Positions 1 through 64,000 of a stretch of DNA of 64,000 nt are shown piece by piece (within the stretch, counting starts at the first letter, position 1; each line of letters begins with the position of its first letter). Origin of the DNA: Haloterrigena alkaliphila (GTDB taxonomy: Archaea > Halobacteriota > Halobacteria > Halobacteriales > Natrialbaceae); assembly GCF_017352155.2 (NCBI RefSeq), contig NZ_CP071462.1, positions 1,860,001 to 1,924,000 of the forward strand, given 5' to 3'. The translations under genes and the position numbers were made by a program. Below the pieces are notes generated by a model. That model worked only from the letters and a program-made list of their open reading frames with translations. It had not been told where the DNA came from and did not search any database.

Positions 1-261
1 AACGGTACGAGCGCGTTCTGGCCGGGGGACTCCGACGTGCTCGAGGTCCACGAGGACCTCGCGATCTCGCTGTTCCTGCCGCCGATCGGGACGAACTTCA
101 CGATGAACCGAACCGAAGCCGCCGAGTTGGCAGCCACGATCGAACCGGACCTCGCGCTCCCGATCCACTACAACACGTTCCCCGACCTCGAGGCCGAGTC
201 CCGAGAGTTCGCGGCCGACGTCGCGGCCGCTAGCGTGCCGGTCGTCCTCGACGAGGAGTAA
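1..261 (+). CDS. UPF0173 metal-dependent hydrolase, C-terminal part
   Basis: The frame is open from base 1, so the gene is cut by the left window edge; 86 residues remain before the TAA stop. The segment PPIGTNFTMNRTEAA followed by PIHYNTFP matches the C-terminal part of UPF0173 (YtkL-like) metallo-beta-lactamase-fold hydrolases. In this family the PIHYNTFP histidine is one of the last metal ligands. The N-terminal HxHxDH part lies outside the window. Substrate unknown. It is convergent with the TrmB gene, only 9 bases away. Family call good; function unknown. Confidence 0.85.
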   Translation, partial: NGTSAFWPGDSDVLEVHEDLAISLFLPPIGTNFTMNRTEAAELAATIEPDLALPIHYNTFPDLEAESREFAADVAAASVPVVLDEE

Positions 262-270
262 TCGAGCGCG

Positions 271-1074
271 TCAGAACTCGAGCGACTCGGCCTCCTCCCA
301 CCGCGGGACGAACTCCTCGTGGACGTTCGCGGCGAACTCCGGATCCTTCAGGTCGATCATGCCGAACGCGTCGCCCGACGAGAGCGGGTTCGGCACCTGA
401 ATGCAGACTTCCACGCCATCGATGATGTTGAACGACCCGCTGATGTCGTCGTTCGTTCGCACGTCGAAATCGTCGCGCTGTTGGAGAGTCTCCCGGTAGC
501 GCTGGCCCACGTCTTCGGACATCGAGGCGACCATCTCACGGGTCATCAGGAGGTCGACCGTGACGCCCCGATCGAGGGCGTCCTCGAGTTGCGCGTTGAC
601 CTCCTCGCTGACGGCCTGCATGTCCCACTGGGGAGACGGATCCGCCGATACCATCACGATGTGGTCGTCGGCGGCCGCGAGTCGCTCGAGCATGAGGTCG
701 ACCGTCTCCTCCGGGCCGACGGCGGCGGTCCAGAACTGGTCCTCGACCGGTTCGGCGGCGTCGAGTTCGTCGGCCAAGTCGTCGACGATCGACTCGTACT
801 GGTCGGCCTTCTCCTCGAGTTCGCGTTTCTTGTCCTCGAGCAGCCGATCCAGCGCCGTCGACGGCTCGACGGCGACGTACTTCTTCGGCCGACTCGCGGT
901 CTGGCTCCGGACGAGGTTGTACTGCTCGATGCTGTTGAGGACGTCGTAGATCCGCCCCATCGGCACGTCGCTGGCGCGGGACAACTCCTTGGCCGTTGTG
1001 GGCCCGGTGTTGAGCAGCGCCCGATACGCTCGAGCCTCGTACTCCGAGAGCCCGAGGTCCCTGAGACTGGCCAT
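271..1074 (-). CDS. TrmB-family transcriptional regulator
   Basis: 267 residues, started at the ATG that gives [17 protein letters not shown], the classic TrmB N-terminus. An open frame runs about 950 bases further upstream but is arginine-rich shadow translation of the neighbouring gene. Residues 1-80 form a winged-helix DNA-binding domain (GPTTAKELSRASDVPMGRIYD is its recognition region). A short coiled coil follows near residues 85-110 (EDKKRELEEKADQYES). The C-terminal half is the TrmB effector region that senses sugars or other small molecules in characterised members. The ligand cannot be read from the sequence. A perfect palindrome lies about 50 bases upstream. Confidence 0.88.
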   Translation of the reverse strand: MASLRDLGLSEYEARAYRALLNTGPTTAKELSRASDVPMGRIYDVLNSIEQYNLVRSQTASRPKKYVAVEPSTALDRLLEDKKRELEEKADQYESIVDDLADELDAAEPVEDQFWTAAVGPEETVDLMLERLAAADDHIVMVSADPSPQWDMQAVSEEVNAQLEDALDRGVTVDLLMTREMVASMSEDVGQRYRETLQQRDDFDVRTNDDISGSFNIIDGVEVCIQVPNPLSSGDAFGMIDLKDPEFAANVHEEFVPRWEEAESLEF

Positions 1075-1123
1075 ACGCTGAGAAAACCGACCGAAGAAAC
1101 ATAAACGCTGTGGTCGTTTGACA

Positions 1124-1138
1124 CGCGAGTTACTCGCG
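1124..1138. promoter_or_regulatory. Perfect 7-bp inverted repeat upstream of trmB-like gene
   Basis: CGCGAGT-T-ACTCGCG lies between the start of the TrmB gene (1074) and the stop of the upstream DUF255 gene (1161), both on the minus strand. Its position about 50 bases upstream of the regulator start fits an autoregulatory operator. A 3' hairpin for the DUF255 transcript is an alternative, although no clear T-run follows. Confidence 0.35.
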
Positions 1139-1160
1139 GCCCACAGCGGCTCTGTCGACG

Positions 1161-2810
1161 TTATTCGAGGACCGACCGGACGCGTTCGCTCAACTCGTCG
1201 GGTGTTTCGGCGGTCGGCGACACCTCGTCGCCGCGCTCGACGCGGGCCCGTCCGGCCTCGAGGTCGTCGGCGTCGGGAACGACGACCTTCTCGTGGTCGG
1301 CCATCCGCAGGGCGGCCCGGTGGAGGTCGGAACCGGGGTCGGCCGCGACGCGGATCACCAGCGGGCCCTCGAGCAGCCGCGAGACGGCGGTCGCGTAGCG
1401 GGCCATCTGGACGCCGAAGCGATCGCTGGCGCCCGCGAAGGCCTCGAGCGTCTCTCGGGCGACCGCCCGGTAGCGATCCTCGCCGGTTAGCACGGACAGT
1501 TCGAGCAGCGCGTCCGCGAGAGCGACGTTCGAATCCAGCGGCCGGAGCGGCCGGTCGAGCAGGCCGGCCCCGGACGCCGGCCCGTCGAGGAACGAGTCCC
1601 CGTCGCGGAGTCGGTCGATCGTCGCGTCCGCGACGGCGGTCGCGTCCTCCAGGACGTCGGTCTCGAACGTGCTCGCCGTTGTGGTGAGGGCACCCAGCGC
1701 TCGGGCCTGGTTCGCGAGCAGCGGGATCGGTTCGTCGTTCGGTCCGGATTCGGCGTCGCCCTCGAGGACGTGGACGGCGACGCCGTCGACGAGCAACTCC
1801 TCGCGGAGGGTCTCGAGGGCCCGATCCGCGTACCGACGGGCGCGCTCGTCGTCGGTGTAGGCGTAGTAGGTCAGCAGGCCCTCGATGGCCAGCGCGTTCG
1901 GGCCGGCGAACACCCCCGCGTCGACCGGCGGGGCGTCCGCGGTGGCCCGGTCGGTCGCGTCGAGGGTGTGGGCGGCGCCCTCGCCGGGCGCCTGACTGTT
2001 CGCGAAGGCGTCGACGTCGTCGTTCCACAGCGTCGTCGTGAGGTAGTCGACCGTCCGCTCGGCCGGTTCGCGGTACTCGTCTTTCCCCGTCAGCAGGTAG
2101 GCGTTCGCGAACGCGCGCACGAGCGCGGCGTTGGAGTCCAGGAGCTTCTCGTGTTGGAGGCCGGCCCAGTCGCGCTCGGCCGCGAAGCGGTAGAAGCCGC
2201 CGTCGTACTCGTCTAACAGGTTCGCGCCCACCGCGTCGAAGGATCGCAACGCCATCTCCCGGTCGCGTTTGAGGGCGAACTCGAGGGCGTCCGGCAGCGG
2301 GAACTTCGGGCTCTGCCCCCAGCCGCCGGCGACCTCGTCGTACGCCTCGGTCAACTGGCCGAGCATCGCGGATTCGATATCGGCGGTGAGTTCGCCCGCG
2401 GGCGGGTTATCCTCCCGAAGCGGTCGCGGAATTCGGCCGGCGCCGCTGCCCTTGGTCTGCCACATGGTCCGGACGCTATCGAGGACCTGACGCATCCCGT
2501 CGGGGCCGAGGTAGCCCGCGCCGGTCAGCACCGAGCCGTCGGGGGAGAGAAACACCGTCGAGGGGAACCCGCCCATGTTGTACCGGTCGCGGACGCGCGG
2601 GTGGCGATCCACGTCGACGCGGACGGGAACGAAACTGTCGTTGACGTTCGCCGCGATGCGCGGTTCCGCGTAGGTCTCTTCGTCCATCTCGTGACAGTGG
2701 TCACACCACGTCGCCGTCAGCGAGAGCAAGACGGGAACCTCGGCTGCCGCGGCCTCGTCGAAGGCGTCCCCACCCCACTCGCGCCACTCGACACGCGTCG
2801 GGTCGTCCAT
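1161..2810 (-). CDS. DUF255 / YyaL-like thioredoxin-domain protein
   Basis: 549 residues. Residues about 10-130 form a thioredoxin-like DUF255 domain with the redox motif W35-C-D-H-C39, followed by a long helical region typical of the (alpha/alpha)6-barrel that forms the rest of YyaL/SPATA20 proteins. Many family members exceed 650 residues, so this is a compact version. It is probably cytoplasmic since no signal peptide is visible. The physiological role of the family is not established; redox or sugar-related roles have been proposed. It lies upstream of the TrmB gene on the same strand with an 86-base gap. Confidence 0.85.
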   Translation of the reverse strand: MDDPTRVEWREWGGDAFDEAAAAEVPVLLSLTATWCDHCHEMDEETYAEPRIAANVNDSFVPVRVDVDRHPRVRDRYNMGGFPSTVFLSPDGSVLTGAGYLGPDGMRQVLDSVRTMWQTKGSGAGRIPRPLREDNPPAGELTADIESAMLGQLTEAYDEVAGGWGQSPKFPLPDALEFALKRDREMALRSFDAVGANLLDEYDGGFYRFAAERDWAGLQHEKLLDSNAALVRAFANAYLLTGKDEYREPAERTVDYLTTTLWNDDVDAFANSQAPGEGAAHTLDATDRATADAPPVDAGVFAGPNALAIEGLLTYYAYTDDERARRYADRALETLREELLVDGVAVHVLEGDAESGPNDEPIPLLANQARALGALTTTASTFETDVLEDATAVADATIDRLRDGDSFLDGPASGAGLLDRPLRPLDSNVALADALLELSVLTGEDRYRAVARETLEAFAGASDRFGVQMARYATAVSRLLEGPLVIRVAADPGSDLHRAALRMADHEKVVVPDADDLEAGRARVERGDEVSPTAETPDELSERVRSVLE

Positions 2811-2969
2811 ACCGGTTCCTCGCTCGTCGCGTGGGTAAGCCCTTCGTTCGATTCCGACCCGCCTCGGGCGTCAACCGGCTGTCAGGCCCGGAACGGCTCG
2901 ATACCTCCCGAATTACGGAACGAGACACGAGAGTAAAGTGTTTTCACCCTCCGTCGGCTATATCGCGGC

Positions 2970-3569
2970 ATGCTCCGGTGGATCTTCGCGCTGTTGCTCA
3001 TCCCCTTTCTCGACGCGGTGATCCTCGCCGTCGTCGTCAGCCAGACGACGTACATCGGCTGGGTGGGGATGGTGCTGCTCGTCGTCCTGACCGGGCTCGT
3101 CGGCATGCTACTCGTGCGTGCCGAGGGCCGCCGAACGATCGGGAAGATGCAGCGGTCGCTGGCCGAGGGCAAGCCGCCGACCAACGAACTGCTCGACGGC
3201 GGTCTGCTGATCGCCGCCGGGGCCTTGCTGCTCACGCCCGGACTGGTCACGGACGCCATCGGCTTCCTGCTGGTCATCCCGCTGACTCGGATCCCGATCC
3301 GGGCCGCGCTCAAGCGGTTCGTGATCGTCCCCTACGCGGACAAGAAGACCGGCGGCTTCGCCAGCGGGAACGTCTGGACGTTCGGCTTCCCCAACGAGGA
3401 GGCGACTCGAGACCGACAGAGCGAGTCCACCGACGGCGGCACGTACGATCTCGGTGCCGACGACTACACGGTCGACGACGCCGGTGGGGACGGGTACACG
3501 ATCGATTTCGGCGACGAACGCACGTCCGATATCGACGAGCCCGACGACGACGACCCCTCCGCCCGGTAG
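2970..3569 (+). CDS. fxsA: FxsA-family membrane protein
   Basis: 199 residues. Three or four hydrophobic segments fill residues 1-115 (start MLRWIFALLLIPFLDAVI; later GGLLIAAGALLLTPGLVTD), the FxsA signature including the LTPGxxTD turn. A hydrophilic acidic tail rich in Asp and Gly follows, with repeats of YTVDD/YTIDF type, as usual for haloarchaeal versions. E. coli FxsA reduces phage exclusion when overexpressed; no role is known in archaea. It stands alone, upstream of and co-oriented with tRNA-Ile. Family call strong, function open. Confidence 0.88.
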   Translation: MLRWIFALLLIPFLDAVILAVVVSQTTYIGWVGMVLLVVLTGLVGMLLVRAEGRRTIGKMQRSLAEGKPPTNELLDGGLLIAAGALLLTPGLVTDAIGFLLVIPLTRIPIRAALKRFVIVPYADKKTGGFASGNVWTFGFPNEEATRDRQSESTDGGTYDLGADDYTVDDAGGDGYTIDFGDERTSDIDEPDDDDPSAR

Positions 3570-3636
3570 CGGTTCGCACGGCCCCCGAAGAAAGAAACGC
3601 TTAAACATCCCACCCGGCAACTACTGCATGCGAAGC

Positions 3637-3710
3637 GGGCCAATAGCTCAATTAGGTTGAGCGCCACTCTGATAAGGTGGAGGCTCTCGGTTCAAATCCG
3701 AGTTGGCCCA
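3637..3710 (+). tRNA. tRNA-Ile (GAT anticodon)
   Basis: A 74-base cloverleaf. The acceptor arm GGGCCAA pairs with TTGGCCC, and position 73 is A. The anticodon stem CCACT/GGTGG holds loop CTGATAA with anticodon GAT at 3671-3673. The T arm reads CTCGGTTCAAATCCGAG. CCA is not encoded. An A/T-rich TTAAA at 3601-3605, about 35 bases upstream, suits an archaeal TATA box. The accessory island begins immediately 3' of this gene, so it is a natural integration site, although no duplicated 3' end was found inside the window. Confidence 0.96.
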
Positions 3711-4169
3711 CTCAGCTTCTGAACGGTCCTTAGACGTCCGGTAACACCGGGTTTAGCGCTCGACAGTTCCGTTCACGGCGTTCGAAGAAACAGGTGCCCC
3801 TTCGATTTCGCCACTTAGTTGATTCACTTCTGAACGCGGGTCGCCTCCGTCTTGGGATTCCGATTAGCTCAAACGGTTGGATGAGTGATAAATATTGGGG
3901 TTAAAGGAAAATCGTTTATTAAAAATTGTGTTAGTGACTCATCATCTGTAACGCAATTAATCTTGATTCAACTCCGAGAGGCGGAATTAGACTCACGGTT
4001 CAAATGCCTGCGGAGCTGGGCGCAATGATTCTGCGGGTCCGTGTTGGGCTGACAATCGAACTATCCTCTGAATCTGTTGACCAGACTCCGATTTTGGTCG
4101 GTAACCGGTGCTGGGCTGGTGACGATCAGAGCGTGGGGCTGATCTCACGCGCGACAGGATTAAACTCGA
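3711..4169. other. AT-rich non-coding stretch 3' of tRNA-Ile
   Basis: About 460 bases with clearly lower GC than the core and no convincing gene. It marks the transition from core to island. A 10-base stretch at 3996-4005 (CGGTTCAAAT) matches the tRNA T arm, but this is too short to call an attachment repeat. Confidence 0.6.
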
Positions 4170-4496
4170 TCAAATTCGCTGTTCCATCTCCTCGAAGACA
4201 CCGTGCCACCGTTCGGGCATATCGTCGGTGTTGTACTCACCTTCGTTCGCCAACTCCAAGAGCCGGATGGCTTCGGCGTCGGTAAGGCTCTGGAGAGTCA
4301 GTTCCTCGACTGTCTTTTTGCGCGCCCGTTCGGTGCTCATTGGCCGGTCACGCTGGATAGCCGAGTAAAAGTGGTACCAGAACATGAGGCTGCCTTCAGA
4401 CGGGATTTCTGGCGGGCGGTCTGATCCGAGTCGATTGGGGATTAACGGGAGTGACGAGGCTGCCGAGAGGGCCGTGAGGAAGGAGCGTCGGAACAT
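4170..4496 (-). CDS. Small hypothetical protein with possible export signal
   Basis: 108 residues. The N-terminus MFRRSFLTALSAASSLPLIP resembles a twin-arginine or lipidated-type leader (RR then an Ala/Leu core), although the hydrophobic stretch is short. The rest is charged and helical (ERARKKTVEELTLQSLTDAEA). No family recognised. It stands alone between the tRNA-proximal gap and decayed restriction genes. The start is uncertain and the gene may be non-functional. Confidence 0.45.
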   Translation of the reverse strand: MFRRSFLTALSAASSLPLIPNRLGSDRPPEIPSEGSLMFWYHFYSAIQRDRPMSTERARKKTVEELTLQSLTDAEAIRLLELANEGEYNTDDMPERWHGVFEEMEQRI

Positions 4497-4723
4497 ATTG
4501 TCGACATGTGGCTGCGCTCAAAAATCCTCCTCTGCTTCGTACCCAATACCTCGGCATCCAGTCGTACTTTCGGTGTCGGAAAGATACCGCACTCTCGTCG
4601 GTGCAAACTTGTTCGAGACGGCCCCGACAGCGAGTCACTGTAACGATCTCGACTTGCTACTATTCTCGCGGAGGGGTGTCGGGGTCACCTAGCCGAGAAT
4701 AAGAATCAAAGACGCACTCTGAA

Positions 4724-5350
4724 TCACAAGGTTTGCTGGAGTACAGCGTCGATGCGATTAATAACGGGCTCGCAATCACCGTCGCGTCGATCTGTCTCTC
4801 GTAGTGCATCGAACAAGTCAGCAAGGCCAGTCACCATCTTATCGTCCATATCGGTCACGTTGATTACAGGCAGTTCTTTGAGAGTCCCCGACCCCAGTTT
4901 TGCAAAGCCACCTTGCCGTGTCTGCGTGTGATTGCGAACGACGCGCTCAGCAACGCCGCTATTCAAATACGCCAGCAACGCCTTCAGCCCCGTATTGTTC
5001 ACCGCCACGTCGTAGAGTCCATCGAAATTGTGGATGTTTCGCGCCTCCGTCTCATTCAGCCGGAACGTGAATCCATCCCGACTCCCGTTTTGAGTCAGAA
5101 CCCTGGGAGGAGCTTGTCTCTCCGGCCGGTACCAGTACGGACGGTTTTCGAGTGCGCCCGTCCCTAGCAAACCATAGTTGTTGACACCGTCGCGTAGATA
5201 TGAGACCAGATTCGCTACCGTGCCGGAGTCGTCGTCTGGTAGTACCGATGAGTCACTGGCCACCTGCTCGCTAAATACGTGGATCGAATCCGGAATCTCT
5301 TGAATAGCATCAGGATTGAATAGCCACAGCTGCCGTTGCTGCCAATTTTC
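4724..5350 (-). pseudogene. C-terminal fragment of an Eco57I/TaqI-like N6-adenine DNA methylase
   Basis: The reading frame from about 5350 to 4724 encodes a tail resembling the target-recognition end of large class I DNA N6-methyltransferases of Eco57I/TaqI type. Typical pieces are YWYRPERQAPPRV, NNTGLKALLAYLNSGVAE and RQGGFAKLGSGTLKELPV. The SAM-binding and NPPY motifs are absent, so it is a 5'-truncated remnant. It abuts a helicase remnant on the same strand, suggesting both came from one restriction or helicase-methylase locus. Confidence 0.55.
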
Positions 5351-5577
5351 TATCAGGATCGTCAGCGCGATACGTCGAGACTTCAGTCAAAGATAGTGGC
5401 TGGTACAGCCGTTCTTCCATCGCATTGCTCAGGGGATAGTGATACACCATCCGACCGGGTAGCGTCTGCCGGTCACGGCGAAATGGAGTTGCGGTCAATA
5501 ACACTCGCTTAGCACTGTCTACGGTCTCAAGTAGCTCCATCCAGCTGGGAGCACGGATGTGATGTGCCTCATCGAAA
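5310..5577 (-). pseudogene. SF2 helicase fragment (motifs II-III)
   Basis: Reading leftward from about 5577 the frame gives LFDEAHHIRAP, a DEAH Walker B motif, then LLTATPFRRD, the motif III region of superfamily 2 helicases, then LPGRMVYHYPLSNAMEERLY. It ends at a stop near 5310. Walker A and the second RecA domain are missing, so this is an internal fragment. The right junction falls inside the start of a rightward membrane-protein frame, showing where the DNA was joined. Confidence 0.6.
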
Positions 5578-5905
5578 AGATCCTGTCTTCGTCTGGACGG
5601 CGTTCATCGTGATGGTGGTGATGCTGGGCGTTGTCTTCCTCAAGGATGCAACTGATGAGGTTCTGTTCCCGTTCGCACCGATCGGGATTCTGTTGACGAT
5701 CGGCATCCACCAGACGCTGAACGTGACCGGTAATTCCGGCGGCTACTTTGGCTATCTCGCCGATCTCTTCTTCGGAGAGGGCGCGTTCTTCGCCATGCAG
5801 CTGGTCGAAGTATTCGAACTGGCCGTATGGGGTATCCTGCTGTATGGTACTCTAATCAGGTTACCGCTACCTCGGGACTGGGTACGTGAACAACTACCGC
5901 TCTAA
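5564..5905 (+). CDS. Multi-pass membrane protein, probably 5'-truncated
   Basis: 113 residues with three strongly hydrophobic segments (FVWTAFIVMVVMLGVVFL; FPFAPIGILLTIGIHQTL; VFELAVWGILLYGTLIRL). The first four codons overlap the antisense helicase remnant, so the native start was probably lost at the junction and the ATG at 5564 is fortuitous. No family recognised. It is likely a remnant that may still be translated. Confidence 0.45.
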   Translation: MPHRKDPVFVWTAFIVMVVMLGVVFLKDATDEVLFPFAPIGILLTIGIHQTLNVTGNSGGYFGYLADLFFGEGAFFAMQLVEVFELAVWGILLYGTLIRLPLPRDWVREQLPL

Positions 5906-5926
5906 ATTTGTTTTCGGCCAGTGCTT

Positions 5927-6772
5927 CTACTTCGTGTTCTTCATGAAGTCGCGGCTATCGGCGATGAATGACTCGCCAAACTCGTAGTCACCCCACCATC
6001 CGTCGTCATCCATCCGTTCCGGGTAGACCACTCCTGCAGCCGTATAGGATTCGCCCCGGTTGTAGGTCTGGACAACGAGGAAGCCACGGTACTCAATTTC
6101 GAACTCTTCGTCGCCGTTTGTTGCTGTGTGCGTGGCAGTGATGGTGAACGAGTCCTCAAGGATGGCCTCGGCGTTGCTATAGCTGACATCGTTGAACCGG
6201 CAGCTGAGCCATTCCTCATCGTAGAGCCCTGAGCAGATATCGATCTGACTAAACGGGTAATCCGACTCGACCTGATCCGTGAACAGCTCTACGGCGGTGG
6301 CACTGACCACACTCTCCGTGTTGTCCTCGAGAAACTGGTCGATTTCGTCCAGGTCAATAAACACCGAGCCAGGTCCGATGGGCAGCGATACTTGGCTCAG
6401 GAGTGGAATGCCTCCACCGTCATCGTCACTGTTGTAGTCGATGTATTTCTCGCTGCGGATCGTCTCAAGGTTCCACGTGTACAGGTTCCATAGCGGTGGG
6501 CTGATGCCGAGGTCTTTTTCGATACGGGACTTCATCGTGGTGTTCTGGAGAGACTGACCGATCCAGGCGACGTCGTTGTTATCGTCTTCGCCCAAATCGT
6601 TCTGTTTCCAGGACTCACCGCGAAATGCATTGGGGATCGACGGCTGACCGAACGAGAATGAGCCTGTCGTGTTCGCAGCGCTGGTTGCAGTTGGAAGGGC
6701 AGCGATGGATGCGAGGCCGGTCAGGACTGCGCGGCGCGACAGGGTCGTACTGCGGGAAGGGTCGGGGTTCAT
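5927..6772 (-). CDS. Tat-exported hypothetical protein
   Basis: 281 residues. The leader contains SRRAVLTGLASIAALPTATSA, a good twin-arginine signal with an Ala-x-Ala-like cleavage region near residue 33, so the mature protein is probably outside the membrane. The rest is Asp/Glu/Asn/Tyr-rich beta-type sequence with two Cys (DICSGLYDEEWLSCRF) that could form a disulfide. No enzyme motif recognised. It is divergent from the phosphoesterase gene across a 219-base gap. Secreted orphan proteins are common in such islands. Confidence 0.68.
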   Translation of the reverse strand: MNPDPSRSTTLSRRAVLTGLASIAALPTATSAANTTGSFSFGQPSIPNAFRGESWKQNDLGEDDNNDVAWIGQSLQNTTMKSRIEKDLGISPPLWNLYTWNLETIRSEKYIDYNSDDDGGGIPLLSQVSLPIGPGSVFIDLDEIDQFLEDNTESVVSATAVELFTDQVESDYPFSQIDICSGLYDEEWLSCRFNDVSYSNAEAILEDSFTITATHTATNGDEEFEIEYRGFLVVQTYNRGESYTAAGVVYPERMDDDGWWGDYEFGESFIADSRDFMKNTK

Positions 6773-6991
6773 GGTGTGTCTTGGTGGTATCGCGAGTTTG
6801 GTTGTAACCGCTTCGGCTGTTGTGAATTTCAGTGTTTGAAGGATTTTATCGGCGGTAATTCGAGCCGCGACTTAAACGTACGTCAGACATGTATCATGAG
6901 TCAGACAGACGGCTTGCGATCAGGCGGGTAGCTTGTGTTTGAACTGAGTCATCACTGTAGGTTTATACTTGGCCAAGGACTCAGGAAGACC

Positions 6992-7903
6992 ATGGCCTCG
7001 CAGCGGATCCTCGTGATGGGCGACAACCACGGGAATACAGAATCATTAGAACGGGTTGTGGCCGATACCGAGGACGAGCGCTTCGACTTTGTCGTTCACG
7101 TCGGCGACTTCACGAACGCCCACAACGAGGATAAAGCGACTGGCGGGGAACAGCTCCGGGCTGTCGAACCGTATCTGGAAACGCTTGCTGACCGCGCCGA
7201 CAATGGCCTCGTCTATGTGTACGGAAATCGGGATTACTACGGCGATCTTGACCACACTCTTGATGTTGGGGCTTATGTCCCACAGGAAGGCTCCGTCACC
7301 GTGGGAGACCAACGCTTTACCCAGGATCCGGACGCCGTCGCGCCCGACGATATTCTCGTCACACATACAGAGAAGAAGGCGATGATCGACCATTTCCCGG
7401 GCCGGGCTTACTTCTGCGGCCACACGCACACCGGCCGGTACAAGGACCGGATGCTCAATTCCGCATTCCTGTACCGGGATGATTCGAAAGCCGCTACGAC
7501 TCTATATGGCGGATATTTCGTAGTCAAAGTTGGTGACGAACCACCGTTTGACGTTGACTTTCGGAACATCGGTAGTCTTGATACGACCGTTTGCCAGCGC
7601 CACCAGGAGCGAGGAGTCTTGATCGGGCCGGAGTACCACAACTGCATGTTCTGCTGGAAACCCGTCAAACTATTGCGTGAAATGTCGAAAACCGCCTTCT
7701 ACGGCGTTACCCACGGACTTGACCGCGACTATGCGTCCGAAGACGAGATCGTCGAGTGCGCGGTAGAGCTGTGGGAATCGCCACCAACAGGGTTTGCGGA
7801 CGAATTCTCTGAGTATATTTCTCAGGTGGAGAGAGATCCGAAAGGGTCGCTCGTCTACAACGACGATGGGCACTTGATCGATTTCTACGCTAATCGGAGT
7901 TGA
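6992..7903 (+). CDS. Calcineurin-like metallophosphoesterase with C-terminal extension
   Basis: 303 residues from the ATG giving MASQRILVMGDNHGN; an upstream ATG at 6935 adds 19 unlikely residues. Metal ligands are visible in order: D11-N-H13, GD at 38-39, GNRD at 78-81 (variant of GNHD), a TH dyad, and GHTHTG. These define a two-metal phosphodiesterase/phosphatase. The last ~110 residues are not part of the standard fold and include a CMFCWK Cys pair. The substrate is unknown; cyclic nucleotides and RNA are possibilities. It is flanked by other orphan genes of the island. Confidence 0.78.
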   Translation: MASQRILVMGDNHGNTESLERVVADTEDERFDFVVHVGDFTNAHNEDKATGGEQLRAVEPYLETLADRADNGLVYVYGNRDYYGDLDHTLDVGAYVPQEGSVTVGDQRFTQDPDAVAPDDILVTHTEKKAMIDHFPGRAYFCGHTHTGRYKDRMLNSAFLYRDDSKAATTLYGGYFVVKVGDEPPFDVDFRNIGSLDTTVCQRHQERGVLIGPEYHNCMFCWKPVKLLREMSKTAFYGVTHGLDRDYASEDEIVECAVELWESPPTGFADEFSEYISQVERDPKGSLVYNDDGHLIDFYANRS

Positions 7904-7912
7904 GAACCCGAT

Positions 7913-8218
7913 TCAGAATTCAGGCAGTTCTCCAAGGTTGTCCTGCTCGATTTCGTTGCCGTCCGTCCGGAGATACGTCGTGTCGATGACATCAACCTTG
8001 TGGATGTCCTCGTCACGCACATAGTCACCGTCGCTGTTCTTGTAGGCGGTACAGTATTCGAGACCAACTGTGAGCCCCATGATCACCTCCCACCGGTCCT
8101 TCTCTTCCGGTTCGATCAGTGTTGTTCCGGCATCTTTCCGTCGCTTCACCGCACTGATCCGGCCACCGTCCTCATTGTATCGGACGTGCGTGATCACGTA
8201 ATCTGCCCATTCGGCCAT
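7913..8218 (-). CDS. DUF3892-like small protein
   Basis: 101 residues. The start MAEWADYVITHVRYNEDGGRI has the pattern of DUF3892 proteins (a beta strand followed by a DG turn). The function of the family is unknown. It converges on the phosphoesterase gene with a 9-base gap. Prediction rests on the N-terminal pattern only. Confidence 0.6.
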   Translation of the reverse strand: MAEWADYVITHVRYNEDGGRISAVKRRKDAGTTLIEPEEKDRWEVIMGLTVGLEYCTAYKNSDGDYVRDEDIHKVDVIDTTYLRTDGNEIEQDNLGELPEF

Positions 8219-8319
8219 GAGAAGGCGTCTATTCTACACGGTTAAAGAGACCAGCCAAGGGAGGTGAAAGTAGATCATACCTGTATCTTCATATCAAACG
8301 GCTATCTAGGTAGACAGTG

Positions 8320-9210
8320 ATGCCGAAGTTCTGGAAACGTCAAGGAACATCAGACGGGGACCGGTCACCGTGGTTTGTGAAGATTAAGAATCGATCGCCA
8401 CCACCACCGGCTCACACGTTCCAGCTTGAACCAGCCGCCATCCGTGTTCTCCAGGGGATGGGTCTCGAGTCAGGAGATGCATTTGAAGCCTCGCAGTTTT
8501 GGACCCTTCACGATCTCGGGCTCACCTACACGCTCGGTGAAGACTACGCGCCAGAACGCGGTACGGAGCTATCGGAGGCGGATGCAGAAAATATCCCGCC
8601 GGAACAGCGAGCGACCTTCATCAAGGAACTCCTGGAGGACTATGAGGTGGCTGAGATCCAGTCTGACGGGTTCTATCGGCTCCTGCTCAGCGTCGAACAG
8701 GGACCTAGAGATGTCAGGTTTGATGCGCTGGAACAGATCCTCTCGGTTACACCGATTCATGCAGGGCCTGCAGATGGATTGGCGAGCGATCCGGATCCGG
8801 TGTACACTTCTTCCGTGTTTGGTGCACTGGTCTGCCGCGCCTTCTCGGAATTTATAGAACAGCGTACAGTCGCTACTGGACAGTATTGCGAGCCGATTGG
8901 GCATCGGGATGAATACGCGTATCTGGTGATTGAGGATCTTGCATGGGATCTCGTACCAGACCTCATCGAGTTCTTTCTCGACATCCCCGAGTTTTTCCTC
9001 GACGAGGTTTTACCGGATGGAGACACCCCGGGCTGGGAGAAAGCTGTTCTCGAAGAGATCCACACGTCTCAGTTTCTGGGCGATGGGCTACGCACGTCTG
9101 ATACAATTGGGAAAATCCTCTTTGACGGACTCAACGAGTTGCAGTCGGTCATCATCGTACCGCAGAAAGTTCTCACAGATTCCGAGATCAAGCACACGTT
9201 CACCTTCTAA
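8320..9210 (+). CDS. Hypothetical protein
   Basis: 296 residues from the ATG at 8320; a GTG directly before it is an alternative start. Acidic, mixed alpha/beta, no signal peptide and no membrane segment. A loop FFLDIPEFFLDEVLPDGD and a C-terminus IIVPQKVLTDSEIKHTFTF are notable but do not identify a family. It stands as a single gene in an accessory region. No function is proposed. Confidence 0.6.
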   Translation: MPKFWKRQGTSDGDRSPWFVKIKNRSPPPPAHTFQLEPAAIRVLQGMGLESGDAFEASQFWTLHDLGLTYTLGEDYAPERGTELSEADAENIPPEQRATFIKELLEDYEVAEIQSDGFYRLLLSVEQGPRDVRFDALEQILSVTPIHAGPADGLASDPDPVYTSSVFGALVCRAFSEFIEQRTVATGQYCEPIGHRDEYAYLVIEDLAWDLVPDLIEFFLDIPEFFLDEVLPDGDTPGWEKAVLEEIHTSQFLGDGLRTSDTIGKILFDGLNELQSVIIVPQKVLTDSEIKHTFTF

Positions 9211-9252
9211 TAAGATCAATATTTTTTATCGTGGCTTCAGAATCCATCTTGC

Positions 9253-9552
9253 ATGGTCCCCGATCCCTCTCCGACCACTACAGTCGATGCACCGGCCAAC
9301 GATACCGGCTCAAGCACCCTGATCAACGCACTTATCGGGAGAGTCGCCGGCATCATCCTCTCGTTCATTCCTTTCTCAACCATTCTCGGCGGAGCGATCG
9401 CCGGCTACCTTGAAGGCGGTGAACCAAACAATGGGCTGAAAGTCGGTGCAATCGCTGGCGTGATCATGCTGATTCCATTCGTATTGATGGGAACGTTCAT
9501 CTCAAGGAGCAGAACCGCCCTGTCTCTGTCGACGAATTCGTCGAAACGGTAG
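9253..9552 (+). CDS. DUF5518-like membrane protein with altered C-terminus
   Basis: 99 residues. The central part (LGGAIAGYLEGG...GLKVGAIAGVIMLIPFVLMG) is typical of haloarchaeal DUF5518 proteins, which have two glycine-rich membrane segments. After about residue 82 the sequence turns into a Ser/Arg-rich tail that is a wrong-frame read of the adjoining DUF7344 fragment, so the true C-terminus has been replaced by fusion. It may be a pseudogene. Confidence 0.55.
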   Translation: MVPDPSPTTTVDAPANDTGSSTLINALIGRVAGIILSFIPFSTILGGAIAGYLEGGEPNNGLKVGAIAGVIMLIPFVLMGTFISRSRTALSLSTNSSKR

Positions 9553-9725
9553 CTGACTGGGACGACTCTGCAGTAGATCAAGAGCATATCGCGATCGAAC
9601 TCCAACACACTCATCTCCCGAAAGCGACTGAGGTCAACTTCATTGAGTACAAGCCGGACGCCGGTCTTGTGGAGGTCCAGGGCCCGCCACCCAAATTCAC
9701 TGCAATCCCGAGATTGCCCGTGTGA
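9498..9725 (+). pseudogene. DUF7344-like winged-helix fragment
   Basis: In the frame starting at 9498 the translation runs HLKEQNRPVSVDEFVETVAD, then IELQHTHLPKATEVNFIEY, and ends at 9725. This is the characteristic winged-helix pattern of small haloarchaeal DUF7344 regulators. The first helix and start codon are missing, and the fragment is fused out of frame to the preceding DUF5518-like gene. It is clear evidence of deletion at this point. Confidence 0.6.
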
Positions 9726-9753
9726 TTAAGCAGCCAGCCGACGACTGACCACG

Positions 9754-10080
9754 TTATCGCTCGGCGGCGCCGTATTCGATATTGACGGTCGGCGTACTCA
9801 GTGAATCAGGCGCTTCGACTCCATTCCAATCGACCAATCGGACGTTCGCCATCAGGCCAGAAAACCGGAATCGCTGGACACCGACGTCAATCGATCTCTC
9901 TGCCGTCCCGCCGGAGATGATTGTCGCTTCTTCGCGGTGGTCAGCTTCCAACATCTCGATCTCGCCATCGACGGTAATTTCATAACTTGAGGGAACACCT
10001 CGACCGACGATCGTCACGAGGTTCGGCAGCGGATTGTTGTCTCTACTGGGTTGTTTTTGTCCCGAAGATTCGCGTGTCAT
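9754..10080 (-). CDS. Small hypothetical beta-rich haloarchaeal protein
   Basis: 108 residues. After a polar N-terminus, the segment LVTIVGRGVPSSYEITVDGEIE has the alternating pattern of an all-beta protein, similar to short orphan proteins seen in haloarchaeal genomes. No membrane segment and no catalytic motif. Function unknown. Confidence 0.55.
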   Translation of the reverse strand: MTRESSGQKQPSRDNNPLPNLVTIVGRGVPSSYEITVDGEIEMLEADHREEATIISGGTAERSIDVGVQRFRFSGLMANVRLVDWNGVEAPDSLSTPTVNIEYGAAER

Positions 10081-10324
10081 GCTCCGATAACCCGAGCATC
10101 TCGGTATAAAATTTCTTGTCGATAAAAGGGTGAGAGTGAGCGAACTACACCGCGGGAGATATTGTGAGTCCGTCTTCAGAAACGTCTTGGCCAGCGATTA
10201 CTTCGTAGCCCGGCCGACAGCAACGTCCCACAGTAGTCCTGGATGATCGTCGTCATTCAGAACCGCATATGTGCCGCTCCCGTACACACAGGGGGAGTGC
10301 GAATGCCGGGAGATGGGACAAGTA

Positions 10325-11617
10325 TCAGACCTTGTTGAATCCGTATTGGCGCGGCAAGTCGTGAGAACCGAAGTCTAGCAGCGTTACTGCCTTAGTCTGG
10401 TCGTCAATTTGTACAACAAGCCGCTTACTCCCTGTAACATCGATGTATCGTTTATCCTTTGGACCGAAGCTCATACCCTTCCATGTCAAATGCCCGAACC
10501 GGTTTCTGATGTCTTCGACAAGATCGTCAATATCGCGTTTCAGTGTCCCATCGGCCTTCCGATAGCTCCGCTCAAATTCATCCGTCCGAGAAATGGGGCG
10601 TTGCTCTAAATCAAGCGAGCGAGTTCCTGGTCGATTCGTGATAGTGCCATAGTCTGAATCAGGTTCCCGTCGTGTGATGTATACCTGAATTCGGGCGGGA
10701 ACACTCCGGTCAAGCCGGCGGAAGGGAAGTTCATCAGCAAGGAAGCCTTCGGAACGTGTGGTGTTGATATCGAACGCTGACGATAGCACGCTGACCTGTT
10801 GCCGGTGAAGCGTCTGTGGCGATTCACTGCTGAGCTGTGAGAGAGTGTTCTCGTTGTTGTTCGTGAAAGACGCAGTCATCCGGCGAAGCAACGGGTCATA
10901 CAGACCAGAGGGAGCGAGACGGCGACACGCTGTGCTACGGTCAAGCTGCCGGAGTAACCGGTACCGCGTAGCGATTTCGTCTACGTTGAGCCGTCGATTC
11001 TGGTCGTGATAGGCATCGTACGCGTCACTGCCAGTGAAGTCAGCCAGATGTGTGGCGAGTAACTCTAGTTGGTGGTCAGCCCAGCGGTACCGGACGAGCA
11101 ATTCTTCTGCGAGGTCGAATGCTTGGGTTAGAGACTCAAACGGTGACTGGGAGTGAGCGTTCGCAGTGGCGTCAAGATGGATTGATTCAGGCGGGGTGTC
11201 CGGTTCCGCTGTCAGTTTTCGTGCCCAACCGTCTAGTAAATGTCCTAGACTGCGGATGCAGCGCTGTGGAATGTAAATACCGTATGACTGCTCATCGATA
11301 TGGAACGGGATGTATTCGGTAACAGCATCAAGCCCGTATGCGCCGACTGCGGTATCCCACTCGGCTTCAAGAAAATGTAATATCTCCTCAGCATGCACCT
11401 CGTTGTTATTGGGGGTAGTGTCTCGAAGTCGGTGTTCATACTTGTTTCGTGGGATAACGTGCCCGTCCGCTGGCCAGCCGATGGTTGTCTGATGATCATT
11501 GAATACCGATGGAGGGTTAGTGCCGTCTTGGAGAGGCCCGCCATATGGTTTGTAACTCTCGCCAGCTGCGTACCGGGAGAGAAACTCCCGACAGTCCATG
11601 AGACGCATACACTCCAA
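10325..11617 (-). CDS. Large hypothetical protein with a possible RelE-like C-terminal end
   Basis: 430 residues, no signal peptide. Residues 1-330 are helical and unrecognised. The last ~60 residues (GSKRLVVQIDDQTKAVTLLD followed by FGSHDLPRQYGF) resemble the final strands of RelE/HigB-type RNase toxins, which often end with an HD/H-x-x-Y feature. This likeness is by eye only. No antitoxin-like gene sits next to it. Several start codons are possible (residues 1, 4 and 7). Confidence 0.6.
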   Translation of the reverse strand: MECMRLMDCREFLSRYAAGESYKPYGGPLQDGTNPPSVFNDHQTTIGWPADGHVIPRNKYEHRLRDTTPNNNEVHAEEILHFLEAEWDTAVGAYGLDAVTEYIPFHIDEQSYGIYIPQRCIRSLGHLLDGWARKLTAEPDTPPESIHLDATANAHSQSPFESLTQAFDLAEELLVRYRWADHQLELLATHLADFTGSDAYDAYHDQNRRLNVDEIATRYRLLRQLDRSTACRRLAPSGLYDPLLRRMTASFTNNNENTLSQLSSESPQTLHRQQVSVLSSAFDINTTRSEGFLADELPFRRLDRSVPARIQVYITRREPDSDYGTITNRPGTRSLDLEQRPISRTDEFERSYRKADGTLKRDIDDLVEDIRNRFGHLTWKGMSFGPKDKRYIDVTGSKRLVVQIDDQTKAVTLLDFGSHDLPRQYGFNKV

Positions 11618-11898
11618 TCGAATTCTAGGAACGAGTTATACCTCGGGGATAAGAGGCATATTTCAGATTTACCTATCAGCGTGAGAAATAGACCCGCCAT
11701 CTCTGGAGCACCATCGGTTTTGATTCTACCGACAACAAAGACGCAAACACAACTTGGTGTCGCCGCTGACAGATGTCGTCGATATCGAACTCAATTCACG
11801 CTCATCGTTAGAGAACTCTTGTTGTAGTCGAATTCACCGAGAGGTTTGACCGCGTCTAACCGACAGTTCGGGTATACCTTCGTATTCGGGTAAGTTCT

Positions 11899-13014
11899 AT
11901 GTCGCAGACGTGCGATGGAGTGTGTATGGCTCTGCCGGTATCTGTTGATGACTGGCCGGAAACGGATCGCTGGTGGGATGCTTTTACTGGTGAGCGGCAG
12001 ATGATTCTCGCAGCCGATCAGGTGAGACGCGTTGACGAAGCGTGGAAACAGCGGCACTGGGAAAGTGTCGATCAGTTCTGGGATGGGTTCAAGGCCGATC
12101 ATGAGTTGCATAGTACGGACCAGTTCACGCAGCGACTTGATCAAGGGTCGAAATCAACGGCGTGGGAAGAGATCGATTCGTTCTGGGCGAGTTATGTAGA
12201 AGACCACCAATCCGAGTTGGCCGAGCTGCAGCGGTTGTTGGGAACGGTCAGTGACATGTGGGAGGATGGTGCGAGTCCGTTCGATGACGATCCGCTCACG
12301 GCTGACTGGCGGTCACAAAGCTCGTTTGAAGGGCCATTACGACGGACAGTGGATGAAGAGGACTGGTCACATTGGCTCGCCCACCTCCTGTGGCAGTCTG
12401 CAGGAGCGTTCCCGGCAGCGTTACTTGGAACGCCAGATCAAGCGCCTGAACGTGTCCGTCGAGAAGTCGTCTTTCACGGCGAACGGTCTAATCGGCGAGT
12501 GGATATTCTCGTCGAATATGCGGGGACAGCGGTATCGATCGAAGTGAAAACAGGCGATGAACAGTACGGGAAGACACCGCACACGGCGGAGTTGGTTGAA
12601 CGGCACGACGACCGGGACTGGTCGCACGAGCTGCTCATCCAGCGAAGCAAGCACTCGCAGCTCCAGTACACGTTCGGCGACGAGTTGGTACAACCAATTG
12701 ATGAGCGCTCCGTGATTCAGGCTGGAGATTCACCCGAGGTGACGGTACGGTTCTGGCAGGATGTGAGTCGAGTCCTTCGCCGGTTGCTTAGTGAGGGCCA
12801 AGAATCGGACAGTCACTGGCAGGCGAGTGCTTACCTGTTCGTGACGTTGATCGAGCAACGGTTACTGGGGTTTCACCCCGTCAGCGACCTGTGTACGGCT
12901 GAGGCGGGTGACCGAATCGCTGGGATGGATTTGCATCAACTGACTGCTGTTGACCCGACAGCACAAATCAAGTATTTACGGCGGGTGCTCACGGAGGAAG
13001 ACACGCATGAATGA
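11899..13014 (+). CDS. PD-(D/E)XK nuclease-like protein, first gene of a two-gene unit
   Basis: 371 residues (a second ATG at 11926 gives 362). The N-terminal ~110 residues carry repeated Trp-rich motifs (WWDAF, VDQFWDGF, IDSFWASY) spaced about 40 residues apart. Residues about 195-225 read RRVDILVEYAGTAVSIEVKT, giving D202...E215-V-K217, the metal-binding core of PD-(D/E)XK nucleases. It overlaps the next gene by 8 bases, so the two are probably translated together. Role inferred: DNA or RNA cleavage in defence; no target can be read from the sequence. Confidence 0.62.
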   Translation: MSQTCDGVCMALPVSVDDWPETDRWWDAFTGERQMILAADQVRRVDEAWKQRHWESVDQFWDGFKADHELHSTDQFTQRLDQGSKSTAWEEIDSFWASYVEDHQSELAELQRLLGTVSDMWEDGASPFDDDPLTADWRSQSSFEGPLRRTVDEEDWSHWLAHLLWQSAGAFPAALLGTPDQAPERVRREVVFHGERSNRRVDILVEYAGTAVSIEVKTGDEQYGKTPHTAELVERHDDRDWSHELLIQRSKHSQLQYTFGDELVQPIDERSVIQAGDSPEVTVRFWQDVSRVLRRLLSEGQESDSHWQASAYLFVTLIEQRLLGFHPVSDLCTAEAGDRIAGMDLHQLTAVDPTAQIKYLRRVLTEEDTHE

Positions 13015-13579
13015 GGAGTTCATTACGAACGGGATTAAGAACGACCGGTTTCTGAAAGCGCTGACGTTGGTTGATCAGTTCGAGTCGGAGATGGTGCGGG
13101 AAATTCGGAACGTCGCAGAAGCGACTGCTGAACAAGCGCCGGCGCTTTTCGTGGATGACCCGACACCGCAAAAGAGCGTGAATTTACGGCGGAATTCACC
13201 GCCGCTAGGGAATATGCGGATGGACACAGAGATGAGTCGTGTGAACGCGTCTGGGGAGCGACTGACGTGGAATCTCGCTATTGAGTGGGCGCAACCGGAA
13301 ATCCATGGGCATGACGAGCCAAGCGATCAAGCACTAAGCGTGGTACTCTACAAAATCAAGGATTGCCCGATGGAAGACTACCAGCGCGTGAAGCAAGCAA
13401 CGCGTCAGGAGTCACGATGGGATGCGATTCAGTTCGACGACGATGTTTGGAATAGCGATTGGGGGATTTTCTACATCCCGGTCACGAACGGCCCCGAAAT
13501 TACGGATGGGTTCCAGACGTTACAGGAGCACTTCCTTGAGTTCGGAGAGCAGTTCGGTGAGCCGGCCTCTACTAACTAA
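13007..13579 (+). CDS. Hypothetical partner of the PD-(D/E)XK protein
   Basis: 190 residues from the ATG at 13007, which overlaps the nuclease gene's stop by 8 bases; a longer upstream start is unlikely because of this coupling. The protein is soluble. A first helical part (FLKALTLVDQFESEMVREIRN) is followed by an alpha/beta domain with Trp-rich segments (SRWDAIQFDDDVWNSDW). No family recognised. The tight coupling suggests it is an inhibitor, specificity subunit or activator of the nuclease. Confidence 0.6.
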   Translation: MNEEFITNGIKNDRFLKALTLVDQFESEMVREIRNVAEATAEQAPALFVDDPTPQKSVNLRRNSPPLGNMRMDTEMSRVNASGERLTWNLAIEWAQPEIHGHDEPSDQALSVVLYKIKDCPMEDYQRVKQATRQESRWDAIQFDDDVWNSDWGIFYIPVTNGPEITDGFQTLQEHFLEFGEQFGEPASTN

Positions 13580-13692
13580 CAATTCAGCGCCAGTACGTGC
13601 CTGTCCATTTTGCGTCTTTGATGCCCCCAGATCGTATTCTGCATCTTGGAGGTGTTCGACGGAGTGTGTGGGAGTTCAGCTGCGGTGCTGTC

Positions 13693-14277
13693 TTACTTTA
13701 GGTTCTCCAGAATCTGAAGGAACCGAAACGCGGGGGCTCCGTGATCGCTAGTGTCTCCTTTTGCTCCTTTGCGGAGATTCTGAATACGTTCGGTGTAGTC
13801 TTGATTGATGATGAGTTCGAGTTCTTCGCCGGTCTCGTCTTTGAATCGGTTTCCGAGTTCTTCGAGTCCGTTGATTAGACCACTTCCTCTCTCCCAACCG
13901 GTGACTACAGGTGCCCAGAATTGGTATGAATGGTCGTCGGCGTTCGCAAACGTGTCGTTCACGTAGCGGTAATCTTCCCGGAATTTCTGCTGGAGTTTTT
14001 GTAGGGAGTACTGGTGGGCTTTGGTATTAGTGAACTCAGTCCACCAGCCCTCGTCTGGTGATCCAGAGTAGAGTTTCCCACTCATATGAGTCACCACCTC
14101 ACAGACGTAGACGTTTTGTCCGCCTGTGTCTCGATCATTGTCGATGGCGATGACATCGGCTTCCATCTGGTTCCCACGCTCCTCAGAACGGTTATTATAG
14201 CTAACAACCTCACAGCCATTCATCCGTTTGTGGTACGCACCGACTAGCAGCTCGCCCCAAGTCGCATTTACCGGCAT
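13693..14277 (-). CDS. Putative PD-(D/E)XK-like nuclease, single gene
   Basis: 194 residues. The section MEADVIAIDND followed by NVYVCEVVTHMSGKLY resembles the D...E-x-K half of restriction-endonuclease folds (D41, E60), but the lysine position is Val62, so catalysis is uncertain. The rest is helical, with conserved-looking aromatic residues (WGELLVGAYH, DHSYQFWAPVV). It is convergent with the two-gene nuclease unit. Either a degenerate nuclease-fold protein or an unrelated family. Confidence 0.5.
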   Translation of the reverse strand: MPVNATWGELLVGAYHKRMNGCEVVSYNNRSEERGNQMEADVIAIDNDRDTGGQNVYVCEVVTHMSGKLYSGSPDEGWWTEFTNTKAHQYSLQKLQQKFREDYRYVNDTFANADDHSYQFWAPVVTGWERGSGLINGLEELGNRFKDETGEELELIINQDYTERIQNLRKGAKGDTSDHGAPAFRFLQILENLK

Positions 14278-14345
14278 TATAAACCAACCACTGTAGGTTT
14301 ACAAGAAGGCTTGGGCGGTTTAGGTTCTATGTATGCTGAGCGGCT

Positions 14346-14790
14346 ATGAGATCAACAAACGACGAAGAAGCTCAACGGAAGAGCTTGTCGACGCGCGAGT
14401 CGCAAGCGCTGTCACGACTCGCAAGCGAGAACCGACAGGTCATCAGCATTAGTGAGACGCCCTTGACATCCCGCGGAAGTCGGCCAAGGACATGGCGTAT
14501 GCGCTTAAAGAGAAAGGCTGGCTTGAGCGGATCGCGCACTGGAAATATCTCATCCTGCCGCTCGCTGCGGGCGAGAACGCCGTGTATACCGAACACGAGT
14601 TCGTGATCGCGTCAACACTCGTGGAGCCGATGTACATCGGGTACTGGAGCGCGATGAATCGCCACGGACTGACAGAGCAGATGTCCCGCACTGTGTACAT
14701 CGTGACGACAGCGCGCGCTCAAGAGCGTGAAATCCACGGGGTCACGTATCGTCCGGTGTCGGTCACGGAGCAGAAGTTCTTACCGCTCTT
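14346..14790 (+). pseudogene. Frameshifted, truncated AbiEi-type antitoxin/regulator
   Basis: Two frames join near 14455. The first gives STRESQALSRLASENRQVIS; the second gives DIPRKSAKDMAYALKEKGW, LPLAAGENAVYTEHEF and MYIGYWSAMNRHGLTEQ. This is the winged-helix plus core pattern of AbiEi antitoxins of type IV toxin-antitoxin systems. The 3' part and the usual downstream nucleotidyltransferase toxin AbiEii are missing; the coding likeness stops at about 14790 where a convergent gene begins. It is therefore a dead antitoxin. Confidence 0.62.
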
Positions 14791-15171
14791 CTATGCGATC
14801 GTGCCGGTGTCTTCGGCGATAACCGTTCCACCTTCACAGACAGGGCATTGTTCGTCAACGAGCTCATCGATGGTCTTGACTGCGTTCGACCGGCACTCCG
14901 GACACACTTTCTCATCCCTATCCAAGTCCAAATCCACTTGCGTTTCACAGTGGATACAGAAGCAGTACGTGTTGAACCCGGTGCGACGGTCAATCTCTTC
15001 CTGGGATGCGTCCTCGCCGATCACCTCTCGCGCTCGCCTCATCTCTCCGGGATGAGGACAGTGGACGCGTTCGTCGTCATCCGCAATCGCGTACATGTAG
15101 TATCCCCAGCCGGACGGCATCTCGAAGTTACAGTCCGAATTCGTACAGTAGAAGTCGAATATCTGGGGCAT
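14791..15171 (-). CDS. Zinc-ribbon hypothetical protein
   Basis: 126 residues with at least four Cys-rich clusters: C9...C14, a CPHP, CFCIHC, CPEC and CPVC. The last three look like two zinc ribbons. The N-terminal part is like small haloarchaeal proteins of unknown role. Its 3' end overlaps the broken AbiEi remnant. It could bind nucleic acid or act as a subunit; nothing more can be said. Confidence 0.6.
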   Translation of the reverse strand: MPQIFDFYCTNSDCNFEMPSGWGYYMYAIADDDERVHCPHPGEMRRAREVIGEDASQEEIDRRTGFNTYCFCIHCETQVDLDLDRDEKVCPECRSNAVKTIDELVDEQCPVCEGGTVIAEDTGTIA

Positions 15172-15292
15172 TGATGCGGCGATACACCGGGACGCCAGTA
15201 ATCAGTTTCCCAAAGCCGAGTCGTCTTCAGTTGGACCGCATAAGTAGATTCCAAAGTTGAGAACGAGTCGAAGAGCACTCATCATGCGGAGA

Positions 15293-17287
15293 CTAATTGG
15301 TGTCGTTGAACGCAACATCCTGAATAGCCATCAAGAGTTCTGGATGCGTGACTGTTCGACGAAGGCCGAGCTCTGGGGACAGAGCGCGGTTGATGAGTGT
15401 ATGCCAGTTTTGGAAAAGGATAGCGACGTTCACGCCGTAGAGTCGAAGCTTCTCGTTGCTGCTATTGATGACCGGCATGAAATCGTTCGAAATCTGGTTT
15501 ATCGATTCCTCAATCGCCCAGCGTTGATAATACGGGAAATGAATACCACTTCCTGAACGATCAGGTAACGAGCGGTCAGTCAGGTACGCTGTGTGTGTCG
15601 ATGCATTGCCGACACCTGATAGAGATTCAGGATCGTCAAATTGCTCCCAGAGTGTGGACGGTAAAGAGGCAGACGATTTTTCAGCATCCGTGAAGTCTGA
15701 GAATTTTGTTTGTTCTTCAGTATTCACGGGATCTGCTCGTTTCAATTCCTGGGCGGTGAACTCGATGAGCGAGGGGTTACTACTATTGTACGGGTATGAA
15801 ACGGCAGAGGGTTTTGATGACGTCTTCCACGAAACCGTCGGAACGTACCCGGTATGATTCTCCGGTGTGTATCTTTTCAATAGCTTGATTACTTTCTGGT
15901 TGGGTGCTCGTACCACCCAGTCGGAGCCTGCGATTCCACGGAACGCATCGATCAAGGCTCCTGAGATCAGTTCACTGTCGGCATACAGCGCTTCGACAGC
16001 AACGAAATCGTTCACAATCGGTGCGAGTTCGGTGATGACTCTCGGGTACGTCGATTTATCCGGTAGCCACCGCGTACCGAGTGTGAATCGAGCTTCTGTA
16101 TCGATGATGCCGAGTACTGCATATGTCCACTGCGACCGATTGTCATTTTCTGACTTCGGAGGTCGATTGATAGTGACGTCGTTCTCGGCTCCATTCCATT
16201 CGATACGGTATAGGTCAACAGCCAGCGAGCGTGGACTCTGGAAGAATCCGAACCGCTCTGCGAGTCCGAGCGTTGCGCGGTGAACGGCATCGAACTGTTC
16301 CGTTATCGCTTGTTTTTCTGTGTTTTCTAATGCAACCTGGGCACCATTCAGTGGGAGATCGTCATCTCTGATATACTTCCCAATCCCGCTGCCCTTCGGG
16401 ATGACTTCTCGCGTATAATTGTAGTCCGAAACATTTGTGACGGTCTGTACCCCGCAGCCGTATAATGCAGATGCGGCGAAAAGCCCTATATACTGCTGAA
16501 AGTCCGTCCGTGGTTGGGAACGATAGAAAGTGAGCGGCTCTACCGTTTCGTCAACCAGAAGCTGAACCCAATTCCGGAGAGCCGTTTGCTTCTCTGTACG
16601 GGGAACTGCTCTCTCATACAGTGGTGGGGTGACAGCGTCGAACCCGTACGTGGCGCTCACTGATGAGGGGACTTCGATGCCGTTGCGATACACAGCATAG
16701 ATCGCGCGAACAACAGCGGCATCAAACGCGTCCTGTTCTGAGTCGTCCAGTTCCTTCGGAACGTTCTCTTTCGACGCTAAGCGGAGGGTCTCGGATCCGG
16801 GTAGATCTGAGGCGCTACGGTAGCCGAGTCTGGTGAGCACCGGCTCTAAACCGTTGATGTATTCGTAGAATCCTTTATGCGTCGCGGGTTGCCGAGCTCT
16901 CTTGAGAAAGACAACTTTGAACCGCCGTGTGGGAATGTCGAGAGAAGCAGGTGAGAGCTCCTCAACGTCAAGGACTTTATCCATGACATTGAGGATTGCG
17001 AGATCATACAGGGTTGCCCCATCGTTAGCGAACGGCCAGTCACGATCCTGCTGGTCGCGGTTATAAAGATGAAGTTGCGCAGTCAGATGGGTTGTCTGGA
17101 ATAACGTCTCAATGTCCGGTGCGGGATGGATAAGTTCGATTTCGTCATCGAAACGAGTCGTGACTGAACCAAACTCGGTCTTTTCCGGGTGCTCGGCGTA
17201 CTTTGTCGGAACTGCGTACTCGCTTGTACTGCGTGACGGAAACGGTCTGACTTGGTCTGCATGTGCGACTGGAGGGCCATCGGGCAT
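15293..17287 (-). CDS. Large DDE transposase-like protein
   Basis: 664 residues. The C-terminal half has the layout of an IS4-type RNase-H-fold transposase: a first Asp in TYAVLGIIDTEARF, a second Asp in VEALYADSELISGAL, and a Y-x(n)-E motif in YYQRWAIEESINQISNDF, with a helical region after it. The N-terminal ~300 residues are not a usual transposase part. No terminal inverted repeats or target duplication could be seen on either side. It could be an unusual transposase that lost its ends, or a transposase-derived protein with a cellular or defence role. Confidence 0.55.
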   Translation of the reverse strand: MPDGPPVAHADQVRPFPSRSTSEYAVPTKYAEHPEKTEFGSVTTRFDDEIELIHPAPDIETLFQTTHLTAQLHLYNRDQQDRDWPFANDGATLYDLAILNVMDKVLDVEELSPASLDIPTRRFKVVFLKRARQPATHKGFYEYINGLEPVLTRLGYRSASDLPGSETLRLASKENVPKELDDSEQDAFDAAVVRAIYAVYRNGIEVPSSVSATYGFDAVTPPLYERAVPRTEKQTALRNWVQLLVDETVEPLTFYRSQPRTDFQQYIGLFAASALYGCGVQTVTNVSDYNYTREVIPKGSGIGKYIRDDDLPLNGAQVALENTEKQAITEQFDAVHRATLGLAERFGFFQSPRSLAVDLYRIEWNGAENDVTINRPPKSENDNRSQWTYAVLGIIDTEARFTLGTRWLPDKSTYPRVITELAPIVNDFVAVEALYADSELISGALIDAFRGIAGSDWVVRAPNQKVIKLLKRYTPENHTGYVPTVSWKTSSKPSAVSYPYNSSNPSLIEFTAQELKRADPVNTEEQTKFSDFTDAEKSSASLPSTLWEQFDDPESLSGVGNASTHTAYLTDRSLPDRSGSGIHFPYYQRWAIEESINQISNDFMPVINSSNEKLRLYGVNVAILFQNWHTLINRALSPELGLRRTVTHPELLMAIQDVAFNDTN

Positions 17288-17978
17288 GAGTGCTGCATAG
17301 AACTAGTTTGTATTCAGGGATAAGGGATTGGGCCTGTGGCTGAGAATCGGTCAGTCTCTGACGCGATCGTTCGCTGCGCCTCTAGTAGTGACGGAGGCCA
17401 CTAAGAGATCCTCGTGTTGCTAGGCTTTTGTCTACCACCCGATTTCCAACCTACAATAACACTCCCCCTCACATGGCACTAGGAGCCTCTTTTAGACAAA
17501 TCATTCCGAGACACTTCCCAAAACATAATTTTACTGTTGGTTAGTGTGGGCGATGTTACAAACCAGAACTGAGGATATGGCGCTTCTTTCACTGATATAC
17601 AGGTGATTTCGTGTAGTAGCCTCGACAAGGAAGATATTAGTCCCGTTTCTGAGATACGATTTGGATTACACGGGATTTCCAAGATGCTTGTAGTGGTTCT
17701 CCAAGCATCGCGCGTGGTGGCTACATCAGTTGCTATCTCTACTGATGAAATGATTTCTTCAGAATTATGTTGCGGCGATTGTGATCGATGGCGATTCCCA
17801 GCTAAACTCTTCATTTGAAGTGTGTTACGTGATTTCACTCACTACCGCGGTCCGAAATATATCGCTCTTTGCTTGCCTGGTGAATCGTTACGAGGATATT
17901 TTCTTCTTCAAAACGTGATGTTCGGCTGTGAGCCGAGGGTTTAAAAGTACACCCTTATTTCAATTCTGTGACTCTCAG
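17288..17978. other. Non-coding stretch between transposase-like gene and integrase
   Basis: About 690 AT-rich bases. Short overlapping frames exist on both strands, but none has haloarchaeal codon use or a recognisable protein. It probably contains promoters for both divergent neighbours. I see nothing else. Confidence 0.5.
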
Positions 17979-19394
17979 ATGAGTAGGGCTAAAGAGAACG
18001 AGTTGACTCTTCCGGATCTGCCGGAGAAGTTAGCCACACGAATTGAAGAACAGTCACGTGAATTAGAGAATGGTGATACGATTGTCGGGAACGGCGAGAG
18101 CCAACTCACCAGCGAACACCCTGTGAGTGTTGTTGAGTATTTTCTCTCTGTGAACGTCGATGACTGGGCAGACTGGACGTACAAAGACTACTCGTACGAC
18201 TTGACGAGATTTCTGGAGTACTGCGAATACGTCGACATCGATGATCTCTCAGAGCTTTCGTCGCGTGATCTTGTCGGGTTCAAACAGTGGCGGAAGAAGG
18301 ATGGGAACATCGGACTTGCAACCCTACATGGGCAACTGGCGAATATCCGTGTACTGATCAGATGGTGCGAACAGGTCGAGATTGTCGACGAAGGGGTAGC
18401 GGACAAGATAGAACTGCCAGATCTCGACCCGTCTGACATCGTCTCGTACACTCGGATTACATCAAAGCAGGCACAAGAGATTGTGGACTACTACGATCAA
18501 TTCGAGTATGTTCCCCGAGAGTTTGCCGAGTTCGCGTTGATATGGGGGGTGTTATGCCGCCTCGGCGGCGTTCGATCCTTAGACCTTGAAAGCTACAACC
18601 GCGAAGAAGGTTATATCGAACTCGAACACAGACCCGACGAAGAGACTCCATTGAAGAACGGCGAAAGTGAGGTGGAGGGCGAAGGTGGCGAACGGAAAAT
18701 CAATCTCCCAGACTGGCTCTGTGATATCCTGAACAGATATATCGACGGAACTGGAGATCCCGAACACCCGAAACGAATCGAGGTTGAAGACGAGTACGGT
18801 CGGAAGCCACTATTCACAACCAAGTATGGCCGAGTGTCGGAATCAACTCTCCGACGAGACCTGTACAGAGTCACCCAGCCGTGTCGGCGTGGGCAAGAGT
18901 GTCCACATGAGATGGATCCTGATGAGTGTGATGCTAGAACCAACAACAATCTCCTCAGTCGGTGCTTGTCTGCGGTGTCGCCTCATCCCGTTCGGCGAGG
19001 AGGTATCTGCCATCAGCTCAAGCAAGGCGTATCGAAGGATACTATCTGCGAACGCGCGGACGTGTCTCGAAAGGTGCTGAACAAGCACTACGACCTGCGC
19101 ACGAAAGAAGAGGCGCGACAACAGCGCCGGAACGAGCTCCGGAAGCATTTAGAGGGGTACGAAGAACCAACCCACGAGACGCGAACTGGCATCCAAGAAC
19201 AGATCCCACTTCTTGGCGACATTGTATCGGCGCAGGATAAGGTGAACACCGCCTTGAAGCACAACGCTGCGCGTGCTCAAGCGTGTAAAGCAGTAGCAGG
19301 GTACATCGTCTTCGTGGCGCTCATCAGTTTCAATTTCGGCCTCATGGGAATCGGGTTCGACCCAATCGCATGGGAGCTAGTTTTGAATCTGTGA
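17979..19394 (+). CDS. Tyrosine recombinase / integrase with C-terminal membrane segment
   Basis: 471 residues from ATG 17979 (MSRAKENELTLP); an upstream start adds 17 unlikely residues. Residues about 70-150 form a SAM-like core-binding domain (WTYKDYSYDLTRFLEYCEY). The catalytic part shows Arg in LCRLGGVRSLDLES, an HPVRRGG box (usually HxLRR) and the tyrosine in LNKHYDLRTKEEA. After it come a charged helix and one hydrophobic segment (AGYIVFVALISFNFGLMGIGF), a feature of some haloarchaeal integrases. It likely moved at least part of this island, but it is not next to the tRNA. Confidence 0.85.
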   Translation: MSRAKENELTLPDLPEKLATRIEEQSRELENGDTIVGNGESQLTSEHPVSVVEYFLSVNVDDWADWTYKDYSYDLTRFLEYCEYVDIDDLSELSSRDLVGFKQWRKKDGNIGLATLHGQLANIRVLIRWCEQVEIVDEGVADKIELPDLDPSDIVSYTRITSKQAQEIVDYYDQFEYVPREFAEFALIWGVLCRLGGVRSLDLESYNREEGYIELEHRPDEETPLKNGESEVEGEGGERKINLPDWLCDILNRYIDGTGDPEHPKRIEVEDEYGRKPLFTTKYGRVSESTLRRDLYRVTQPCRRGQECPHEMDPDECDARTNNNLLSRCLSAVSPHPVRRGGICHQLKQGVSKDTICERADVSRKVLNKHYDLRTKEEARQQRRNELRKHLEGYEEPTHETRTGIQEQIPLLGDIVSAQDKVNTALKHNAARAQACKAVAGYIVFVALISFNFGLMGIGFDPIAWELVLNL

Positions 19395-19420
19395 ATCGGT
19401 TTTGACGATCCAAGTTATCT

Positions 19421-19522
19421 CGTTGAATCACTTCATGAGTAACCAAATCAATCTTCATTAATTGAGGTCCTTCTTTATACACACTTTAGGGAGAAACACT
19501 TGGACACGATAGATGCAAACTG
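19421..19522 (+). repeat. Degenerate ~102-bp repeat, copy A
   Basis: This stretch, just after the integrase, matches 35474-35575 and 43858-43950. Shared blocks include CACTTCATGAGTAAC, ATCAAYCTTCATT and a TTCTT..ACACAC region followed by a gag-gaa/aac-ac-ctg block. In one frame copies A and B both resemble EVLLYTH/ETLLQTH then EKHLD/EEHLN, so the repeat is probably the 5' remnant of a transposase gene. The copies are diverged and have no intact ends. Confidence 0.6.
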
Positions 19523-19880
19523 CCTGGTGAACGTCCTACCAGTTTCAGATGAGATCCGGCGAGTCGCGCTGAATATCGAACAGAACAGGTACTATACCCA
19601 GACGATGGAGGGGTGACAGAGTGCATCGGAAACGCCACAAGACAAATCAAACCGGGGGAACAGTACCAAAAAATCTCAACAAAGGTTGTTCATCTGATCG
19701 GAGGGATGACCCGTAAGGTCCCGGCCTAAAGGTCTCTCCCTATCCCGAGAATGATATGCCGAAGGTCATTCCACAGATTTGGCAGTCTTCGATAGCGCTC
19801 AGATCAAGTGTCAGTCAACATGAATGGGTAGAGTCTTGGATTGAGATTCACATCCTCTTCCTTTATCAGACCGGTAAAGC
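19523..19880. other. Intergenic region downstream of repeat copy A
   Basis: About 360 bases without a supportable gene. It may contain more of the decayed transposase, because the frame continues for about 20 codons past the repeat. Confidence 0.45.
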
Positions 19881-20333
19881 TCATTCCTGATCACGATCGG
19901 CTTCGTCGAGGACCTCGTTAACGATCGCTTCCGCGTCGTCGCGGCTGACCGCACGGTCCCTGAGCGCTTCCCGGATCGTGAACCGGAGGACGTCGTCGTT
20001 GCTGAGATCGCTCTCCGTCAGGGTGTCGCGGAGGCGGTGCGCGAACGCCTCTTCTTCCAGGTCGCCGCATTTCGCGTCGATCTCGGTCAGCAGGCCGTGG
20101 ACGGCCCGGCCGTACGCTGTCAGGTCGTGGGAATCCTCCTCGAGGTAGTTGCCGTCTCGCCAGTCCGCGATCCAGTGCTGCACGCCACTCCGCGTCACAT
20201 CGAGCTCTTCCACGATGGTGGCAATATCGTCACCCTGCGCTAACCGGTTGAACGCGACCAGCCGGTTCTCGCTGCTGAAATCGCCGAAGATTCCCCCGAT
20301 CAAGCTCGGATGCTCCAGTCCAGATCCGTCCAT
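19881..20333 (-). CDS. Helix-turn-helix regulator
   Basis: 150 residues. Residues about 24-62 (RLVAFNRLAQGDDIATIVEE then LDVTRSGVQHWIADWRDGNY) form an HTH of the kind that reads a low-complexity operator. The C-terminal half is acidic and helical, with a RDAVSRDDAEAIVNEVLDEA-type dimerisation look. It points away from pbeA across a 1-kb gap that contains inverted repeats close to its own start. Likely self-regulating; control of the phosphorothioation locus is an inference from position. Confidence 0.7.
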   Translation of the reverse strand: MDGSGLEHPSLIGGIFGDFSSENRLVAFNRLAQGDDIATIVEELDVTRSGVQHWIADWRDGNYLEEDSHDLTAYGRAVHGLLTEIDAKCGDLEEEAFAHRLRDTLTESDLSNDDVLRFTIREALRDRAVSRDDAEAIVNEVLDEADRDQE

Positions 20334-20375
20334 ATCAGATCAACACCGGAAGCTTTTGAAAAGGCAGTGAAACTA

Positions 20376-20408
20376 GATATCGAAATTCGAAATTCGATGT
20401 TCGATATC
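20376..20408. promoter_or_regulatory. Inverted-repeat operator candidate (GATATCGAA/TTCGATATC)
   Basis: GATATCGAA at 20376-20384 is the exact reverse complement of TTCGATATC at 20400-20408. ATTCGA-type half sites lie between, and further related half sites continue to about 20434 (TATTCGACATC). The cluster begins 43 bases upstream of the HTH gene's start codon, a position suitable for operator control of the promoter. Confidence 0.6.
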
Positions 20409-21190
20409 CGAATGTCAGTATTCGACATCTGATACTGGTTCCAAATTTAGAAATTATTAATAGCATGCAGTACGTAGGGATGGTAGGCCCATGGCACTGC
20501 TTTCCGACGAGAAACGCTGGACGGACAGTGATCACGGGATACCCGCCGTCACAAGCATTAACCAACCAATATACTGAATTATATCCTACCCCCAACAATT
20601 CTAAACTAACTCGGAAAACATTAGATGGTACATCTAAAATACTGCTCAGAACGGTATGTAGGGAACACTGACACCGTTCACTACTTAATTCGTACCTATA
20701 AAGTATGAATGCAATGGTCGGCACGAGTAACGATGTTTTGCTACGTCTGGAAGCACAGCCGATAGTTTCCCGGTGTTATACTAGGGAATATATTTTGAAG
20801 AGACAGTGACTACCCGTCCTTAGTCTTGTGCGAAAAGCTATACGCCAAATCTTATGTCCTACAGGGATATTCTATCTGTGTAATATGCTTGTGGGTTATA
20901 CGTGGTCGGCTACGTTTCGTGTCTTTCACGCGCATTTCACTCCCTAATTGTTGGCCGGATAACCATCACCCGTCAAACACCTGACGCAGGAGTACATAAA
21001 CAGTACCTAAGTTTGAGGCCAAGATGTCAGTTTCTTCTCTGAGGAAAAATCTCCCTACAAACCCTCTTCCACCGTGTTAGGTTAGTTTCAGATGCTCGCT
21101 CTCTGAATTCCACAGAAACTTTACACACCAGAATGCTTAACTTCTCTCGGCGAATTCTCCCGGATGTCGCTCTCGTTGTGAGGGCGGCAG
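20409..21190. other. AT-rich intergenic region upstream of pbeA
   Basis: About 780 bases with low GC and no credible gene. The open frame at 20335-20724 on the minus strand has unnatural composition and overlaps the operator repeats. A promoter for the rightward operon presumably lies here or nearer the gene. Confidence 0.5.
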
Positions 21191-21288
21191 GGGGACGTGA
21201 CGTCCCCGAAAGCAAGTATCGCAGTCCACGGGTCCTCCTGGCAGAGTTCGCCCGTGGATGACGGCGGCGCCGAGGAAGCCCCGGCACC
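21191..21288 (+). other. Stack of three hairpins upstream of pbeA (possible structured RNA)
   Basis: A GC-rich island within AT-rich DNA contains three consecutive inverted repeats. GGGGACG-TGA-CGTCCCC is at 21191-21207. TCCACGGG (21225-21232) pairs with CCCGTGGA (21251-21258). GGCGCCGAGG (21266-21275) pairs with CCCCGGCACC (21279-21288) at 8 of 10 positions across a 3-base loop. It ends about 80 bases before the pbeA start, so it could be a 5' leader or a leftover structured RNA (for example the 3' end of an IS200/IS605 element). No homologue could be checked. Confidence 0.45.
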
Positions 21289-21367
21289 TTACGTTAGCCC
21301 TAGGCTTTCTCACCTTATCAAGGTTGCGCGTCGCTGCACCGTACGCACTAATCACCACGCTACACAC

Positions 21368-23734
21368 ATGGCGACTTCAGACGCGCACGACGACACGCAT
21401 CGTACGATCACTACCCTCAAGTCACTCGACTCCGCTGCGGCAGTCAAGGCGTTCATTGAGGACCAGCGCGCCGACAAAGGGCTCAAATGGGTTCGTGTCG
21501 GCGATCAGAACGCCGTTGGCACCGTCGAGATGGGAGGTAACCCCCGGAACGCACTGATGGAACGCGTAACCAATATGGTCGACGCCATCACCGAACGCGA
21601 GGTCATCGAGCAGTACGGGGACCTCGACACCGCGAAGGAAAAACTCCCGGACAATCCGCGGGATGCCGTCTCCGAACTGCTCGGGCTGCCGGCCGACGGC
21701 TACGACGGTGTCGACCAGAGTACCGTCCGAGAACTCGCGGAACTTGCGGCCATCCGGCTGGCCGACGCTGATGCCGACAACGGGCTGACCATCGAACTGG
21801 AAGACCAGGGAATCGGACAGGCCCCCAACGACTTCCCGGACACGTTCCTGTCGCTGCACGGCGACAACAAGAACAGCTGGCCGTTCCTCATCGGGAAGTT
21901 CGGTCAGGGTGGCAGCAACTCGTTCCGATTCGCCGACTACACGATTATCATCTCTCGGTCCCACGAGGGCGGCCCGGTCGGCTGGACAATCGTCCGCGAG
22001 AACAAGGAACACGAGACGGAGGACGGCGACATCGTCCGGGCGTACGAATACGCGGTCCGTCCGGATGGGACCATCCCGCAGCTTCCAGTGTCCGCAGCAA
22101 CCGAACTCGAGGGCGGCGGGTCAATCGTCCGGCTCGTCAACTACTACGCCGACGGCTTCACGGGACGCGGCGACGACAAACTCAAGCGGTCGAACGTCGC
22201 CGGTGTCACCAAGCACCTGCTGTTCGCGTCCGTCTACCCGATCCGGGTCGAGGACCACCGACAGGCCGAAGCCCCGCACGCCACTATCAAAGGCGGCCGG
22301 CATCTCCTGAACGACTCCAAATACGTCGACGAAGTCGATAACGATCTCCCGGACGCCGGCATGGCTCAGGGTCAGCGCACCCAGGGCGTGATGGACGTGA
22401 CCACCGATTACGGCGACCTCGAGGTCCGCTGGTGGATCGTCGACCCGTCCCAGTCCGGCCAGGATGACAAGAAACGGGACGTCGTCGAGCGGTTTGTGGA
22501 CCCGTCGCAGCCGATGGTCTTCACGCTGAGCGGCCAGGTGCACCACGAGGAAACCAAGCGCACGCTCGAGGGCAACAACCTCGGCTTCATCAAAGACCGT
22601 CTCATCGTCGAGGTGAACTTCGACAGCCTCGACAGTCACAAGCGGGAACTTGTGTTCTCGAGCACGCGCGACCGCGCGCTTGAAGGCGAGGAATACGACC
22701 ATGTGAAACAGCGGCTCGTCGAGGCGTTCAAGACCGATGACCAGCTCGCGGCACTGAACGACTACTACCACGAGAAGGCTCGGTCCGGCGGTGAGTCCGC
22801 TGACGAGGCCAACGAAGATCTGGCCGATCTGATGTCGACGTTCGACATCGAGGCCGACGACATCCCCGGACTTGAGGTTCCCGGCGGCGACGGGACCCGC
22901 ACCGACGGCGGTGACGGGGCCGGTGGCGACGGATCCGGTGGGGACCCGGGCTCCGGCGGTGGAGGCTACGTCCCCGACCCGGTCGACGACCTGAAGCCGG
23001 AACCGACCTGGCTCGAAATCGCCAACCCTGCTGCGGAACGCGGGGAAGCGATCACGGCCCGGCAAGGCGGCACGCTCTCGCTCCACGTCCGACTCGATGC
23101 CCAGGACCGGTTCGATGAACGCGACGACGTCACGTTCACGCCCGTGTTCACGGGCGCCACCAAGGACGCGTTCACGCAGAAGACCCGCCGTCGGCTGAAG
23201 AACGGGCACACCTACCTGGTGTTCGACATCACCGACGATATCGACATCGGCACGACCGGTGAAATATCGGTACGGCTGACCTGGAACGGCGGCGAGGACT
23301 CGCTGTCGAACACCGCTGCGGTCGAGATCGGGGAACCGATCGACCGGGATACTGGGACCAACCAAACGTCCGGCTCGGTGTCGCCGGAGATCATCCCCCA
23401 TGAGAACAACGGTACCGACGTACCGTTCAGCTTCGGCGAGGCCAGCGTCGTCAACTACATCGAACGCGATGATGGACAACGCGACCAAGTTCATGTCGCA
23501 CTCTTCAACGAGAACATCGCGCCGATCCTCGATAAGGTCACGCGCAGCGAGAATGTGCTGAACCGGTACACGCGGGAGTACATGGCGCACATCGCGTTCC
23601 TGGCGACGATGATGCAGCACCAGGACAAACTGGATGGGCTCGACGAAGAGCTCCGCAACCAGTACCTCAACCAGACCGCGCTTACTCTCATGCAAGCCAT
23701 CGCGAAGAACGTCGACCCGACGGACCTCGCCTAA
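21368..23734 (+). CDS. pbeA: PbeA-like GHKL ATPase of a phosphorothioation-linked defence operon
   Basis: 788 residues from ATG 21368; the frame is open upstream but reads through the hairpin region. A GHKL ATP-binding site is visible: N-box RNALMERVTNMVDA (60-73), G1-type EDQGIGQAP (145-153) and the lid GKFGQGGSNSFRF (176-188). A Gly/Asp-rich linker at about 505-535 separates it from a beta-rich C-terminal region. It is the first gene of a rightward operon that faces dndCDEA, the arrangement known for archaeal Dnd-Pbe systems where the Pbe arm blocks virus propagation. The letter A follows gene order and is an inference. Confidence 0.75.
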   Translation: MATSDAHDDTHRTITTLKSLDSAAAVKAFIEDQRADKGLKWVRVGDQNAVGTVEMGGNPRNALMERVTNMVDAITEREVIEQYGDLDTAKEKLPDNPRDAVSELLGLPADGYDGVDQSTVRELAELAAIRLADADADNGLTIELEDQGIGQAPNDFPDTFLSLHGDNKNSWPFLIGKFGQGGSNSFRFADYTIIISRSHEGGPVGWTIVRENKEHETEDGDIVRAYEYAVRPDGTIPQLPVSAATELEGGGSIVRLVNYYADGFTGRGDDKLKRSNVAGVTKHLLFASVYPIRVEDHRQAEAPHATIKGGRHLLNDSKYVDEVDNDLPDAGMAQGQRTQGVMDVTTDYGDLEVRWWIVDPSQSGQDDKKRDVVERFVDPSQPMVFTLSGQVHHEETKRTLEGNNLGFIKDRLIVEVNFDSLDSHKRELVFSSTRDRALEGEEYDHVKQRLVEAFKTDDQLAALNDYYHEKARSGGESADEANEDLADLMSTFDIEADDIPGLEVPGGDGTRTDGGDGAGGDGSGGDPGSGGGGYVPDPVDDLKPEPTWLEIANPAAERGEAITARQGGTLSLHVRLDAQDRFDERDDVTFTPVFTGATKDAFTQKTRRRLKNGHTYLVFDITDDIDIGTTGEISVRLTWNGGEDSLSNTAAVEIGEPIDRDTGTNQTSGSVSPEIIPHENNGTDVPFSFGEASVVNYIERDDGQRDQVHVALFNENIAPILDKVTRSENVLNRYTREYMAHIAFLATMMQHQDKLDGLDEELRNQYLNQTALTLMQAIAKNVDPTDLA

Positions 23735-23937
23735 CCACAGCACCAGCCGCAGCGGATCACCTGCGGCATCGGCGCTGACATCGTACTGCTCCCGAGTCGC
23801 TGTCAGGACAGTTGACGTCCTTTACCGCTGACGAGGGAGAAGAAACCACGAGGATTACGGTGAAACACACGGATCCATCGCCCCGGGAATAACAGGTATG
23901 GGAACATATTAACGGGTCCAACCCGATTTGAAGGCAA

Positions 23938-26088
23938 ATGAGCGGGCCAGATACAGCTGCAGACGGTGAACACGGGTTGCGGCAGCTGCAGCTGCAGGAA
24001 GAATATCGACTGGGTGACGACCCACTGAACGAGTTCTATATCCCGGCACTGCGCCAGAGTACTCGATACGACCGGGCGGCCGGCTTTTTCGACAGCAAGT
24101 CGTTACAGTACGCCGCCCAGGGCATCGCTGGCCTGATCGCGAACGGCGGATCGATGCGGCTTATTACGAGCCCGAATCTCAAGCCAGCGGACATCGAGGC
24201 TCTCCAGGCAGCCGACAACCGGGAAGCCGAACAGTCTGTCCTTGCTGACCGGCTTGAGGCCACGCTCTTCGAAGGAGACTATCTGGAGTTCGTGAACACA
24301 GACCGGTTCCAATGCCTCGCGTGGATGGTAGAGCAGGACCTGCTGGATATCCGGATCGCGTATCTCCCCGAGGGCGACGAGGCAAATCCGTTCCGTCTCT
24401 ACCATGAAAAGCTCGGCGTGATCCGGGACGATGCCGGGCACCGGGTAGCGTTCAGCGGTTCGATCAACGAAACCGCTGCCGGGTGGACGGACAACTACGA
24501 GTCGTTCGACGTATTCCGGAGCTGGCAGCCGGGCGAGGCCACACGTGTGGACAATAAGGAACAGGCGTTCGAGCAGCTATGGGACAATGATGATCCAATG
24601 GTGACAGTCCGCGAACTACCAGAGGCCATCGAGGCTGGACTGGAAGAGTGCAGTCCCGGTACGGTCGATGGTCTGCCAGCGCTCGAGATGTTTTTCAGTG
24701 AAGAAGGAGCCAACGGTAGTCGGACTATGAAAAATGAAGACGAAATCGAACTTTGGGATCACCAACAGGAAGCTATCCAGTGGTGGCGCAACCACGACTA
24801 CCAGGGACTGTTCGCTATGGCAACCGGGTCTGGAAAGACGCTGACCGCGCTCCGTGCGGCCCGGCTCCAGGCGGACGTCCGGCTGACCGTGGTGGTAGTC
24901 CCATCCAAAGTCCTACTCCAACAGTGGAAGGAGGAGATCCAGTCCGTGTTCGGGTCCGACATCGATATCCAAGAGTGTAGCGGGGACACGGACTGGAAGG
25001 CGAACATGACATCGCTGGTCGACCCGTTCCGGGTCGGCTCATTGGACGCGGTCCACGACCTGCCCCGGTCCGTGGTCCTGACCACGCTGCACACGGCGTC
25101 AAGCGAGACGTTTCTGAACTACCTGAAGCACGTGCCGCCGGAACGGCTGCAACTCATCGTCGACGAGGTGCACCGCGCAGGAGCCCCAACCTTCCAGTCG
25201 ATCTTCGACATCGATGCCGGCCGCCGAATCGGTTTGTCCGCGACACCGGACCGGCAGTGGGACGAGGAAGGGACGAACGCGATCTACAGCTACTTCGGGG
25301 GCCACGAGCCGTTCCGGTTTACGACGCAGGAGGCGATCGAGAATGGCTACCTGACGGAGTACGAGTATCATCCGATCATCTGTGAATTGACGCCGCAGGA
25401 ATTCGAGGATTATGCGGAGCTGTCGGTGCAGATCGAGCGGCTGTCGGCGCAGATCAGTTCGAACGATCGGGTGGACGAGTCGGTTATCAACCAGCGGGAT
25501 CACCTCCTCCGGGAACGTGCCGATATCAAGAAGACGGCAGCGCGGAAGCCGGACCGGTTCGAGGCGTTCCTGTCGACAGATCATCCGCGGCCGGCCCTGG
25601 TGTTCTGCGAGGACACCGAGCAAATCGAGGAATTGGAACACCAGCTGGAAGCCCATACAGACATCGATTACGGCGTATATATCTCCAACCGGGAGGAGGA
25701 ACAGGCCGAGGCGTTCTACCGGTTTGAACACGATCTCCTCGACTATCTGCTGGCGATCAAGTGTCTCGACGAAGGCGTCGACGTCCCGGACTGTTCGACC
25801 GCCGTGATCATCGCGAGCTCCCGGAACAAGCGGGAGTTCATCCAGCGACGTGGACGTGTACTCCGCCAGACAGAGGCCGTGGACCGGGCGCAGATCTACG
25901 ACATGCTCGTCCTCCCAGGGCTAGGCGCTCCGCCGGACGACGAGCGTGCCCGATCTCTGGTCAAGCAGGAACTCGAACGGGCAAAAATCCTGATGGAAGC
26001 AGCCGAGAACCAGGATTCGGTCGAGCAGCGTTTAGCAGAAGAGTTGGATACATATGGACGGAGTTTCAAACACCTAGCATACATCTAA
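23938..26088 (+). CDS. pbeB: PbeB-like PLD-SF2 helicase
   Basis: 716 residues. Residues 1-220 are a phospholipase-D-like domain with YHEKLGVI (H156-E-K158) and FSGSINETAAGW. The rest is an SF2 helicase: Walker A ATGSGKT (295-301), DEVH near 408, GLSATPDR near 432, CLDEGVDVPDC near 610 and QRRGRVLRQ near 636. This PLD-helicase arrangement is common in DNA-targeting defence proteins: the helicase translocates and the PLD domain may cleave. Second gene of the operon; its stop is one base from the next ATG. Confidence 0.78.
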   Translation: MSGPDTAADGEHGLRQLQLQEEYRLGDDPLNEFYIPALRQSTRYDRAAGFFDSKSLQYAAQGIAGLIANGGSMRLITSPNLKPADIEALQAADNREAEQSVLADRLEATLFEGDYLEFVNTDRFQCLAWMVEQDLLDIRIAYLPEGDEANPFRLYHEKLGVIRDDAGHRVAFSGSINETAAGWTDNYESFDVFRSWQPGEATRVDNKEQAFEQLWDNDDPMVTVRELPEAIEAGLEECSPGTVDGLPALEMFFSEEGANGSRTMKNEDEIELWDHQQEAIQWWRNHDYQGLFAMATGSGKTLTALRAARLQADVRLTVVVVPSKVLLQQWKEEIQSVFGSDIDIQECSGDTDWKANMTSLVDPFRVGSLDAVHDLPRSVVLTTLHTASSETFLNYLKHVPPERLQLIVDEVHRAGAPTFQSIFDIDAGRRIGLSATPDRQWDEEGTNAIYSYFGGHEPFRFTTQEAIENGYLTEYEYHPIICELTPQEFEDYAELSVQIERLSAQISSNDRVDESVINQRDHLLRERADIKKTAARKPDRFEAFLSTDHPRPALVFCEDTEQIEELEHQLEAHTDIDYGVYISNREEEQAEAFYRFEHDLLDYLLAIKCLDEGVDVPDCSTAVIIASSRNKREFIQRRGRVLRQTEAVDRAQIYDMLVLPGLGAPPDDERARSLVKQELERAKILMEAAENQDSVEQRLAEELDTYGRSFKHLAYI

Positions 26089-26089
26089 C

Positions 26090-26275
26090 ATGCAAGATTC
26101 TGTTTCCAACGACGAACTGCGGACGCTTATCCAGGAAAAGGCTGAGGAACATAATCTACCGCCTGAACTTCTCCTCGAGATCTATGAGGCCGAGCGTGAG
26201 GTCGTGAACATGGACCGACGGGGATCAATTCTGAAAGATGTCAGGGCGTTACTGGAAGACGAAGTCGACAACTAA
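26090..26275 (+). CDS. 61-residue helical protein inside the pbe operon
   Basis: 61 residues, acidic and almost fully helical by composition (SNDELRTLIQEKAEEHNLPP, LLLEIYEAEREVV). It starts one base after the pbeB stop and ends 12 bases before the pbeC start, so it is translated within the operon. No family recognised. It might bridge the helicase and the SMC-like ATPase, or act as an inhibitor. Small genes like this are easily missed, so it may be an uncounted component. Confidence 0.68.
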   Translation: MQDSVSNDELRTLIQEKAEEHNLPPELLLEIYEAEREVVNMDRRGSILKDVRALLEDEVDN

Positions 26276-26287
26276 CACCGCAGACCT

Positions 26288-28264
26288 ATGGAAATCACTG
26301 AACTCACGATCGAAAACTTCCGGCCCTACTACGGCGAAGTAACGATCAAGCCGCGAACGGAGGCTGACCACCCACTAATCTTGATCCGTGGGAAGAACGA
26401 CACGGGGAAAACATCGCTCTTTACCGCGATCCGGTTCTGTCTGTACGGAGCGGAAAACCGGGCCGAGTACACAGAGCACATCAACCGCACCGCTGCCGAG
26501 GAGTCAGGAGGAACCACCCGGGTTGAGATGACGTTCCTCCATGATGACGAGGTCTACACGATCGAACGCGGTATCAACTACAGCCAGGTCGATTCGGCCG
26601 ATGACCGGCAGGCAGCGAACTGGTACCGGGAGGTCCGGGGACCGAACGGGGACATTGTTGAACAGGGAGCCAAAGAACAGGAGTACCGCCGGTTTATCAA
26701 CCGGATTCTCCCGGAGAACGTCGCCCCGTTTTTCCTCTTCGACGCGGAGGAACTTCAGCGGTTCGAGGAGTCCCATGACGAGACGGTGCGTGAATCGATC
26801 GAGACCGTGCTCGGCATCCAGGAGATCGAGAACGCGGTCGACGATCTGAACGACCGGAAACGGAACTTCGACCGCGAGTACGCCGATTTTGAATCGACCG
26901 CAAGCGAGGTCGAAGCGTTACGGGAAGAACTTCGTGACGTGATGGACGAACTCGACGAGATTGGTGACGATACCGAAGGCGAGATCGCCGAGATCCAAGA
27001 GAAGATTGAGACGAAGAAAGCCAACCGCCGCGAGGTCCGCCAGGAACTGGATAAAATCCAAGACACGGAGCCACTTCGCCAGGAGAAACAAGACCTTCAA
27101 GAGGAGTTGCACGCTGCTGAAACCGACCTCCAGGAGACAATCGAGCAGCGGGACAAGCTCCGCCGGGAACTGGGCCCGATCATGGCTGCCCGTGGCCGAC
27201 AGGTGTTCCGAGATAACTATGATATTGAAGGTGCCAGCGGGGAAGCCGAAGTCCTTCATCAGATCATTAACGATGATGATCGCGATACCTGTATCTGTGG
27301 GGAGCCGTTGACCGACGAGAAGCACCAGCAGCTCTCCGAGCGGTATGTGAAACTTCATTCACCACAACGCCGCCGCCTGACAGCCCTCATGGAAATTTGT
27401 CAAAACGTCGATACTGTTGTCTCCTCCGAACTGGATCGGTATCAGCAGTACCAGGCGACGATCCGCCGTCTTCGCCAAAACATTGAAGATACGCAGGCGG
27501 AGATCGAGGAGATCCAGTCCCAGATCGATGAGATCGAGCAAGCGGCGAAGGCTGGCCTGAAAGAGAAAGAAACGCAACTGAACAACGAAATCCAAGAACT
27601 CGAAGGGACGCTAAACAAGAAGCGCGAGCGGAAGGGCGAACTCACCAGTGAGAAACAACGACTGGAGACCCGGATCGCCGGGATGGAAGAGGCTGACAGC
27701 GAAGCGGAACGATACCGGGAACTATCCACCCTGGCCGAGCGCTGTGAACAAGCGTTCGAAGACATCAAAGAGGAGTTGGTCGAAAGCCGCCGAAAGTCCG
27801 TCGAGGACCACGCAACAGAGACGTTCCTCAAACTAACAAACCGGCCGGACTACTACCAAGGAATAGAGATCACGGAAAACTATGAACTGCAGGTCAAGAC
27901 GCCGAACGCCACCCGGAGCTTAGAAGAGCAGGACCCGAGTGCCGGCCAGACACAGATTATTGCGTACTCGTTCATCGCCGGCCTCAGCAAGTACACGACG
28001 CGGAACGCCCCTGTCGTGATCGATACACCGATCGGCCGGCTGGATCCGGAGCACAAGGCCAACCTCGTTGACTTCTACCACGAGTTCAGTGATCAGGTCA
28101 TCATCCTCTACCAGCCGAACGAACTCTCTACAGATGATATCGGGGAGATGGCCGAGTTCATCGCCGACCACTACGAGATCACGATCCGGGATGACGATCT
28201 CAGCTCGTCGACGATCAAGGAACTCCCGGATGTCATGGAGGCCGCCGCGGAGGTGGAATCATGA
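26288..28264 (+). CDS. pbeC: PbeC-like SMC/DndD-type ATPase
   Basis: 658 residues. Walker A GKNDTGKT (35-42) is in an N-terminal half that begins MEITELTIENFRPYYG, as in RecF/SMC/DndD proteins. A long coiled coil covers about 170-320 and 360-520 around a CICGEPL element near residues 335-337 that resembles half of a zinc hook. The C-terminal half carries the Walker B and D-loop region VVIDTPIGRLDPEHKANL near 575. It resembles DndD encoded in the same window, so the two arms use related ATPases. Its stop overlaps the next ATG. Confidence 0.78.
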   Translation: MEITELTIENFRPYYGEVTIKPRTEADHPLILIRGKNDTGKTSLFTAIRFCLYGAENRAEYTEHINRTAAEESGGTTRVEMTFLHDDEVYTIERGINYSQVDSADDRQAANWYREVRGPNGDIVEQGAKEQEYRRFINRILPENVAPFFLFDAEELQRFEESHDETVRESIETVLGIQEIENAVDDLNDRKRNFDREYADFESTASEVEALREELRDVMDELDEIGDDTEGEIAEIQEKIETKKANRREVRQELDKIQDTEPLRQEKQDLQEELHAAETDLQETIEQRDKLRRELGPIMAARGRQVFRDNYDIEGASGEAEVLHQIINDDDRDTCICGEPLTDEKHQQLSERYVKLHSPQRRRLTALMEICQNVDTVVSSELDRYQQYQATIRRLRQNIEDTQAEIEEIQSQIDEIEQAAKAGLKEKETQLNNEIQELEGTLNKKRERKGELTSEKQRLETRIAGMEEADSEAERYRELSTLAERCEQAFEDIKEELVESRRKSVEDHATETFLKLTNRPDYYQGIEITENYELQVKTPNATRSLEEQDPSAGQTQIIAYSFIAGLSKYTTRNAPVVIDTPIGRLDPEHKANLVDFYHEFSDQVIILYQPNELSTDDIGEMAEFIADHYEITIRDDDLSSSTIKELPDVMEAAAEVES

Positions 28265-28776
28265 CGCGCATGATCAAAACCGGCAAGCAACACATCTACA
28301 TCCGGTACGTTGAACGAGCAGAAGCATCCCGTGGCGATGAGGATGCAGATGATGAAGCCGACGAGGAAGACACGGGTAGTGACGGAGAACCCAGCGCAAG
28401 TGATAACTACTTCTTCAAATACCAGTACGAACTGTTCAGCTTCGGAGCTATCCTCGGCTTCCTCCACGACGAAAAGGTCGATGCCGATGCTGCCTACGGC
28501 CAGGACATCCGCCGGGTCGAGGACATCAGCGACGACAACAAGCATCGCCAGACCATCGATTTCATCACGAAGGTCGTCCAGCTCGAGGAAGGAATGGAAG
28601 AGGACGACGCCTGGGAGGAAGTACTCCGGTACGCGGATGCCGGTGTCGCACGGTTCGATGAGGAAACAGATGACGACCTCGACTTCGTGCGGTTTGTTGA
28701 AGATGCGTCCGAGGACCTGTGGCGGGAGCGGTTCACGGACGCCATCGGAACACCGGGCGACGTCGGTACCCTCTAA
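28261..28776 (+). CDS. pbeD: PbeD-like small acidic protein
   Basis: 171 residues, starting on the ATGA overlap with pbeC. After a short basic start comes a strongly acidic linker (residues about 25-45, mostly D/E). Then a DndE/phosphorothioation-associated-protein-4-like segment follows: FKYQYELFSFGAILGFLHDE and IDFITKVVQLEEG. In bacteria such proteins accompany Dnd restriction arms. Last gene of the operon. Its role is not known; it may recognise modified DNA or regulate the ATPases. Confidence 0.65.
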   Translation: MTRMIKTGKQHIYIRYVERAEASRGDEDADDEADEEDTGSDGEPSASDNYFFKYQYELFSFGAILGFLHDEKVDADAAYGQDIRRVEDISDDNKHRQTIDFITKVVQLEEGMEEDDAWEEVLRYADAGVARFDEETDDDLDFVRFVEDASEDLWRERFTDAIGTPGDVGTL

Positions 28777-28848
28777 CTCCGGCAGTACGTTCGCTTACAC
28801 CGGAAACTCCTAATGGAGGAGACTGGCATTGGCCGCCACCTGTGATTG

Positions 28849-29421
28849 CTATGCTCGTGCAGTGCCAGTGACCCAAATGGACTCCGTTTCAACCGCTATT
28901 TGACCAAAACCCGCTGCAGATAGCATTTGTCGTATCTCGTCGGCGTCGTAATACTCGAAATAGCGGTCGTCCACAGGATCTGTGTCTGCTGGAGCGCGCT
29001 TCGCTGACAGGAAGATAACCCCTGTGTCACAAAGGATGCGCTGGAATTCTTGGAGAGTCGGGATCGCATCTGACCGGGGAATATGGAGGAACGAGGCAGA
29101 ACTCCAAACCCCGTCGAACGAGGCATCCTGAAACGGGATCTGCCGCATATCGCCTTGGACCACCGCTGATTCTGATGTATTCCTGTCTACGACTTGGAGA
29201 AACGCCGATACTACGTCAAGGCCGACTACTTCATACCCTCGGGACGTAAACGTTGCAAGGTCTGACCCGGGGCCACAGCCAATGTCTAAAATACGCTTAC
29301 CGTCCAGCGCCTCACAGAATTCCGTGCCATAGCGGTCAGCCGTTGATACGGAAAGATATTTTTCCACAAATCTGTGGGTGTTCGTCCCGTAGACAGTACG
29401 CGTTCGAGAAACGGCATCCAT
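28849..29421 (-). CDS. Class I SAM-dependent methyltransferase
   Basis: 190 residues. Motif I is GKRILDIGCGPGSDLATF, followed by an acidic residue in VGLDVVSAF, then VVQGDMRQIPF and FDGVWSSASFLH; these are the signature parts of small Rossmann methyltransferases. There is no DNA-methylase NPPY/DPPY motif, so DNA is not the obvious substrate. It sits between the converging pbe and dnd arms, 81 bases downstream of dndA and on the same strand. It may be a passenger or an accessory factor. Confidence 0.75.
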   Translation of the reverse strand: MDAVSRTRTVYGTNTHRFVEKYLSVSTADRYGTEFCEALDGKRILDIGCGPGSDLATFTSRGYEVVGLDVVSAFLQVVDRNTSESAVVQGDMRQIPFQDASFDGVWSSASFLHIPRSDAIPTLQEFQRILCDTGVIFLSAKRAPADTDPVDDRYFEYYDADEIRQMLSAAGFGQIAVETESIWVTGTARA

Positions 29422-29502
29422 ATTCTCACAGCCAAGGCCCTTCTACAGCTGTCGTGAGATGCCGAGAAACGAGCCTTCTCGGGGAGACACCTTCCAGCGT
29501 GG

Positions 29503-30705
29503 TCACAGCTGGACGCGGCGTTTCTTTGGGACGATGTCCGCGATGGTGTCGGCCACGTAGTCAATCTCGTCCGCGGTTGTGTCCTTCCCGAGACCGAAGC
29601 GGACTGCGGATTCCAATCGTTCTTCGTCGTCCGTGATTGCTTCTAACACGTGGGACGTTTCGACCGTGGTAGTTCCTCCGTCTTCTGCGGTGGAACACGC
29701 TGCACCCGCCGCGGCGATGATCCCGTGCTGGTTTAACTCACGTGTCAACAGATAGTTGCTGACACCACGGAAACTCACGTTCAAGTTGTGCGGCAGCCGG
29801 TGGTCAGGATGCCCGTTCAATGCCAGGTCATCAAGCCGGTCGGTTAGCTGGTCCCAAAGCCGGTCGCGAAGGGTTTCCACGTGGGCAACCCGGTCGTCCT
29901 GGTTAGATACGGCCAGGTCCACGGCTTTCCCGAGGCCGACGATCCCGGGGACGTTGAGCGTACCGGACCGCAGCCCGCTCTGGTGGCCGCCGCCACGGAT
30001 GAGCGGGGTGATATCGTTTTTCGGGTGCGGGCGGCGAACATACAGTGCCCCGACACCTTTCGGGCCGTAGATCTTGTGCCCGGAGATCGACATAAGATCG
30101 ATCCCGAGGTCCTCAACATCGAGTTCAAGATAGCCGAGAGCTTGGACCGCGTCAGTATGGAAATAGATATCGTGTTCGTCAGCGATCTCCCCGATCTCCG
30201 CCAGCGGTGCCACGGTGCCGATCTCGTTGTTCGCAGCCATGATCGAGATCAGCAAGGTCTCCTCTTGGACCGCTGCGCGTACGTCGTCCGGGTCAACCCG
30301 GCCGTGTTCGTCGACCGGGAGATAGGTGATATCAACTCCGTCCGCTTCGAATACCTCACAGGGCTCGAGTACAGCTTCGTGTTCCGTGACCGCGGTGATG
30401 ATATGTGGGGTTTCCCCTTGCTGCAATGCGTGCTCGACCGGGCCGCGGATGGCAAGATTGTCCGACTCCGTCGCCCCACTGGTGAAGATAATGTTCTTTG
30501 TACTCGGGGCACCGATGGCGTCCGCAACCTGGGTGGCGGCGGTTTCGACGCCGGTCTTCGCATCGCGGCCGGCCTGATGGGTGTCGTTCGCCGGGTTGCC
30601 GTAATGCTCCGTGTGGTATGGCTGCATCGCCTCGAGCACTTGTTGGTCGACCGGGGTAGACGCGTGGTGATCGAGATAGATGGGTGTCGGAACGTTCTCA
30701 CTCAT
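29503..30705 (-). CDS. dndA: DndA cysteine desulfurase
   Basis: 400 residues. IscS/DndA fold: H109 in TEHEA, PLP lysine K211 in SISGHKIYGPKG, and the persulfide-carrying Cys337 in AAGAACSTAEDGG. It takes sulfur from cysteine and delivers it to DndC for DNA phosphorothioation. It is the last of the leftward dndC-D-E-A genes, 15 bases after dndE. A general iron-sulfur cluster desulfurase is possible by sequence, but the neighbourhood favours DndA. Confidence 0.87.
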   Translation of the reverse strand: MSENVPTPIYLDHHASTPVDQQVLEAMQPYHTEHYGNPANDTHQAGRDAKTGVETAATQVADAIGAPSTKNIIFTSGATESDNLAIRGPVEHALQQGETPHIITAVTEHEAVLEPCEVFEADGVDITYLPVDEHGRVDPDDVRAAVQEETLLISIMAANNEIGTVAPLAEIGEIADEHDIYFHTDAVQALGYLELDVEDLGIDLMSISGHKIYGPKGVGALYVRRPHPKNDITPLIRGGGHQSGLRSGTLNVPGIVGLGKAVDLAVSNQDDRVAHVETLRDRLWDQLTDRLDDLALNGHPDHRLPHNLNVSFRGVSNYLLTRELNQHGIIAAAGAACSTAEDGGTTTVETSHVLEAITDDEERLESAVRFGLGKDTTADEIDYVADTIADIVPKKRRVQL

Positions 30706-30720
30706 GGTATCATCTCTGTT

Positions 30721-31113
30721 CTATTCATCGGGCTTTAACTCACCGGGAATGACCTCGTAGAAGTCTGCGAGGCTGTCTATTCGGCCATTCAGGGTTTTGA
30801 TGCCGCGGTTTGTGTGGGCGACGAAGTGCTCATACAGCTCCTCGTCAGGGTCCCGGCCCTCATTGATCAGCCGCTGCCGGACCATCGCGATATACAATGG
30901 ATCGTGCTCACCGAGCAGGGTGTATCGGTTGATCGCTTTCCCGTCGGTATCGTACTCCTCCGGGTTTGGAGGGCGTGGCTCGCTCAGTGAATAACAGAGG
31001 CCGGCCCGTGCCAGGTAGTTCGGTGTGAGCCCGGTTGTGGACTGCAGGTACTGGAGATAGTTTGTTACACCTTTGTCGAGTTTCACACGATTGAAGTCAG
31101 CGCCTTTACTCAT
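30721..31113 (-). CDS. dndE: DndE
   Basis: 130 residues. Begins MSKGADFNRVKLDKGVTNYL and contains LTPNYLARAGLCYSLSEPR, typical of DndE, a small DNA-binding protein that prefers nicked DNA in characterised systems. It overlaps dndD by 8 bases. This protein is essential for modification in studied dnd clusters. Confidence 0.85.
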   Translation of the reverse strand: MSKGADFNRVKLDKGVTNYLQYLQSTTGLTPNYLARAGLCYSLSEPRPPNPEEYDTDGKAINRYTLLGEHDPLYIAMVRQRLINEGRDPDEELYEHFVAHTNRGIKTLNGRIDSLADFYEVIPGELKPDE

Positions 31114-33178
31114 TGTTGAATCCCTCTAACTGGATCTGGTGGTCGGTATCGATTTCGATATCGTCGTTCCGGAGTACGTCATCGGGGCCGTCGGACCAGA
31201 AGTATCCTGGTTCAACATGTGTCTGCCCCATCTCTTCATCGTAGGTCAGGTGGTACTCGGCGGCGATATCCTCTTCCAAGATTTCGTAGAACTCCTGCGT
31301 GATCTCGGTGTCGGTGGAGAAGAGCAGGACCTGGTGTGAGGCGTCCGGGAAGAAGTTCCGCACGAGGTTTTCCCGATGCTCTTGGTCGAGGCGGCCGAGC
31401 GGGGTGTCGATCATGAACGGGAGTGGCCGGTCGGAGATATCGGCCAGTGCCCACAGCATGGCCGTGGCAAAGATCTGGCGTTCCCCCGCGGACAGTTGGG
31501 ACTGGTTTTTGGACTCGCCACCGACCGTTTTGATCTGGATCGTGGTCTCGTCAGGGTCGATTTCAACCTGGTCGTAAAACTGGCTCTTGTTCGACAGGGC
31601 GAGGTAGTGGTCGGTTAGAACGGATTCCAGCCGTTTGAGCTTCTGCTGTGCCAGTTTGTCCTGGTAGTCCTGCACGGCGCTCCGGACGTCCTGGGCGAGG
31701 TCAGCGCGGTCGGAGACATCGTCAAGGTCCTCGTACCGTTCGATCTTGTTCTCCCGTTCCTGTTCCAGTCGACCGATGTAGTTCTCGAGTTCTTCTAGCC
31801 GGTTCTCGAGCTGCTCGATCTCAGTTGTGAGTTCGCCGCGTTCCTCAGTGAGGTCGTTGATTTCTTTGATGAGCGGGGAGAGCACGGACTGTTCCGGTGT
31901 CCGGCTCAGTTTGTCTTCGATGTCCTGCCGCTCTCGGGTGGCGCGTTCGAGTTCGTCCGTGATCGATCTGAGTTCATCCGGCACTTCCGATAGTGCCCGG
32001 TCGGCGACCGTATACATTTCCTGGCGTTGGCGTTCCGAGAACTCGCGGGCAAGCCGGATTTCGTCCGGAAGGTCATCGGCCAGTCGATCGAACAGTTCGG
32101 ACTGAAGCGTCTGGACGATATCCTTCGACTTGTCGACGGAGACATCGAGACCGTCCCAGACCTCGTCCTCGTCCGCGAGCTCGTCCAATTCGGTCACTAC
32201 TCGGTTTTGTGCGGCGATCTCGGCCGTAGCTTCTGACTCCATTTCAAGCCGGTCAACGACCTGGTTACAGAGGTCGGGTGCCAGAGCGAACGGATAGCTC
32301 CCCCGGACGTGGTCCCGAATGTCTTCTTCCAGGGATTCGATCGTGGCGTTCAGTTCGGCACGGCGTTCCTTGTGCTTGTCCCGTTTTTTGGCGAACCCAC
32401 CGCCTTCCTGCGATAGTTCTGTCTCTTTCTGCTCGATTTCGGCTTCAATCTCTTCGAGTCGTGCGGTCTTTTCCGCGAGGTGTTCCTCGACCTCTGTCTG
32501 CTCGTTTCGGTATTCCTCGATGTCCTGATCAAGCTCTTCAATTTTCTCCACGATTTCTTCGTGGCCGCTTTCATCGAGCTTGTTGGTCTGGTAGATCTGG
32601 AGGTCGGTGTCAAGTCGATCGACAAGATCGAGCCCGAGGAGGGAGTACAGGGAGTCCTGAAAGTCGTCGCCGTTTTCGATGGCGGTGGCGAGCTGCTGGA
32701 TTTTCTCTCCGTCGAAGAAGAAGAGTTCGGACATGCCCGGGGGGATAAGTTCCTTGAGGAAGTCCTCCCACTGGTCTTCTTCCAGGTCCGAGAGCTGGCT
32801 GCCGTTCCGTTTAATGGTTAGATCCTCAACGATGCTCTTGCCGCGGTCGCGCCATTTCCGGGTGACGGTGTAGTGGTCGGTAGACCCGAAGTTCCCGTAC
32901 TCGAATTCGACGGTGATTTCGGCCTCTGTTGCCTGATGCCCGTTCGATTCATGCAGATAGTCTTGCAGGTGTTTCTCGTATTCACTGCGGCTCGTCCGAC
33001 TACCAAAGGCGCTCTGTCCGTGGAGACAAAGCTGGACGGCTGTGAAGAACGAGGTTTTCCCCGCACCGTTCTTGCCGCCGAAGAGCACGATCGGCTGGTC
33101 GTCGGTCGTCTGCAGGTTGAACGGGTTTTCGCCGCCGTAGGGTCCGTAGTTAGAGATTAGGACACGTGTGAGTTTCAT
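31106..33178 (-). CDS. dndD: DndD SMC-like ATPase
   Basis: 690 residues. Walker A GKNGAGKT (35-42) in an N-terminus MKLTRVLISNYGPYGG, long coiled coils (about 200-300 and 370-500), then FMIDTPLGRLDQEHRENLV as Walker B/D-loop. It supplies ATP-driven conformational work, perhaps nicking, in the dnd pathway. Its start overlaps the dndC stop as ATGA, and its end overlaps dndE, so dndC-D-E are translationally coupled. Confidence 0.9.
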   Translation of the reverse strand: MKLTRVLISNYGPYGGENPFNLQTTDDQPIVLFGGKNGAGKTSFFTAVQLCLHGQSAFGSRTSRSEYEKHLQDYLHESNGHQATEAEITVEFEYGNFGSTDHYTVTRKWRDRGKSIVEDLTIKRNGSQLSDLEEDQWEDFLKELIPPGMSELFFFDGEKIQQLATAIENGDDFQDSLYSLLGLDLVDRLDTDLQIYQTNKLDESGHEEIVEKIEELDQDIEEYRNEQTEVEEHLAEKTARLEEIEAEIEQKETELSQEGGGFAKKRDKHKERRAELNATIESLEEDIRDHVRGSYPFALAPDLCNQVVDRLEMESEATAEIAAQNRVVTELDELADEDEVWDGLDVSVDKSKDIVQTLQSELFDRLADDLPDEIRLAREFSERQRQEMYTVADRALSEVPDELRSITDELERATRERQDIEDKLSRTPEQSVLSPLIKEINDLTEERGELTTEIEQLENRLEELENYIGRLEQERENKIERYEDLDDVSDRADLAQDVRSAVQDYQDKLAQQKLKRLESVLTDHYLALSNKSQFYDQVEIDPDETTIQIKTVGGESKNQSQLSAGERQIFATAMLWALADISDRPLPFMIDTPLGRLDQEHRENLVRNFFPDASHQVLLFSTDTEITQEFYEILEEDIAAEYHLTYDEEMGQTHVEPGYFWSDGPDDVLRNDDIEIDTDHQIQLEGFNNE

Positions 33179-34680
33179 GCGAGATCCTCGTATTCAAGGT
33201 CATATTCCCACCGTTCCGGCTCTTCACCGTCGATCTCGGCTGCGACCTCCTGGATCGAGCGCCAGTCTTCGCGGAAGATCTTATCGATCTTGTCGTAGAT
33301 GGCCGCCCGGCGTTTCATGCCGTGGTGCTGCAGTTCCGTGTCAAGTAGCCGTTTGATGAGTTTCGGTGGGATATCGTGGGCCTCACATACGTCTTCTAAC
33401 ACGGCTGCTTCCTCTTCTGTAAACGTCCCCAGATCATCTTTAGTCCATTCCAGTTCATCGTCCATGACCTCGTTGTAGATCCGGGGCACAGAATCCTCCC
33501 AGTCCGCTTCTTCCTGCCGCCACAGCCGGCGGATCTCCCGGAGCTCCTCTTCCTGAATGAGCTCCAAGTAGTCCATCTCGTCGCCGCGAAGTTCGTTCAC
33601 CTGCTTCTGCGTCTCCAACAGTTTCCGGAGGAGATGCTTCCGGAACTCAAGCTTGTAGGCCCGCGGGATCACACCGGTCCCGCCGTTGTTCTTTTCCCGG
33701 ATATAGCCGTGCTTTCGGCCCTTCATCTCGCGGTACATCGGCTTCTTGTCCGGGTCCTGAGTTTCCTTTAGGAGGTTCCGGTAGTCGAGCAACGGCTTCA
33801 TCCAGTCTTCACCGCCATCAACCATGTTCTCCATCGCTTTGTCCTCACTGACGACGGTACACGTCCAGCAGCCGAACCGGCTATTTCCGCAGGACGGCGT
33901 GTTCGTGTCGATCACCATGGGACACTCGTCGTCAGCCTCTTGGTACAGTGCGGCCAGATCCCGGTTGTTCTTCCCCCAGGGACACTCGTTCTGGAGTAGA
34001 TAGGTCCAGACGTCGTCTACCAGCCAGTCCTCGATCGGTGTGTAGACGTAGGCGCTAGCGAACTTCGAATGCCGGGATAGGTTGCTGCCTTCGATGCTGT
34101 GCAGGTTCATGACCTGTTCACGGGTTGCGCTCTCCGCCTTGCGGGCACCAAGCACCACGATCACTTCCCCGTGGTCGGAAACCTTGTCCCGGATAAACTG
34201 GTCCGCTGGATCAATTTTTAGCCGGTCCGTGCACCAGCGGAAGTTCTGGTTCGGGGCCGGGTAGCCACGGCCAAGGAGATTCACCCAGAACGAGTCGCTG
34301 ACATCAGGATAGACCTTTTGTGCCTCGAACGGGAGATCCTCTTTCTCTGCATACTCGTTAATATTCTCGAGGGTGGATGTAATATGGTTGACAATCTTCG
34401 GGGTCTCAACAAGCGTATCGCTCGAGATCACATAGATCGGGTTTGTCTGTTTCTCATCCGGCAGATCCTTGACTGCATACCAGATCAGCTGGAGCACCGT
34501 GGTAGAGTCCTTGCCACCGCTATAACCAATCACCCAGGGCCGGTCGTCAGCAATATAGGTCTCCTGAATCTCCTTTTGAATATCCTGAAGGCCTCGATAT
34601 TCAAAAACGGACGTCTTCCCGTCCGATGATTCGACATCGTCTGCTTTGCCGCTACTCGATGCCATTCTTATACCGTCCAT
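33175..34680 (-). CDS. dndC: DndC PAPS-reductase-like sulfurtransferase
   Basis: 501 residues. ATP-pyrophosphatase loop SGGKDS at 54-59, and four cysteines (C150 in FRWC, C264 in SCG, C271 and C274 in GCWTC) that match the [4Fe-4S] ligand layout of DndC. It activates the DNA backbone with ATP for sulfur incorporation. The start at 34680 is chosen because a GGAGGT site lies 8 bases upstream; an internal ATG at 34665 (MASSSGK) is the alternative. First gene of the leftward unit. No dndB is present. Confidence 0.9.
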   Translation of the reverse strand: MDGIRMASSSGKADDVESSDGKTSVFEYRGLQDIQKEIQETYIADDRPWVIGYSGGKDSTTVLQLIWYAVKDLPDEKQTNPIYVISSDTLVETPKIVNHITSTLENINEYAEKEDLPFEAQKVYPDVSDSFWVNLLGRGYPAPNQNFRWCTDRLKIDPADQFIRDKVSDHGEVIVVLGARKAESATREQVMNLHSIEGSNLSRHSKFASAYVYTPIEDWLVDDVWTYLLQNECPWGKNNRDLAALYQEADDECPMVIDTNTPSCGNSRFGCWTCTVVSEDKAMENMVDGGEDWMKPLLDYRNLLKETQDPDKKPMYREMKGRKHGYIREKNNGGTGVIPRAYKLEFRKHLLRKLLETQKQVNELRGDEMDYLELIQEEELREIRRLWRQEEADWEDSVPRIYNEVMDDELEWTKDDLGTFTEEEAAVLEDVCEAHDIPPKLIKRLLDTELQHHGMKRRAAIYDKIDKIFREDWRSIQEVAAEIDGEEPERWEYDLEYEDLA

Positions 34681-34688
34681 TACATCGG

Positions 34689-34694
34689 ACCTCC
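34689..34694 (-). promoter_or_regulatory. Shine-Dalgarno site of dndC
   Basis: GGAGGT on the minus strand ends 8 bases before the ATG at 34680. It is an unusually good match to the 16S 3' end for a haloarchaeon, where many transcripts are leaderless, and it decides the dndC start. Confidence 0.65.
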
Positions 34695-34851
34695 CATAAG
34701 ACTTGGCTAATCAGAGTGAAAGTAAAACCACCGACTATATCGTAGTGCGGGCTGTAACCGGCCTGAGACGCCGTCTCACGCTTGATATGGTTATGGCGAG
34801 ACTGAAAGACGATCCGAGGAAAAAACCGCTGTCAGGCCGCTTTTTATGGCT

Positions 34852-35280
34852 TCACTCGCCATCCGCAGATTCGAAATCAACGATGAAGGCCGCCCCGTTC
34901 TCCACTCGGAACAGAACACCCCGCTGATTGCCCTCAGGATCTGAGGCGGGGTAGAGCTGCTCCCCGGTGTCGAGCGTGAGCACGGGCGGCCGGTAATCGG
35001 ACGGATCCGTCCATCCACGATATTCTATTGCCGCCCGAGATAGCGGGGACAGTTCCCGGATACGCGAGCCACTAATATCTTCCCAGGCGTCGACGCCTTT
35101 CTCGAAGAACACTCCCGGCGAATTCCCTTCCATATCGCTGGCGGGGATAAGCAGTGAGCCGTCACCGAGTTCAAGAACGATCGATGCGTCGTAAACATCG
35201 ACGGTCCACGCTAATTCATCGGGAGTATCGGCGGCCAGGCGGCGCACGTCCGTGATGACCTGGCCTTCGATATCGCTCAT
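34852..35280 (-). CDS. Hypothetical protein with internal duplication
   Basis: 142 residues from ATG 35280 (MSDIEGQVIT); the longer start at 35313 adds 11 residues of doubtful quality. Two repeats of about 40 residues are visible: LLIPASDMEGNSPGVFF and LYPASDPEGNQRGVLFRVE, each preceded by a short beta strand. It suggests a small beta-domain pair. Function unknown. It lies upstream of dndC on the same strand with a gap of 171 bases, so it may be its own unit. Confidence 0.6.
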   Translation of the reverse strand: MSDIEGQVITDVRRLAADTPDELAWTVDVYDASIVLELGDGSLLIPASDMEGNSPGVFFEKGVDAWEDISGSRIRELSPLSRAAIEYRGWTDPSDYRPPVLTLDTGEQLYPASDPEGNQRGVLFRVENGAAFIVDFESADGE

Positions 35281-35473
35281 ACCACGTCTGTCGAAGACAC
35301 TGCGGATAAACATTGCTTCGCATCCGAACTTCGGTTTGACTGTCTCTTCGTTTGGATTATCGGTCCTGAATTTAGCCTCCTAAATTGCTCAGAAGACAAA
35401 TCAACCTCGTCTAAGCCTAATCACCTGAGAACTGGCTTTGGAGACTTAAGTCTATCTTCTGGCAAAGTCGTTC

Positions 35474-35575
35474 CATTGACTCACTTCATGAGTAACTGAA
35501 TCAACCTTCATTCCCTGAGACCCTTCTTCAGACACACCTTGACGAGGAACACCTGAACACTACAGCTGCGAACTG
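35474..35575 (+). repeat. Degenerate ~102-bp repeat, copy B
   Basis: Second copy of the repeat also found after the integrase (19421-19522) and in the decayed zone (43858-43950). It holds CACTTCATGAGTAAC, CAACCTTCATT and TTCAGACACACCTTGACGAG. It lies near the right edge of the island within a 400-base region (35281-35681) that otherwise shows no gene. Confidence 0.6.
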
Positions 35576-35681
35576 AACGGAGGGCCAATCTCAGTTCAGG
35601 ATACAATAGAAGACAGTTTAGCAGAGTTGAATATGGTATGACACCTGCGTTTTATGGTACACGATACCAATCCAACTCCCA

Positions 35682-35897
35682 ATGAGTCCGCTTGAAGTTG
35701 ATCCACTGGATGCGAGGGTTCTTGAGCGTAACTATGATTACGCGCAGAAGAACGTACGACTTCTCGCCATGTGGTATGAATGTGATATTGAGCGCATGCT
35801 TGAACTGCTGGCTGAGCACGATATTGACCTCTCGAGGAACGATAGGCTACAGTTTAGGGAGGGGTATCAATCGACGCGACAGGGCTTATACGGATAA
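35682..35897 (+). CDS. Small hypothetical protein
   Basis: 71 residues (MSPLEVDPLDARVLERNY...). Helical and moderately acidic, with a natural-looking residue balance. It is isolated between repeat copy B and the TrmB remnant. No family recognised. It could be an unrecognised small regulator or a chance frame. Confidence 0.4.
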   Translation: MSPLEVDPLDARVLERNYDYAQKNVRLLAMWYECDIERMLELLAEHDIDLSRNDRLQFREGYQSTRQGLYG

Positions 35898-36049
35898 TAT
35901 TGTCCAGTAGAAATGAAGGGGGTGGGGGCGTGGGACAGGTTCTGAACCACCAAGCCCTTCACTGCCAATATTCGCATTGTGTTCTGGGTTAGTCCTGTAT
36001 GAAGCGATAGGTGAGTTACCTTTACTTACCGCTGAAAGCGGCTAGATTA

Positions 36050-36205
36050 TCACTTCCATGAGAGCTCATCGAGCGCGTCGCACACGCGTGGTTGGGGGAC
36101 ATCAGCGCCGTCGGAGAATTCCTGAGCGGTAGAGATACCGCACTGTAAGAGGTTCACGTACGCATGGGCCTCGTATTTTGATAACCCGAGATCCTTGAGA
36201 TACAT
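36050..36205 (-). pseudogene. TrmB N-terminal remnant
   Basis: 51 codons read [20 protein letters not shown] then [10 protein letters not shown] and [10 protein letters not shown], then stop. This is almost the same as the N-terminus of the intact TrmB gene at 39140-39958 ([16 protein letters not shown]). The intact gene has five extra residues before it, and the upstream bases of the remnant still show that region without an ATG. It is the broken copy of a duplicated regulator and flanks the left side of the amt module. Confidence 0.8.
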
Positions 36206-36370
36206 CGACGGGTCTGTTTCCAGACGGTATGAGTACTTGACCGTAGTTGATGTATTTTTCCTAACTCATACATAAGGAGTGTATATTTAGATATTAGAAT
36301 ATATCCACACCATGAATGGCCAGACCGGGTCTGAATAGGTTCTGTTATTCACAATACTATGGTCGCCCAC

Positions 36371-36390
36371 TTACTACTGACCAGTTGTGA
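36371..36390 (+). promoter_or_regulatory. Palindromic operator candidate, amt side (site 3)
   Basis: TTACTACTGACCAGTTGTGA aligns base for base with the 20-base sites at 38568 and 40398. The two arms (TTACTAC and a GTTGTGA-like half) are separated by 6 bases. A TATAA-like element follows at about 36397. The amt start is 261 bases downstream, so if this is the amt promoter the leader is long. The 36206-36651 interval otherwise shows no supportable gene. Confidence 0.55.
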
Positions 36391-36651
36391 CCAGCGTATA
36401 ACTCACGTCCGTCGATATATGTGGGTGGATATGACGTCATATTCAGATAAAAAGGCGCATTAGAAAACTATGATTGGCAAATCACTCCGGGAACACGATG
36501 TATGTTCATCAAATTGGTGCCGATACGTATCGTTCGCTGATCCGACTCCTCGGGCGTCACGTTGTTGGACGGTACGTGACGATGTAGCCTCGTCAGCCGG
36601 ACTACAGTCCGCGAGGCAGCTCCGTCTGACCGGCTCGTGCCGGGTGAGTCA

Positions 36652-38004
36652 ATGTTAGATATTCCCCTGCAGACCGATCCGGAGATCGTTGCAGAAGGGG
36701 TCAACCTCGTGTGGGTCCTCGTCGCGGCCTTCCTCGTGTTCTTCATGCACGCGGGCTTCGGCATGCTCGAATCCGGCCAGGTCCGCTCGAAGAACGTCGC
36801 CAACCAACTGACGAAGAACGTGCTCACGTGGGGCGTCGGCGTTATTTCCTACTTCGTCATCGGCGCCGGTGTCTCGGCGGCCGTCGCCGGACTCACGACT
36901 GGCGGAGGCATAGACGGCGCGTTCAGCTACATTAACGGTGGGTCGACGGTCTGGGCAAACTGGCTGTTCGGCGCGGCATTCTCGATGGTGGCCGCGTCTA
37001 TTGTTTCGGGCGCCGTCGCTGAGCGGGCGCAACTCGGCGGCTATCTCGTGTTCACGGTGTTCGTCGGGGCGCTGATCTACCCCGTCGCGACGGGTCTGAC
37101 TTGGGGCGGCGGGTTCCTGGCGGAGCTCGGATTTCAGGATTTCGCCGGCGCGGCGATCGTCCACATGACCGGCGGCTTCTGCGGTCTCACCGCCGCATAC
37201 GTCATCGGACCGCGGATCGACAAGTACAACGATGACGGGACCGCAAACGTCATTCCCGGCCACTCCCTCCCGTACGCGGTTCTCGGTACGCTCATCCTCG
37301 CGTTCGGGTGGTACGGCTTCAACGTCGGGACCGCGGTAGAGGTCTTCCAGGTCTCCGACGGCGGCGAACTAGCGCTCGGAGACTACGCATACGTGGGTCG
37401 GGTCGCACTCAACACGGCGCTGGTGATGGGTGCCGGCAGTATCGGCGCCGCTGCCGTCGGCTACGCCCGTCACGGGAAGGTCGACACGCTCATGACTGCC
37501 AACGGGCTCCTCGCGGGTCTCGTTAGCGTCTGTGCTATCGCAGCGGTGGCGAGCTGGACCGGAACGCTCGTGGTCGGCGTCATCGCCGGTATCCAGGTCC
37601 CGCTGGTATTCGAGCTGCTCGAGCGCGTTGGTATTGACGACGTCTGTGCGGTCTTCCCGGTTCACGGCTCCGCTGGCATCCTCAGCGCCCTCGCCGTCCC
37701 CTTCGTCGACACGACCTCGGCGTTCTCGCTCTCGCAACTCGCCGCCCAGATCGCCGGCGTCGTCGTTCTCGCGGTCTGGGCAGTCGGGATCACGCTCGTC
37801 ATCTACGGGATCCTGAAGGCCCTCGGTTGGGCTCGCGTCCCCCGCGAGGAGGAGGTCGAGGGACTGGACGCCTCGGAGCACGGCGTCGAAACCTACCCCG
37901 AGTTCGGGTCGAACTTCGTCGACGATGTCACCGGTGCCGGTCGCGTTCCGGACAGTACCGACGGGACGCCCGGAACCGGCGGTGAGGTGACCGGCGATGA
38001 CTGA
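36652..38004 (+). CDS. amt: Ammonium transporter
   Basis: 450 residues from ATG 36652 ([16 protein letters not shown]); five extra codons upstream are possible. Around eleven membrane segments. Family motifs are visible: [36 protein letters not shown] (conserved His region), [14 protein letters not shown] and [11 protein letters not shown] (second conserved His). A hydrophilic acidic tail follows. It takes up ammonium across the membrane. The stop overlaps the glnK start by 8 bases. Confidence 0.93.
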
Positions 38005-38344
38005 TATCGAATTGATCATCGGCTACATTCGACCCGACAAGCTGGGCGCAGTCAAACGGGCGCTCGCCGAGGTCGGTGCGCCCTCGCTGACGGTCACCAA
38101 CGTCTCGGGTCGCGGCTCCCAACCCGTGAAAAAGAGCCAGTGGCGCGGCGAGGAGTACACGGTCGATCTACACCAGAAGGTCAAAGTCGAGTGCGTTGTG
38201 GCGGACATTCCTGCCGACGACGTCGTCGACGCCATCGCCGACGCCGAGAAGACCGGCGAACCGGGCGACGGCAAGATCTTCGTGGTGCCCGTCGAGGAAG
38301 CCCATCAGATCCGGACCGGTGCCAGCGGAATCGACGCGGTCTAA
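37997..38344 (+). CDS. glnK: PII signal protein GlnK
   Basis: 115 residues. The T-loop region reads [20 protein letters not shown], with the conserved Tyr of PII proteins, followed by LHQKVKVE. The C-terminal part [19 protein letters not shown] is the PII signature. It binds ATP/ADP and 2-oxoglutarate and closes Amt when nitrogen is plentiful. Coupled to amt by an 8-base overlap. Confidence 0.93.
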
Positions 38345-38567
38345 CTCGAGCGGGGACAGGCCCGCCGGTCGACTGGTCAATGCAGGCCAACGTACCGGCG
38401 GCGGACGCGCCTCGTCCGGCGCCTCGTATTTGACGCGGGGGTCGACGGTTTGCGGTCGCGACGATCGTCGAGACGTAATCGATCACTGACGTCCCCTCTA
38501 CAGCTCGGTATCGTCGCTCTCACTGCGATACAATAGCGGCTCATTTTGCGTGCTCTCCTGTGACCGC

Positions 38568-38587
38568 TTACTACGAGCGAATGGTAA
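38568..38587 (+). promoter_or_regulatory. Palindromic operator candidate, GlcG-like gene (site 1)
   Basis: TTACTACGAGCGAATGGTAA matches the site before the amine oxidase at the same distance from the ATG (85 versus 84 bases). A common GTCGGCTCGTTCA stretch also lies between each site and its start codon. The 38345-38672 interval holds no gene. Confidence 0.65.
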
Positions 38588-38672
38588 ACAATCGGCATCA
38601 CGAAACCAGTTAAAGAGTAGACCGTCGGCTCGTTCACTCGACGACCGTCAGGTGATCGAGCCAGAGCAAACT

Positions 38673-39107
38673 ATGGACTCAGAACAAACGATACGAGCAG
38701 TAACGCTCGAGACGGCAACGTCGATTATCGAGGCAGCCGAACAGCGCGCAGACGAAATAGCGAATCCCATGGTCATCACGGTCGTCAACCCTGAAGGGAA
38801 CCTCATCGCGCAACATCGAATGGACGACGCGTGGCTCGCGTCGGTCGATATCTCACGAAACAAGGCGTTCACTGCAGCCTCGCTGAAAATGCCGACACAC
38901 GAGTTAGCTGATCCGACTCGGCCGGGCGAATCACTGTACGGACTCCAGAACACCAACGAAGGTCGAATGGTTATCTTCGGCGGTGGCTATCCGCTCGAGC
39001 GAGACGGTGAGGTCGTCGGGGCAATCGGTGTCAGTGGCGGTGCCGTTGAGCAGGATCGAGATGTCGCCGAAGCCGGCGTCCGCGAGTTCGAGGACCTCAC
39101 GTCGTAG
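38673..39107 (+). CDS. GlcG/HbpS-family protein
   Basis: 144 residues from ATG 38673 (MDSEQTIRAVTLETATSIIE). Typical features: PMVITVVNPEGNLIAQHRMD, a central helix, and GGGYPLERDGEVVGAIGVSG, the C-terminal GlcG/HbpS turn. Family members bind haem or small molecules, or are linked to glycolate and diol use. It is separated from its neighbours by a shared promoter motif, so it is probably part of the amine/nitrogen regulon. The ligand is unknown. Confidence 0.8.
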   Translation: MDSEQTIRAVTLETATSIIEAAEQRADEIANPMVITVVNPEGNLIAQHRMDDAWLASVDISRNKAFTAASLKMPTHELADPTRPGESLYGLQNTNEGRMVIFGGGYPLERDGEVVGAIGVSGGAVEQDRDVAEAGVREFEDLTS

Positions 39108-39139
39108 CGCGCTGATTGGGCCTCGAAAATCGGGGAGCA

Positions 39140-39958
39140 TTAGGCGACGTCGTCTCCCGTTTGTGCGGCCCCGGCAGGCCGGTAACTCGCTTTCCGTCCG
39201 TTCTTCCAGAGGAGATCGAACAGCTGTGATTGCGTCTTGTATAGCGTATCGCTCGTGGTCGAGATACCGACGTAGCCGTCGGTATCGCTGGCGGCGAACG
39301 CAACTAGCACGTGGCCGTTATCGTAGAGGTAGATCCGACCCTCGATGGTTTCGACCCGTCGGATGTCCATGATCTCTTCGGCGCGATCGTAGATCGAACC
39401 GGACACCGTTCCGTCGTCCGAGATGACCGCCTGAATCGATACTCCCTCCTCGGCCTTCTGTGCCAGGTCCTCCACGTGATGGTTGAGAATTCGTTCGAAG
39501 CTGATGGGCGTCGTTATCATTCTGATCTCCGACGTCGCCGTGGTCGTGAGCTCGCAGAGTTTCTCGAGGATACGGTGGCGATCGGAGTACGTCCAGCAGA
39601 TTTCCGAACGTTCCGCCGGTCGCGTTCTGTCCTCAAGGGTGTCCGTGAGTTGCTCGCCGAGTCGCTCTACTCGAGACAACTCTTCGTCGTACTGGCGCTG
39701 TTTGAACTCGCAGAAGTGCTCGATCGCGGCATCGGGGTCGACCGGTCCGAACTTTTTCGGCCGACCCGGCTGGACGTTGACGAAGCCTTTCTGTGCGAGT
39801 TCGTCGAGCGCATCGTACACTCGCGGTTGGGGAACGTCGGCGCCGTCGGAGACCTCTTGTGCAGTCGAGATACCGCGTTGCAAGAGACACGCGTATGCGT
39901 GTGCCTCGTATTCTGATAATCCGAGCTCCTTGAGGTACATCGACGTCTTGTTCTCCAT
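39140..39958 (-). CDS. TrmB-family regulator of the amine/nitrogen module
   Basis: 272 residues. Residues 7-75 form a winged helix ([38 protein letters not shown]). A coiled coil follows, then a TrmB-like effector region ([40 protein letters not shown]). It is transcribed toward the GlcG-like gene and away from the amine oxidase. A broken copy lies at 36050. It is the obvious candidate to bind the 20-bp palindrome present before three target genes; this is inferred from location. Confidence 0.85.
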
Positions 39959-40397
39959 ACGAGTACGTCGATCTCGTCCATGACTTGAATTATTTTCCCT
40001 TTAGCTCACGAAACATATGCTAGATGGTTGTAATATGAATTCAGAACCTACGTATGTTTTGTAATACGGTTCATGGGTTGACAATCGTCTCGTAGTCATG
40101 CAGGGCTTTTTTACCGAGAACTTTTGGTCTGCGTCCGTCCTATAACTTATTCTATCTGTACTGCGATGCGTCCACTCTGTATCGATCGATCACGTCAACG
40201 AGGTCGGGGAAGAGGGGAGGCTCATCGATCCGCCGACGGAGTCCGGCGTAGCGCAGGTAGGAGACGATTGACCTGTTTCTATCGGTCGCACGGACGTCCT
40301 GGCTCTCATCGGGGCATTGGACCTCGAACCGCCGTGATCGACGACAGCGGCGACTGTTCGCCACTGCGAGGCTGGCCCCGTAACTATCGCCGATCGT

Positions 40398-40417
40398 TTA
40401 CTACAACCGAGTTGTAA
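40398..40417 (+). promoter_or_regulatory. Palindromic operator candidate, amine oxidase (site 2)
   Basis: TTACTACAACCGAGTTGTAA is the best palindrome of the three sites (one arm mismatch). A TATAAA sequence starts about 11 bases further, and the amine oxidase ATG is 84 bases downstream. The rest of 39959-40501 shows no gene. Confidence 0.68.
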
Positions 40418-40501
40418 ACAACCTCCAATATAAAATCGCCCAGATAGGTATTCGTCGGCTCGTTCAATCACTGAATGTGCAGTGTCGGGCCAGATCAAAC
40501 C

Positions 40502-42487
40502 ATGAGTAAGCAACGAGAACCAGTATCTGTCGACCATCCACTCGACCAACTCACTGCCGAGGAAATCGAAACCGCTGCCGACATCTTCGAGGCGGAAACG
40601 GATCTCGGCAGCGAGATCCAGTACCACAACATCACGCTCGAAGAGCCGCCCAAGGCCGTCGTTAAGGAGTTCGAACCCGGAGACACGTTCGATCGAAAGG
40701 CGGCGATCGTCGCGAGGGAGGACGGCGAGACGTACGAGGGGACCGTTTCGCTTACCGAGAACACCGTCCTCGAGTACGAGCACCTGCCCGAGGCCCAGCC
40801 CGCGGTGATGCCCGAAGAGATCGAGGAGGCCCGCGAGGTCGTCAAGAACGATCCCGAGTGGCGGGAGGCGGCGGCCAAGCGCGGCGTCGAGAACTTCGAC
40901 CACGTCATGGTCGACCCCTGGGCGGCCAGCGGGTTCGAACCGGAGGAACACAAGGGGAAACGCCTCTGTCGAGCGATCTCGTGGATCCGAACGAGCGAGA
41001 ACGATAACGGGCGGGCACGGCCAATCGAGGGCCTGTTCGCGTTCGTCGACCTCGACGAAATGGAAGTCGTCGAGATCGAGGACAACGGCGTTCCCCATCC
41101 GGACAGTCCGCTCCCGCCCGAGGACGCGGACTACCGGGCCGACAGGGTCGAAACCCGGGACGACTACGAGCACCTGGACGTCGTTCAGCCGGACGGCCCC
41201 AGCTGGGAGGTCGACGGAAACAAAGTCGAGTGGCTCGACTGGGAAATGCACGTCGACTGGACCGCCCGCGAGGGGCTCGTCTTCCACGACGTCAAATTCG
41301 ACGACGGCGACGAATCGCGCCGTGTTCTCCACCGCGCGTCCGCCTGTGAGATGGCCGTGCCGTACGGCGATCCAGATCCGAACCACTCTTGGAAGAACGC
41401 CTTCGACATCGGCGAGTACCACGTCGGTCGAATGGCCAACCGGCTGACCGAGGGCTGTGACTGCCTCGGCGTCATGAAGTACTTCGACGTCGAAATGAAC
41501 ACGATCGAGGGCGAGGCTGAAACCCTCGAGAGCGCGATATGTATGCACGAGGAGGACGACGGAATCCTCTGGAAACACACCGATGAGCGCAAACCCCACA
41601 CCGAGGTTCGCCGCCGCCGCCGCCTCGTCATCTCCTTTATCGCGACGGTGTACAACTACGACTACGGGTTCTACTGGTACTTCTACCCCGACGGCAGTAT
41701 CGAGGCCGAGGTCCGACTGACCGGCATCGACTCGAATGGGGTCGTTCCGGCCGACGAGACCGCCGAAGACACGTACGGCCAGTACGCGCTCGTTGCGCCG
41801 CAGGTGAAAGCGCCCATCCACCAGCACTTCTTCAACTTCCGACTGGACTTCGACATCGACGACAGCCCGATGCGTGCCTACGAGGTCCACAACGAACCAA
41901 CGGGCAGCGAGCGCAACCGGAAGAACGCCTTCCGGGCGAAGGAGACGTTACTGGAGCGTGAGAACGAGGCGCGTCAGGACATCGATCCGCTCCGCGGACG
42001 CTACTGGCGGATCGCCAGCAGCGAGACCGAAAACTCCTACGGGCGCAGCTGCGGCTACAAACTCGAGCCCCACACCAACGTCTCCGCACCGATGAAACCG
42101 ACCTCAAGTTACATGGAACGGTCGGGATTCATCCAGAACAACTTCTGGGTGACGCCGTACGACGAGGACGAACGGTTCGCTGCGGGTGACTATCCGAACC
42201 TCAACGACGACACGGTGGGGCTTCCGGAATGGACGGAACAGGATCGATCGCTCGTCGACGAAGACCTCGTGGTCTGGTACACGCAGGGGGTCAATCACGT
42301 TCCGAGCGCGGAAGACTGGCCGATCCTGCCGGTCGAAATCGCTAGCTTCCATCTCAAACCCGAGGGATTCCTCGACAGCAACCCGTCGATCTCGCTCCCG
42401 CCTGAACCGTGTCACACCGAGTACGACATCACTAGCCCTGACGGCGACTGTTCGTCCGGTGACGGCTGCTCGTCCGCCGACGACTGA
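40502..42487 (+). CDS. Copper-containing primary amine oxidase
   Basis: 661 residues. The TPQ-forming site is N385-Y386-D387-Y388 (NYDY), the copper ligands H440-x-H442 are in IHQHFFNFRLDFD, and the catalytic-base region YFDVEMN precedes them. Reaction: R-CH2-NH2 + O2 + H2O to aldehyde, NH3 and H2O2. A Cys/Ser/Asp-rich tail ends the protein. No signal peptide is visible, so it is presumably cytoplasmic. Ammonium released could be handled by Amt/GlnK. The module also contains a SafE-like protein that may handle copper. Confidence 0.92.
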   Translation: MSKQREPVSVDHPLDQLTAEEIETAADIFEAETDLGSEIQYHNITLEEPPKAVVKEFEPGDTFDRKAAIVAREDGETYEGTVSLTENTVLEYEHLPEAQPAVMPEEIEEAREVVKNDPEWREAAAKRGVENFDHVMVDPWAASGFEPEEHKGKRLCRAISWIRTSENDNGRARPIEGLFAFVDLDEMEVVEIEDNGVPHPDSPLPPEDADYRADRVETRDDYEHLDVVQPDGPSWEVDGNKVEWLDWEMHVDWTAREGLVFHDVKFDDGDESRRVLHRASACEMAVPYGDPDPNHSWKNAFDIGEYHVGRMANRLTEGCDCLGVMKYFDVEMNTIEGEAETLESAICMHEEDDGILWKHTDERKPHTEVRRRRRLVISFIATVYNYDYGFYWYFYPDGSIEAEVRLTGIDSNGVVPADETAEDTYGQYALVAPQVKAPIHQHFFNFRLDFDIDDSPMRAYEVHNEPTGSERNRKNAFRAKETLLERENEARQDIDPLRGRYWRIASSETENSYGRSCGYKLEPHTNVSAPMKPTSSYMERSGFIQNNFWVTPYDEDERFAAGDYPNLNDDTVGLPEWTEQDRSLVDEDLVVWYTQGVNHVPSAEDWPILPVEIASFHLKPEGFLDSNPSISLPPEPCHTEYDITSPDGDCSSGDGCSSADD

Positions 42488-42711
42488 GGGCACGGGATCG
42501 TCATCGCAATCGATCGCTCTCCGCATCCGAAGGCCATTTTTACTGTTCGTCGTTTCGTCTATCGAGCGACCGCCGTGTGGCGTTCTCGACGCGCTCCCTT
42601 GGCGACAACTGTCGAGTGGTAACGGAGTTCCTTGCCCTTCTCTCTCAGTTGCTCATACAACATGCTACTGCTTTCGTTCACATTTCGTCCCATCAGACGG
42701 GAGGTGTTGCA

Positions 42712-43509
42712 ATGATCGAACCGGCGATGCTGGCGCGCGTCGACCTAGCGCTGTTCTTCGGGATCGGCGTTCTCGGCGGCGCCCATTGTATCGGAATGTG
42801 TGGCCCAGTCGTCTCGATGTACGACGACGCGCGGTCGCGCGGGCCCTCGAGCGGCCGGCTCTCGACACGGGCGATATATCAACATAGTCTGTTCAACATC
42901 GGCCGAACGACGGGTTATGCGACACTCGGCGGGCTGTTCGGAGCGCTAGGTAGCGTCCTCTATCTGACGATGGAGACACTGCTATCAGTTACGAATGCGA
43001 TCCGCGGGTCGGTCGGCGTCGTCCTCGGTGTGCTCATCATCTGCCATGGAATCGGTTCCGTGGTCGGCCGGCATGGAAGCGTCCTTCACAAGCTTCCGAT
43101 CCCGGGACTTTCGATAGATCGGCTCGTGAACGATGCCTCGAATCGACTCGGTCGCATCGCCGACGGGCCGGGTATCGTCGGTCTGGGTCTGGTTCACGGC
43201 CTCGTTCCGTGCCCGATGCTGTATGCGGCGTTCGTCTACGTATTCGCTGTCGGTTCTCCCACGGTCGGCATCGCTGCGCTCGCCGCGTTCGGTCTCGGGA
43301 CCGTCCCGGCGGTCTTTCTCTACGGAACCGCGCTCGGCTCACTCGATCCGATCCGGAGGGCCCGACTGCACCGCGTCCTCGGCGTCGCGTTCGTTATCCT
43401 CGGCTACGTGCTGTTCGCACACGGGGTAATGGCGCTCGGCGTCCATCTCCCTCACCCGCAATTGCCACATTATTCACCTACTGAGCTGCAGGGCGGAGGC
43501 CACCAGTAA
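42712..43509 (+). CDS. SafE/TauE-like membrane protein with HCxGMCG motif
   Basis: 265 residues from ATG 42712, supported by GGAGGT at 42700-42705; a longer start upstream is unlikely. Six or so hydrophobic segments. The first one bears GGAHCIGMCGPVVSMY, the metal-binding-looking motif found in SafE-like proteins often associated with copper enzymes. Inference: copper handling for the amine oxidase just upstream. Sulfite export, suggested by the family name, is not supported by the context. Confidence 0.78.
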   Translation: MIEPAMLARVDLALFFGIGVLGGAHCIGMCGPVVSMYDDARSRGPSSGRLSTRAIYQHSLFNIGRTTGYATLGGLFGALGSVLYLTMETLLSVTNAIRGSVGVVLGVLIICHGIGSVVGRHGSVLHKLPIPGLSIDRLVNDASNRLGRIADGPGIVGLGLVHGLVPCPMLYAAFVYVFAVGSPTVGIAALAAFGLGTVPAVFLYGTALGSLDPIRRARLHRVLGVAFVILGYVLFAHGVMALGVHLPHPQLPHYSPTELQGGGHQ

Positions 43510-43541
43510 CGGTTGAGGTGTAAGGCGAGATAATTCGTAGG

Positions 43542-43820
43542 TTGACTTACTATTGTCTTACCGATTACCGAGTCGTTGACGAGGCCCTTCTCGGTTCTGA
43601 AGGATCGATTTTCGAGGTAGCAAACCAGATTGACCCAGATGTCATCACGCTTGGACACGACCAGCCCTTCGACGTTGACGAACTCGAAACGACGCTCGCT
43701 GAACATGGGCACCCTGATATCCGTGTCGTTCGAATTAGTGCGTTCGAACCAGAGGAAGATGACCTGATAGTTTCGTCGAGCAGTATAAAGGAGAGACTCC
43801 GGCGGACTCGATCGGGATAA
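43542..43820 (+). pseudogene. C-terminal fragment of FAD synthase (RibL-like)
   Basis: The frame reads LGSEGSIFEVANQIDPDVIT then LGHDQPFDVDELETTLAEHG, the C-terminal half of archaeal cytidylyltransferase-type FAD synthase RibL. The N-terminal nucleotide-binding HxGH part is missing, and the first few codons are not homologous, so it is a truncated remnant. It lies next to transposon remnants. Confidence 0.7.
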
Positions 43821-43857
43821 TCGGAGGCTGATACAACCGTTCGTAGAGAAGTGACTA

Positions 43858-43950
43858 AGAGTCAATCCATAAGTAACTGGATTAACCTTCATTCATTGAG
43901 GTCTTCTTCAGACACACGTTGACGAGGAATACCTGCACACTACAGATGCT
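43858..43950 (+). repeat. Degenerate ~100-bp repeat, copy C
   Basis: Third copy: AGTAACTGGATTAACCTTCA, TTCAGACACACGTTGACGAG. It has a one-base deletion relative to copy B. Right after it, the frame LLIDRRGFYQVKEMFR-like looks like a second DDE-transposase motif, suggesting that internal parts of the ancestral transposase were deleted. Confidence 0.6.
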
Positions 43951-44010
43951 TATCGACCGTCGAGGGTTCTACCAGGTCAAGGAGATGTTCCGATAGCCGT
44001 GCGAGATACA

Positions 44011-44220
44011 GGCTACCCAACCCTTCAGGGTGGGCAGCTCACAGCCTCACCGACGTCAGCGTTGAGGACACGCGACTGCAAGGCGTCGCTATCGGGCTCC
44101 TTAACTTGGGTCTGGCTCAGTTCTGGATTTGACCAAGCAGATCCTGTCAGAGACGCCGTATAGTATCGCACTGATAAATTCCCGTGGGCGGATCCCTGCG
44201 GTTGCACCGCAGGGTTGGCC
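44011..44220 (-). mobile_element. Likely IS200/IS605-type remnant with hairpins
   Basis: Two hairpins are plain: ACCCT-TC-AGGGT within 44019-44032, and CCCTGCGGT-TGC-ACCGCAGGG at 44194-44214 (9-bp perfect stem). Between them a minus-strand frame reads NLSVRYYTASLTGSAWSNPE, like the C-terminal tail of a TnpB-type protein. Subterminal hairpins are typical of this family. No complete gene remains. The family call is tentative. Confidence 0.4.
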
Positions 44221-44331
44221 CGTGGTAGCCCCGTCCTAGTCCTTGATCCCGATGTACTTCTGACACTCACACAACGCATGTTCGAACGAGGACATCGAAG
44301 GTTGAAGTCGAAATCAGTCGTCGAGAATAGA

Positions 44332-45144
44332 TTACTCAGCCGTGTCGTCTTCATGACTGATTGCTTCAATGGTGTCTCGGGCGGTTTCTGCGTCGTACGC
44401 AAAGAAGACGCATTTCGCATATTCCTGGGCTACTTCTGTGGCGTGAATGAGGTTGTCTGTCTCGATGTTCACTGCATAGAGTTCAATACTAACCGGATTG
44501 TCGACACGTGTCTGAAACCCGGAGGCGATGATCTCGAGCCAGTATGTGGTCGAGTACGACAAGTCGTAGAGTGGAACCACGAATTCATCTACGTAGGGTG
44601 TAATGGCGTCAACGTTGATCCCCGTTCGTTTGTAGAGGTGGCCGGGATACGGGTCGGGATAGAGCGTCAGATACACGCGACCAGGAATGTGTTCTACCGC
44701 TGTTTCGACAAAGTCCGTTATAATGCTCGAACGCCACTTGAACCAGTCGTCGTATGAGCTTTCAGCAAACTTCTCCTGACAAACATCGCAGAGACAGTAT
44801 TCGCGTCGTGGGAAGCCAATATCATCGAGACGAACATCCGGATTGACGCTAGCGACATCATCGATGGTTTCGATCAGCTGCTCCTGGTATTGGTCTCGAC
44901 TCGGACAGATATAGTCCCAATCGAAGTAACTGCGGTCACGAGTCGCTAACTCGTTGGCGTCGTTTACGGGAACCAGCGACGGGTCCGCCTCAGCCGCTTT
45001 GTTGTCCCCGAAGCAAGATATCATGTTCGTACCCGATGCGACTGGATTGGTTGTCCGACCGGTCACGTCCTTTACTTCATAAAAGCCGTAATCGAATTCC
45101 GGCCACATGAGCTCATCCTCATTCCTCGTGACGACACCGTACAT
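44332..45144 (-). CDS. TIM-barrel-like (possible glycoside-hydrolase-type) protein
   Basis: 270 residues. Elements such as WPEFDYGFYEV, DDIGFPRREYCLCDVCQEKF, GRVYLTLYPDPYPG and YVDEFVVPLYDLSYS have the spacing of (beta/alpha)8 proteins of the family-10-like hydrolase type, where an x-Cys-x-Cys-xx-Cys element near the fourth strand is common. No secretion signal. The substrate is unknown. It is isolated in the decayed region but seems intact. Confidence 0.55.
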   Translation of the reverse strand: MYGVVTRNEDELMWPEFDYGFYEVKDVTGRTTNPVASGTNMISCFGDNKAAEADPSLVPVNDANELATRDRSYFDWDYICPSRDQYQEQLIETIDDVASVNPDVRLDDIGFPRREYCLCDVCQEKFAESSYDDWFKWRSSIITDFVETAVEHIPGRVYLTLYPDPYPGHLYKRTGINVDAITPYVDEFVVPLYDLSYSTTYWLEIIASGFQTRVDNPVSIELYAVNIETDNLIHATEVAQEYAKCVFFAYDAETARDTIEAISHEDDTAE

Positions 45145-45371
45145 AACCGAACTTGTTGCCCCAGCAAGATAACTGTTCAGTCTGTTGTTCCTAGACCATC
45201 ATGGGACAAGACATTTCAGTAATAACTTAATTCCTAGTTGTAAAAACACCCCTCAATTGATATCTACACGTTAGCTCTAACGAGCGGTAATGCAGGTAGT
45301 TGGTTCGCGATCTTGTTTTTCATGTTATTTTGCCAATCTCGAGTAACTATCTCACAAAGAAATATTTATTT

Positions 45372-45823
45372 TTAGGAAGTAATTATTGAGACAATTTTCC
45401 GAGACCGGCGAATGAAGAACTCATTGTAGAAATCCCGATCAGCCAGGAGAAGAGCGCTCTCAAAGGGGTAGGTGGTGAGACGGTTGATAATGCACTCGAC
45501 CGCGTCAACTTCCTTCTCGTCGCTGCGGACATACGTCATCGCCAGTGGGACTGGTTTTCCCTTCGAGACGAGGCTCGCCGTACAGTAACGGTAATACGTC
45601 GTCGTCCTGTCTTGGGCTCTCATTCGACAGAGTTTACCGTTCTAGTTTGCGTGAGTACCGTGGTAGGAGTTATCGACGAATCAATGGTATCGATCCTCGA
45701 CCGGTCACGGCCGAGGATCGTCATCGCTAACCGCATGAGTAGGAAATTCGCGTCGGATTCAAACCTTTCTCGATTGAGGGTGTTGCCAGTCCATGATGGT
45801 ATCGTCACTGGAAGCTTGATCAT
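45372..45823 (-). pseudogene. Decayed ISH-type transposase
   Basis: Two minus-strand pieces follow one another with a frame change near 45623: FLLMRLAMTILGRDRSRIDT then IDSS, and RAQDRTTTYYRYCTASLVSK then ALLLADRDFYNEFFIRRSR. The last is the second catalytic-Asp region of haloarchaeal DDE transposases. Both ends are missing. It marks past IS activity in the decayed zone. Confidence 0.65.
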
Positions 45824-46368
45824 TCTCCTTACGTCTCCCAGACGGAGGTCTAGTTAAATGTTGCAAGGATGTCAATAGCCCCTGGTCGGGACTGAGGGGC
45901 GAGCCCTCGGCCCCAAGCCTTGGGAGTTGGCTAATAACGTCTCCTGCTACATCTTTCATGCCCGTGTCTGAAAGAACACCGTCTGGTTAGGGAAAATTGA
46001 TCTAATTCACTTGATTTACCATTTCCCTCATTAGGGCAATACTTTAGCTTCGACTCTCAGATCGATTGGGAAGTACCGGTAGTAGAGGTGTGGTTCTTCG
46101 GTCGCTACCAGTCACAGATGAGGATATCATATTTTTGGGCAGCCCTGCTATATAGAATACGTTAAGGAGTTATACATAATTCTGAATGCTTCTCCCATTG
46201 TTTCTGTTCACCCTTTATTCCAAGATAATATTCGGGGAATAGAGATCATGCTGCCTTGTTGAATGCGAGACTGTATTGGGGTAGGTTAATTACTCATAGT
46301 TCCAGAGCATCAAAGACAGGTTCTCGCAGTCAGAAAGGTTTTTTAGGAAACCAGTGTAAATAGAAGAT
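45824..46368. other. AT-rich intergenic region
   Basis: About 545 bases with falling GC and no supportable gene; the left part may be further transposase remnant. The right edge includes the promoter of the following AT-rich gene. Confidence 0.45.
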
Positions 46369-46926
46369 ATGGCCACCGATGAGGCGGAAGAATACTGGAT
46401 TCGTACCTCTATAGATGATCTACAGAGTGCTTTATTATTAGGAGATAACTCTACCGACGTCTCTAAGAAGCTTCTCGAAATGATGAATACTTATGCACCG
46501 ATATGGCGGGAAGTGTATATAATAGACGAAAAGTCAGATGATTCGATCACATCTACTATTCAGTCTGGCGATTCATCTGTATCTCACAATATTAGCTGGA
46601 TAGATTCCTTCGATAATATGGGAACCAAAGGTGTATTCGAAGAATTAAGATTAGAAATAGAGAGTATTCAAGCACCATCTCACATTGATACCGTTTTCTT
46701 TGTTAATGCAACTACTATAGAAAAGTACCTCTCACGTTACGAGATTACAGAGATTATCGAACAGATCCAATCCATGTCTGATTTCACCTACATTTATGCT
46801 GATTTGAATGAGTTATCACAAAATTCACTTGATTATTTAACGTCAACAGTAGACCAAGTTGCGACCTATAATAGTTCGACCAACGCTTGGGACAAAAGCA
46901 TTTCTGACGTGGAGGATATATCCTGA
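46369..46926 (+). CDS. AT-rich orphan protein
   Basis: 185 residues, acidic, Ser/Asp/Ile-rich, with unusually AT-rich codons for this genome, a sign of transfer. Sections like LQSALLLGDNSTDVSKKLLE and SHIDTVFFVNATTIEKYLSR suggest an alpha/beta fold similar to haloarchaeal DUF7504-type RecA-like proteins, but no Walker motif is visible. Function unknown. It stands alone between decayed stretches. Confidence 0.55.
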   Translation: MATDEAEEYWIRTSIDDLQSALLLGDNSTDVSKKLLEMMNTYAPIWREVYIIDEKSDDSITSTIQSGDSSVSHNISWIDSFDNMGTKGVFEELRLEIESIQAPSHIDTVFFVNATTIEKYLSRYEITEIIEQIQSMSDFTYIYADLNELSQNSLDYLTSTVDQVATYNSSTNAWDKSISDVEDIS

Positions 46927-47756
46927 TGATTTAATTTATATTTACTAGTTATCTCGTGATAGGATTGGATTGCATTCAGACAAGCTGATTCCATGCGAAA
47001 GGAATGCTCTCCACCACTCATCGGTAATTTTTACTTTAGTTATATTAATATAATTCGGATGGGGGGATAGTTCATCGTCTTCAGGGGCCTCCATCCGAAG
47101 ACTGCGATATCGAGAATCAGCTGTGAGTCGAGTGCAGTGTATACCCAAGACCAGTTTCCGTGGATTTTGACAACCTCATTAATAGCGATCTCCGAGAGCT
47201 TCGTCTTTGGCGGATCTGGTACGCTGTCAGCGGATGTACCTAGTGCCAGATTGCTTGTGAGAGCAGTTAATATCGAGCAAGCGAAGAGTCACTTGTATCT
47301 CTCAAAGCGAACAACCAGTCTGTGACGACGGATGTCGAACACCTTGATGGGCGTTGTCGTCCGTTCTCGCTCCAAATATTCATCAATTCCGCCACTCAGC
47401 ACTCCCTGAGCAGATCTGCAAGTAGCCTGCCAAATTATCTCTACGACTTAACAGTTTCTCAAACTGTGAAACTAGACGATGCCTTCTAAAGAGATTGATG
47501 CCCTAGAAATATGATCAAGATATTTTGAACCATTGATACATTTCAAGGTATTCCCTCCTTCATTTCACTTCATAGGCGAAAATCGGCCGATTCTTTGAAC
47601 TAGTATTGTGATTTCAGCATCATATCTTGATGGAAATTCCTCTTAAACGCTGGCCCGCATAGATACTAGCGAAGAATTTAGTGCTGATGAGAGTGTAGGA
47701 TCACTTGAGGAACTCGAATCAGATCTCGACTTCCGACTTTGTAAGGAGATGAGCAG
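46927..47756. other. AT-rich gap before hemA remnant
   Basis: About 830 bases without a credible gene. Short frames on both strands (for example 47137-47325) have no recognisable protein. Possibly a graveyard of older insertions. Confidence 0.45.
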
Positions 47757-48075
47757 TCCATTCACTCCCACGCGGACCAAGTGAAACCGAAAAACGTCGA
47801 GACGGTACTCTCGAAACTGGACGTCAACGGCGGGCTGACTGTAGAGTAACGCTACATCGTCGAGTTCTTCGCAGAAGCCTGGGGTCGGAACTGCTCGAAC
47901 TACCGACCCGAAGTCTCAGAGAGGCCGGGTCTACGACAAGTGGTCGATTATTCAGGCAGCAGTCCACCTGTTTGACCCGTCAGCCAACGCCGGCACGAGG
48001 ACATTCGACCAGACTGCACGTGTGACCAAGTCGCCGGAGGGTCCGCCCACCACGACTGGACTCGAAAACGATTGA
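47757..48075 (+). pseudogene. 3' remnant of a second hemA
   Basis: The translation HSHADQVKPKNVETVLSKLD, NGGLTVE-stop-RYIVEFFAEA, and a shifted tail ending near ENDstop closely match the C-terminus of the intact HemA at 51785-53116 (HSHADRVKSKNLETALSKLD, NGGLTEEQRYIVESFADA). An in-frame stop and at least one frameshift make it non-functional. It points to the right, directly toward the CbiX-like gene. Confidence 0.85.
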
Positions 48076-48227
48076 GAACCAGAATAAAGGACTACCTCTG
48101 GCGTCCGACCACCGCGTTCCGACCGGTCGGAGTCCCCAACATATTTGTTAACGGGTGACGCAGACGTCCTTGTACAATCTGATTTGGGATAACGTAAAGA
48201 GGATTGTCTGCGTGATAGAGGAAAACA

Positions 48228-49019
48228 ATGATCGATGGAACACTAATTGTGATCGGAAGAGAGACGGGAGAGTCAAACAAGACGATAGAGACACACGTTG
48301 GCCGACTGCGGGAGCGGGATATCGCAAACACGGTTCGGGCTGAACGGTTCGATGAAACCCAGAACCCCGCGATTGACGGTGATGGTCGGACTGACGACAA
48401 CGACGAGGAAGTGTTCGTCGTGCCGATGAGTCTGGTGGAGACAAACGAAACGAGAACGACGGTTCCCAGAGTGGCGAGCGCAATCAGCGACGCGGCCTGT
48501 CTCTGTGGGCCGATCGGTCAGAATCCGGCGATCACAGACGCTATAGCCGACCGAGCCGCCGAACAACTCGAACCTGGTCCCGACGTGTCTCTCGTCTTGG
48601 TTGGCCTCGGCAGCAGCTCAATGCCCCACGAGCGGTTGACAATTGAGTATCACGAACGCCGACTCCGCGACCAGACCGGCTACGGGGAGGTCACGTCCGC
48701 ATATCTGGTGCAAGACCCTGCCGTCGAGTGCGCCCGCTACAATGCCACTAACGACCGGATCGTGGTAGTCCCCGTCTTCATCACCCCCTCCACTACGACC
48801 GAAGAGGAGATTCCGGCGAAACTCGAACTTGACCGCGACGACGTCAAGTACACCGACCCTCTCGGAACCCATCCGCGAGTCACCGACGCGATTCACTCGG
48901 AAGTAGCGAAACAGCATGTGCTCCAGATCTGCGTTGACGGCTCTGGATCTCCGCCTGTCGGTCCCTTGAACGAATCCACCGGTCCCGCCGCGAATGAGGG
49001 CATGGGATCGTCCCGCTAA
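48228..49019 (+). CDS. CbiX/SirB-like chelatase-domain protein
   Basis: 263 residues. The C-terminal half has LVLVGLGSSSMPHERLTIEY followed by VTSAYLVQDPAVECARYNAT and RIVVVPVFI, typical of CbiX/SirB chelatases that insert Co2+ or Fe2+ into sirohydrochlorin; here the usual catalytic HGS His is replaced (GLGSSS). The N-terminal half looks like a degenerate repeat (LIVIGRETGES, VFVVPMSLVE). So it is either a divergent chelatase or a protein that lost catalysis. It lies next to a hemA remnant, consistent with a former tetrapyrrole cluster. Confidence 0.72.
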   Translation: MIDGTLIVIGRETGESNKTIETHVGRLRERDIANTVRAERFDETQNPAIDGDGRTDDNDEEVFVVPMSLVETNETRTTVPRVASAISDAACLCGPIGQNPAITDAIADRAAEQLEPGPDVSLVLVGLGSSSMPHERLTIEYHERRLRDQTGYGEVTSAYLVQDPAVECARYNATNDRIVVVPVFITPSTTTEEEIPAKLELDRDDVKYTDPLGTHPRVTDAIHSEVAKQHVLQICVDGSGSPPVGPLNESTGPAANEGMGSSR

Positions 49020-49500
49020 TATATGGCCGAGTCGACTGCCAAGCGGACCGCCGGTCACGAGGCAACTGAGGGTCCTAGCCCCAGCGATGGGTGTCATGCC
49101 CAGCCACAGCAAGCACACCAGCAGGAGCAGGTAGCGAAGCCAGAAGTTCGGCATCGAAACGCTGATCGACCCGGAGATCTGGCTGGTCTTATCGATCCAA
49201 GTGTCATGGTGGACGGCGCTTACAATGCCTATTGAAACGCCGATCAGCACCGAAACGACCGTCGCCGACAGCGCAAGTTCGAGTATTCGGCACCTGTGCG
49301 AGTATCAGTGAGGCCACGGGTTCGGATTGGTATTTTGATATTCCGAGATTTCCTCGGGATCGCATCGGTGAGCCACGAGACATACTGATTACGAAAGGGA
49401 TTGTCCAGCCTAGGTTCAGCGCGGAAGGCTGTGACTCAAACGCCGACGGGAGACTCTGCCGTTGCTCTCTGAGGACGGTGTACGCCGGATCACCTGGTGT
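49020..49500 (-). pseudogene. Frameshifted DppB-type ABC permease remnant
   Basis: Reading leftward: TPGDPAYTVLREQ and NLGISKYQSEPVASLILAQV, then after a frameshift near 49285 LELALSATVVSVLIGVSIGI and SMPNFWLRYLLLLVCLLWLG. These match the order of motifs in DppB/OppB peptide or nickel permeases. The N- and C-terminal membrane parts are lost. It abuts the chelatase gene's end. A nickel or peptide role cannot be decided. Confidence 0.72.
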
Positions 49501-49804
49501 GTGAAACACGAACCCGACGTAATCAGCGCGACTTCGACCATTACGACGGAGAACGATTCAAACCGAGGAGAAGAACACGTAGCATTTAGTGTCGGAAGTG
49601 AACTGGCAACCGTATCTGAGCGTACTCTAGCAAGTGATAGTCGTGATGTCGAGATCATGCAACCGAGTTTTTCGAACCGCCCGATCGGCTATAGGCGACC
49701 AATGTTGTGAATCGCCGATTATCGTCCAATTAGCAATGAGCAGCCCAGAAATACAATCATACTTTTCCTATTAAAAATTGACTTGTAAAGGTTTACGTTA
49801 CTTG
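49501..49804. other. Intergenic region upstream of phosphomevalonate decarboxylase
   Basis: About 300 bases. A single short frame on the plus strand has no recognisable protein. An AT-rich stretch at 49750-49780 is probably promoter DNA for the next gene. Confidence 0.45.
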
Positions 49805-50785
49805 ATGTCCTCTCCGCCCAGTGTGAAAGCGACCGCGCTCGCACACCCGATCCAAGGGCTCATCAAGTATCACGGACTGCGGGACGAATCACGCAACATT
49901 CCCTATCACGACTCCATTTCGATGTGCACGGCTCCCTCGAAGACGGAGACAACCGTCGAGTTCGGCCACTACGAGAACACCTGTTTCGTCAATGGTGAGG
50001 AGATCGACCGGGAGGGGTACGAGCGGGTGATGACTGTTCTCGACCGCGTGAGACGGCTGGCCGGGTTCGAACAGGGCGCTCGCGTCGAGTCTCACAATAC
50101 CTTCGCGTCCAACGTGGGGTTGGGCGCGTCTGCGTCCGCGTTCGCGGCGCTCGCGGTCGCGGCGGCCGACGCTGCCGATCTCGACTTGGACCGCGGGGAG
50201 CTGTCCGTCCTCGCCCGCCACGGTGCGCCCTCCGCAGCGCGGAGCGTCACAGGCGGGTTCTCCCAGCTCCGGACGAATACGACTGATGCGGAGTGTGCCG
50301 CAGAGCGAATCGCCGCGCCATTCGAGGAGGACATTCGGACGGTCGTCGGCCTGGTCCCGGAATTCAAACACACGTCACACGCCCACGAGGAGGCCCCGGA
50401 CTCGCATCTATTCGACGGACGGCTAGCCTACATCCACGACGCGCTCGCGGACATGCAGCAATCGATCCGTGACGGAGACTTCGAGACAACCTTCAAACTT
50501 GCCGAGCGCGACTCACTGAGCCTTCTTGCAGTCACCATGACAGGGCCAGAGAACTGGTTTTACTGGCGGCCGGAAACGGTCCGTCTCCGCGACATCGCAA
50601 CACACCTTCGGGAGGAGGAGGGGCTCCCGGTGTACTTCTCCTCGGACACTGGTGCGACGGCATACCTGAACACGACTTCCGCACACGCGGACCGTGTCGC
50701 GGCGGAAGTCGAGGCACTCGGCCTTGAATCCCGAATCTGGAGCGTCGGTGGCCCAGCAAAGGTCATCGACGACCACCTGTTCTGA
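49805..50785 (+). CDS. mvaD: Phosphomevalonate decarboxylase
   Basis: 326 residues from ATG 49805 (MSSPPSVKATALAHPIQGLI); nine extra codons upstream are doubtful. GHMP-kinase-like decarboxylase: HPIQGLIKYHGLRDESRNIP, the phosphate-binding NVGLGASASAFAALA and ARSVTGGFSQL are the family landmarks. In haloarchaea this protein decarboxylates phosphomevalonate to isopentenyl phosphate in the modified mevalonate pathway to membrane lipids. It is an essential function if the only copy. The surrounding genes are decayed, so it stands alone. Confidence 0.9.
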   Translation: MSSPPSVKATALAHPIQGLIKYHGLRDESRNIPYHDSISMCTAPSKTETTVEFGHYENTCFVNGEEIDREGYERVMTVLDRVRRLAGFEQGARVESHNTFASNVGLGASASAFAALAVAAADAADLDLDRGELSVLARHGAPSAARSVTGGFSQLRTNTTDAECAAERIAAPFEEDIRTVVGLVPEFKHTSHAHEEAPDSHLFDGRLAYIHDALADMQQSIRDGDFETTFKLAERDSLSLLAVTMTGPENWFYWRPETVRLRDIATHLREEEGLPVYFSSDTGATAYLNTTSAHADRVAAEVEALGLESRIWSVGGPAKVIDDHLF

Positions 50786-51784
50786 AATGTAGTGCTACGA
50801 TGTCAACTATACCTGACCCCGTGGATTGGTTGCCAGCTGACAACTCAAGGACGATGCCATACCAGTCACCTCTCAGCGGCTGATTGTCGGTCGTTCTACA
50901 GAACTGCCATCGGGTTTGTCGTGAGTATCCAGAATCAGGTCCCGGTTGTTGTAGTTCGATACCGGCCTGTGTAGTCTCCACACGCCGTCGTAACGGTCGG
51001 ACAGGTGCCAATCCGACGGGGATTGTGCCTCGCCCCGTCAACTTGGATTCCCAAGGTCGCCGGCGTTCTCGCCGAACTCTCGCGCAAGACTGTCGACACC
51101 TCGTCCAGACGTTCAAGTACCACTCGTTGCACGGCTGAATCGCGATCCTTGTTCTGTCTCCGCTGAAGAGTCCGAGGCCGGACATCTCGGTGATGAAGAC
51201 CGATGACCAGAGGACGTTACGCTCCTGTAGCCACCCGACCGGACCGATGCCTACCTGCTGACCTATGATTACGAGGACAGGGTCGACGCGCTCAATGCGT
51301 TCGCCGAGCGCGTCGCAGACGGCGACCGCGAGACAGCAGTTCTCATGGGCGACCCATGTAAATCGAGCGACCAATCTGTTGGAAAGTCTAGGACGTCGTT
51401 GAAAGGCTAATCCGGGTCATTCCGGACATCTCTTGACTTCAACCCGCCGCCATACGCGCGCGGACGCCAATAGAAGAGCCGTCATTCGTCACGCTGATAA
51501 GAACGGTGCCATCAGCGCCGGCCTGGACTGACTCTGCCCTAGAGGGGACTGTATCGATTGGGATACTGGTAGGTGTACACGGAATAGATCGCGAACCGCC
51601 TGTCGTCTCCGCGTGGCGCGACGTCAGGCGAGTGGACCAGTACAGTTTGGACGCCGTTGACGGGAACGTTGTCAACGTTGACTCGCTCCTTAAGCACAGC
51701 TGTCTAGACAGTCGAGGTAGTCTTTCGTTGTCGGACGTTCTTTTAACACTCATACGCTGATATCTCACTCTACGGTACTTTACG
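50786..51784. other. Degenerate region with unidentified protein remnants
   Basis: About 1 kb. Scattered pieces with protein-like character appear in changing frames: KVAGVLAELSRKTVD near 51055, AYLLTYDYEDRVDALNAFAE near 51250 (plus strand) and GTVLISVTNDGSSIGVRARM near 51450 (minus). Each is interrupted by stops and frameshifts. I could not name the parent genes. Confidence 0.45.
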
Positions 51785-53116
51785 TCAGTCGTTTTCGAGT
51801 CCGCTGGTCATCTGTGGGCCGTTGGGATCGTCTTTCATACGGACGGTCCCGTCGAGCAGCGTCGTGCCGGCGTCGGCTGACGGGTCAAATAGGTGGACTG
51901 CTGCCTGAATAGTCGACCACTCGTCGTAGACCGCGGCCTCCTTGAGGCTCCGGGTCGGCGGGGCGAGTAGCTCTGAAACCATCGCATCGGCGAACGACTC
52001 GACGATGTAGCGTTGCTCTTCGGTCAGCCCGCCATTGGCATCCAGTTTCGAGAGTGCTGTCTCGAGATTTTTTGATTTGACGCGGTCGGCGTGGGAGTGA
52101 ATGGAACTGATCACTTCTTCGACGTGGCATTGCTTGAACTGCTCGTGTAAGCGATCGCACTCTCGGTCGACGATGGCTTCGACCTCTTGGGCGGCCCGCC
52201 GACGGCGCAGTTGCGTCTCGTTGATCACCGCTTTGAGGTCGGCAAGGTCCCGACTCACCCAGCCGGTGTTGGCCGTGGTACCAGGTGCAACGTCTCGGGG
52301 CTGGGCGATATCGACGATCACGCCTTCTTGGGCCGGCTCAGTGTGCTCGGAGTCGACGACGTAGTCGTCGGCGCAGGTCGCCGTTACGACGACGTCGGCC
52401 TCGTCAAGGGCGGCCGGGAGCGCATCAAGTTCGATTACGTCCGTCGCCACGGTTTCCAGTCCCGAAGTGAGCTCTTTTGCGCGGGAGTACGTCCGGTTGG
52501 CGACAATCAGCCGCTCCGCGTCCGTGTCGTCGACCGTTCGGCCCACGTCCGTTCCCATGGATCCGGCGCCGACCAGAAGCACGGTCGAACCGGATAGATC
52601 TGTTTCACGGGCCGCAAGTTTGATCGCTACGTTGCTGATCGAGTGTACTCCCTCGCTGATCGCCGTCTCCGTTCGGGCGTCCTGTCCAACGTGGATAGCT
52701 TTCATTACCGCCGTATCGAGCAGTGGGCCGAGCGTTCCCGCCTCTCGGGCAGCCTGGTAGGCGTCCTGCATCTGACCGAGGATCTCTTCCTCGCCGAGGA
52801 TCATCGATTCGAGGCCAGCCGCGACTCGGAGCAAGTGACGCAGGCTCTCCTCGTGGCCCGTCGTGACGACGGCGTCGTCACTGACGTGTGACGCGAACGT
52901 GCGTAGGACGTCGTGGCCGGTACACTGCTCATCGGTGGCGACGTATATTTCGGCCCGGTGGCAAGTATGGAGAATGAATGCCTCGGACACGGTATTGTTT
53001 TCGACAAGCCGTTCTGCGATCTCGGTCTCCGTTCCGAAAGACAACGACTCAATGTCGTCGATGTCCGCTACCTTGTGTGTGACCCGAAGACCAGAGATAG
53101 TGTCGAACTTCATCAC
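51785..53116 (-). CDS. hemA: Glutamyl-tRNA reductase (divergent)
   Basis: 443 residues (MMKFDTISGL; either Met can start). The catalytic cysteine is kept in ILHTCHRAEIYV (C52), but the usual STCNR reads HTCHR. The NADPH domain has VLLVGAGSMGTDVGRTV, and AAGLESMILGEEEILGQMQD is the family hallmark. It makes glutamate-1-semialdehyde from glutamyl-tRNA for haem and cobamide synthesis. It is not in a visible hem operon, and a broken copy lies 4 kb away, so this could be a second HemA with its own role. Confidence 0.88.
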   Translation of the reverse strand: MMKFDTISGLRVTHKVADIDDIESLSFGTETEIAERLVENNTVSEAFILHTCHRAEIYVATDEQCTGHDVLRTFASHVSDDAVVTTGHEESLRHLLRVAAGLESMILGEEEILGQMQDAYQAAREAGTLGPLLDTAVMKAIHVGQDARTETAISEGVHSISNVAIKLAARETDLSGSTVLLVGAGSMGTDVGRTVDDTDAERLIVANRTYSRAKELTSGLETVATDVIELDALPAALDEADVVVTATCADDYVVDSEHTEPAQEGVIVDIAQPRDVAPGTTANTGWVSRDLADLKAVINETQLRRRRAAQEVEAIVDRECDRLHEQFKQCHVEEVISSIHSHADRVKSKNLETALSKLDANGGLTEEQRYIVESFADAMVSELLAPPTRSLKEAAVYDEWSTIQAAVHLFDPSADAGTTLLDGTVRMKDDPNGPQMTSGLEND

Positions 53117-53391
53117 CGAATCACCGCGCCAACCCCTTCTTTACAGTCTGCTGAACATACGAGCGACACCAGGTGATGACTCTCTCGAACGGACGATCCA
53201 GCGAGTGGCGCTCGTCGCTCACAGCGCATACTATACAAATATAGTTGGTGAACTTAAAATTTGGTTGTATACCTTCGCGCGGAGCCACCGGTCTTGGGAG
53301 TATCGCCAGTAGTGATTGGTCCAACCTCGTGGTTAAAGAGTGGTTGTACTAACGCCAATAGCATGGTGATGAGTTGAACGTTCGACCGTTC

Positions 53392-54395
53392 GAACCCCTT
53401 GAGGTTCCTGTTCGCGGGCGGAATCACCAAGACCGCCGGAATCAAAGGGATCAGTGCCGCCGGGACGAACCCCGACGTGATGGTCCACACGCCGAGCATA
53501 GACATGGAGATCGTCTGGTACGGGAAGCCCGTCAGTACGCCAGTCGTGCCGGTCAGTCCGTCGGGGTGTCCGACGCTGGCCGTGATCACGCGAGCCGTCC
53601 GGGATCTCGTGCCGTTCGAGACGCTCGTTGTTAATGCTGGTCTCACCAAGCAGACGGCTGCACCGTCGCTGACTCTCAGTGGAACACCGTGTGGGGACAT
53701 ACGAGCGAACGACCCCGGGGTGAACGCACAGGAAATCGTCGACGAGGCCCGAAGTTTCGGCGCGTCACTCCCCGACGAAGAGGTCATCATCGGCGAAACC
53801 ATCCCTGGTGGGACGACGATTGCACTGGGTGTGCTCACCGCGCTGGGCGAGCAAGTCAGCGTTTCTTCTTCGCTGCCTGAAAATCCGCTCACACTCAAAC
53901 GGGACGTTGTCGACAGAGCCCTGGCTGTGAATATCATGGCACCTGGGGACGCCGCGGGCGACCCAATACGGGGGTCCGTCGGACCCGAGATCCCGTCCTC
54001 GCCGCAGTATGAAGTCTCACGCTCGGACTGTCCGAGAGCGGAACCGACGTGATACTTGCCGGAGGAACGCAAATGGTCGCTGAGGCGGCGGCGCACGCCA
54101 CGCAGGCCTCACGGACGAATTCTCACTGGTTACGATGTCGTCCGTCGCCAATGACGGTAGTGCGAACATCGAGGAAGCACCAGCGTTCCTCAACCTCGAT
54201 CTGACCGTGACCGATCCCGGGTTCAAGGACACCGACCACCCGTCGATGGAAGCCTACGTCGCCAGGGAGGCGAAAGAGGGGGCCGGGATGGGCGGTGGCC
54301 TCGCACTTGCAGCTCACGATGGTATCTCGATGGCCGATATTAGGGGTTCGATCGTCGAACGCTACGCGGTCTTCTCGAAAAGACGGATAACCCAG
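53392..54395 (+). pseudogene. CobT-like nucleotide:DMB phosphoribosyltransferase remnant
   Basis: The first frame gives FLFAGGITKTAGIKGISAAG, EVIIGETIPGGTTIALGVLT and VSVSSSLPENPLTLKRDVVD. After about 54050 the reading frame changes twice, giving LAGGTQMVAEAAAHATQ and LDLTVTDPGFKDTDHPSMEA, MGGGLALAAHDG. Together these match the archaeal TIGR00303/CobT-like protein of the cobamide nucleotide-loop pathway. At least two frameshifts and an unclear start show that it is dead. Confidence 0.8.
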
Positions 54396-54430
54396 TTGAG
54401 AGGGGGGCGGACGGACAGGAAAAGCCTTCA

Positions 54431-55160
54431 TGAAGGGTTTCGTGATCAGTTGTACGAACTCGGGCGTCGGGAAGACAGTCTTGACGCTGACGGTCTGCCC
54501 TCTAGGCGTCTGGACACACCGTTCAACCAGTGAAAGCCGGCACGGACTTCATAGACCCCAGCCATCATGAGGCTATCGTTAGCGCGCCATCCCCAACACT
54601 CGACCTGTGGCCCGAAGGGAGGGGCTGCGGCGGAACTACCACTGTGGCGAAGGTGACATCTGTTTCGTTAAGGGCGTGGTGGGACTGTATGACGGGGACA
54701 GCTACAGTATCGCGATGGTTGCCGAAGCCCTCGACCTCCCCGTAGTGCTCGTGGTCGACGCGAAGACCGGCATTGAGGTGTGGCTGCGACGATCCTAGGC
54801 TTAGAGAAGTATGCGGCCGAGATCGGTCGTGATATCGAGGTAGCGGGTATCATTGCACAGCACGCCAACGGCGGTCGCCATGCGGACGGTATTCGCGACG
54901 ACGCTCTCAACTAGACGGCATTTATCGGCCGGAGACTGCCGCGGTCGAAACTAAAGATTCCCGATTGGCACCTCGGACTACACATGGGTCAGGAAGCATC
55001 GCTCTCGGATGATGTCCTCGCCAAAGCCGCCGAACACGTCGATGCCGGCCGACTGTACGAGGCCGGACGCGAGTCACCGGCGGCCCCAACTCACTACGCG
55101 CCATCGACAACGGACGCGCGCATTGCAATGGTACGCGACGCCGCGTTCCGTTTTACCTAA
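54431..55160 (+). pseudogene. cbiA: Cobyrinate a,c-diamide synthase (CbiA) remnant
   Basis: Starts with ATG 54431: MKGFVISCTNSGVGKTVLTL is the CbiA P-loop region. It then needs at least three frame changes to continue as KAGTDFIDPSHHEAIVSAP, GLRRNYHCGEGDICF, GLYDGDSYSIAMVAEALDLP and VVLVVDAKTG, EIGRDIEVAGIIAQHANGGR, and finally SLSDDVLAKAAEHVDAGRLY with ARIAMVRDAAFRF, after which it stops. The C-terminal glutaminase part is missing. The enzyme amidates cobyrinate in cobamide synthesis; this copy cannot work. Confidence 0.82.
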
Positions 55161-55168
55161 TCCCGTAT

Positions 55169-55340
55169 CATGTGAAGCCGATCGCGTACCTCTGTGTCGG
55201 TTACCCTGAGGACGAATTCCTGGAGGTACTGGTCCTCTAACGGGAGGGATGGCGCGACCGTATCGACAGTACCGAACTCATCCATCACGAGAAATGGGAC
55301 CCCGCCAAAACGCCAACAAACGGATGCGAGACAAATTCTA
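55169..55340 (+). pseudogene. bluB: BluB C-terminal remnant
   Basis: The frame reads HVKPIAYLCVGYPEDEFLEV, a stop, and then REGWRDRIDSTELIHHEKWD. This is the end of BluB, which makes 5,6-dimethylbenzimidazole, the lower ligand of cobalamin. The body of the gene is missing. Its position directly after cbiA and the CobT-like remnant indicates a lost cobalamin cluster. From here to 55634 no further gene is visible. Confidence 0.7.
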
Positions 55341-55634
55341 TGACGAACGACCGAACGCCACCAAGAAAGCAGTCTCTCGAATACTCAGTAGCTGACAAGT
55401 CTGGTATTGTGTGTTTGAACAGGCCGGAGGCAGACAAATGGGCGGTACAATCGGCGGGTGCCTAACTGACACTGATTAGATACCGTCGACATGTCGTTTA
55501 ATGCAGCCCTCGAGGCTCATCAACGGGTTAACAAGAATTTGATATATTGAAACATCATTGAGGCTGCTGACGATTCGATGTCTCGACTAAAATCTCGGGC
55601 ATAGGTTTTTACAGCACACCGTTAATTTCCATCT

Positions 55635-56183
55635 ATGGCCAATTCACAACTCCAGGTGCAGAACTGGAACGCGTTCATCGAACAATGGAATGAGCAGTTC
55701 CTCGAGGCCCTCGAAGATAACATGGTGGCTCAGTCTCAGTTCGTCGAGAGTTGGACCGAAGCCGTCGGCGAATTCAGCGAGGACTCCGGGATCTCCCACG
55801 GCGTCGAGGGCTACGCCCGCGCCTACGAGAGGTGGATGAACGCCTCCCACCAGATGGTCGAGCGGATGAACGACCAACTCGAGGGAGAGGACGTCGACGT
55901 CGAGGAGTTCCGTGATATCTGGCTCAATACTGCTAACGAGGCATTCAAAGACGTCATGTCGACGACCGCGTTCGCCGAGATGGTCGGTGAGACCGTCGGC
56001 GATGTCCTCGAATTTCAGCAACAGGCCGACGAGGCCTCCCAGCAGATGCTCCGGTCGCTTGGCTTCACCACCAAGGATGATGTCGTCGAAATCGGTGACC
56101 GACTGGTCGAAGTCGAACGCCGCCAACACGCCGTCGAACAGAAATGCGATCGAATTCTCGATCACCTAGAAGACAAGCAATGA
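55635..56183 (+). CDS. phaE: PHA synthase subunit PhaE
   Basis: 182 residues. Helical and acidic, with [51 protein letters not shown] and a C-terminal coiled coil ([18 protein letters not shown]), as in haloarchaeal PhaE. It partners PhaC to form the class III polyhydroxyalkanoate synthase on storage granules. Its stop overlaps the phaC start as ATGA. Confidence 0.9.
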
Positions 56184-57298
56184 AGAACCCCTATGCAACC
56201 GTTCTGGACTTGCAACGGCAGGCCTGGGAGGCGACCGCTGACTTTGCTGAGAAGGCGCGGGTCGCCCCCGAGCGCACTGAAATCATCGAGAACATTGACG
56301 TCGGGCAGACGCCCAGCGAAGTCGTCTACGAGGAGAACAAGCTTGAACTCCTCCACTATGAGCCGATAACAGACGAGCAACACGACATCCCCATCCTCAT
56401 CGTCTACGCGCTGATCAACAAGCCGTACATCCTTGACCTTCAGCCGGACCGCTCCGTGGTCCAGACGTTGCTTGAGGCCGGCTTCGACGTCTATCTCATC
56501 GACTGGGGTGAACCCTCGAAGCTTGACAGTTCAATTGGACTTAATGATTACGTCAATCGGTATATTGATAACTGCGTCGATGTCGTTCGTGAGCGCTCCG
56601 GTGAGGACTCGATCAACATTCTTGGCTACTGCATGGGCGGGACGATGACAGCCATGTATACCTCACTTCACCGTGAGAAGGTCAATAACCTCGCCTTGAT
56701 GGCCGCTGGCCTCTGCTTCGATGGGGATGGTGGCATCCTCGAACTCTGGGGCACAGAGGAGTACTACGACCCTGAAACGGTCACCGAAACATTCGATAAC
56801 GTCCCTGCAGAGTTCCTCGATGTCGGCTTCGCGCTGATGGATCCGGTTGTGAACAACATCACAAAGTACGTCCAATTTTACGATAATATGGAGGACGAAG
56901 ACTTTGTCAAAAACTTCGCCCGCATGGAACGGTGGCTTGACGAGGGAATCGACGTCGCCGGTAAGGCCTATGAGGAGTTCATCCGTGACATCTACCAAGA
57001 GAACAAACTCTACGAGAACAATCTCTTCCTGAACGGCGAGCATGTTGACATCGGAAACATCGATATGCCCGTCCTCCAAATTGTCGCCGAGCACGATCAC
57101 CTCATCCCGCCGGAGGCCTCCAAGCCGTTTAACAATGTGATCCCAGCTGAAGATACCGAGATACTCGAATTTGCGACGGGCCACATCGGGATGTCAGTCT
57201 CCTCACGGAGTCATGAGGAACTCTGGCCACAGGTTTCCGAGTGGTTCGAAGAGCGCTTAGATGATACGGACGTGGAAACCGAGTCGAAAATACCTTAG
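56180..57298 (+). CDS. phaC: PHA synthase subunit PhaC
   Basis: 372 residues from ATG 56180, overlapping phaE. Alpha/beta-hydrolase fold with the lipase-like box GYCMGG (Cys151 nucleophile), Asp in [10 protein letters not shown] and His in [10 protein letters not shown]. It polymerises 3-hydroxyacyl-CoA into polyester storage granules. It is shorter than the long haloarchaeal PhaC type that has an extra C-terminal tail, so it resembles the compact variants. Co-translated with phaE. Confidence 0.92.
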
Positions 57299-57304
57299 AA
57301 CAAG

Positions 57305-57321
57305 GGGGCAGACGCTGCCCC
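57305..57321 (+). terminator. Hairpin after phaC
   Basis: GGGGCAG-ACG-CTGCCCC starts 7 bases after the phaC stop. It is a perfect 7-bp stem with a 3-base loop but no T-run follows, so it may serve 3'-end protection rather than classical termination. Confidence 0.4.
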
Positions 57322-57487
57322 TGCAGAGGGCGTCTCCAACGATGAGTCAAAGCCGACGATTTCTCGAACGGTGGATCAAACGTCGAGATAAGTACTGTGG
57401 CTACTACTGATACTTTACTTAACGCTGAGACGAGCGACCTACATAGCGAGATTGTTCAGATGAGGAAACCGCTAAACACAGAATAGT

Positions 57488-58495
57488 CTATTCTTCCTCA
57501 GCCCAACTAAATAAATCACGTAACTGCTCGCCGACTTCCTCTATTTCATGATTCTTCTCAGCCTTCCGAAGTTGATTATAACTGGGACGACCGGCTTGGT
57601 TCTCCAAGATCCACTCACGCGCGAATTCACCATTCTGTATTTCCTCCAGAGTCTCTTCCATATTCTCACGAACCTTTTCGTCAATAATATCGTCACCGCG
57701 AGTCATGCCGCCATATTCGGCTGTGTAGGAGACTGAGTCCCACATACCATTGAGTCCGTCTTCGTATATTAGGTCGACAATGAGCTTCATTTCGTTGAGA
57801 CACTCAAAGTAGGCCATCTCTGGGCTATATCCATTGTCAACGAGCGTCTCGTACCCTGCCTTGATGAGAGCTGTGACACCGCCACACAGAACGGCCTGTT
57901 CTCCGAACAGATCAGACTCCACTTCCTCTTGGAACGTAGTTTCGATAACGCCTGCACGGGTGCAGCCAATTGCTTTTGCGTAGGCGAGCGCCTCATCAGT
58001 AGCTTCGCCGGTCATGTCTTGATAAATTGCAAGCAAACCAGGTGTTCCCTCGTCGTTATTGTAGTTTCGGCGAACAAGGTGGCCTGGACTCTTGGGCGCG
58101 ACCATCGTCACGTTGATATCTTCTGACGGCTGGATCTGGTTATAGTGGATGTTAAGCCCATGGGCGAACTGCAGCGTATCGCCTGCCTCGAGGTTGGGTT
58201 CGATGGCGTTCTCGTAGACGGTCGGCTGGACCGTGTCAGGGACAAGAACGGAGACGTAAGATGCCTTTGCGACCGCGTCAGCGGGCGTCTTGACCGTGAG
58301 ACCGTCGGATTCGGCGGCATCACGTGAGGATGATCCTTCATGCAGGCCGACGACAACGTCAACCCCACTATCGTGGAGGTTCTGCGCATGCGCGTGCCCT
58401 TGACTGCCATAGCCGAGCACGGCCACAGTGTCGTTAAGCGTTGACACATCTGCGTCATCGTCGTAATAGATCTCGGTCGTAAATTCGTTTTCCAT
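57488..58495 (-). CDS. ilvC: Ketol-acid reductoisomerase
   Basis: 335 residues, the usual length of the short (class I) enzyme. NADPH-binding [20 protein letters not shown], active-site [13 protein letters not shown], and the C-terminal knotted domain ([40 protein letters not shown]). It converts acetolactate or acetohydroxybutyrate to dihydroxyacids in valine, leucine and isoleucine synthesis with NADPH and Mg2+. It stands alone, away from any ilvBN, with slightly lower GC than neighbouring genes, which may mean that it is an extra, acquired copy. Confidence 0.93.
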
Positions 58496-58756
58496 TGATG
58501 GTAATTATATATGTTGCTGGCTGTCGTTATATCTGTTCTCGAATTGTTCTGTAGCACAGCCCGTTCTCTTCCGATCAGCAATCTGACCCAAAGTTGACAA
58601 GTTCATTTGTATTGTGAACATATTGCGTTTGAACCCGAGGGATAACTATCTATATAAAAGTGGCGCTGTGCTTGACGGCCCATACTGACGTGTATTGGTT
58701 CGGGTGAAAATGATATCAGTCATCATCTTGATTGTGAATGGATCACACAAACACAA

Positions 58757-59128
58757 CTACATTTCAAACAAATCTGATTCTAAGTTCTGTATTGACAATC
58801 CATCCGACCCGAATACTTCATCTGCCTTAATATAATTTAAATTAACCTCTCCGCTAATAGTCATACCCTCAACCAAAGCTTTATCGTCCACTTGAAGATA
58901 ACCTGAGACAATCACTTTTTCTGCCCTTAATACGCCTGAAATCCGAAGTGATCCTGAAACAGTTATGGATGGCGAAAGAACGTCCCCCTCTACCACTACA
59001 CTTCCCGAAATATCCAGAGAGGTAGCTTGGATGTTCTGATCCACACTTAGTGCTCCGACGACACTAAGATTTCTACAATTGATTTTGTCCATGTTTCTGT
59101 TACCAGTTATTTCCATATCATCATCCAT
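58757..59128 (-). CDS. Bactofilin-like beta-helix protein
   Basis: 123 residues. Successive short strands with conserved turns (VVGALSVDQNIQATSLDISG, VVVEGDVLSPSITVSGSLRI, VLRAEKVIVSGYLQVDDKAL) have the pattern of right-handed beta-helix proteins of the bactofilin/DUF583 type. No membrane anchor is visible. AT-rich codons suggest recent arrival. It probably self-assembles; its role is unknown. Confidence 0.6.
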   Translation of the reverse strand: MDDDMEITGNRNMDKINCRNLSVVGALSVDQNIQATSLDISGSVVVEGDVLSPSITVSGSLRISGVLRAEKVIVSGYLQVDDKALVEGMTISGEVNLNYIKADEVFGSDGLSIQNLESDLFEM

Positions 59129-59464
59129 ACTCTAAGTAGTGTGTCAAACCCTAAGAAGATGAACGTTAGTACTGTGTATTTCAAACCGAAATAATGGAAT
59201 GGGCGCTCTCAATATTTTAATTTAATATGATATATTATTTCATTAATATAGTTAATACTTGGAGAGGAAGGCTAGTGCCCGAAAGCACCCAATGGTTTCG
59301 ACCAAAAATACTGTCCGAAAATCTATAGTATACCATGCAGTTCGCCCCCGTGATCAGTTGACAGATGTGGGGTTTTAGCGCTTTCATCGCATATTCTTCT
59401 ACCTATCATCTGGATGATTTCCTCTATCAGTACTATCTTATATATGATCACCATTGGTACGGAC
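59129..59464. other. AT-rich divergent promoter region
   Basis: About 336 bases, very AT-rich near 59215-59260 (runs of TTTAATTTAATATGATATATT type), between two divergent genes. No gene is seen; it presumably holds both promoters. Confidence 0.5.
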
Positions 59465-60490
59465 ATGCAGGCAGTCCAATTCGCGGAACACGGCGACAGG
59501 GACGTCATTGAGTACGGCGAGTATCCAGACCCTGAGGTCGATCGGGACGAGGTCCTGGTCGACATCAAGGCGGCCGCGCTCAACCACTTGGACATCTGGA
59601 CGCGACGGGGGATGCCCGGAATCGACCTTGAGATGCCACACATCCCGGGCAGCGACGGTGCCGGTGTCGTCGAGGAGATCGGCGAGGACGTGACCCGCTT
59701 CGACGAAGGAGATCACGTTGCGCTCTCGGCCGGTGTTGGCGATCTGCGAATGGACGATCCGACGCTCGACCCGCGCTTCCACATCATCGGCGAGCACGTC
59801 ACTGGCGTTCACTCCGAGTACGCTTCAATTCCCGAGGACAACCTGATTCCCGTCCCCGACCACGTCGACTGGACGGTCGCCGGGTCGAGCAGTCTTGTCT
59901 TCCAGACCGCTTGGAGGATGCTGATCGAGCGCGCCGACCTCGAGGCCGGCGAGTCGGTACTCGTGCTAGGCGCCAGCGGCGGGGTCGGCCACGCTGCCCT
60001 CCAGATCGCCGACTACGCGGGTGCGGAGGTGTACGCGACCGGGAGTACCGAGGAGAAGCTTGAGTACGCCGAGGACCGCGGCGCGGACCACGTCTGTAAC
60101 TATGAGGAGGAGGACTTCGCGGACTGGGTCCTCGAGGAGACCGATGGCCGCGGGGTCGACGTCGTCGTCGAACACGTCGGTGCCCCCACCTGGCGGAACT
60201 CGCTCAAGAGTCTGACTAAGGGCGGGCGGCTCGTTACCTGCGGTGGTACCGGCGGCGGCAACCCGGAGACGGACATCCCGCGCATCTTTTGGAACCAGCT
60301 CCAGATCATCGGTTCGACGATGGCCACACCCAACCAGGTCGACGACGTGATGGAACTCGTCTGGAACGGTACCTTCGAGCCCGTGATCCGCGAGGAGCTG
60401 CCGATGAGCGAGACCGCACGCGCTCACGAGATCATCGAGAACCGAGAAGGGTTCGGCAAGGTTGTCGTCAGACCTGACAGCGAGTTATAG
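59465..60490 (+). CDS. Zinc-type medium-chain dehydrogenase / quinone oxidoreductase
   Basis: 341 residues from ATG 59465; the upstream in-frame ATGs add an unlikely AT-rich stretch. MDR landmarks: LNHLDIWTRRGMPG, HIPGSDGAGVVEEIGEDVTR (GroES-like domain), VLVLGASGGVGHAALQIADY (NAD(P)H-binding). The zinc-binding Cys cluster is absent, so the quinone-reductase branch is likelier than the zinc alcohol dehydrogenases. Substrate unknown. It is convergent with the MBL gene. Confidence 0.82.
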   Translation: MQAVQFAEHGDRDVIEYGEYPDPEVDRDEVLVDIKAAALNHLDIWTRRGMPGIDLEMPHIPGSDGAGVVEEIGEDVTRFDEGDHVALSAGVGDLRMDDPTLDPRFHIIGEHVTGVHSEYASIPEDNLIPVPDHVDWTVAGSSSLVFQTAWRMLIERADLEAGESVLVLGASGGVGHAALQIADYAGAEVYATGSTEEKLEYAEDRGADHVCNYEEEDFADWVLEETDGRGVDVVVEHVGAPTWRNSLKSLTKGGRLVTCGGTGGGNPETDIPRIFWNQLQIIGSTMATPNQVDDVMELVWNGTFEPVIREELPMSETARAHEIIENREGFGKVVVRPDSEL

Positions 60491-60617
60491 TAACTGCTTC
60501 GGTGCTATCTCGATTGCAATTGGGTGTGCAACCGTTGACATGCTTCATAGTCGATTAACGTTCAGCCGACCACCCAACACGCCGCTATAGCACCAGCTAT
60601 GTACGAAATACGACTGC

Positions 60618-61514
60618 TCAGATAATATCGTGATACTTGAGATAGCCATCTGTGAGGAGAGTCGAGAAGAACGATTCGACGACCGGGTCATACGGCGGTG
60701 AAAGGTCGAGCAATTCTCGCGCGACAGCCTCTTTTGTCCGGTCACGTGATTCCGTATCGCGGTAGCGCTCGAGGATCCACTCGTCGTACCGGTGGAGTTC
60801 CGTTTCGGCCGTTTCGAACGCCTCGTCCGAATCGTGCGGCCACTCGCCGAAGTGCGGGAATACGATCCGATCGGGGTCGAGCGTCTCGAGTTTCTCGATG
60901 GCTTTGGCGACTCCGTCGACGTCGAAATTAGGGAGGGTGGCCGGCGGGAGCAACTGGTCCGCCTCCTTGAGGTAGAGGCCGAGACACTCCGCGGCGAACA
61001 GGAGCTCCCGTTCGGGGTTCCACACAGCGAAGTGGTCCGGGGAGTGCCCCGGCGCATAGATCAGCTCGAGGCTGTTCGAACCGAGATCGATCGTCGTTCC
61101 GCCGTCTCCGATCCCGACGACGTTTTCTTCGGGAACTGATCCCTGCTCGCCGATCAGCTCGAAGTGGTCACCCATCGCTCGCTTGCTACTTTCGACGAGC
61201 CCGCTCGGATCCACCAGGTGTGGGGCGGTCGATTCGTGGATGTACACGTTAAGGTCGGGAACCGCATCGACAAGCGCGCTCGCGGCACCGGTGTGGTCAA
61301 CGTGAATGTGTGATAGGACGAGATTCGATAGCTCCGATGGTGAGAGTCCGCACGCCTCGATTCCGTCCATGATTTTCTGCGCGGTGGTGGCAATGCCCGC
61401 ATCGACGAGCGTCGGATCGTCATCGTCGTCGAAGAGATAGACGGACGCGACGCCGGAATCGAACATTTCGACATCAATCCCGTACACTCCATCGGCCACC
61501 TCGAACGCGGTCAT
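60618..61514 (-). CDS. MBL-fold metallo-hydrolase
   Basis: 298 residues from ATG 61514 (MTAFEVADGVYGIDVEM); the frame stays open upstream but reads as shadow sequence. The metallo-beta-lactamase signature LVLSHIHVDHTGAASAL, then an Asp/His pattern around YAPGHSPDHFAVW, with an extended C-terminal helical tail ending YLKYHDII. Hydrolyses an ester or thioester of unknown type. It is transcribed in the same direction as the OB/thiolase pair upstream, so it may be linked to acyl-CoA metabolism. Confidence 0.82.
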   Translation of the reverse strand: MTAFEVADGVYGIDVEMFDSGVASVYLFDDDDDPTLVDAGIATTAQKIMDGIEACGLSPSELSNLVLSHIHVDHTGAASALVDAVPDLNVYIHESTAPHLVDPSGLVESSKRAMGDHFELIGEQGSVPEENVVGIGDGGTTIDLGSNSLELIYAPGHSPDHFAVWNPERELLFAAECLGLYLKEADQLLPPATLPNFDVDGVAKAIEKLETLDPDRIVFPHFGEWPHDSDEAFETAETELHRYDEWILERYRDTESRDRTKEAVARELLDLSPPYDPVVESFFSTLLTDGYLKYHDII

Positions 61515-61814
61515 GAGAACCCATGTGCCGTCGAGTACCAAATCTGTTGTGGGTCCCGAAGCTGCGAGCGGCGATACTGTTGTTTCGGACCTTTGACGAC
61601 CCCCGGACACGTGGTCACCGGCGCATCCCCGCGAGTTTTCGACGAGATCGCGTCAGTAGTACCGTCTCGAGCGGCTATCGAGCTTCGACGGACCGTTCGG
61701 AAGCGAGTGAATCCTCGCGTCGTCAATCGACCATTGTAACAAACCATTTATGTTTCTATCCGCGTCGGTATCACTCTGTTCGCCGGCGATTCTGACGGTC
61801 TTACATGCCGATGC
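61515..61814. other. Intergenic region upstream of MBL hydrolase
   Basis: About 300 bases. No supportable gene; frames here are shadow reading. The promoter of the MBL gene should lie in it. Confidence 0.45.
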
Positions 61815-62195
61815 TTACGGTCGGAATGTGATCGTTCGTTCGTCGGTCGTTTCGTCCCGTTCGATCACGACGGTCACTTCTCGACCGATTTCGACGTTTT
61901 CCCGATCGATTCCCCGTACGATCCCCGTCAACCTGATTGGGCCGAACGTCGCGATCGCCGTGATGTACGGCGCCTCGTCTTTGAACTGGGGCGTCGGAAC
62001 GGTAACGAGAGTGAAGGTGACTATCTCTCCTGTCGACGGCAGCGTCGCCGTGGCCAGTTCGCGATCACCGCAGTGTGGACAGGCGCGGCGGGGCGGCAGC
62101 GTTCCGTGGCCGCTCGAACACTCGTAGTAGTATCCCTCGCCGGCCTCGAGTGCATCGAGGAATGCATCGTAACCGTCTTCGCGAGCGTCCGTCAT
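61815..62195 (-). CDS. OB-fold/zinc-ribbon thiolase partner (DUF35 type)
   Basis: 126 residues. An N-terminal rubredoxin-like zinc ribbon has C26 and H30 in place of the usual first Cys pair, and C39-P-H-C42 as the second. An OB-fold follows (GEIVTFTLVTVPTPQFKDEA, IRLTGIVRGID). Such proteins form a complex with thiolases or HMG-CoA synthase and help bind acyl-CoA. Its start overlaps the thiolase stop as ATGA, so they are made together. Confidence 0.85.
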   Translation of the reverse strand: MTDAREDGYDAFLDALEAGEGYYYECSSGHGTLPPRRACPHCGDRELATATLPSTGEIVTFTLVTVPTPQFKDEAPYITAIATFGPIRLTGIVRGIDRENVEIGREVTVVIERDETTDERTITFRP

Positions 62196-63361
62196 GCCAT
62201 CACCTCCAGCACGTGAACGGACGCGCTAGCGACCGTTCCGCCGGCGTTGTGTGCGAGCCCGACGGTCACGTCATCATCCACGGCGTCGGAACGAGGATGC
62301 GTCCCGTTCAGTAGCGTTTGGACGGCCGCGATCTGAGCCGCCCCGGTCGCACCGACGGGATGACCTTTCGCCTTGAGACCGCCTGAGAGGTTCACCGGAA
62401 GCTCTCCGCCGCGTCGCGTCTCGCCACGTCGGGCCGCGCCAAGAGCTTCACCGTAACCGTACATGCCGAGTCCCTCGAGCGCGAGCACCTCCGCGATCGT
62501 GAAACAGTCGTGAACTTCAACGAGACCAATGTCCGTTGGATCGATTCCGGCATCGGTGTACGCCTCGTTGGCGGCCTCTCGCGTAGCCGGCGTCTTCGCC
62601 AACGACCGCCGATCTTGCAGCGCCATTGTATCGCCGCCGTGACCGGATCCGGTGATGGCCACGCCGGTATCGAGTCCGCGTTCGGCAGCGTACGACGGCG
62701 ACAGCAACACGATCGCAGCCGCACCGTCGCTGATGGGACAGGCGTCGTACAGCCCCAGCGGGGTCGCGATCTCGGGCGCGTCGAGGACGTCGTCGACCGC
62801 GATCTCCTCTTGGAGGTGCGCGTGGTCGTTGACGAGCGCGTGGTCGTGGTTCTTGACAGCGACGTGTGCGAGATCTTCGCGGTCGCCGCCGAAGGTATCG
62901 AAGTACGCTCGCGCCATCAACGCGTAAGCCGCCGGAAAAGTGACACCGGATTGAACCTCGAAGAGATCGTCGGCCGCACGGGCCAGCCCGTCGGTCGCAC
63001 CAGCGGTTCCCATGTTGCTCATCCGTTCCATACCTCCGGCTACGACGACGTCGGCCTCGCCAGACCGGACGGCTCGGACCGCGTCCCGAATCGCCAGTCC
63101 ACTCGAAGCACACGCGCTCTCGACGCGCCTGGCCGGAGCGGTCGTCCCTACTGCTTCGGCGACGAGGGGCCCTTGATGGCCCTGGTTCTCCGAGACCGTG
63201 CCGATGAAGTTGCCGTAAAACACTTCATCGATCTCCTCGGATTCGAGGCCGGCGTCCTCTAGCGCGGCGAGTCCGGCCTCTGCGAACATGTCTCGACCCG
63301 ATCGCCTAGGGTGCGTTCCGAACGCAGTCATACCTGTTCCGGCGATGAACGCTTTTGACAT
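62192..63361 (-). CDS. Thiolase-family acyltransferase
   Basis: 389 residues. The nucleophile C84 is in ESACASSGLA, His in VEVHDCFTIAE, and the C-terminal SGGLKAKGHPVGATGAAQ and AHNAGGTVASASV motifs are present. It condenses or cleaves acyl-CoA, probably with the OB-fold/zinc partner encoded downstream. Its role could be acetoacetyl-CoA formation for isoprenoids, or fatty acid/propionate metabolism; the nearby acyl-CoA synthetase and MBL hydrolase support the latter. Confidence 0.88.
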   Translation of the reverse strand: MSKAFIAGTGMTAFGTHPRRSGRDMFAEAGLAALEDAGLESEEIDEVFYGNFIGTVSENQGHQGPLVAEAVGTTAPARRVESACASSGLAIRDAVRAVRSGEADVVVAGGMERMSNMGTAGATDGLARAADDLFEVQSGVTFPAAYALMARAYFDTFGGDREDLAHVAVKNHDHALVNDHAHLQEEIAVDDVLDAPEIATPLGLYDACPISDGAAAIVLLSPSYAAERGLDTGVAITGSGHGGDTMALQDRRSLAKTPATREAANEAYTDAGIDPTDIGLVEVHDCFTIAEVLALEGLGMYGYGEALGAARRGETRRGGELPVNLSGGLKAKGHPVGATGAAQIAAVQTLLNGTHPRSDAVDDDVTVGLAHNAGGTVASASVHVLEVMA

Positions 63362-63751
63362 TGGATATCATTGACCCATTGAAGGGGCGTGGCTATATGT
63401 ATATCGACCGCTATGCTGTAGCGGCCCTCGACGATGACGATTGATTCGAGACGTCGGAACGGAGATTATTGGGCCGAGGAACTATCGACGACGCCGATGA
63501 CGCCGCTCGGGCAGCTACGGTACCGCACGGACCGTCGTCGTAGACGGCCGGGAGTTCGCGGTTCGCGTATCGTCGAAGACGCGACCGTCGCACCCGCTTC
63601 GGATTGTCTCTCCTCGGTTCGCTTCTCGTCGTGTCCCCGCTCAGGGGGACCGATGGTGGGTCACGTAAAACTCCGTGGACCTTATGTTTATGTGGTTTGA
63701 AAACCAGTCCCAAGACGAAGGTTAGCACGCGTCACACAGAGGGGAATATAA
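63362..63751. other. Divergent intergenic region
   Basis: About 390 bases between the thiolase start and the next rightward gene. The open frame at 63434-63700 is arginine-rich and not protein-like. It should contain the promoters of both flanking genes. Confidence 0.5.
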
Positions 63752-64000
63752 ATGAAGGAATCCGATACCGCTGGAGAGACCGTGAGGAACAATCCGATTC
63801 GAACGCGAGAAAACTGGGAGAATGCCCGGGTGAGGGCCACGGAGGATCCCGGCGAATTTCACGGAGACATCGCCAAGCGAGAACTCCACTGGTACGTTCC
63901 AGAGGAGGACGGATGGATCTCATGGGAGGACGACGCGGGAACATGGAGAGGCTTCGATCGCGACGGCGAACGGATCGAGCCCGATCGTACGGAATCGTTC
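63752..64000 (+). CDS. Acyl-CoA synthetase, N-terminal part
   Basis: 83 codons to the right window edge, ATG 63752. The start NNPIRTRENWENARVRATED then FHGDIAKRELHWYVPEEDGW resembles the N-terminal cap of haloarchaeal AMP-forming acetyl/propionyl-CoA synthetases (FHGxIAKxELHW). The catalytic ATP-binding and AMP-binding motifs lie outside the window. It is the divergent neighbour of the thiolase, consistent with short-chain acyl-CoA metabolism. Confidence 0.75.
   Translation, partial: MKESDTAGETVRNNPIRTRENWENARVRATEDPGEFHGDIAKRELHWYVPEEDGWISWEDDAGTWRGFDRDGERIEPDRTESF

What the first reader, a model, noticed from the sequence alone, without database searches (positions are those of the whole stretch)
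21368..34680. Archaeal DNA phosphorothioation locus with modification (dndCDEA) and restriction-like (pbeABCD) arms facing each other
Seen: dndC, D, E, A by motifs (SGGKDS and four Cys, DndD Walker motifs, DndE start, desulfurase Lys and Cys) on the minus strand, facing a rightward operon with a GHKL ATPase, PLD-helicase, SMC-like ATPase and a small acidic protein. Known: archaeal Dnd-Pbe antiviral systems pair these components. The locus appears intact, although surrounding island genes are broken. dndB is absent.
Basis: partly seen in the sequence, partly recalled or inferred. Interest (0 to 1): 0.85.

Follow-up and report, generated by a model that had tools for sequence, protein, structure and literature searches.

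The report
DNA-sulfur defence locus with extra ATPase
This salt-loving archaeon carries an intact copy of a known antiviral system that marks its own DNA with sulfur, and the copy travels with an uncatalogued clamp-type ATPase whose bacterial relatives sit beside a different DNA-sulfur system, so that ATPase may be an overlooked part of sulfur-based immunity.

Summary
Minus strand: DndC, D, E, A, each supported by profiles. The GHKL protein (21368-23734) is not a Pbe gene and matches no defence or NCBI family model.

Two things go beyond the known. (1) The GHKL gene is inside the block shared with another haloarchaeon; homology starts 240 bp before it and stops just beyond dndC. A separate bacterial clade of the same protein family is linked to Ssp, the other DNA-phosphorothioation system, in 12 of 12 cases (Ssp background about 2%). 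It is predicted to be a MORC/Hsp90/MutL-like ATP clamp with an Ig-like domain. (2) PbeB is homologous to the part of DndC that binds DndD; residues whose mutation breaks DndC-DndD binding correspond in PbeB. So PbeB is probably a docking subunit on PbeC, not a disordered regulator.

Known system, new variant; phosphorothioate and antiviral activity are unmeasured.

The parts
21129..21367 (+). leader before the GHKL gene, conserved with genome G297 although the gene itself has diverged; contains an inverted repeat TCCACGGG..CCCGTGGA (21225-21258)
   Evidence: Left edge of the homologous block with G297; sequence comparison; single match in the genome
21368..23734 (+). GHKL ATPase (788 aa): N-box E65xxxN69xxDA, G1 D146xGxG, G2 G176xxGxGG; GHKL plus S5 module about 45-476, acidic/Gly linker, Ig-like strand domain about 549-655, helical C-terminus. 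Proposed accessory clamp/sensor of the phosphorothioation system
   Evidence: Motifs; relative L047 hits HATPase_c_3; fold matches to Hsp90/MORC/MutL/GyrB Z 15-20 on a moderate model, pLDDT 63.5; no PADLOC, NCBIfam or Pfam hit of its own
23938..26088 (+). PbeA: PLD/HKD nuclease fused to SF2 helicase
   Evidence: PDLC02707 1.3e-210; ResIII, Helicase_C, PLDc_2; HxK..D at 156 and GSIN at 174
26090..26275 (+). PbeB: 61-aa helical protein homologous to DndC 425-470; proposed docking subunit on PbeC
   Evidence: PDLC02708 4.3e-20, Sp-DndD PF20306 2.3e-9; hhalign to DndC E 1.4e-7; AF2 pLDDT 83.6, two helices
26288..28264 (+). PbeC: CxC-type ABC ATPase, DndD paralogue
   Evidence: PDLC02709 1.4e-224; CIC at 335-337; DndD equivalog model 207.5 bits, under its 245.85 cut-off
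28261..28776 (+). PbeD: small acidic protein, DndE cognate according to PMC10853773
   Evidence: PDLC02758 4.2e-33
28849..29421 (-). class I SAM methyltransferase, 190 aa; part of the shared block; 38% identical to a methyltransferase beside the SspA-like gene of a Devosia plasmid
   Evidence: Methyltransf_11 6.9e-19
29503..30705 (-). DndA cysteine desulfurase
   Evidence: PDLC02657 2e-148; TIGR03235 404 bits, under its cut-off of 480; SGHK 208, ACS 336
30721..31113 (-). DndE
   Evidence: TIGR03184 77.4 bits over cut-off; PDLC02669 1.3e-58; closest solved structure 7x4e DndE, E 7.6e-48
31106..33178 (-). DndD ABC ATPase (no CxC motif)
   Evidence: TIGR03185 483.7 bits over cut-off
33175..34680 (-). 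DndC sulfurtransferase, with the PbeB-like DndD-binding tail at about 424-470
   Evidence: TIGR03183 585.7 bits over cut-off; PF20306 at 424-469

Best explanation
An intact, mobile DndCDEA-PbeABCD antiviral locus that travels with two extra genes. DndA supplies sulfur, and DndC, held on the DndD-DndE scanning complex by its C-terminal tail, places phosphorothioate on a short motif in host DNA (established for the family; inferred here, probably G-PS-ATC as in other haloarchaea). PbeC-PbeD is a second DndD-DndE-like scanner. PbeB, a free-standing copy of the DndC tail, docks on the PbeC head where DndC would dock on DndD, and couples the scanner to the PbeA nuclease-helicase, which stops replication of DNA lacking the mark (docking inferred from homology; coupling to PbeA is a guess). 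The GHKL protein is an accessory of phosphorothioate immunity: an ATP-closed dimeric clamp of the MORC/Hsp90/MutL type with an Ig-like domain, acting as a sensor or DNA clamp beside the Pbe effector (association shown by genomics, mechanism inferred).
For: Profiles for all eight core proteins; close PbeA in ten of 391 haloarchaeal genomes, nine with dndC, D, E and A adjacent. Block 21129-34725, including GHKL and the methyltransferase, is shared with G297 while the flanks held are unrelated. Ssp-linked clade of the GHKL family: 12 rows, all with Ssp genes in the locus or genome, one clade at 100/100; SspB in only 8 of 385 alphaproteobacteria. PbeB versus DndC: hhalign E 1.4e-7, shuffle test z about 6.7 with 0 of 2000 shuffles as high, Pfam Sp-DndD hits DndC tails; E. 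coli DndC L458/E462/R471, whose mutation disrupts DndD binding (PMC12193691), align with window DndC L445/E449/R458 and hence PbeB I31/E35/R44, R44 being invariant in nine PbeBs. PbeB predicted helical, not disordered.
Against: GHKL is absent from seven of ten haloarchaeal genomes with a close PbeA, occurs without Dnd in G132, lies about 16 kb away and split in two frames in G030, and is separated from pbeA by 203 bp holding a TATA-like motif. The Ssp-linked and Dnd-linked GHKL clades are not sisters. The GHKL model is of moderate quality. Coupling of PbeB to PbeA has no direct evidence. No phosphorothioate or antiviral measurement.
Confidence: 0.62

Rival explanations
1. The GHKL gene is an independent single-gene defence element that merely sits in the same island; the locus is then an ordinary Dnd-Pbe system.
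For: Own spacing and a likely separate pbeA promoter; GHKL without Dnd in G132 and distant family members with no phosphorothioation genes; most Dnd-Pbe loci lack it.
Against: Homology with G297 begins just upstream of GHKL and ends just past dndC, with unrelated flanks; 12 of 12 members of a bacterial clade sit with Ssp; co-occurrence in haloarchaea p 4.8e-5, or 1.4e-3 without the window's genome.
Confidence: 0.33
2. PbeB is a disordered negative regulator (antitoxin-like) of PbeA, as proposed in PMC10853773.
For: Small size and divergence; proposal in the literature.
Against: Homology to the DndD-binding tail of DndC; predicted helices with pLDDT 83.6 from a single sequence; deleting pbeB abolishes protection (PMC6459918), whereas loss of a negative regulator would be expected to be toxic.
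Confidence: 0.2
3. The module is silent or decaying in this host, like neighbouring island genes.
For: No known families in several ORFs left of the locus; a GHKL homologue is split in G030.
Against: All ten ORFs are full length with catalytic motifs kept and close homologues elsewhere.
Confidence: 0.1

Closest known systems
DndCDEA-PbeABCD of Haloterrigena jeotgali A29 (PMC6459918)
   Same: Same eight genes, same order within each operon, no dndB, haloarchaeal host
   Different: The arms converge here, with a methyltransferase between them, and a GHKL ATPase precedes pbeA; the text read of that paper describes a four-gene cassette and does not mention a GHKL gene
CxC ABC-ATPase systems (PMC10853773)
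   Same: PbeC carries the CxC motif; PbeD assigned as DndE cognate; PbeB is the small protein
   Different: That work calls the small protein mostly disordered and independently acquired; here it is homologous to the DndC tail
SspABCD phosphorothioation systems (SspE, SspFGH partners; PMC8092258)
   Same: A clade of the same GHKL family sits beside SspA-D in bacteria
   Different: Single-strand phosphorothioation with an unrelated ATPase; no SspB in this genome; the GHKL protein is not SspE or SspFGH as described
MORC / paraMORC GHKL ATPases of restriction-modification systems (PMC2292703)
   Same: GHKL plus S5 module, genomic link to a modification system and a helicase-nuclease
   Different: Ig-like domain and helical C-terminus; no recognised nuclease domain; the text searched names no phosphorothioation partner

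Membership tests
DndCDEA phosphorothioation module | DndC, DndD and DndE over NCBI equivalog cut-offs | tested here: met
   585.7/290.4, 483.7/245.85, 77.4/71.85 bits
DndCDEA phosphorothioation module | DndA cysteine desulfurase over the equivalog cut-off | tested here: inconclusive
   404 bits versus 480 cut-off, but PADLOC DndA 2e-148 and operon position
DndCDEA phosphorothioation module | phosphorothioate in genomic DNA | not testable with these tools
   needs mass spectrometry or single-molecule sequencing data
PbeABCD cassette | four genes in order A-B-C-D beside dndCDEA | tested here: met
   PADLOC models PbeA, PbeB, PbeC, PbeD in order
PbeABCD cassette | PbeC is CxC-type rather than DndD or SMC | tested here: met
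   CIC motif; below DndD cut-off
   no PADLOC hit; PbeA is the next gene
Bacterial DndBCDE-FGH | DndB present | tested here: not met
   no PF14072 match in the whole genome
GHKL ATPase superfamily | N, G1 and G2 boxes conserved | tested here: met
   E65, N69, D72, D146, G150, G176, G181 invariant and G148 nearly so in 15 sequences; HATPase_c_3 hit in a relative
GHKL ATPase superfamily | HATPase fold followed by S5-type transducer | tested here: met
   fold matches over 45-476 to Hsp90, MORC, MutL, GyrB, Z 15-20, model pLDDT 63.5
MORC/paraMORC family | family-specific motifs or clade membership | not tested
   no reference paraMORC sequences were placed in the tree

The most novel reading that the evidence does not exclude
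A family of MORC-like GHKL clamp ATPases is a general, overlooked component of phosphorothioate-based immunity, recruited separately by Dnd-Pbe systems in haloarchaea and by Ssp systems in bacteria, where it reads phosphorothioate-lacking DNA or infection and controls the effector; and PbeB is a stolen or ancestral DndC docking tail that lets a second DndD-like scanner carry a nuclease instead of a sulfurtransferase.
Probability: 0.4. Interest if true: 0.75.

Novelty: new variant of a known kind. Interest (0 to 1): 0.5.

Why it matters
How Pbe tells marked from unmarked DNA and how its four proteins fit together is unsolved. The PbeB-DndC homology gives an immediately testable assembly model with named residues. 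The GHKL link, found with two unrelated phosphorothioation systems, points to an uncatalogued effector or sensor and connects MORC-type ATPases, known as transposon silencers in eukaryotes, with a backbone-modification immune system.

Tried and rejected
GHKL as PbeA: rejected. GHKL as a phage gene: no match among 50,697 phage records. GHKL as part of SspFGH or SspE: the SspFGH paper text holds no GHKL or HATPase term and no PADLOC model matched five bacterial relatives. A single origin of phosphorothioation linkage in the GHKL family: not supported, the two linked clades are separated. A hidden Ssp system explaining GHKL here: no SspB in this genome, and the only SspD-profile match is dndC itself. 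The leader inverted repeat as a repeated attachment site: only one copy in the genome. Plasmid co-occurrence gave few records (8 with the GHKL family, 2 shared with SspD), so it adds little. Literature searches for GHKL with phosphorothioation found no paper describing the link; subscription papers and supplements were not searchable, and the 2020 ABC-ATPase classification (PMC7544218) was not held. The GHKL model leaves 231 residues below pLDDT 50, so its C-terminal part is poorly described.
Full report
What is there. The window is part of a 4.27-Mb haloarchaeal genome. On the minus strand dndC, dndD, dndE and dndA are contiguous or overlapping full-length genes with decisive profile hits: TIGR03183, TIGR03185 and TIGR03184 over their curated cut-offs, and PADLOC DndA at 2e-148 although the DndA equivalog model stays under its cut-off. 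On the plus strand, PADLOC finds PbeA, PbeB, PbeC and PbeD in order at 23938-28776. The GHKL gene 21368-23734 precedes them and is not a Pbe gene. A 190-aa methyltransferase lies between the two arms. dndB is absent from the whole genome, as in the four haloarchaeal clusters studied in PMC6459918.

Known system. PMC6459918 described the same eight genes in Haloterrigena jeotgali A29, showed d(GPSA) in G-PS-ATC, protection against virus SNJ1 needing pbeB, pbeC and pbeD absolutely and pbeA partly, and dependence on phosphorothioate. PMC10853773 reinterpreted PbeA as an HKD nuclease-helicase, PbeC as a CxC ABC ATPase and PbeD as a DndE cognate. The window fits: CxC motif in PbeC but not DndD, HKD-type motif in PbeA. 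Ten of 391 sampled haloarchaeal genomes have a close PbeA (over 700 bits), nine of them with dndC, D, E and A adjacent in the stretches read, and the tenth (G183, L050) with only a DndA-like end seen. The core is therefore already known; DndE is closest to the solved DndE 7x4e.

PbeB and DndC. Pfam's Sp-DndD model hits both PbeB and residues 424-469 of DndC, and also DndC of Halorubrum trapanicum and of the G137 locus, though not E. coli DndC. A profile of nine PbeBs against a profile of nine DndCs gives one match, 425-470, E 1.4e-7; a direct alignment scores 68 against 33 +/- 5 for shuffled PbeB, and no other locus protein scores above 38. In E. coli DndC the segment 433-482 contacts the globular head of DndD in an AlphaFold3 model, and L458D/E462A/R471A disrupts binding in pull-downs (PMC12193691). 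An E. coli DndC aligned here puts these residues at window DndC L445/E449/R458, and through the PbeB-DndC alignment at PbeB I31/E35/R44; in nine PbeBs R44 is invariant, position 31 is always aliphatic, and position 35 is E in eight and Q in one. AlphaFold2 on PbeB alone gives two helices, pLDDT 83.6. This supports PbeB as a docking subunit on PbeC, the DndD paralogue. The further step, that PbeB brings PbeA to the scanner, is inference. The papers read do not state this homology.

The GHKL gene. Its own sequence passes no family cut-off, but the relative in G132 hits HATPase_c_3 at 4e-7, the N, G1 and G2 boxes are conserved, and the model matches Hsp90, MORC, MutL and GyrB ATPase modules over 45-476 at Z 15-20, with strand-rich residues about 549-655 resembling Ig-like domains in weaker hits. 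Model confidence is moderate. In G297 the GHKL gene sits at the same place, 49% identical, while pbe and dnd proteins are about 80-95% identical. DNA homology with G297 runs from 21129 to 34725, with about 1.5 kb extra beside the methyltransferase there, and nothing matches in the flanks held. So GHKL, pbeABCD, methyltransferase and dndAEDC have moved as one unit. In the tree the window's GHKL is sister to that of G030 rather than G297, whereas its dnd and pbe genes are closest to G297, so the GHKL gene has been exchanged or has diverged unusually; G030's copy is about 16 kb from its Dnd-Pbe genes and split in two frames.

Link with Ssp. Distant relatives fetched without regard to context turned out to lie beside SspB (DUF4007), an SspC-type ATPase, SspD and SspA, confirmed by PADLOC SspD 1.9e-116 and SspB 1.5e-112. 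The most frequent neighbour families in 37 GHKL loci are exactly these four: SspC-like in 11 loci, SspD-like in 10, SspB in 9, SspA/DndA-like in 7 (one of these being DndA of G297). The two Ssp-clade members on short contigs have SspB in the genome, in G393 on the contig that also carries the GHKL start. All 12 Ssp-linked rows form one clade at 100/100; a few are close relatives, so they are not 12 independent events. In 385 alphaproteobacteria SspB occurs in eight, and both genomes with an Ssp-clade GHKL are among them, one of the two being the centre of the sample. Outside this clade and the window's clade no phosphorothioation genes were seen near GHKL, apart from a DndB-annotated gene beside the Rhodococcus relative, so linkage is a property of two clades, not of the whole family. 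In haloarchaea three of four genomes with the close GHKL have Dnd-Pbe (p 4.8e-5; 1.4e-3 leaving out the window's genome).

Verdict. An ordinary, intact member of a known system, plus an accessory ATPase that appears uncatalogued and is tied to phosphorothioation in two unrelated settings, plus a homology that reassigns PbeB. Steps shown: gene identities, shared block, linkage, PbeB-DndC homology. Steps inferred: docking of PbeB on PbeC, role of GHKL, activity in this strain.

Noticed in passing
28849-29421: Small methyltransferase between the two arms belongs to the mobile block (72% nt identity with G297) and has a 38% identical relative beside an SspA-like desulfurase and the GHKL gene on a Devosia plasmid (L060).
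   Followed up: partly
21129-21367: Leader before GHKL with an inverted repeat is conserved with G297 but occurs once in the genome and is absent before the GHKL genes of G030 and G132.
   Followed up: partly
23895-23937: TATA-like CATATTAA about 33 nt before the pbeA start, conserved in G297, suggests pbeABCD has its own leaderless promoter.
   Followed up: no
L059 4282-6612, L060 11591-13951, L065 4536-6869: A histidine-kinase-like protein with two HATPase domains, and in some a partner gene, recurs beside Ssp-linked GHKL genes, resembling the HEF_HK family of PMC8011034.
   Followed up: partly
L058 9322-11200, L064 7020-8893: A SIR2 plus DUF262 pair sits between Ssp genes and GHKL in two distant bacteria, a possible further effector.
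   Followed up: no
L050 14780-18666: Genome G183 has a second, divergent PbeA/PbeC-like pair directly downstream of its pbeABCD.
   Followed up: no
L104 7731-7922: Halorubrum trapanicum plasmid pCBA1232-02 has dndCDEA followed by a Pbe-like cassette whose small protein belongs to Pfam Sp-CxC instead of Sp-DndD, so two small-protein types occur in haloarchaea.
   Followed up: no
17928-19394: Integrase-like gene left of the locus, with homologues near GHKL relatives in G132, G140 and G149; no Pfam hit at E 0.001 (named an integrase by its first annotation here from sequence look only).
   Followed up: partly
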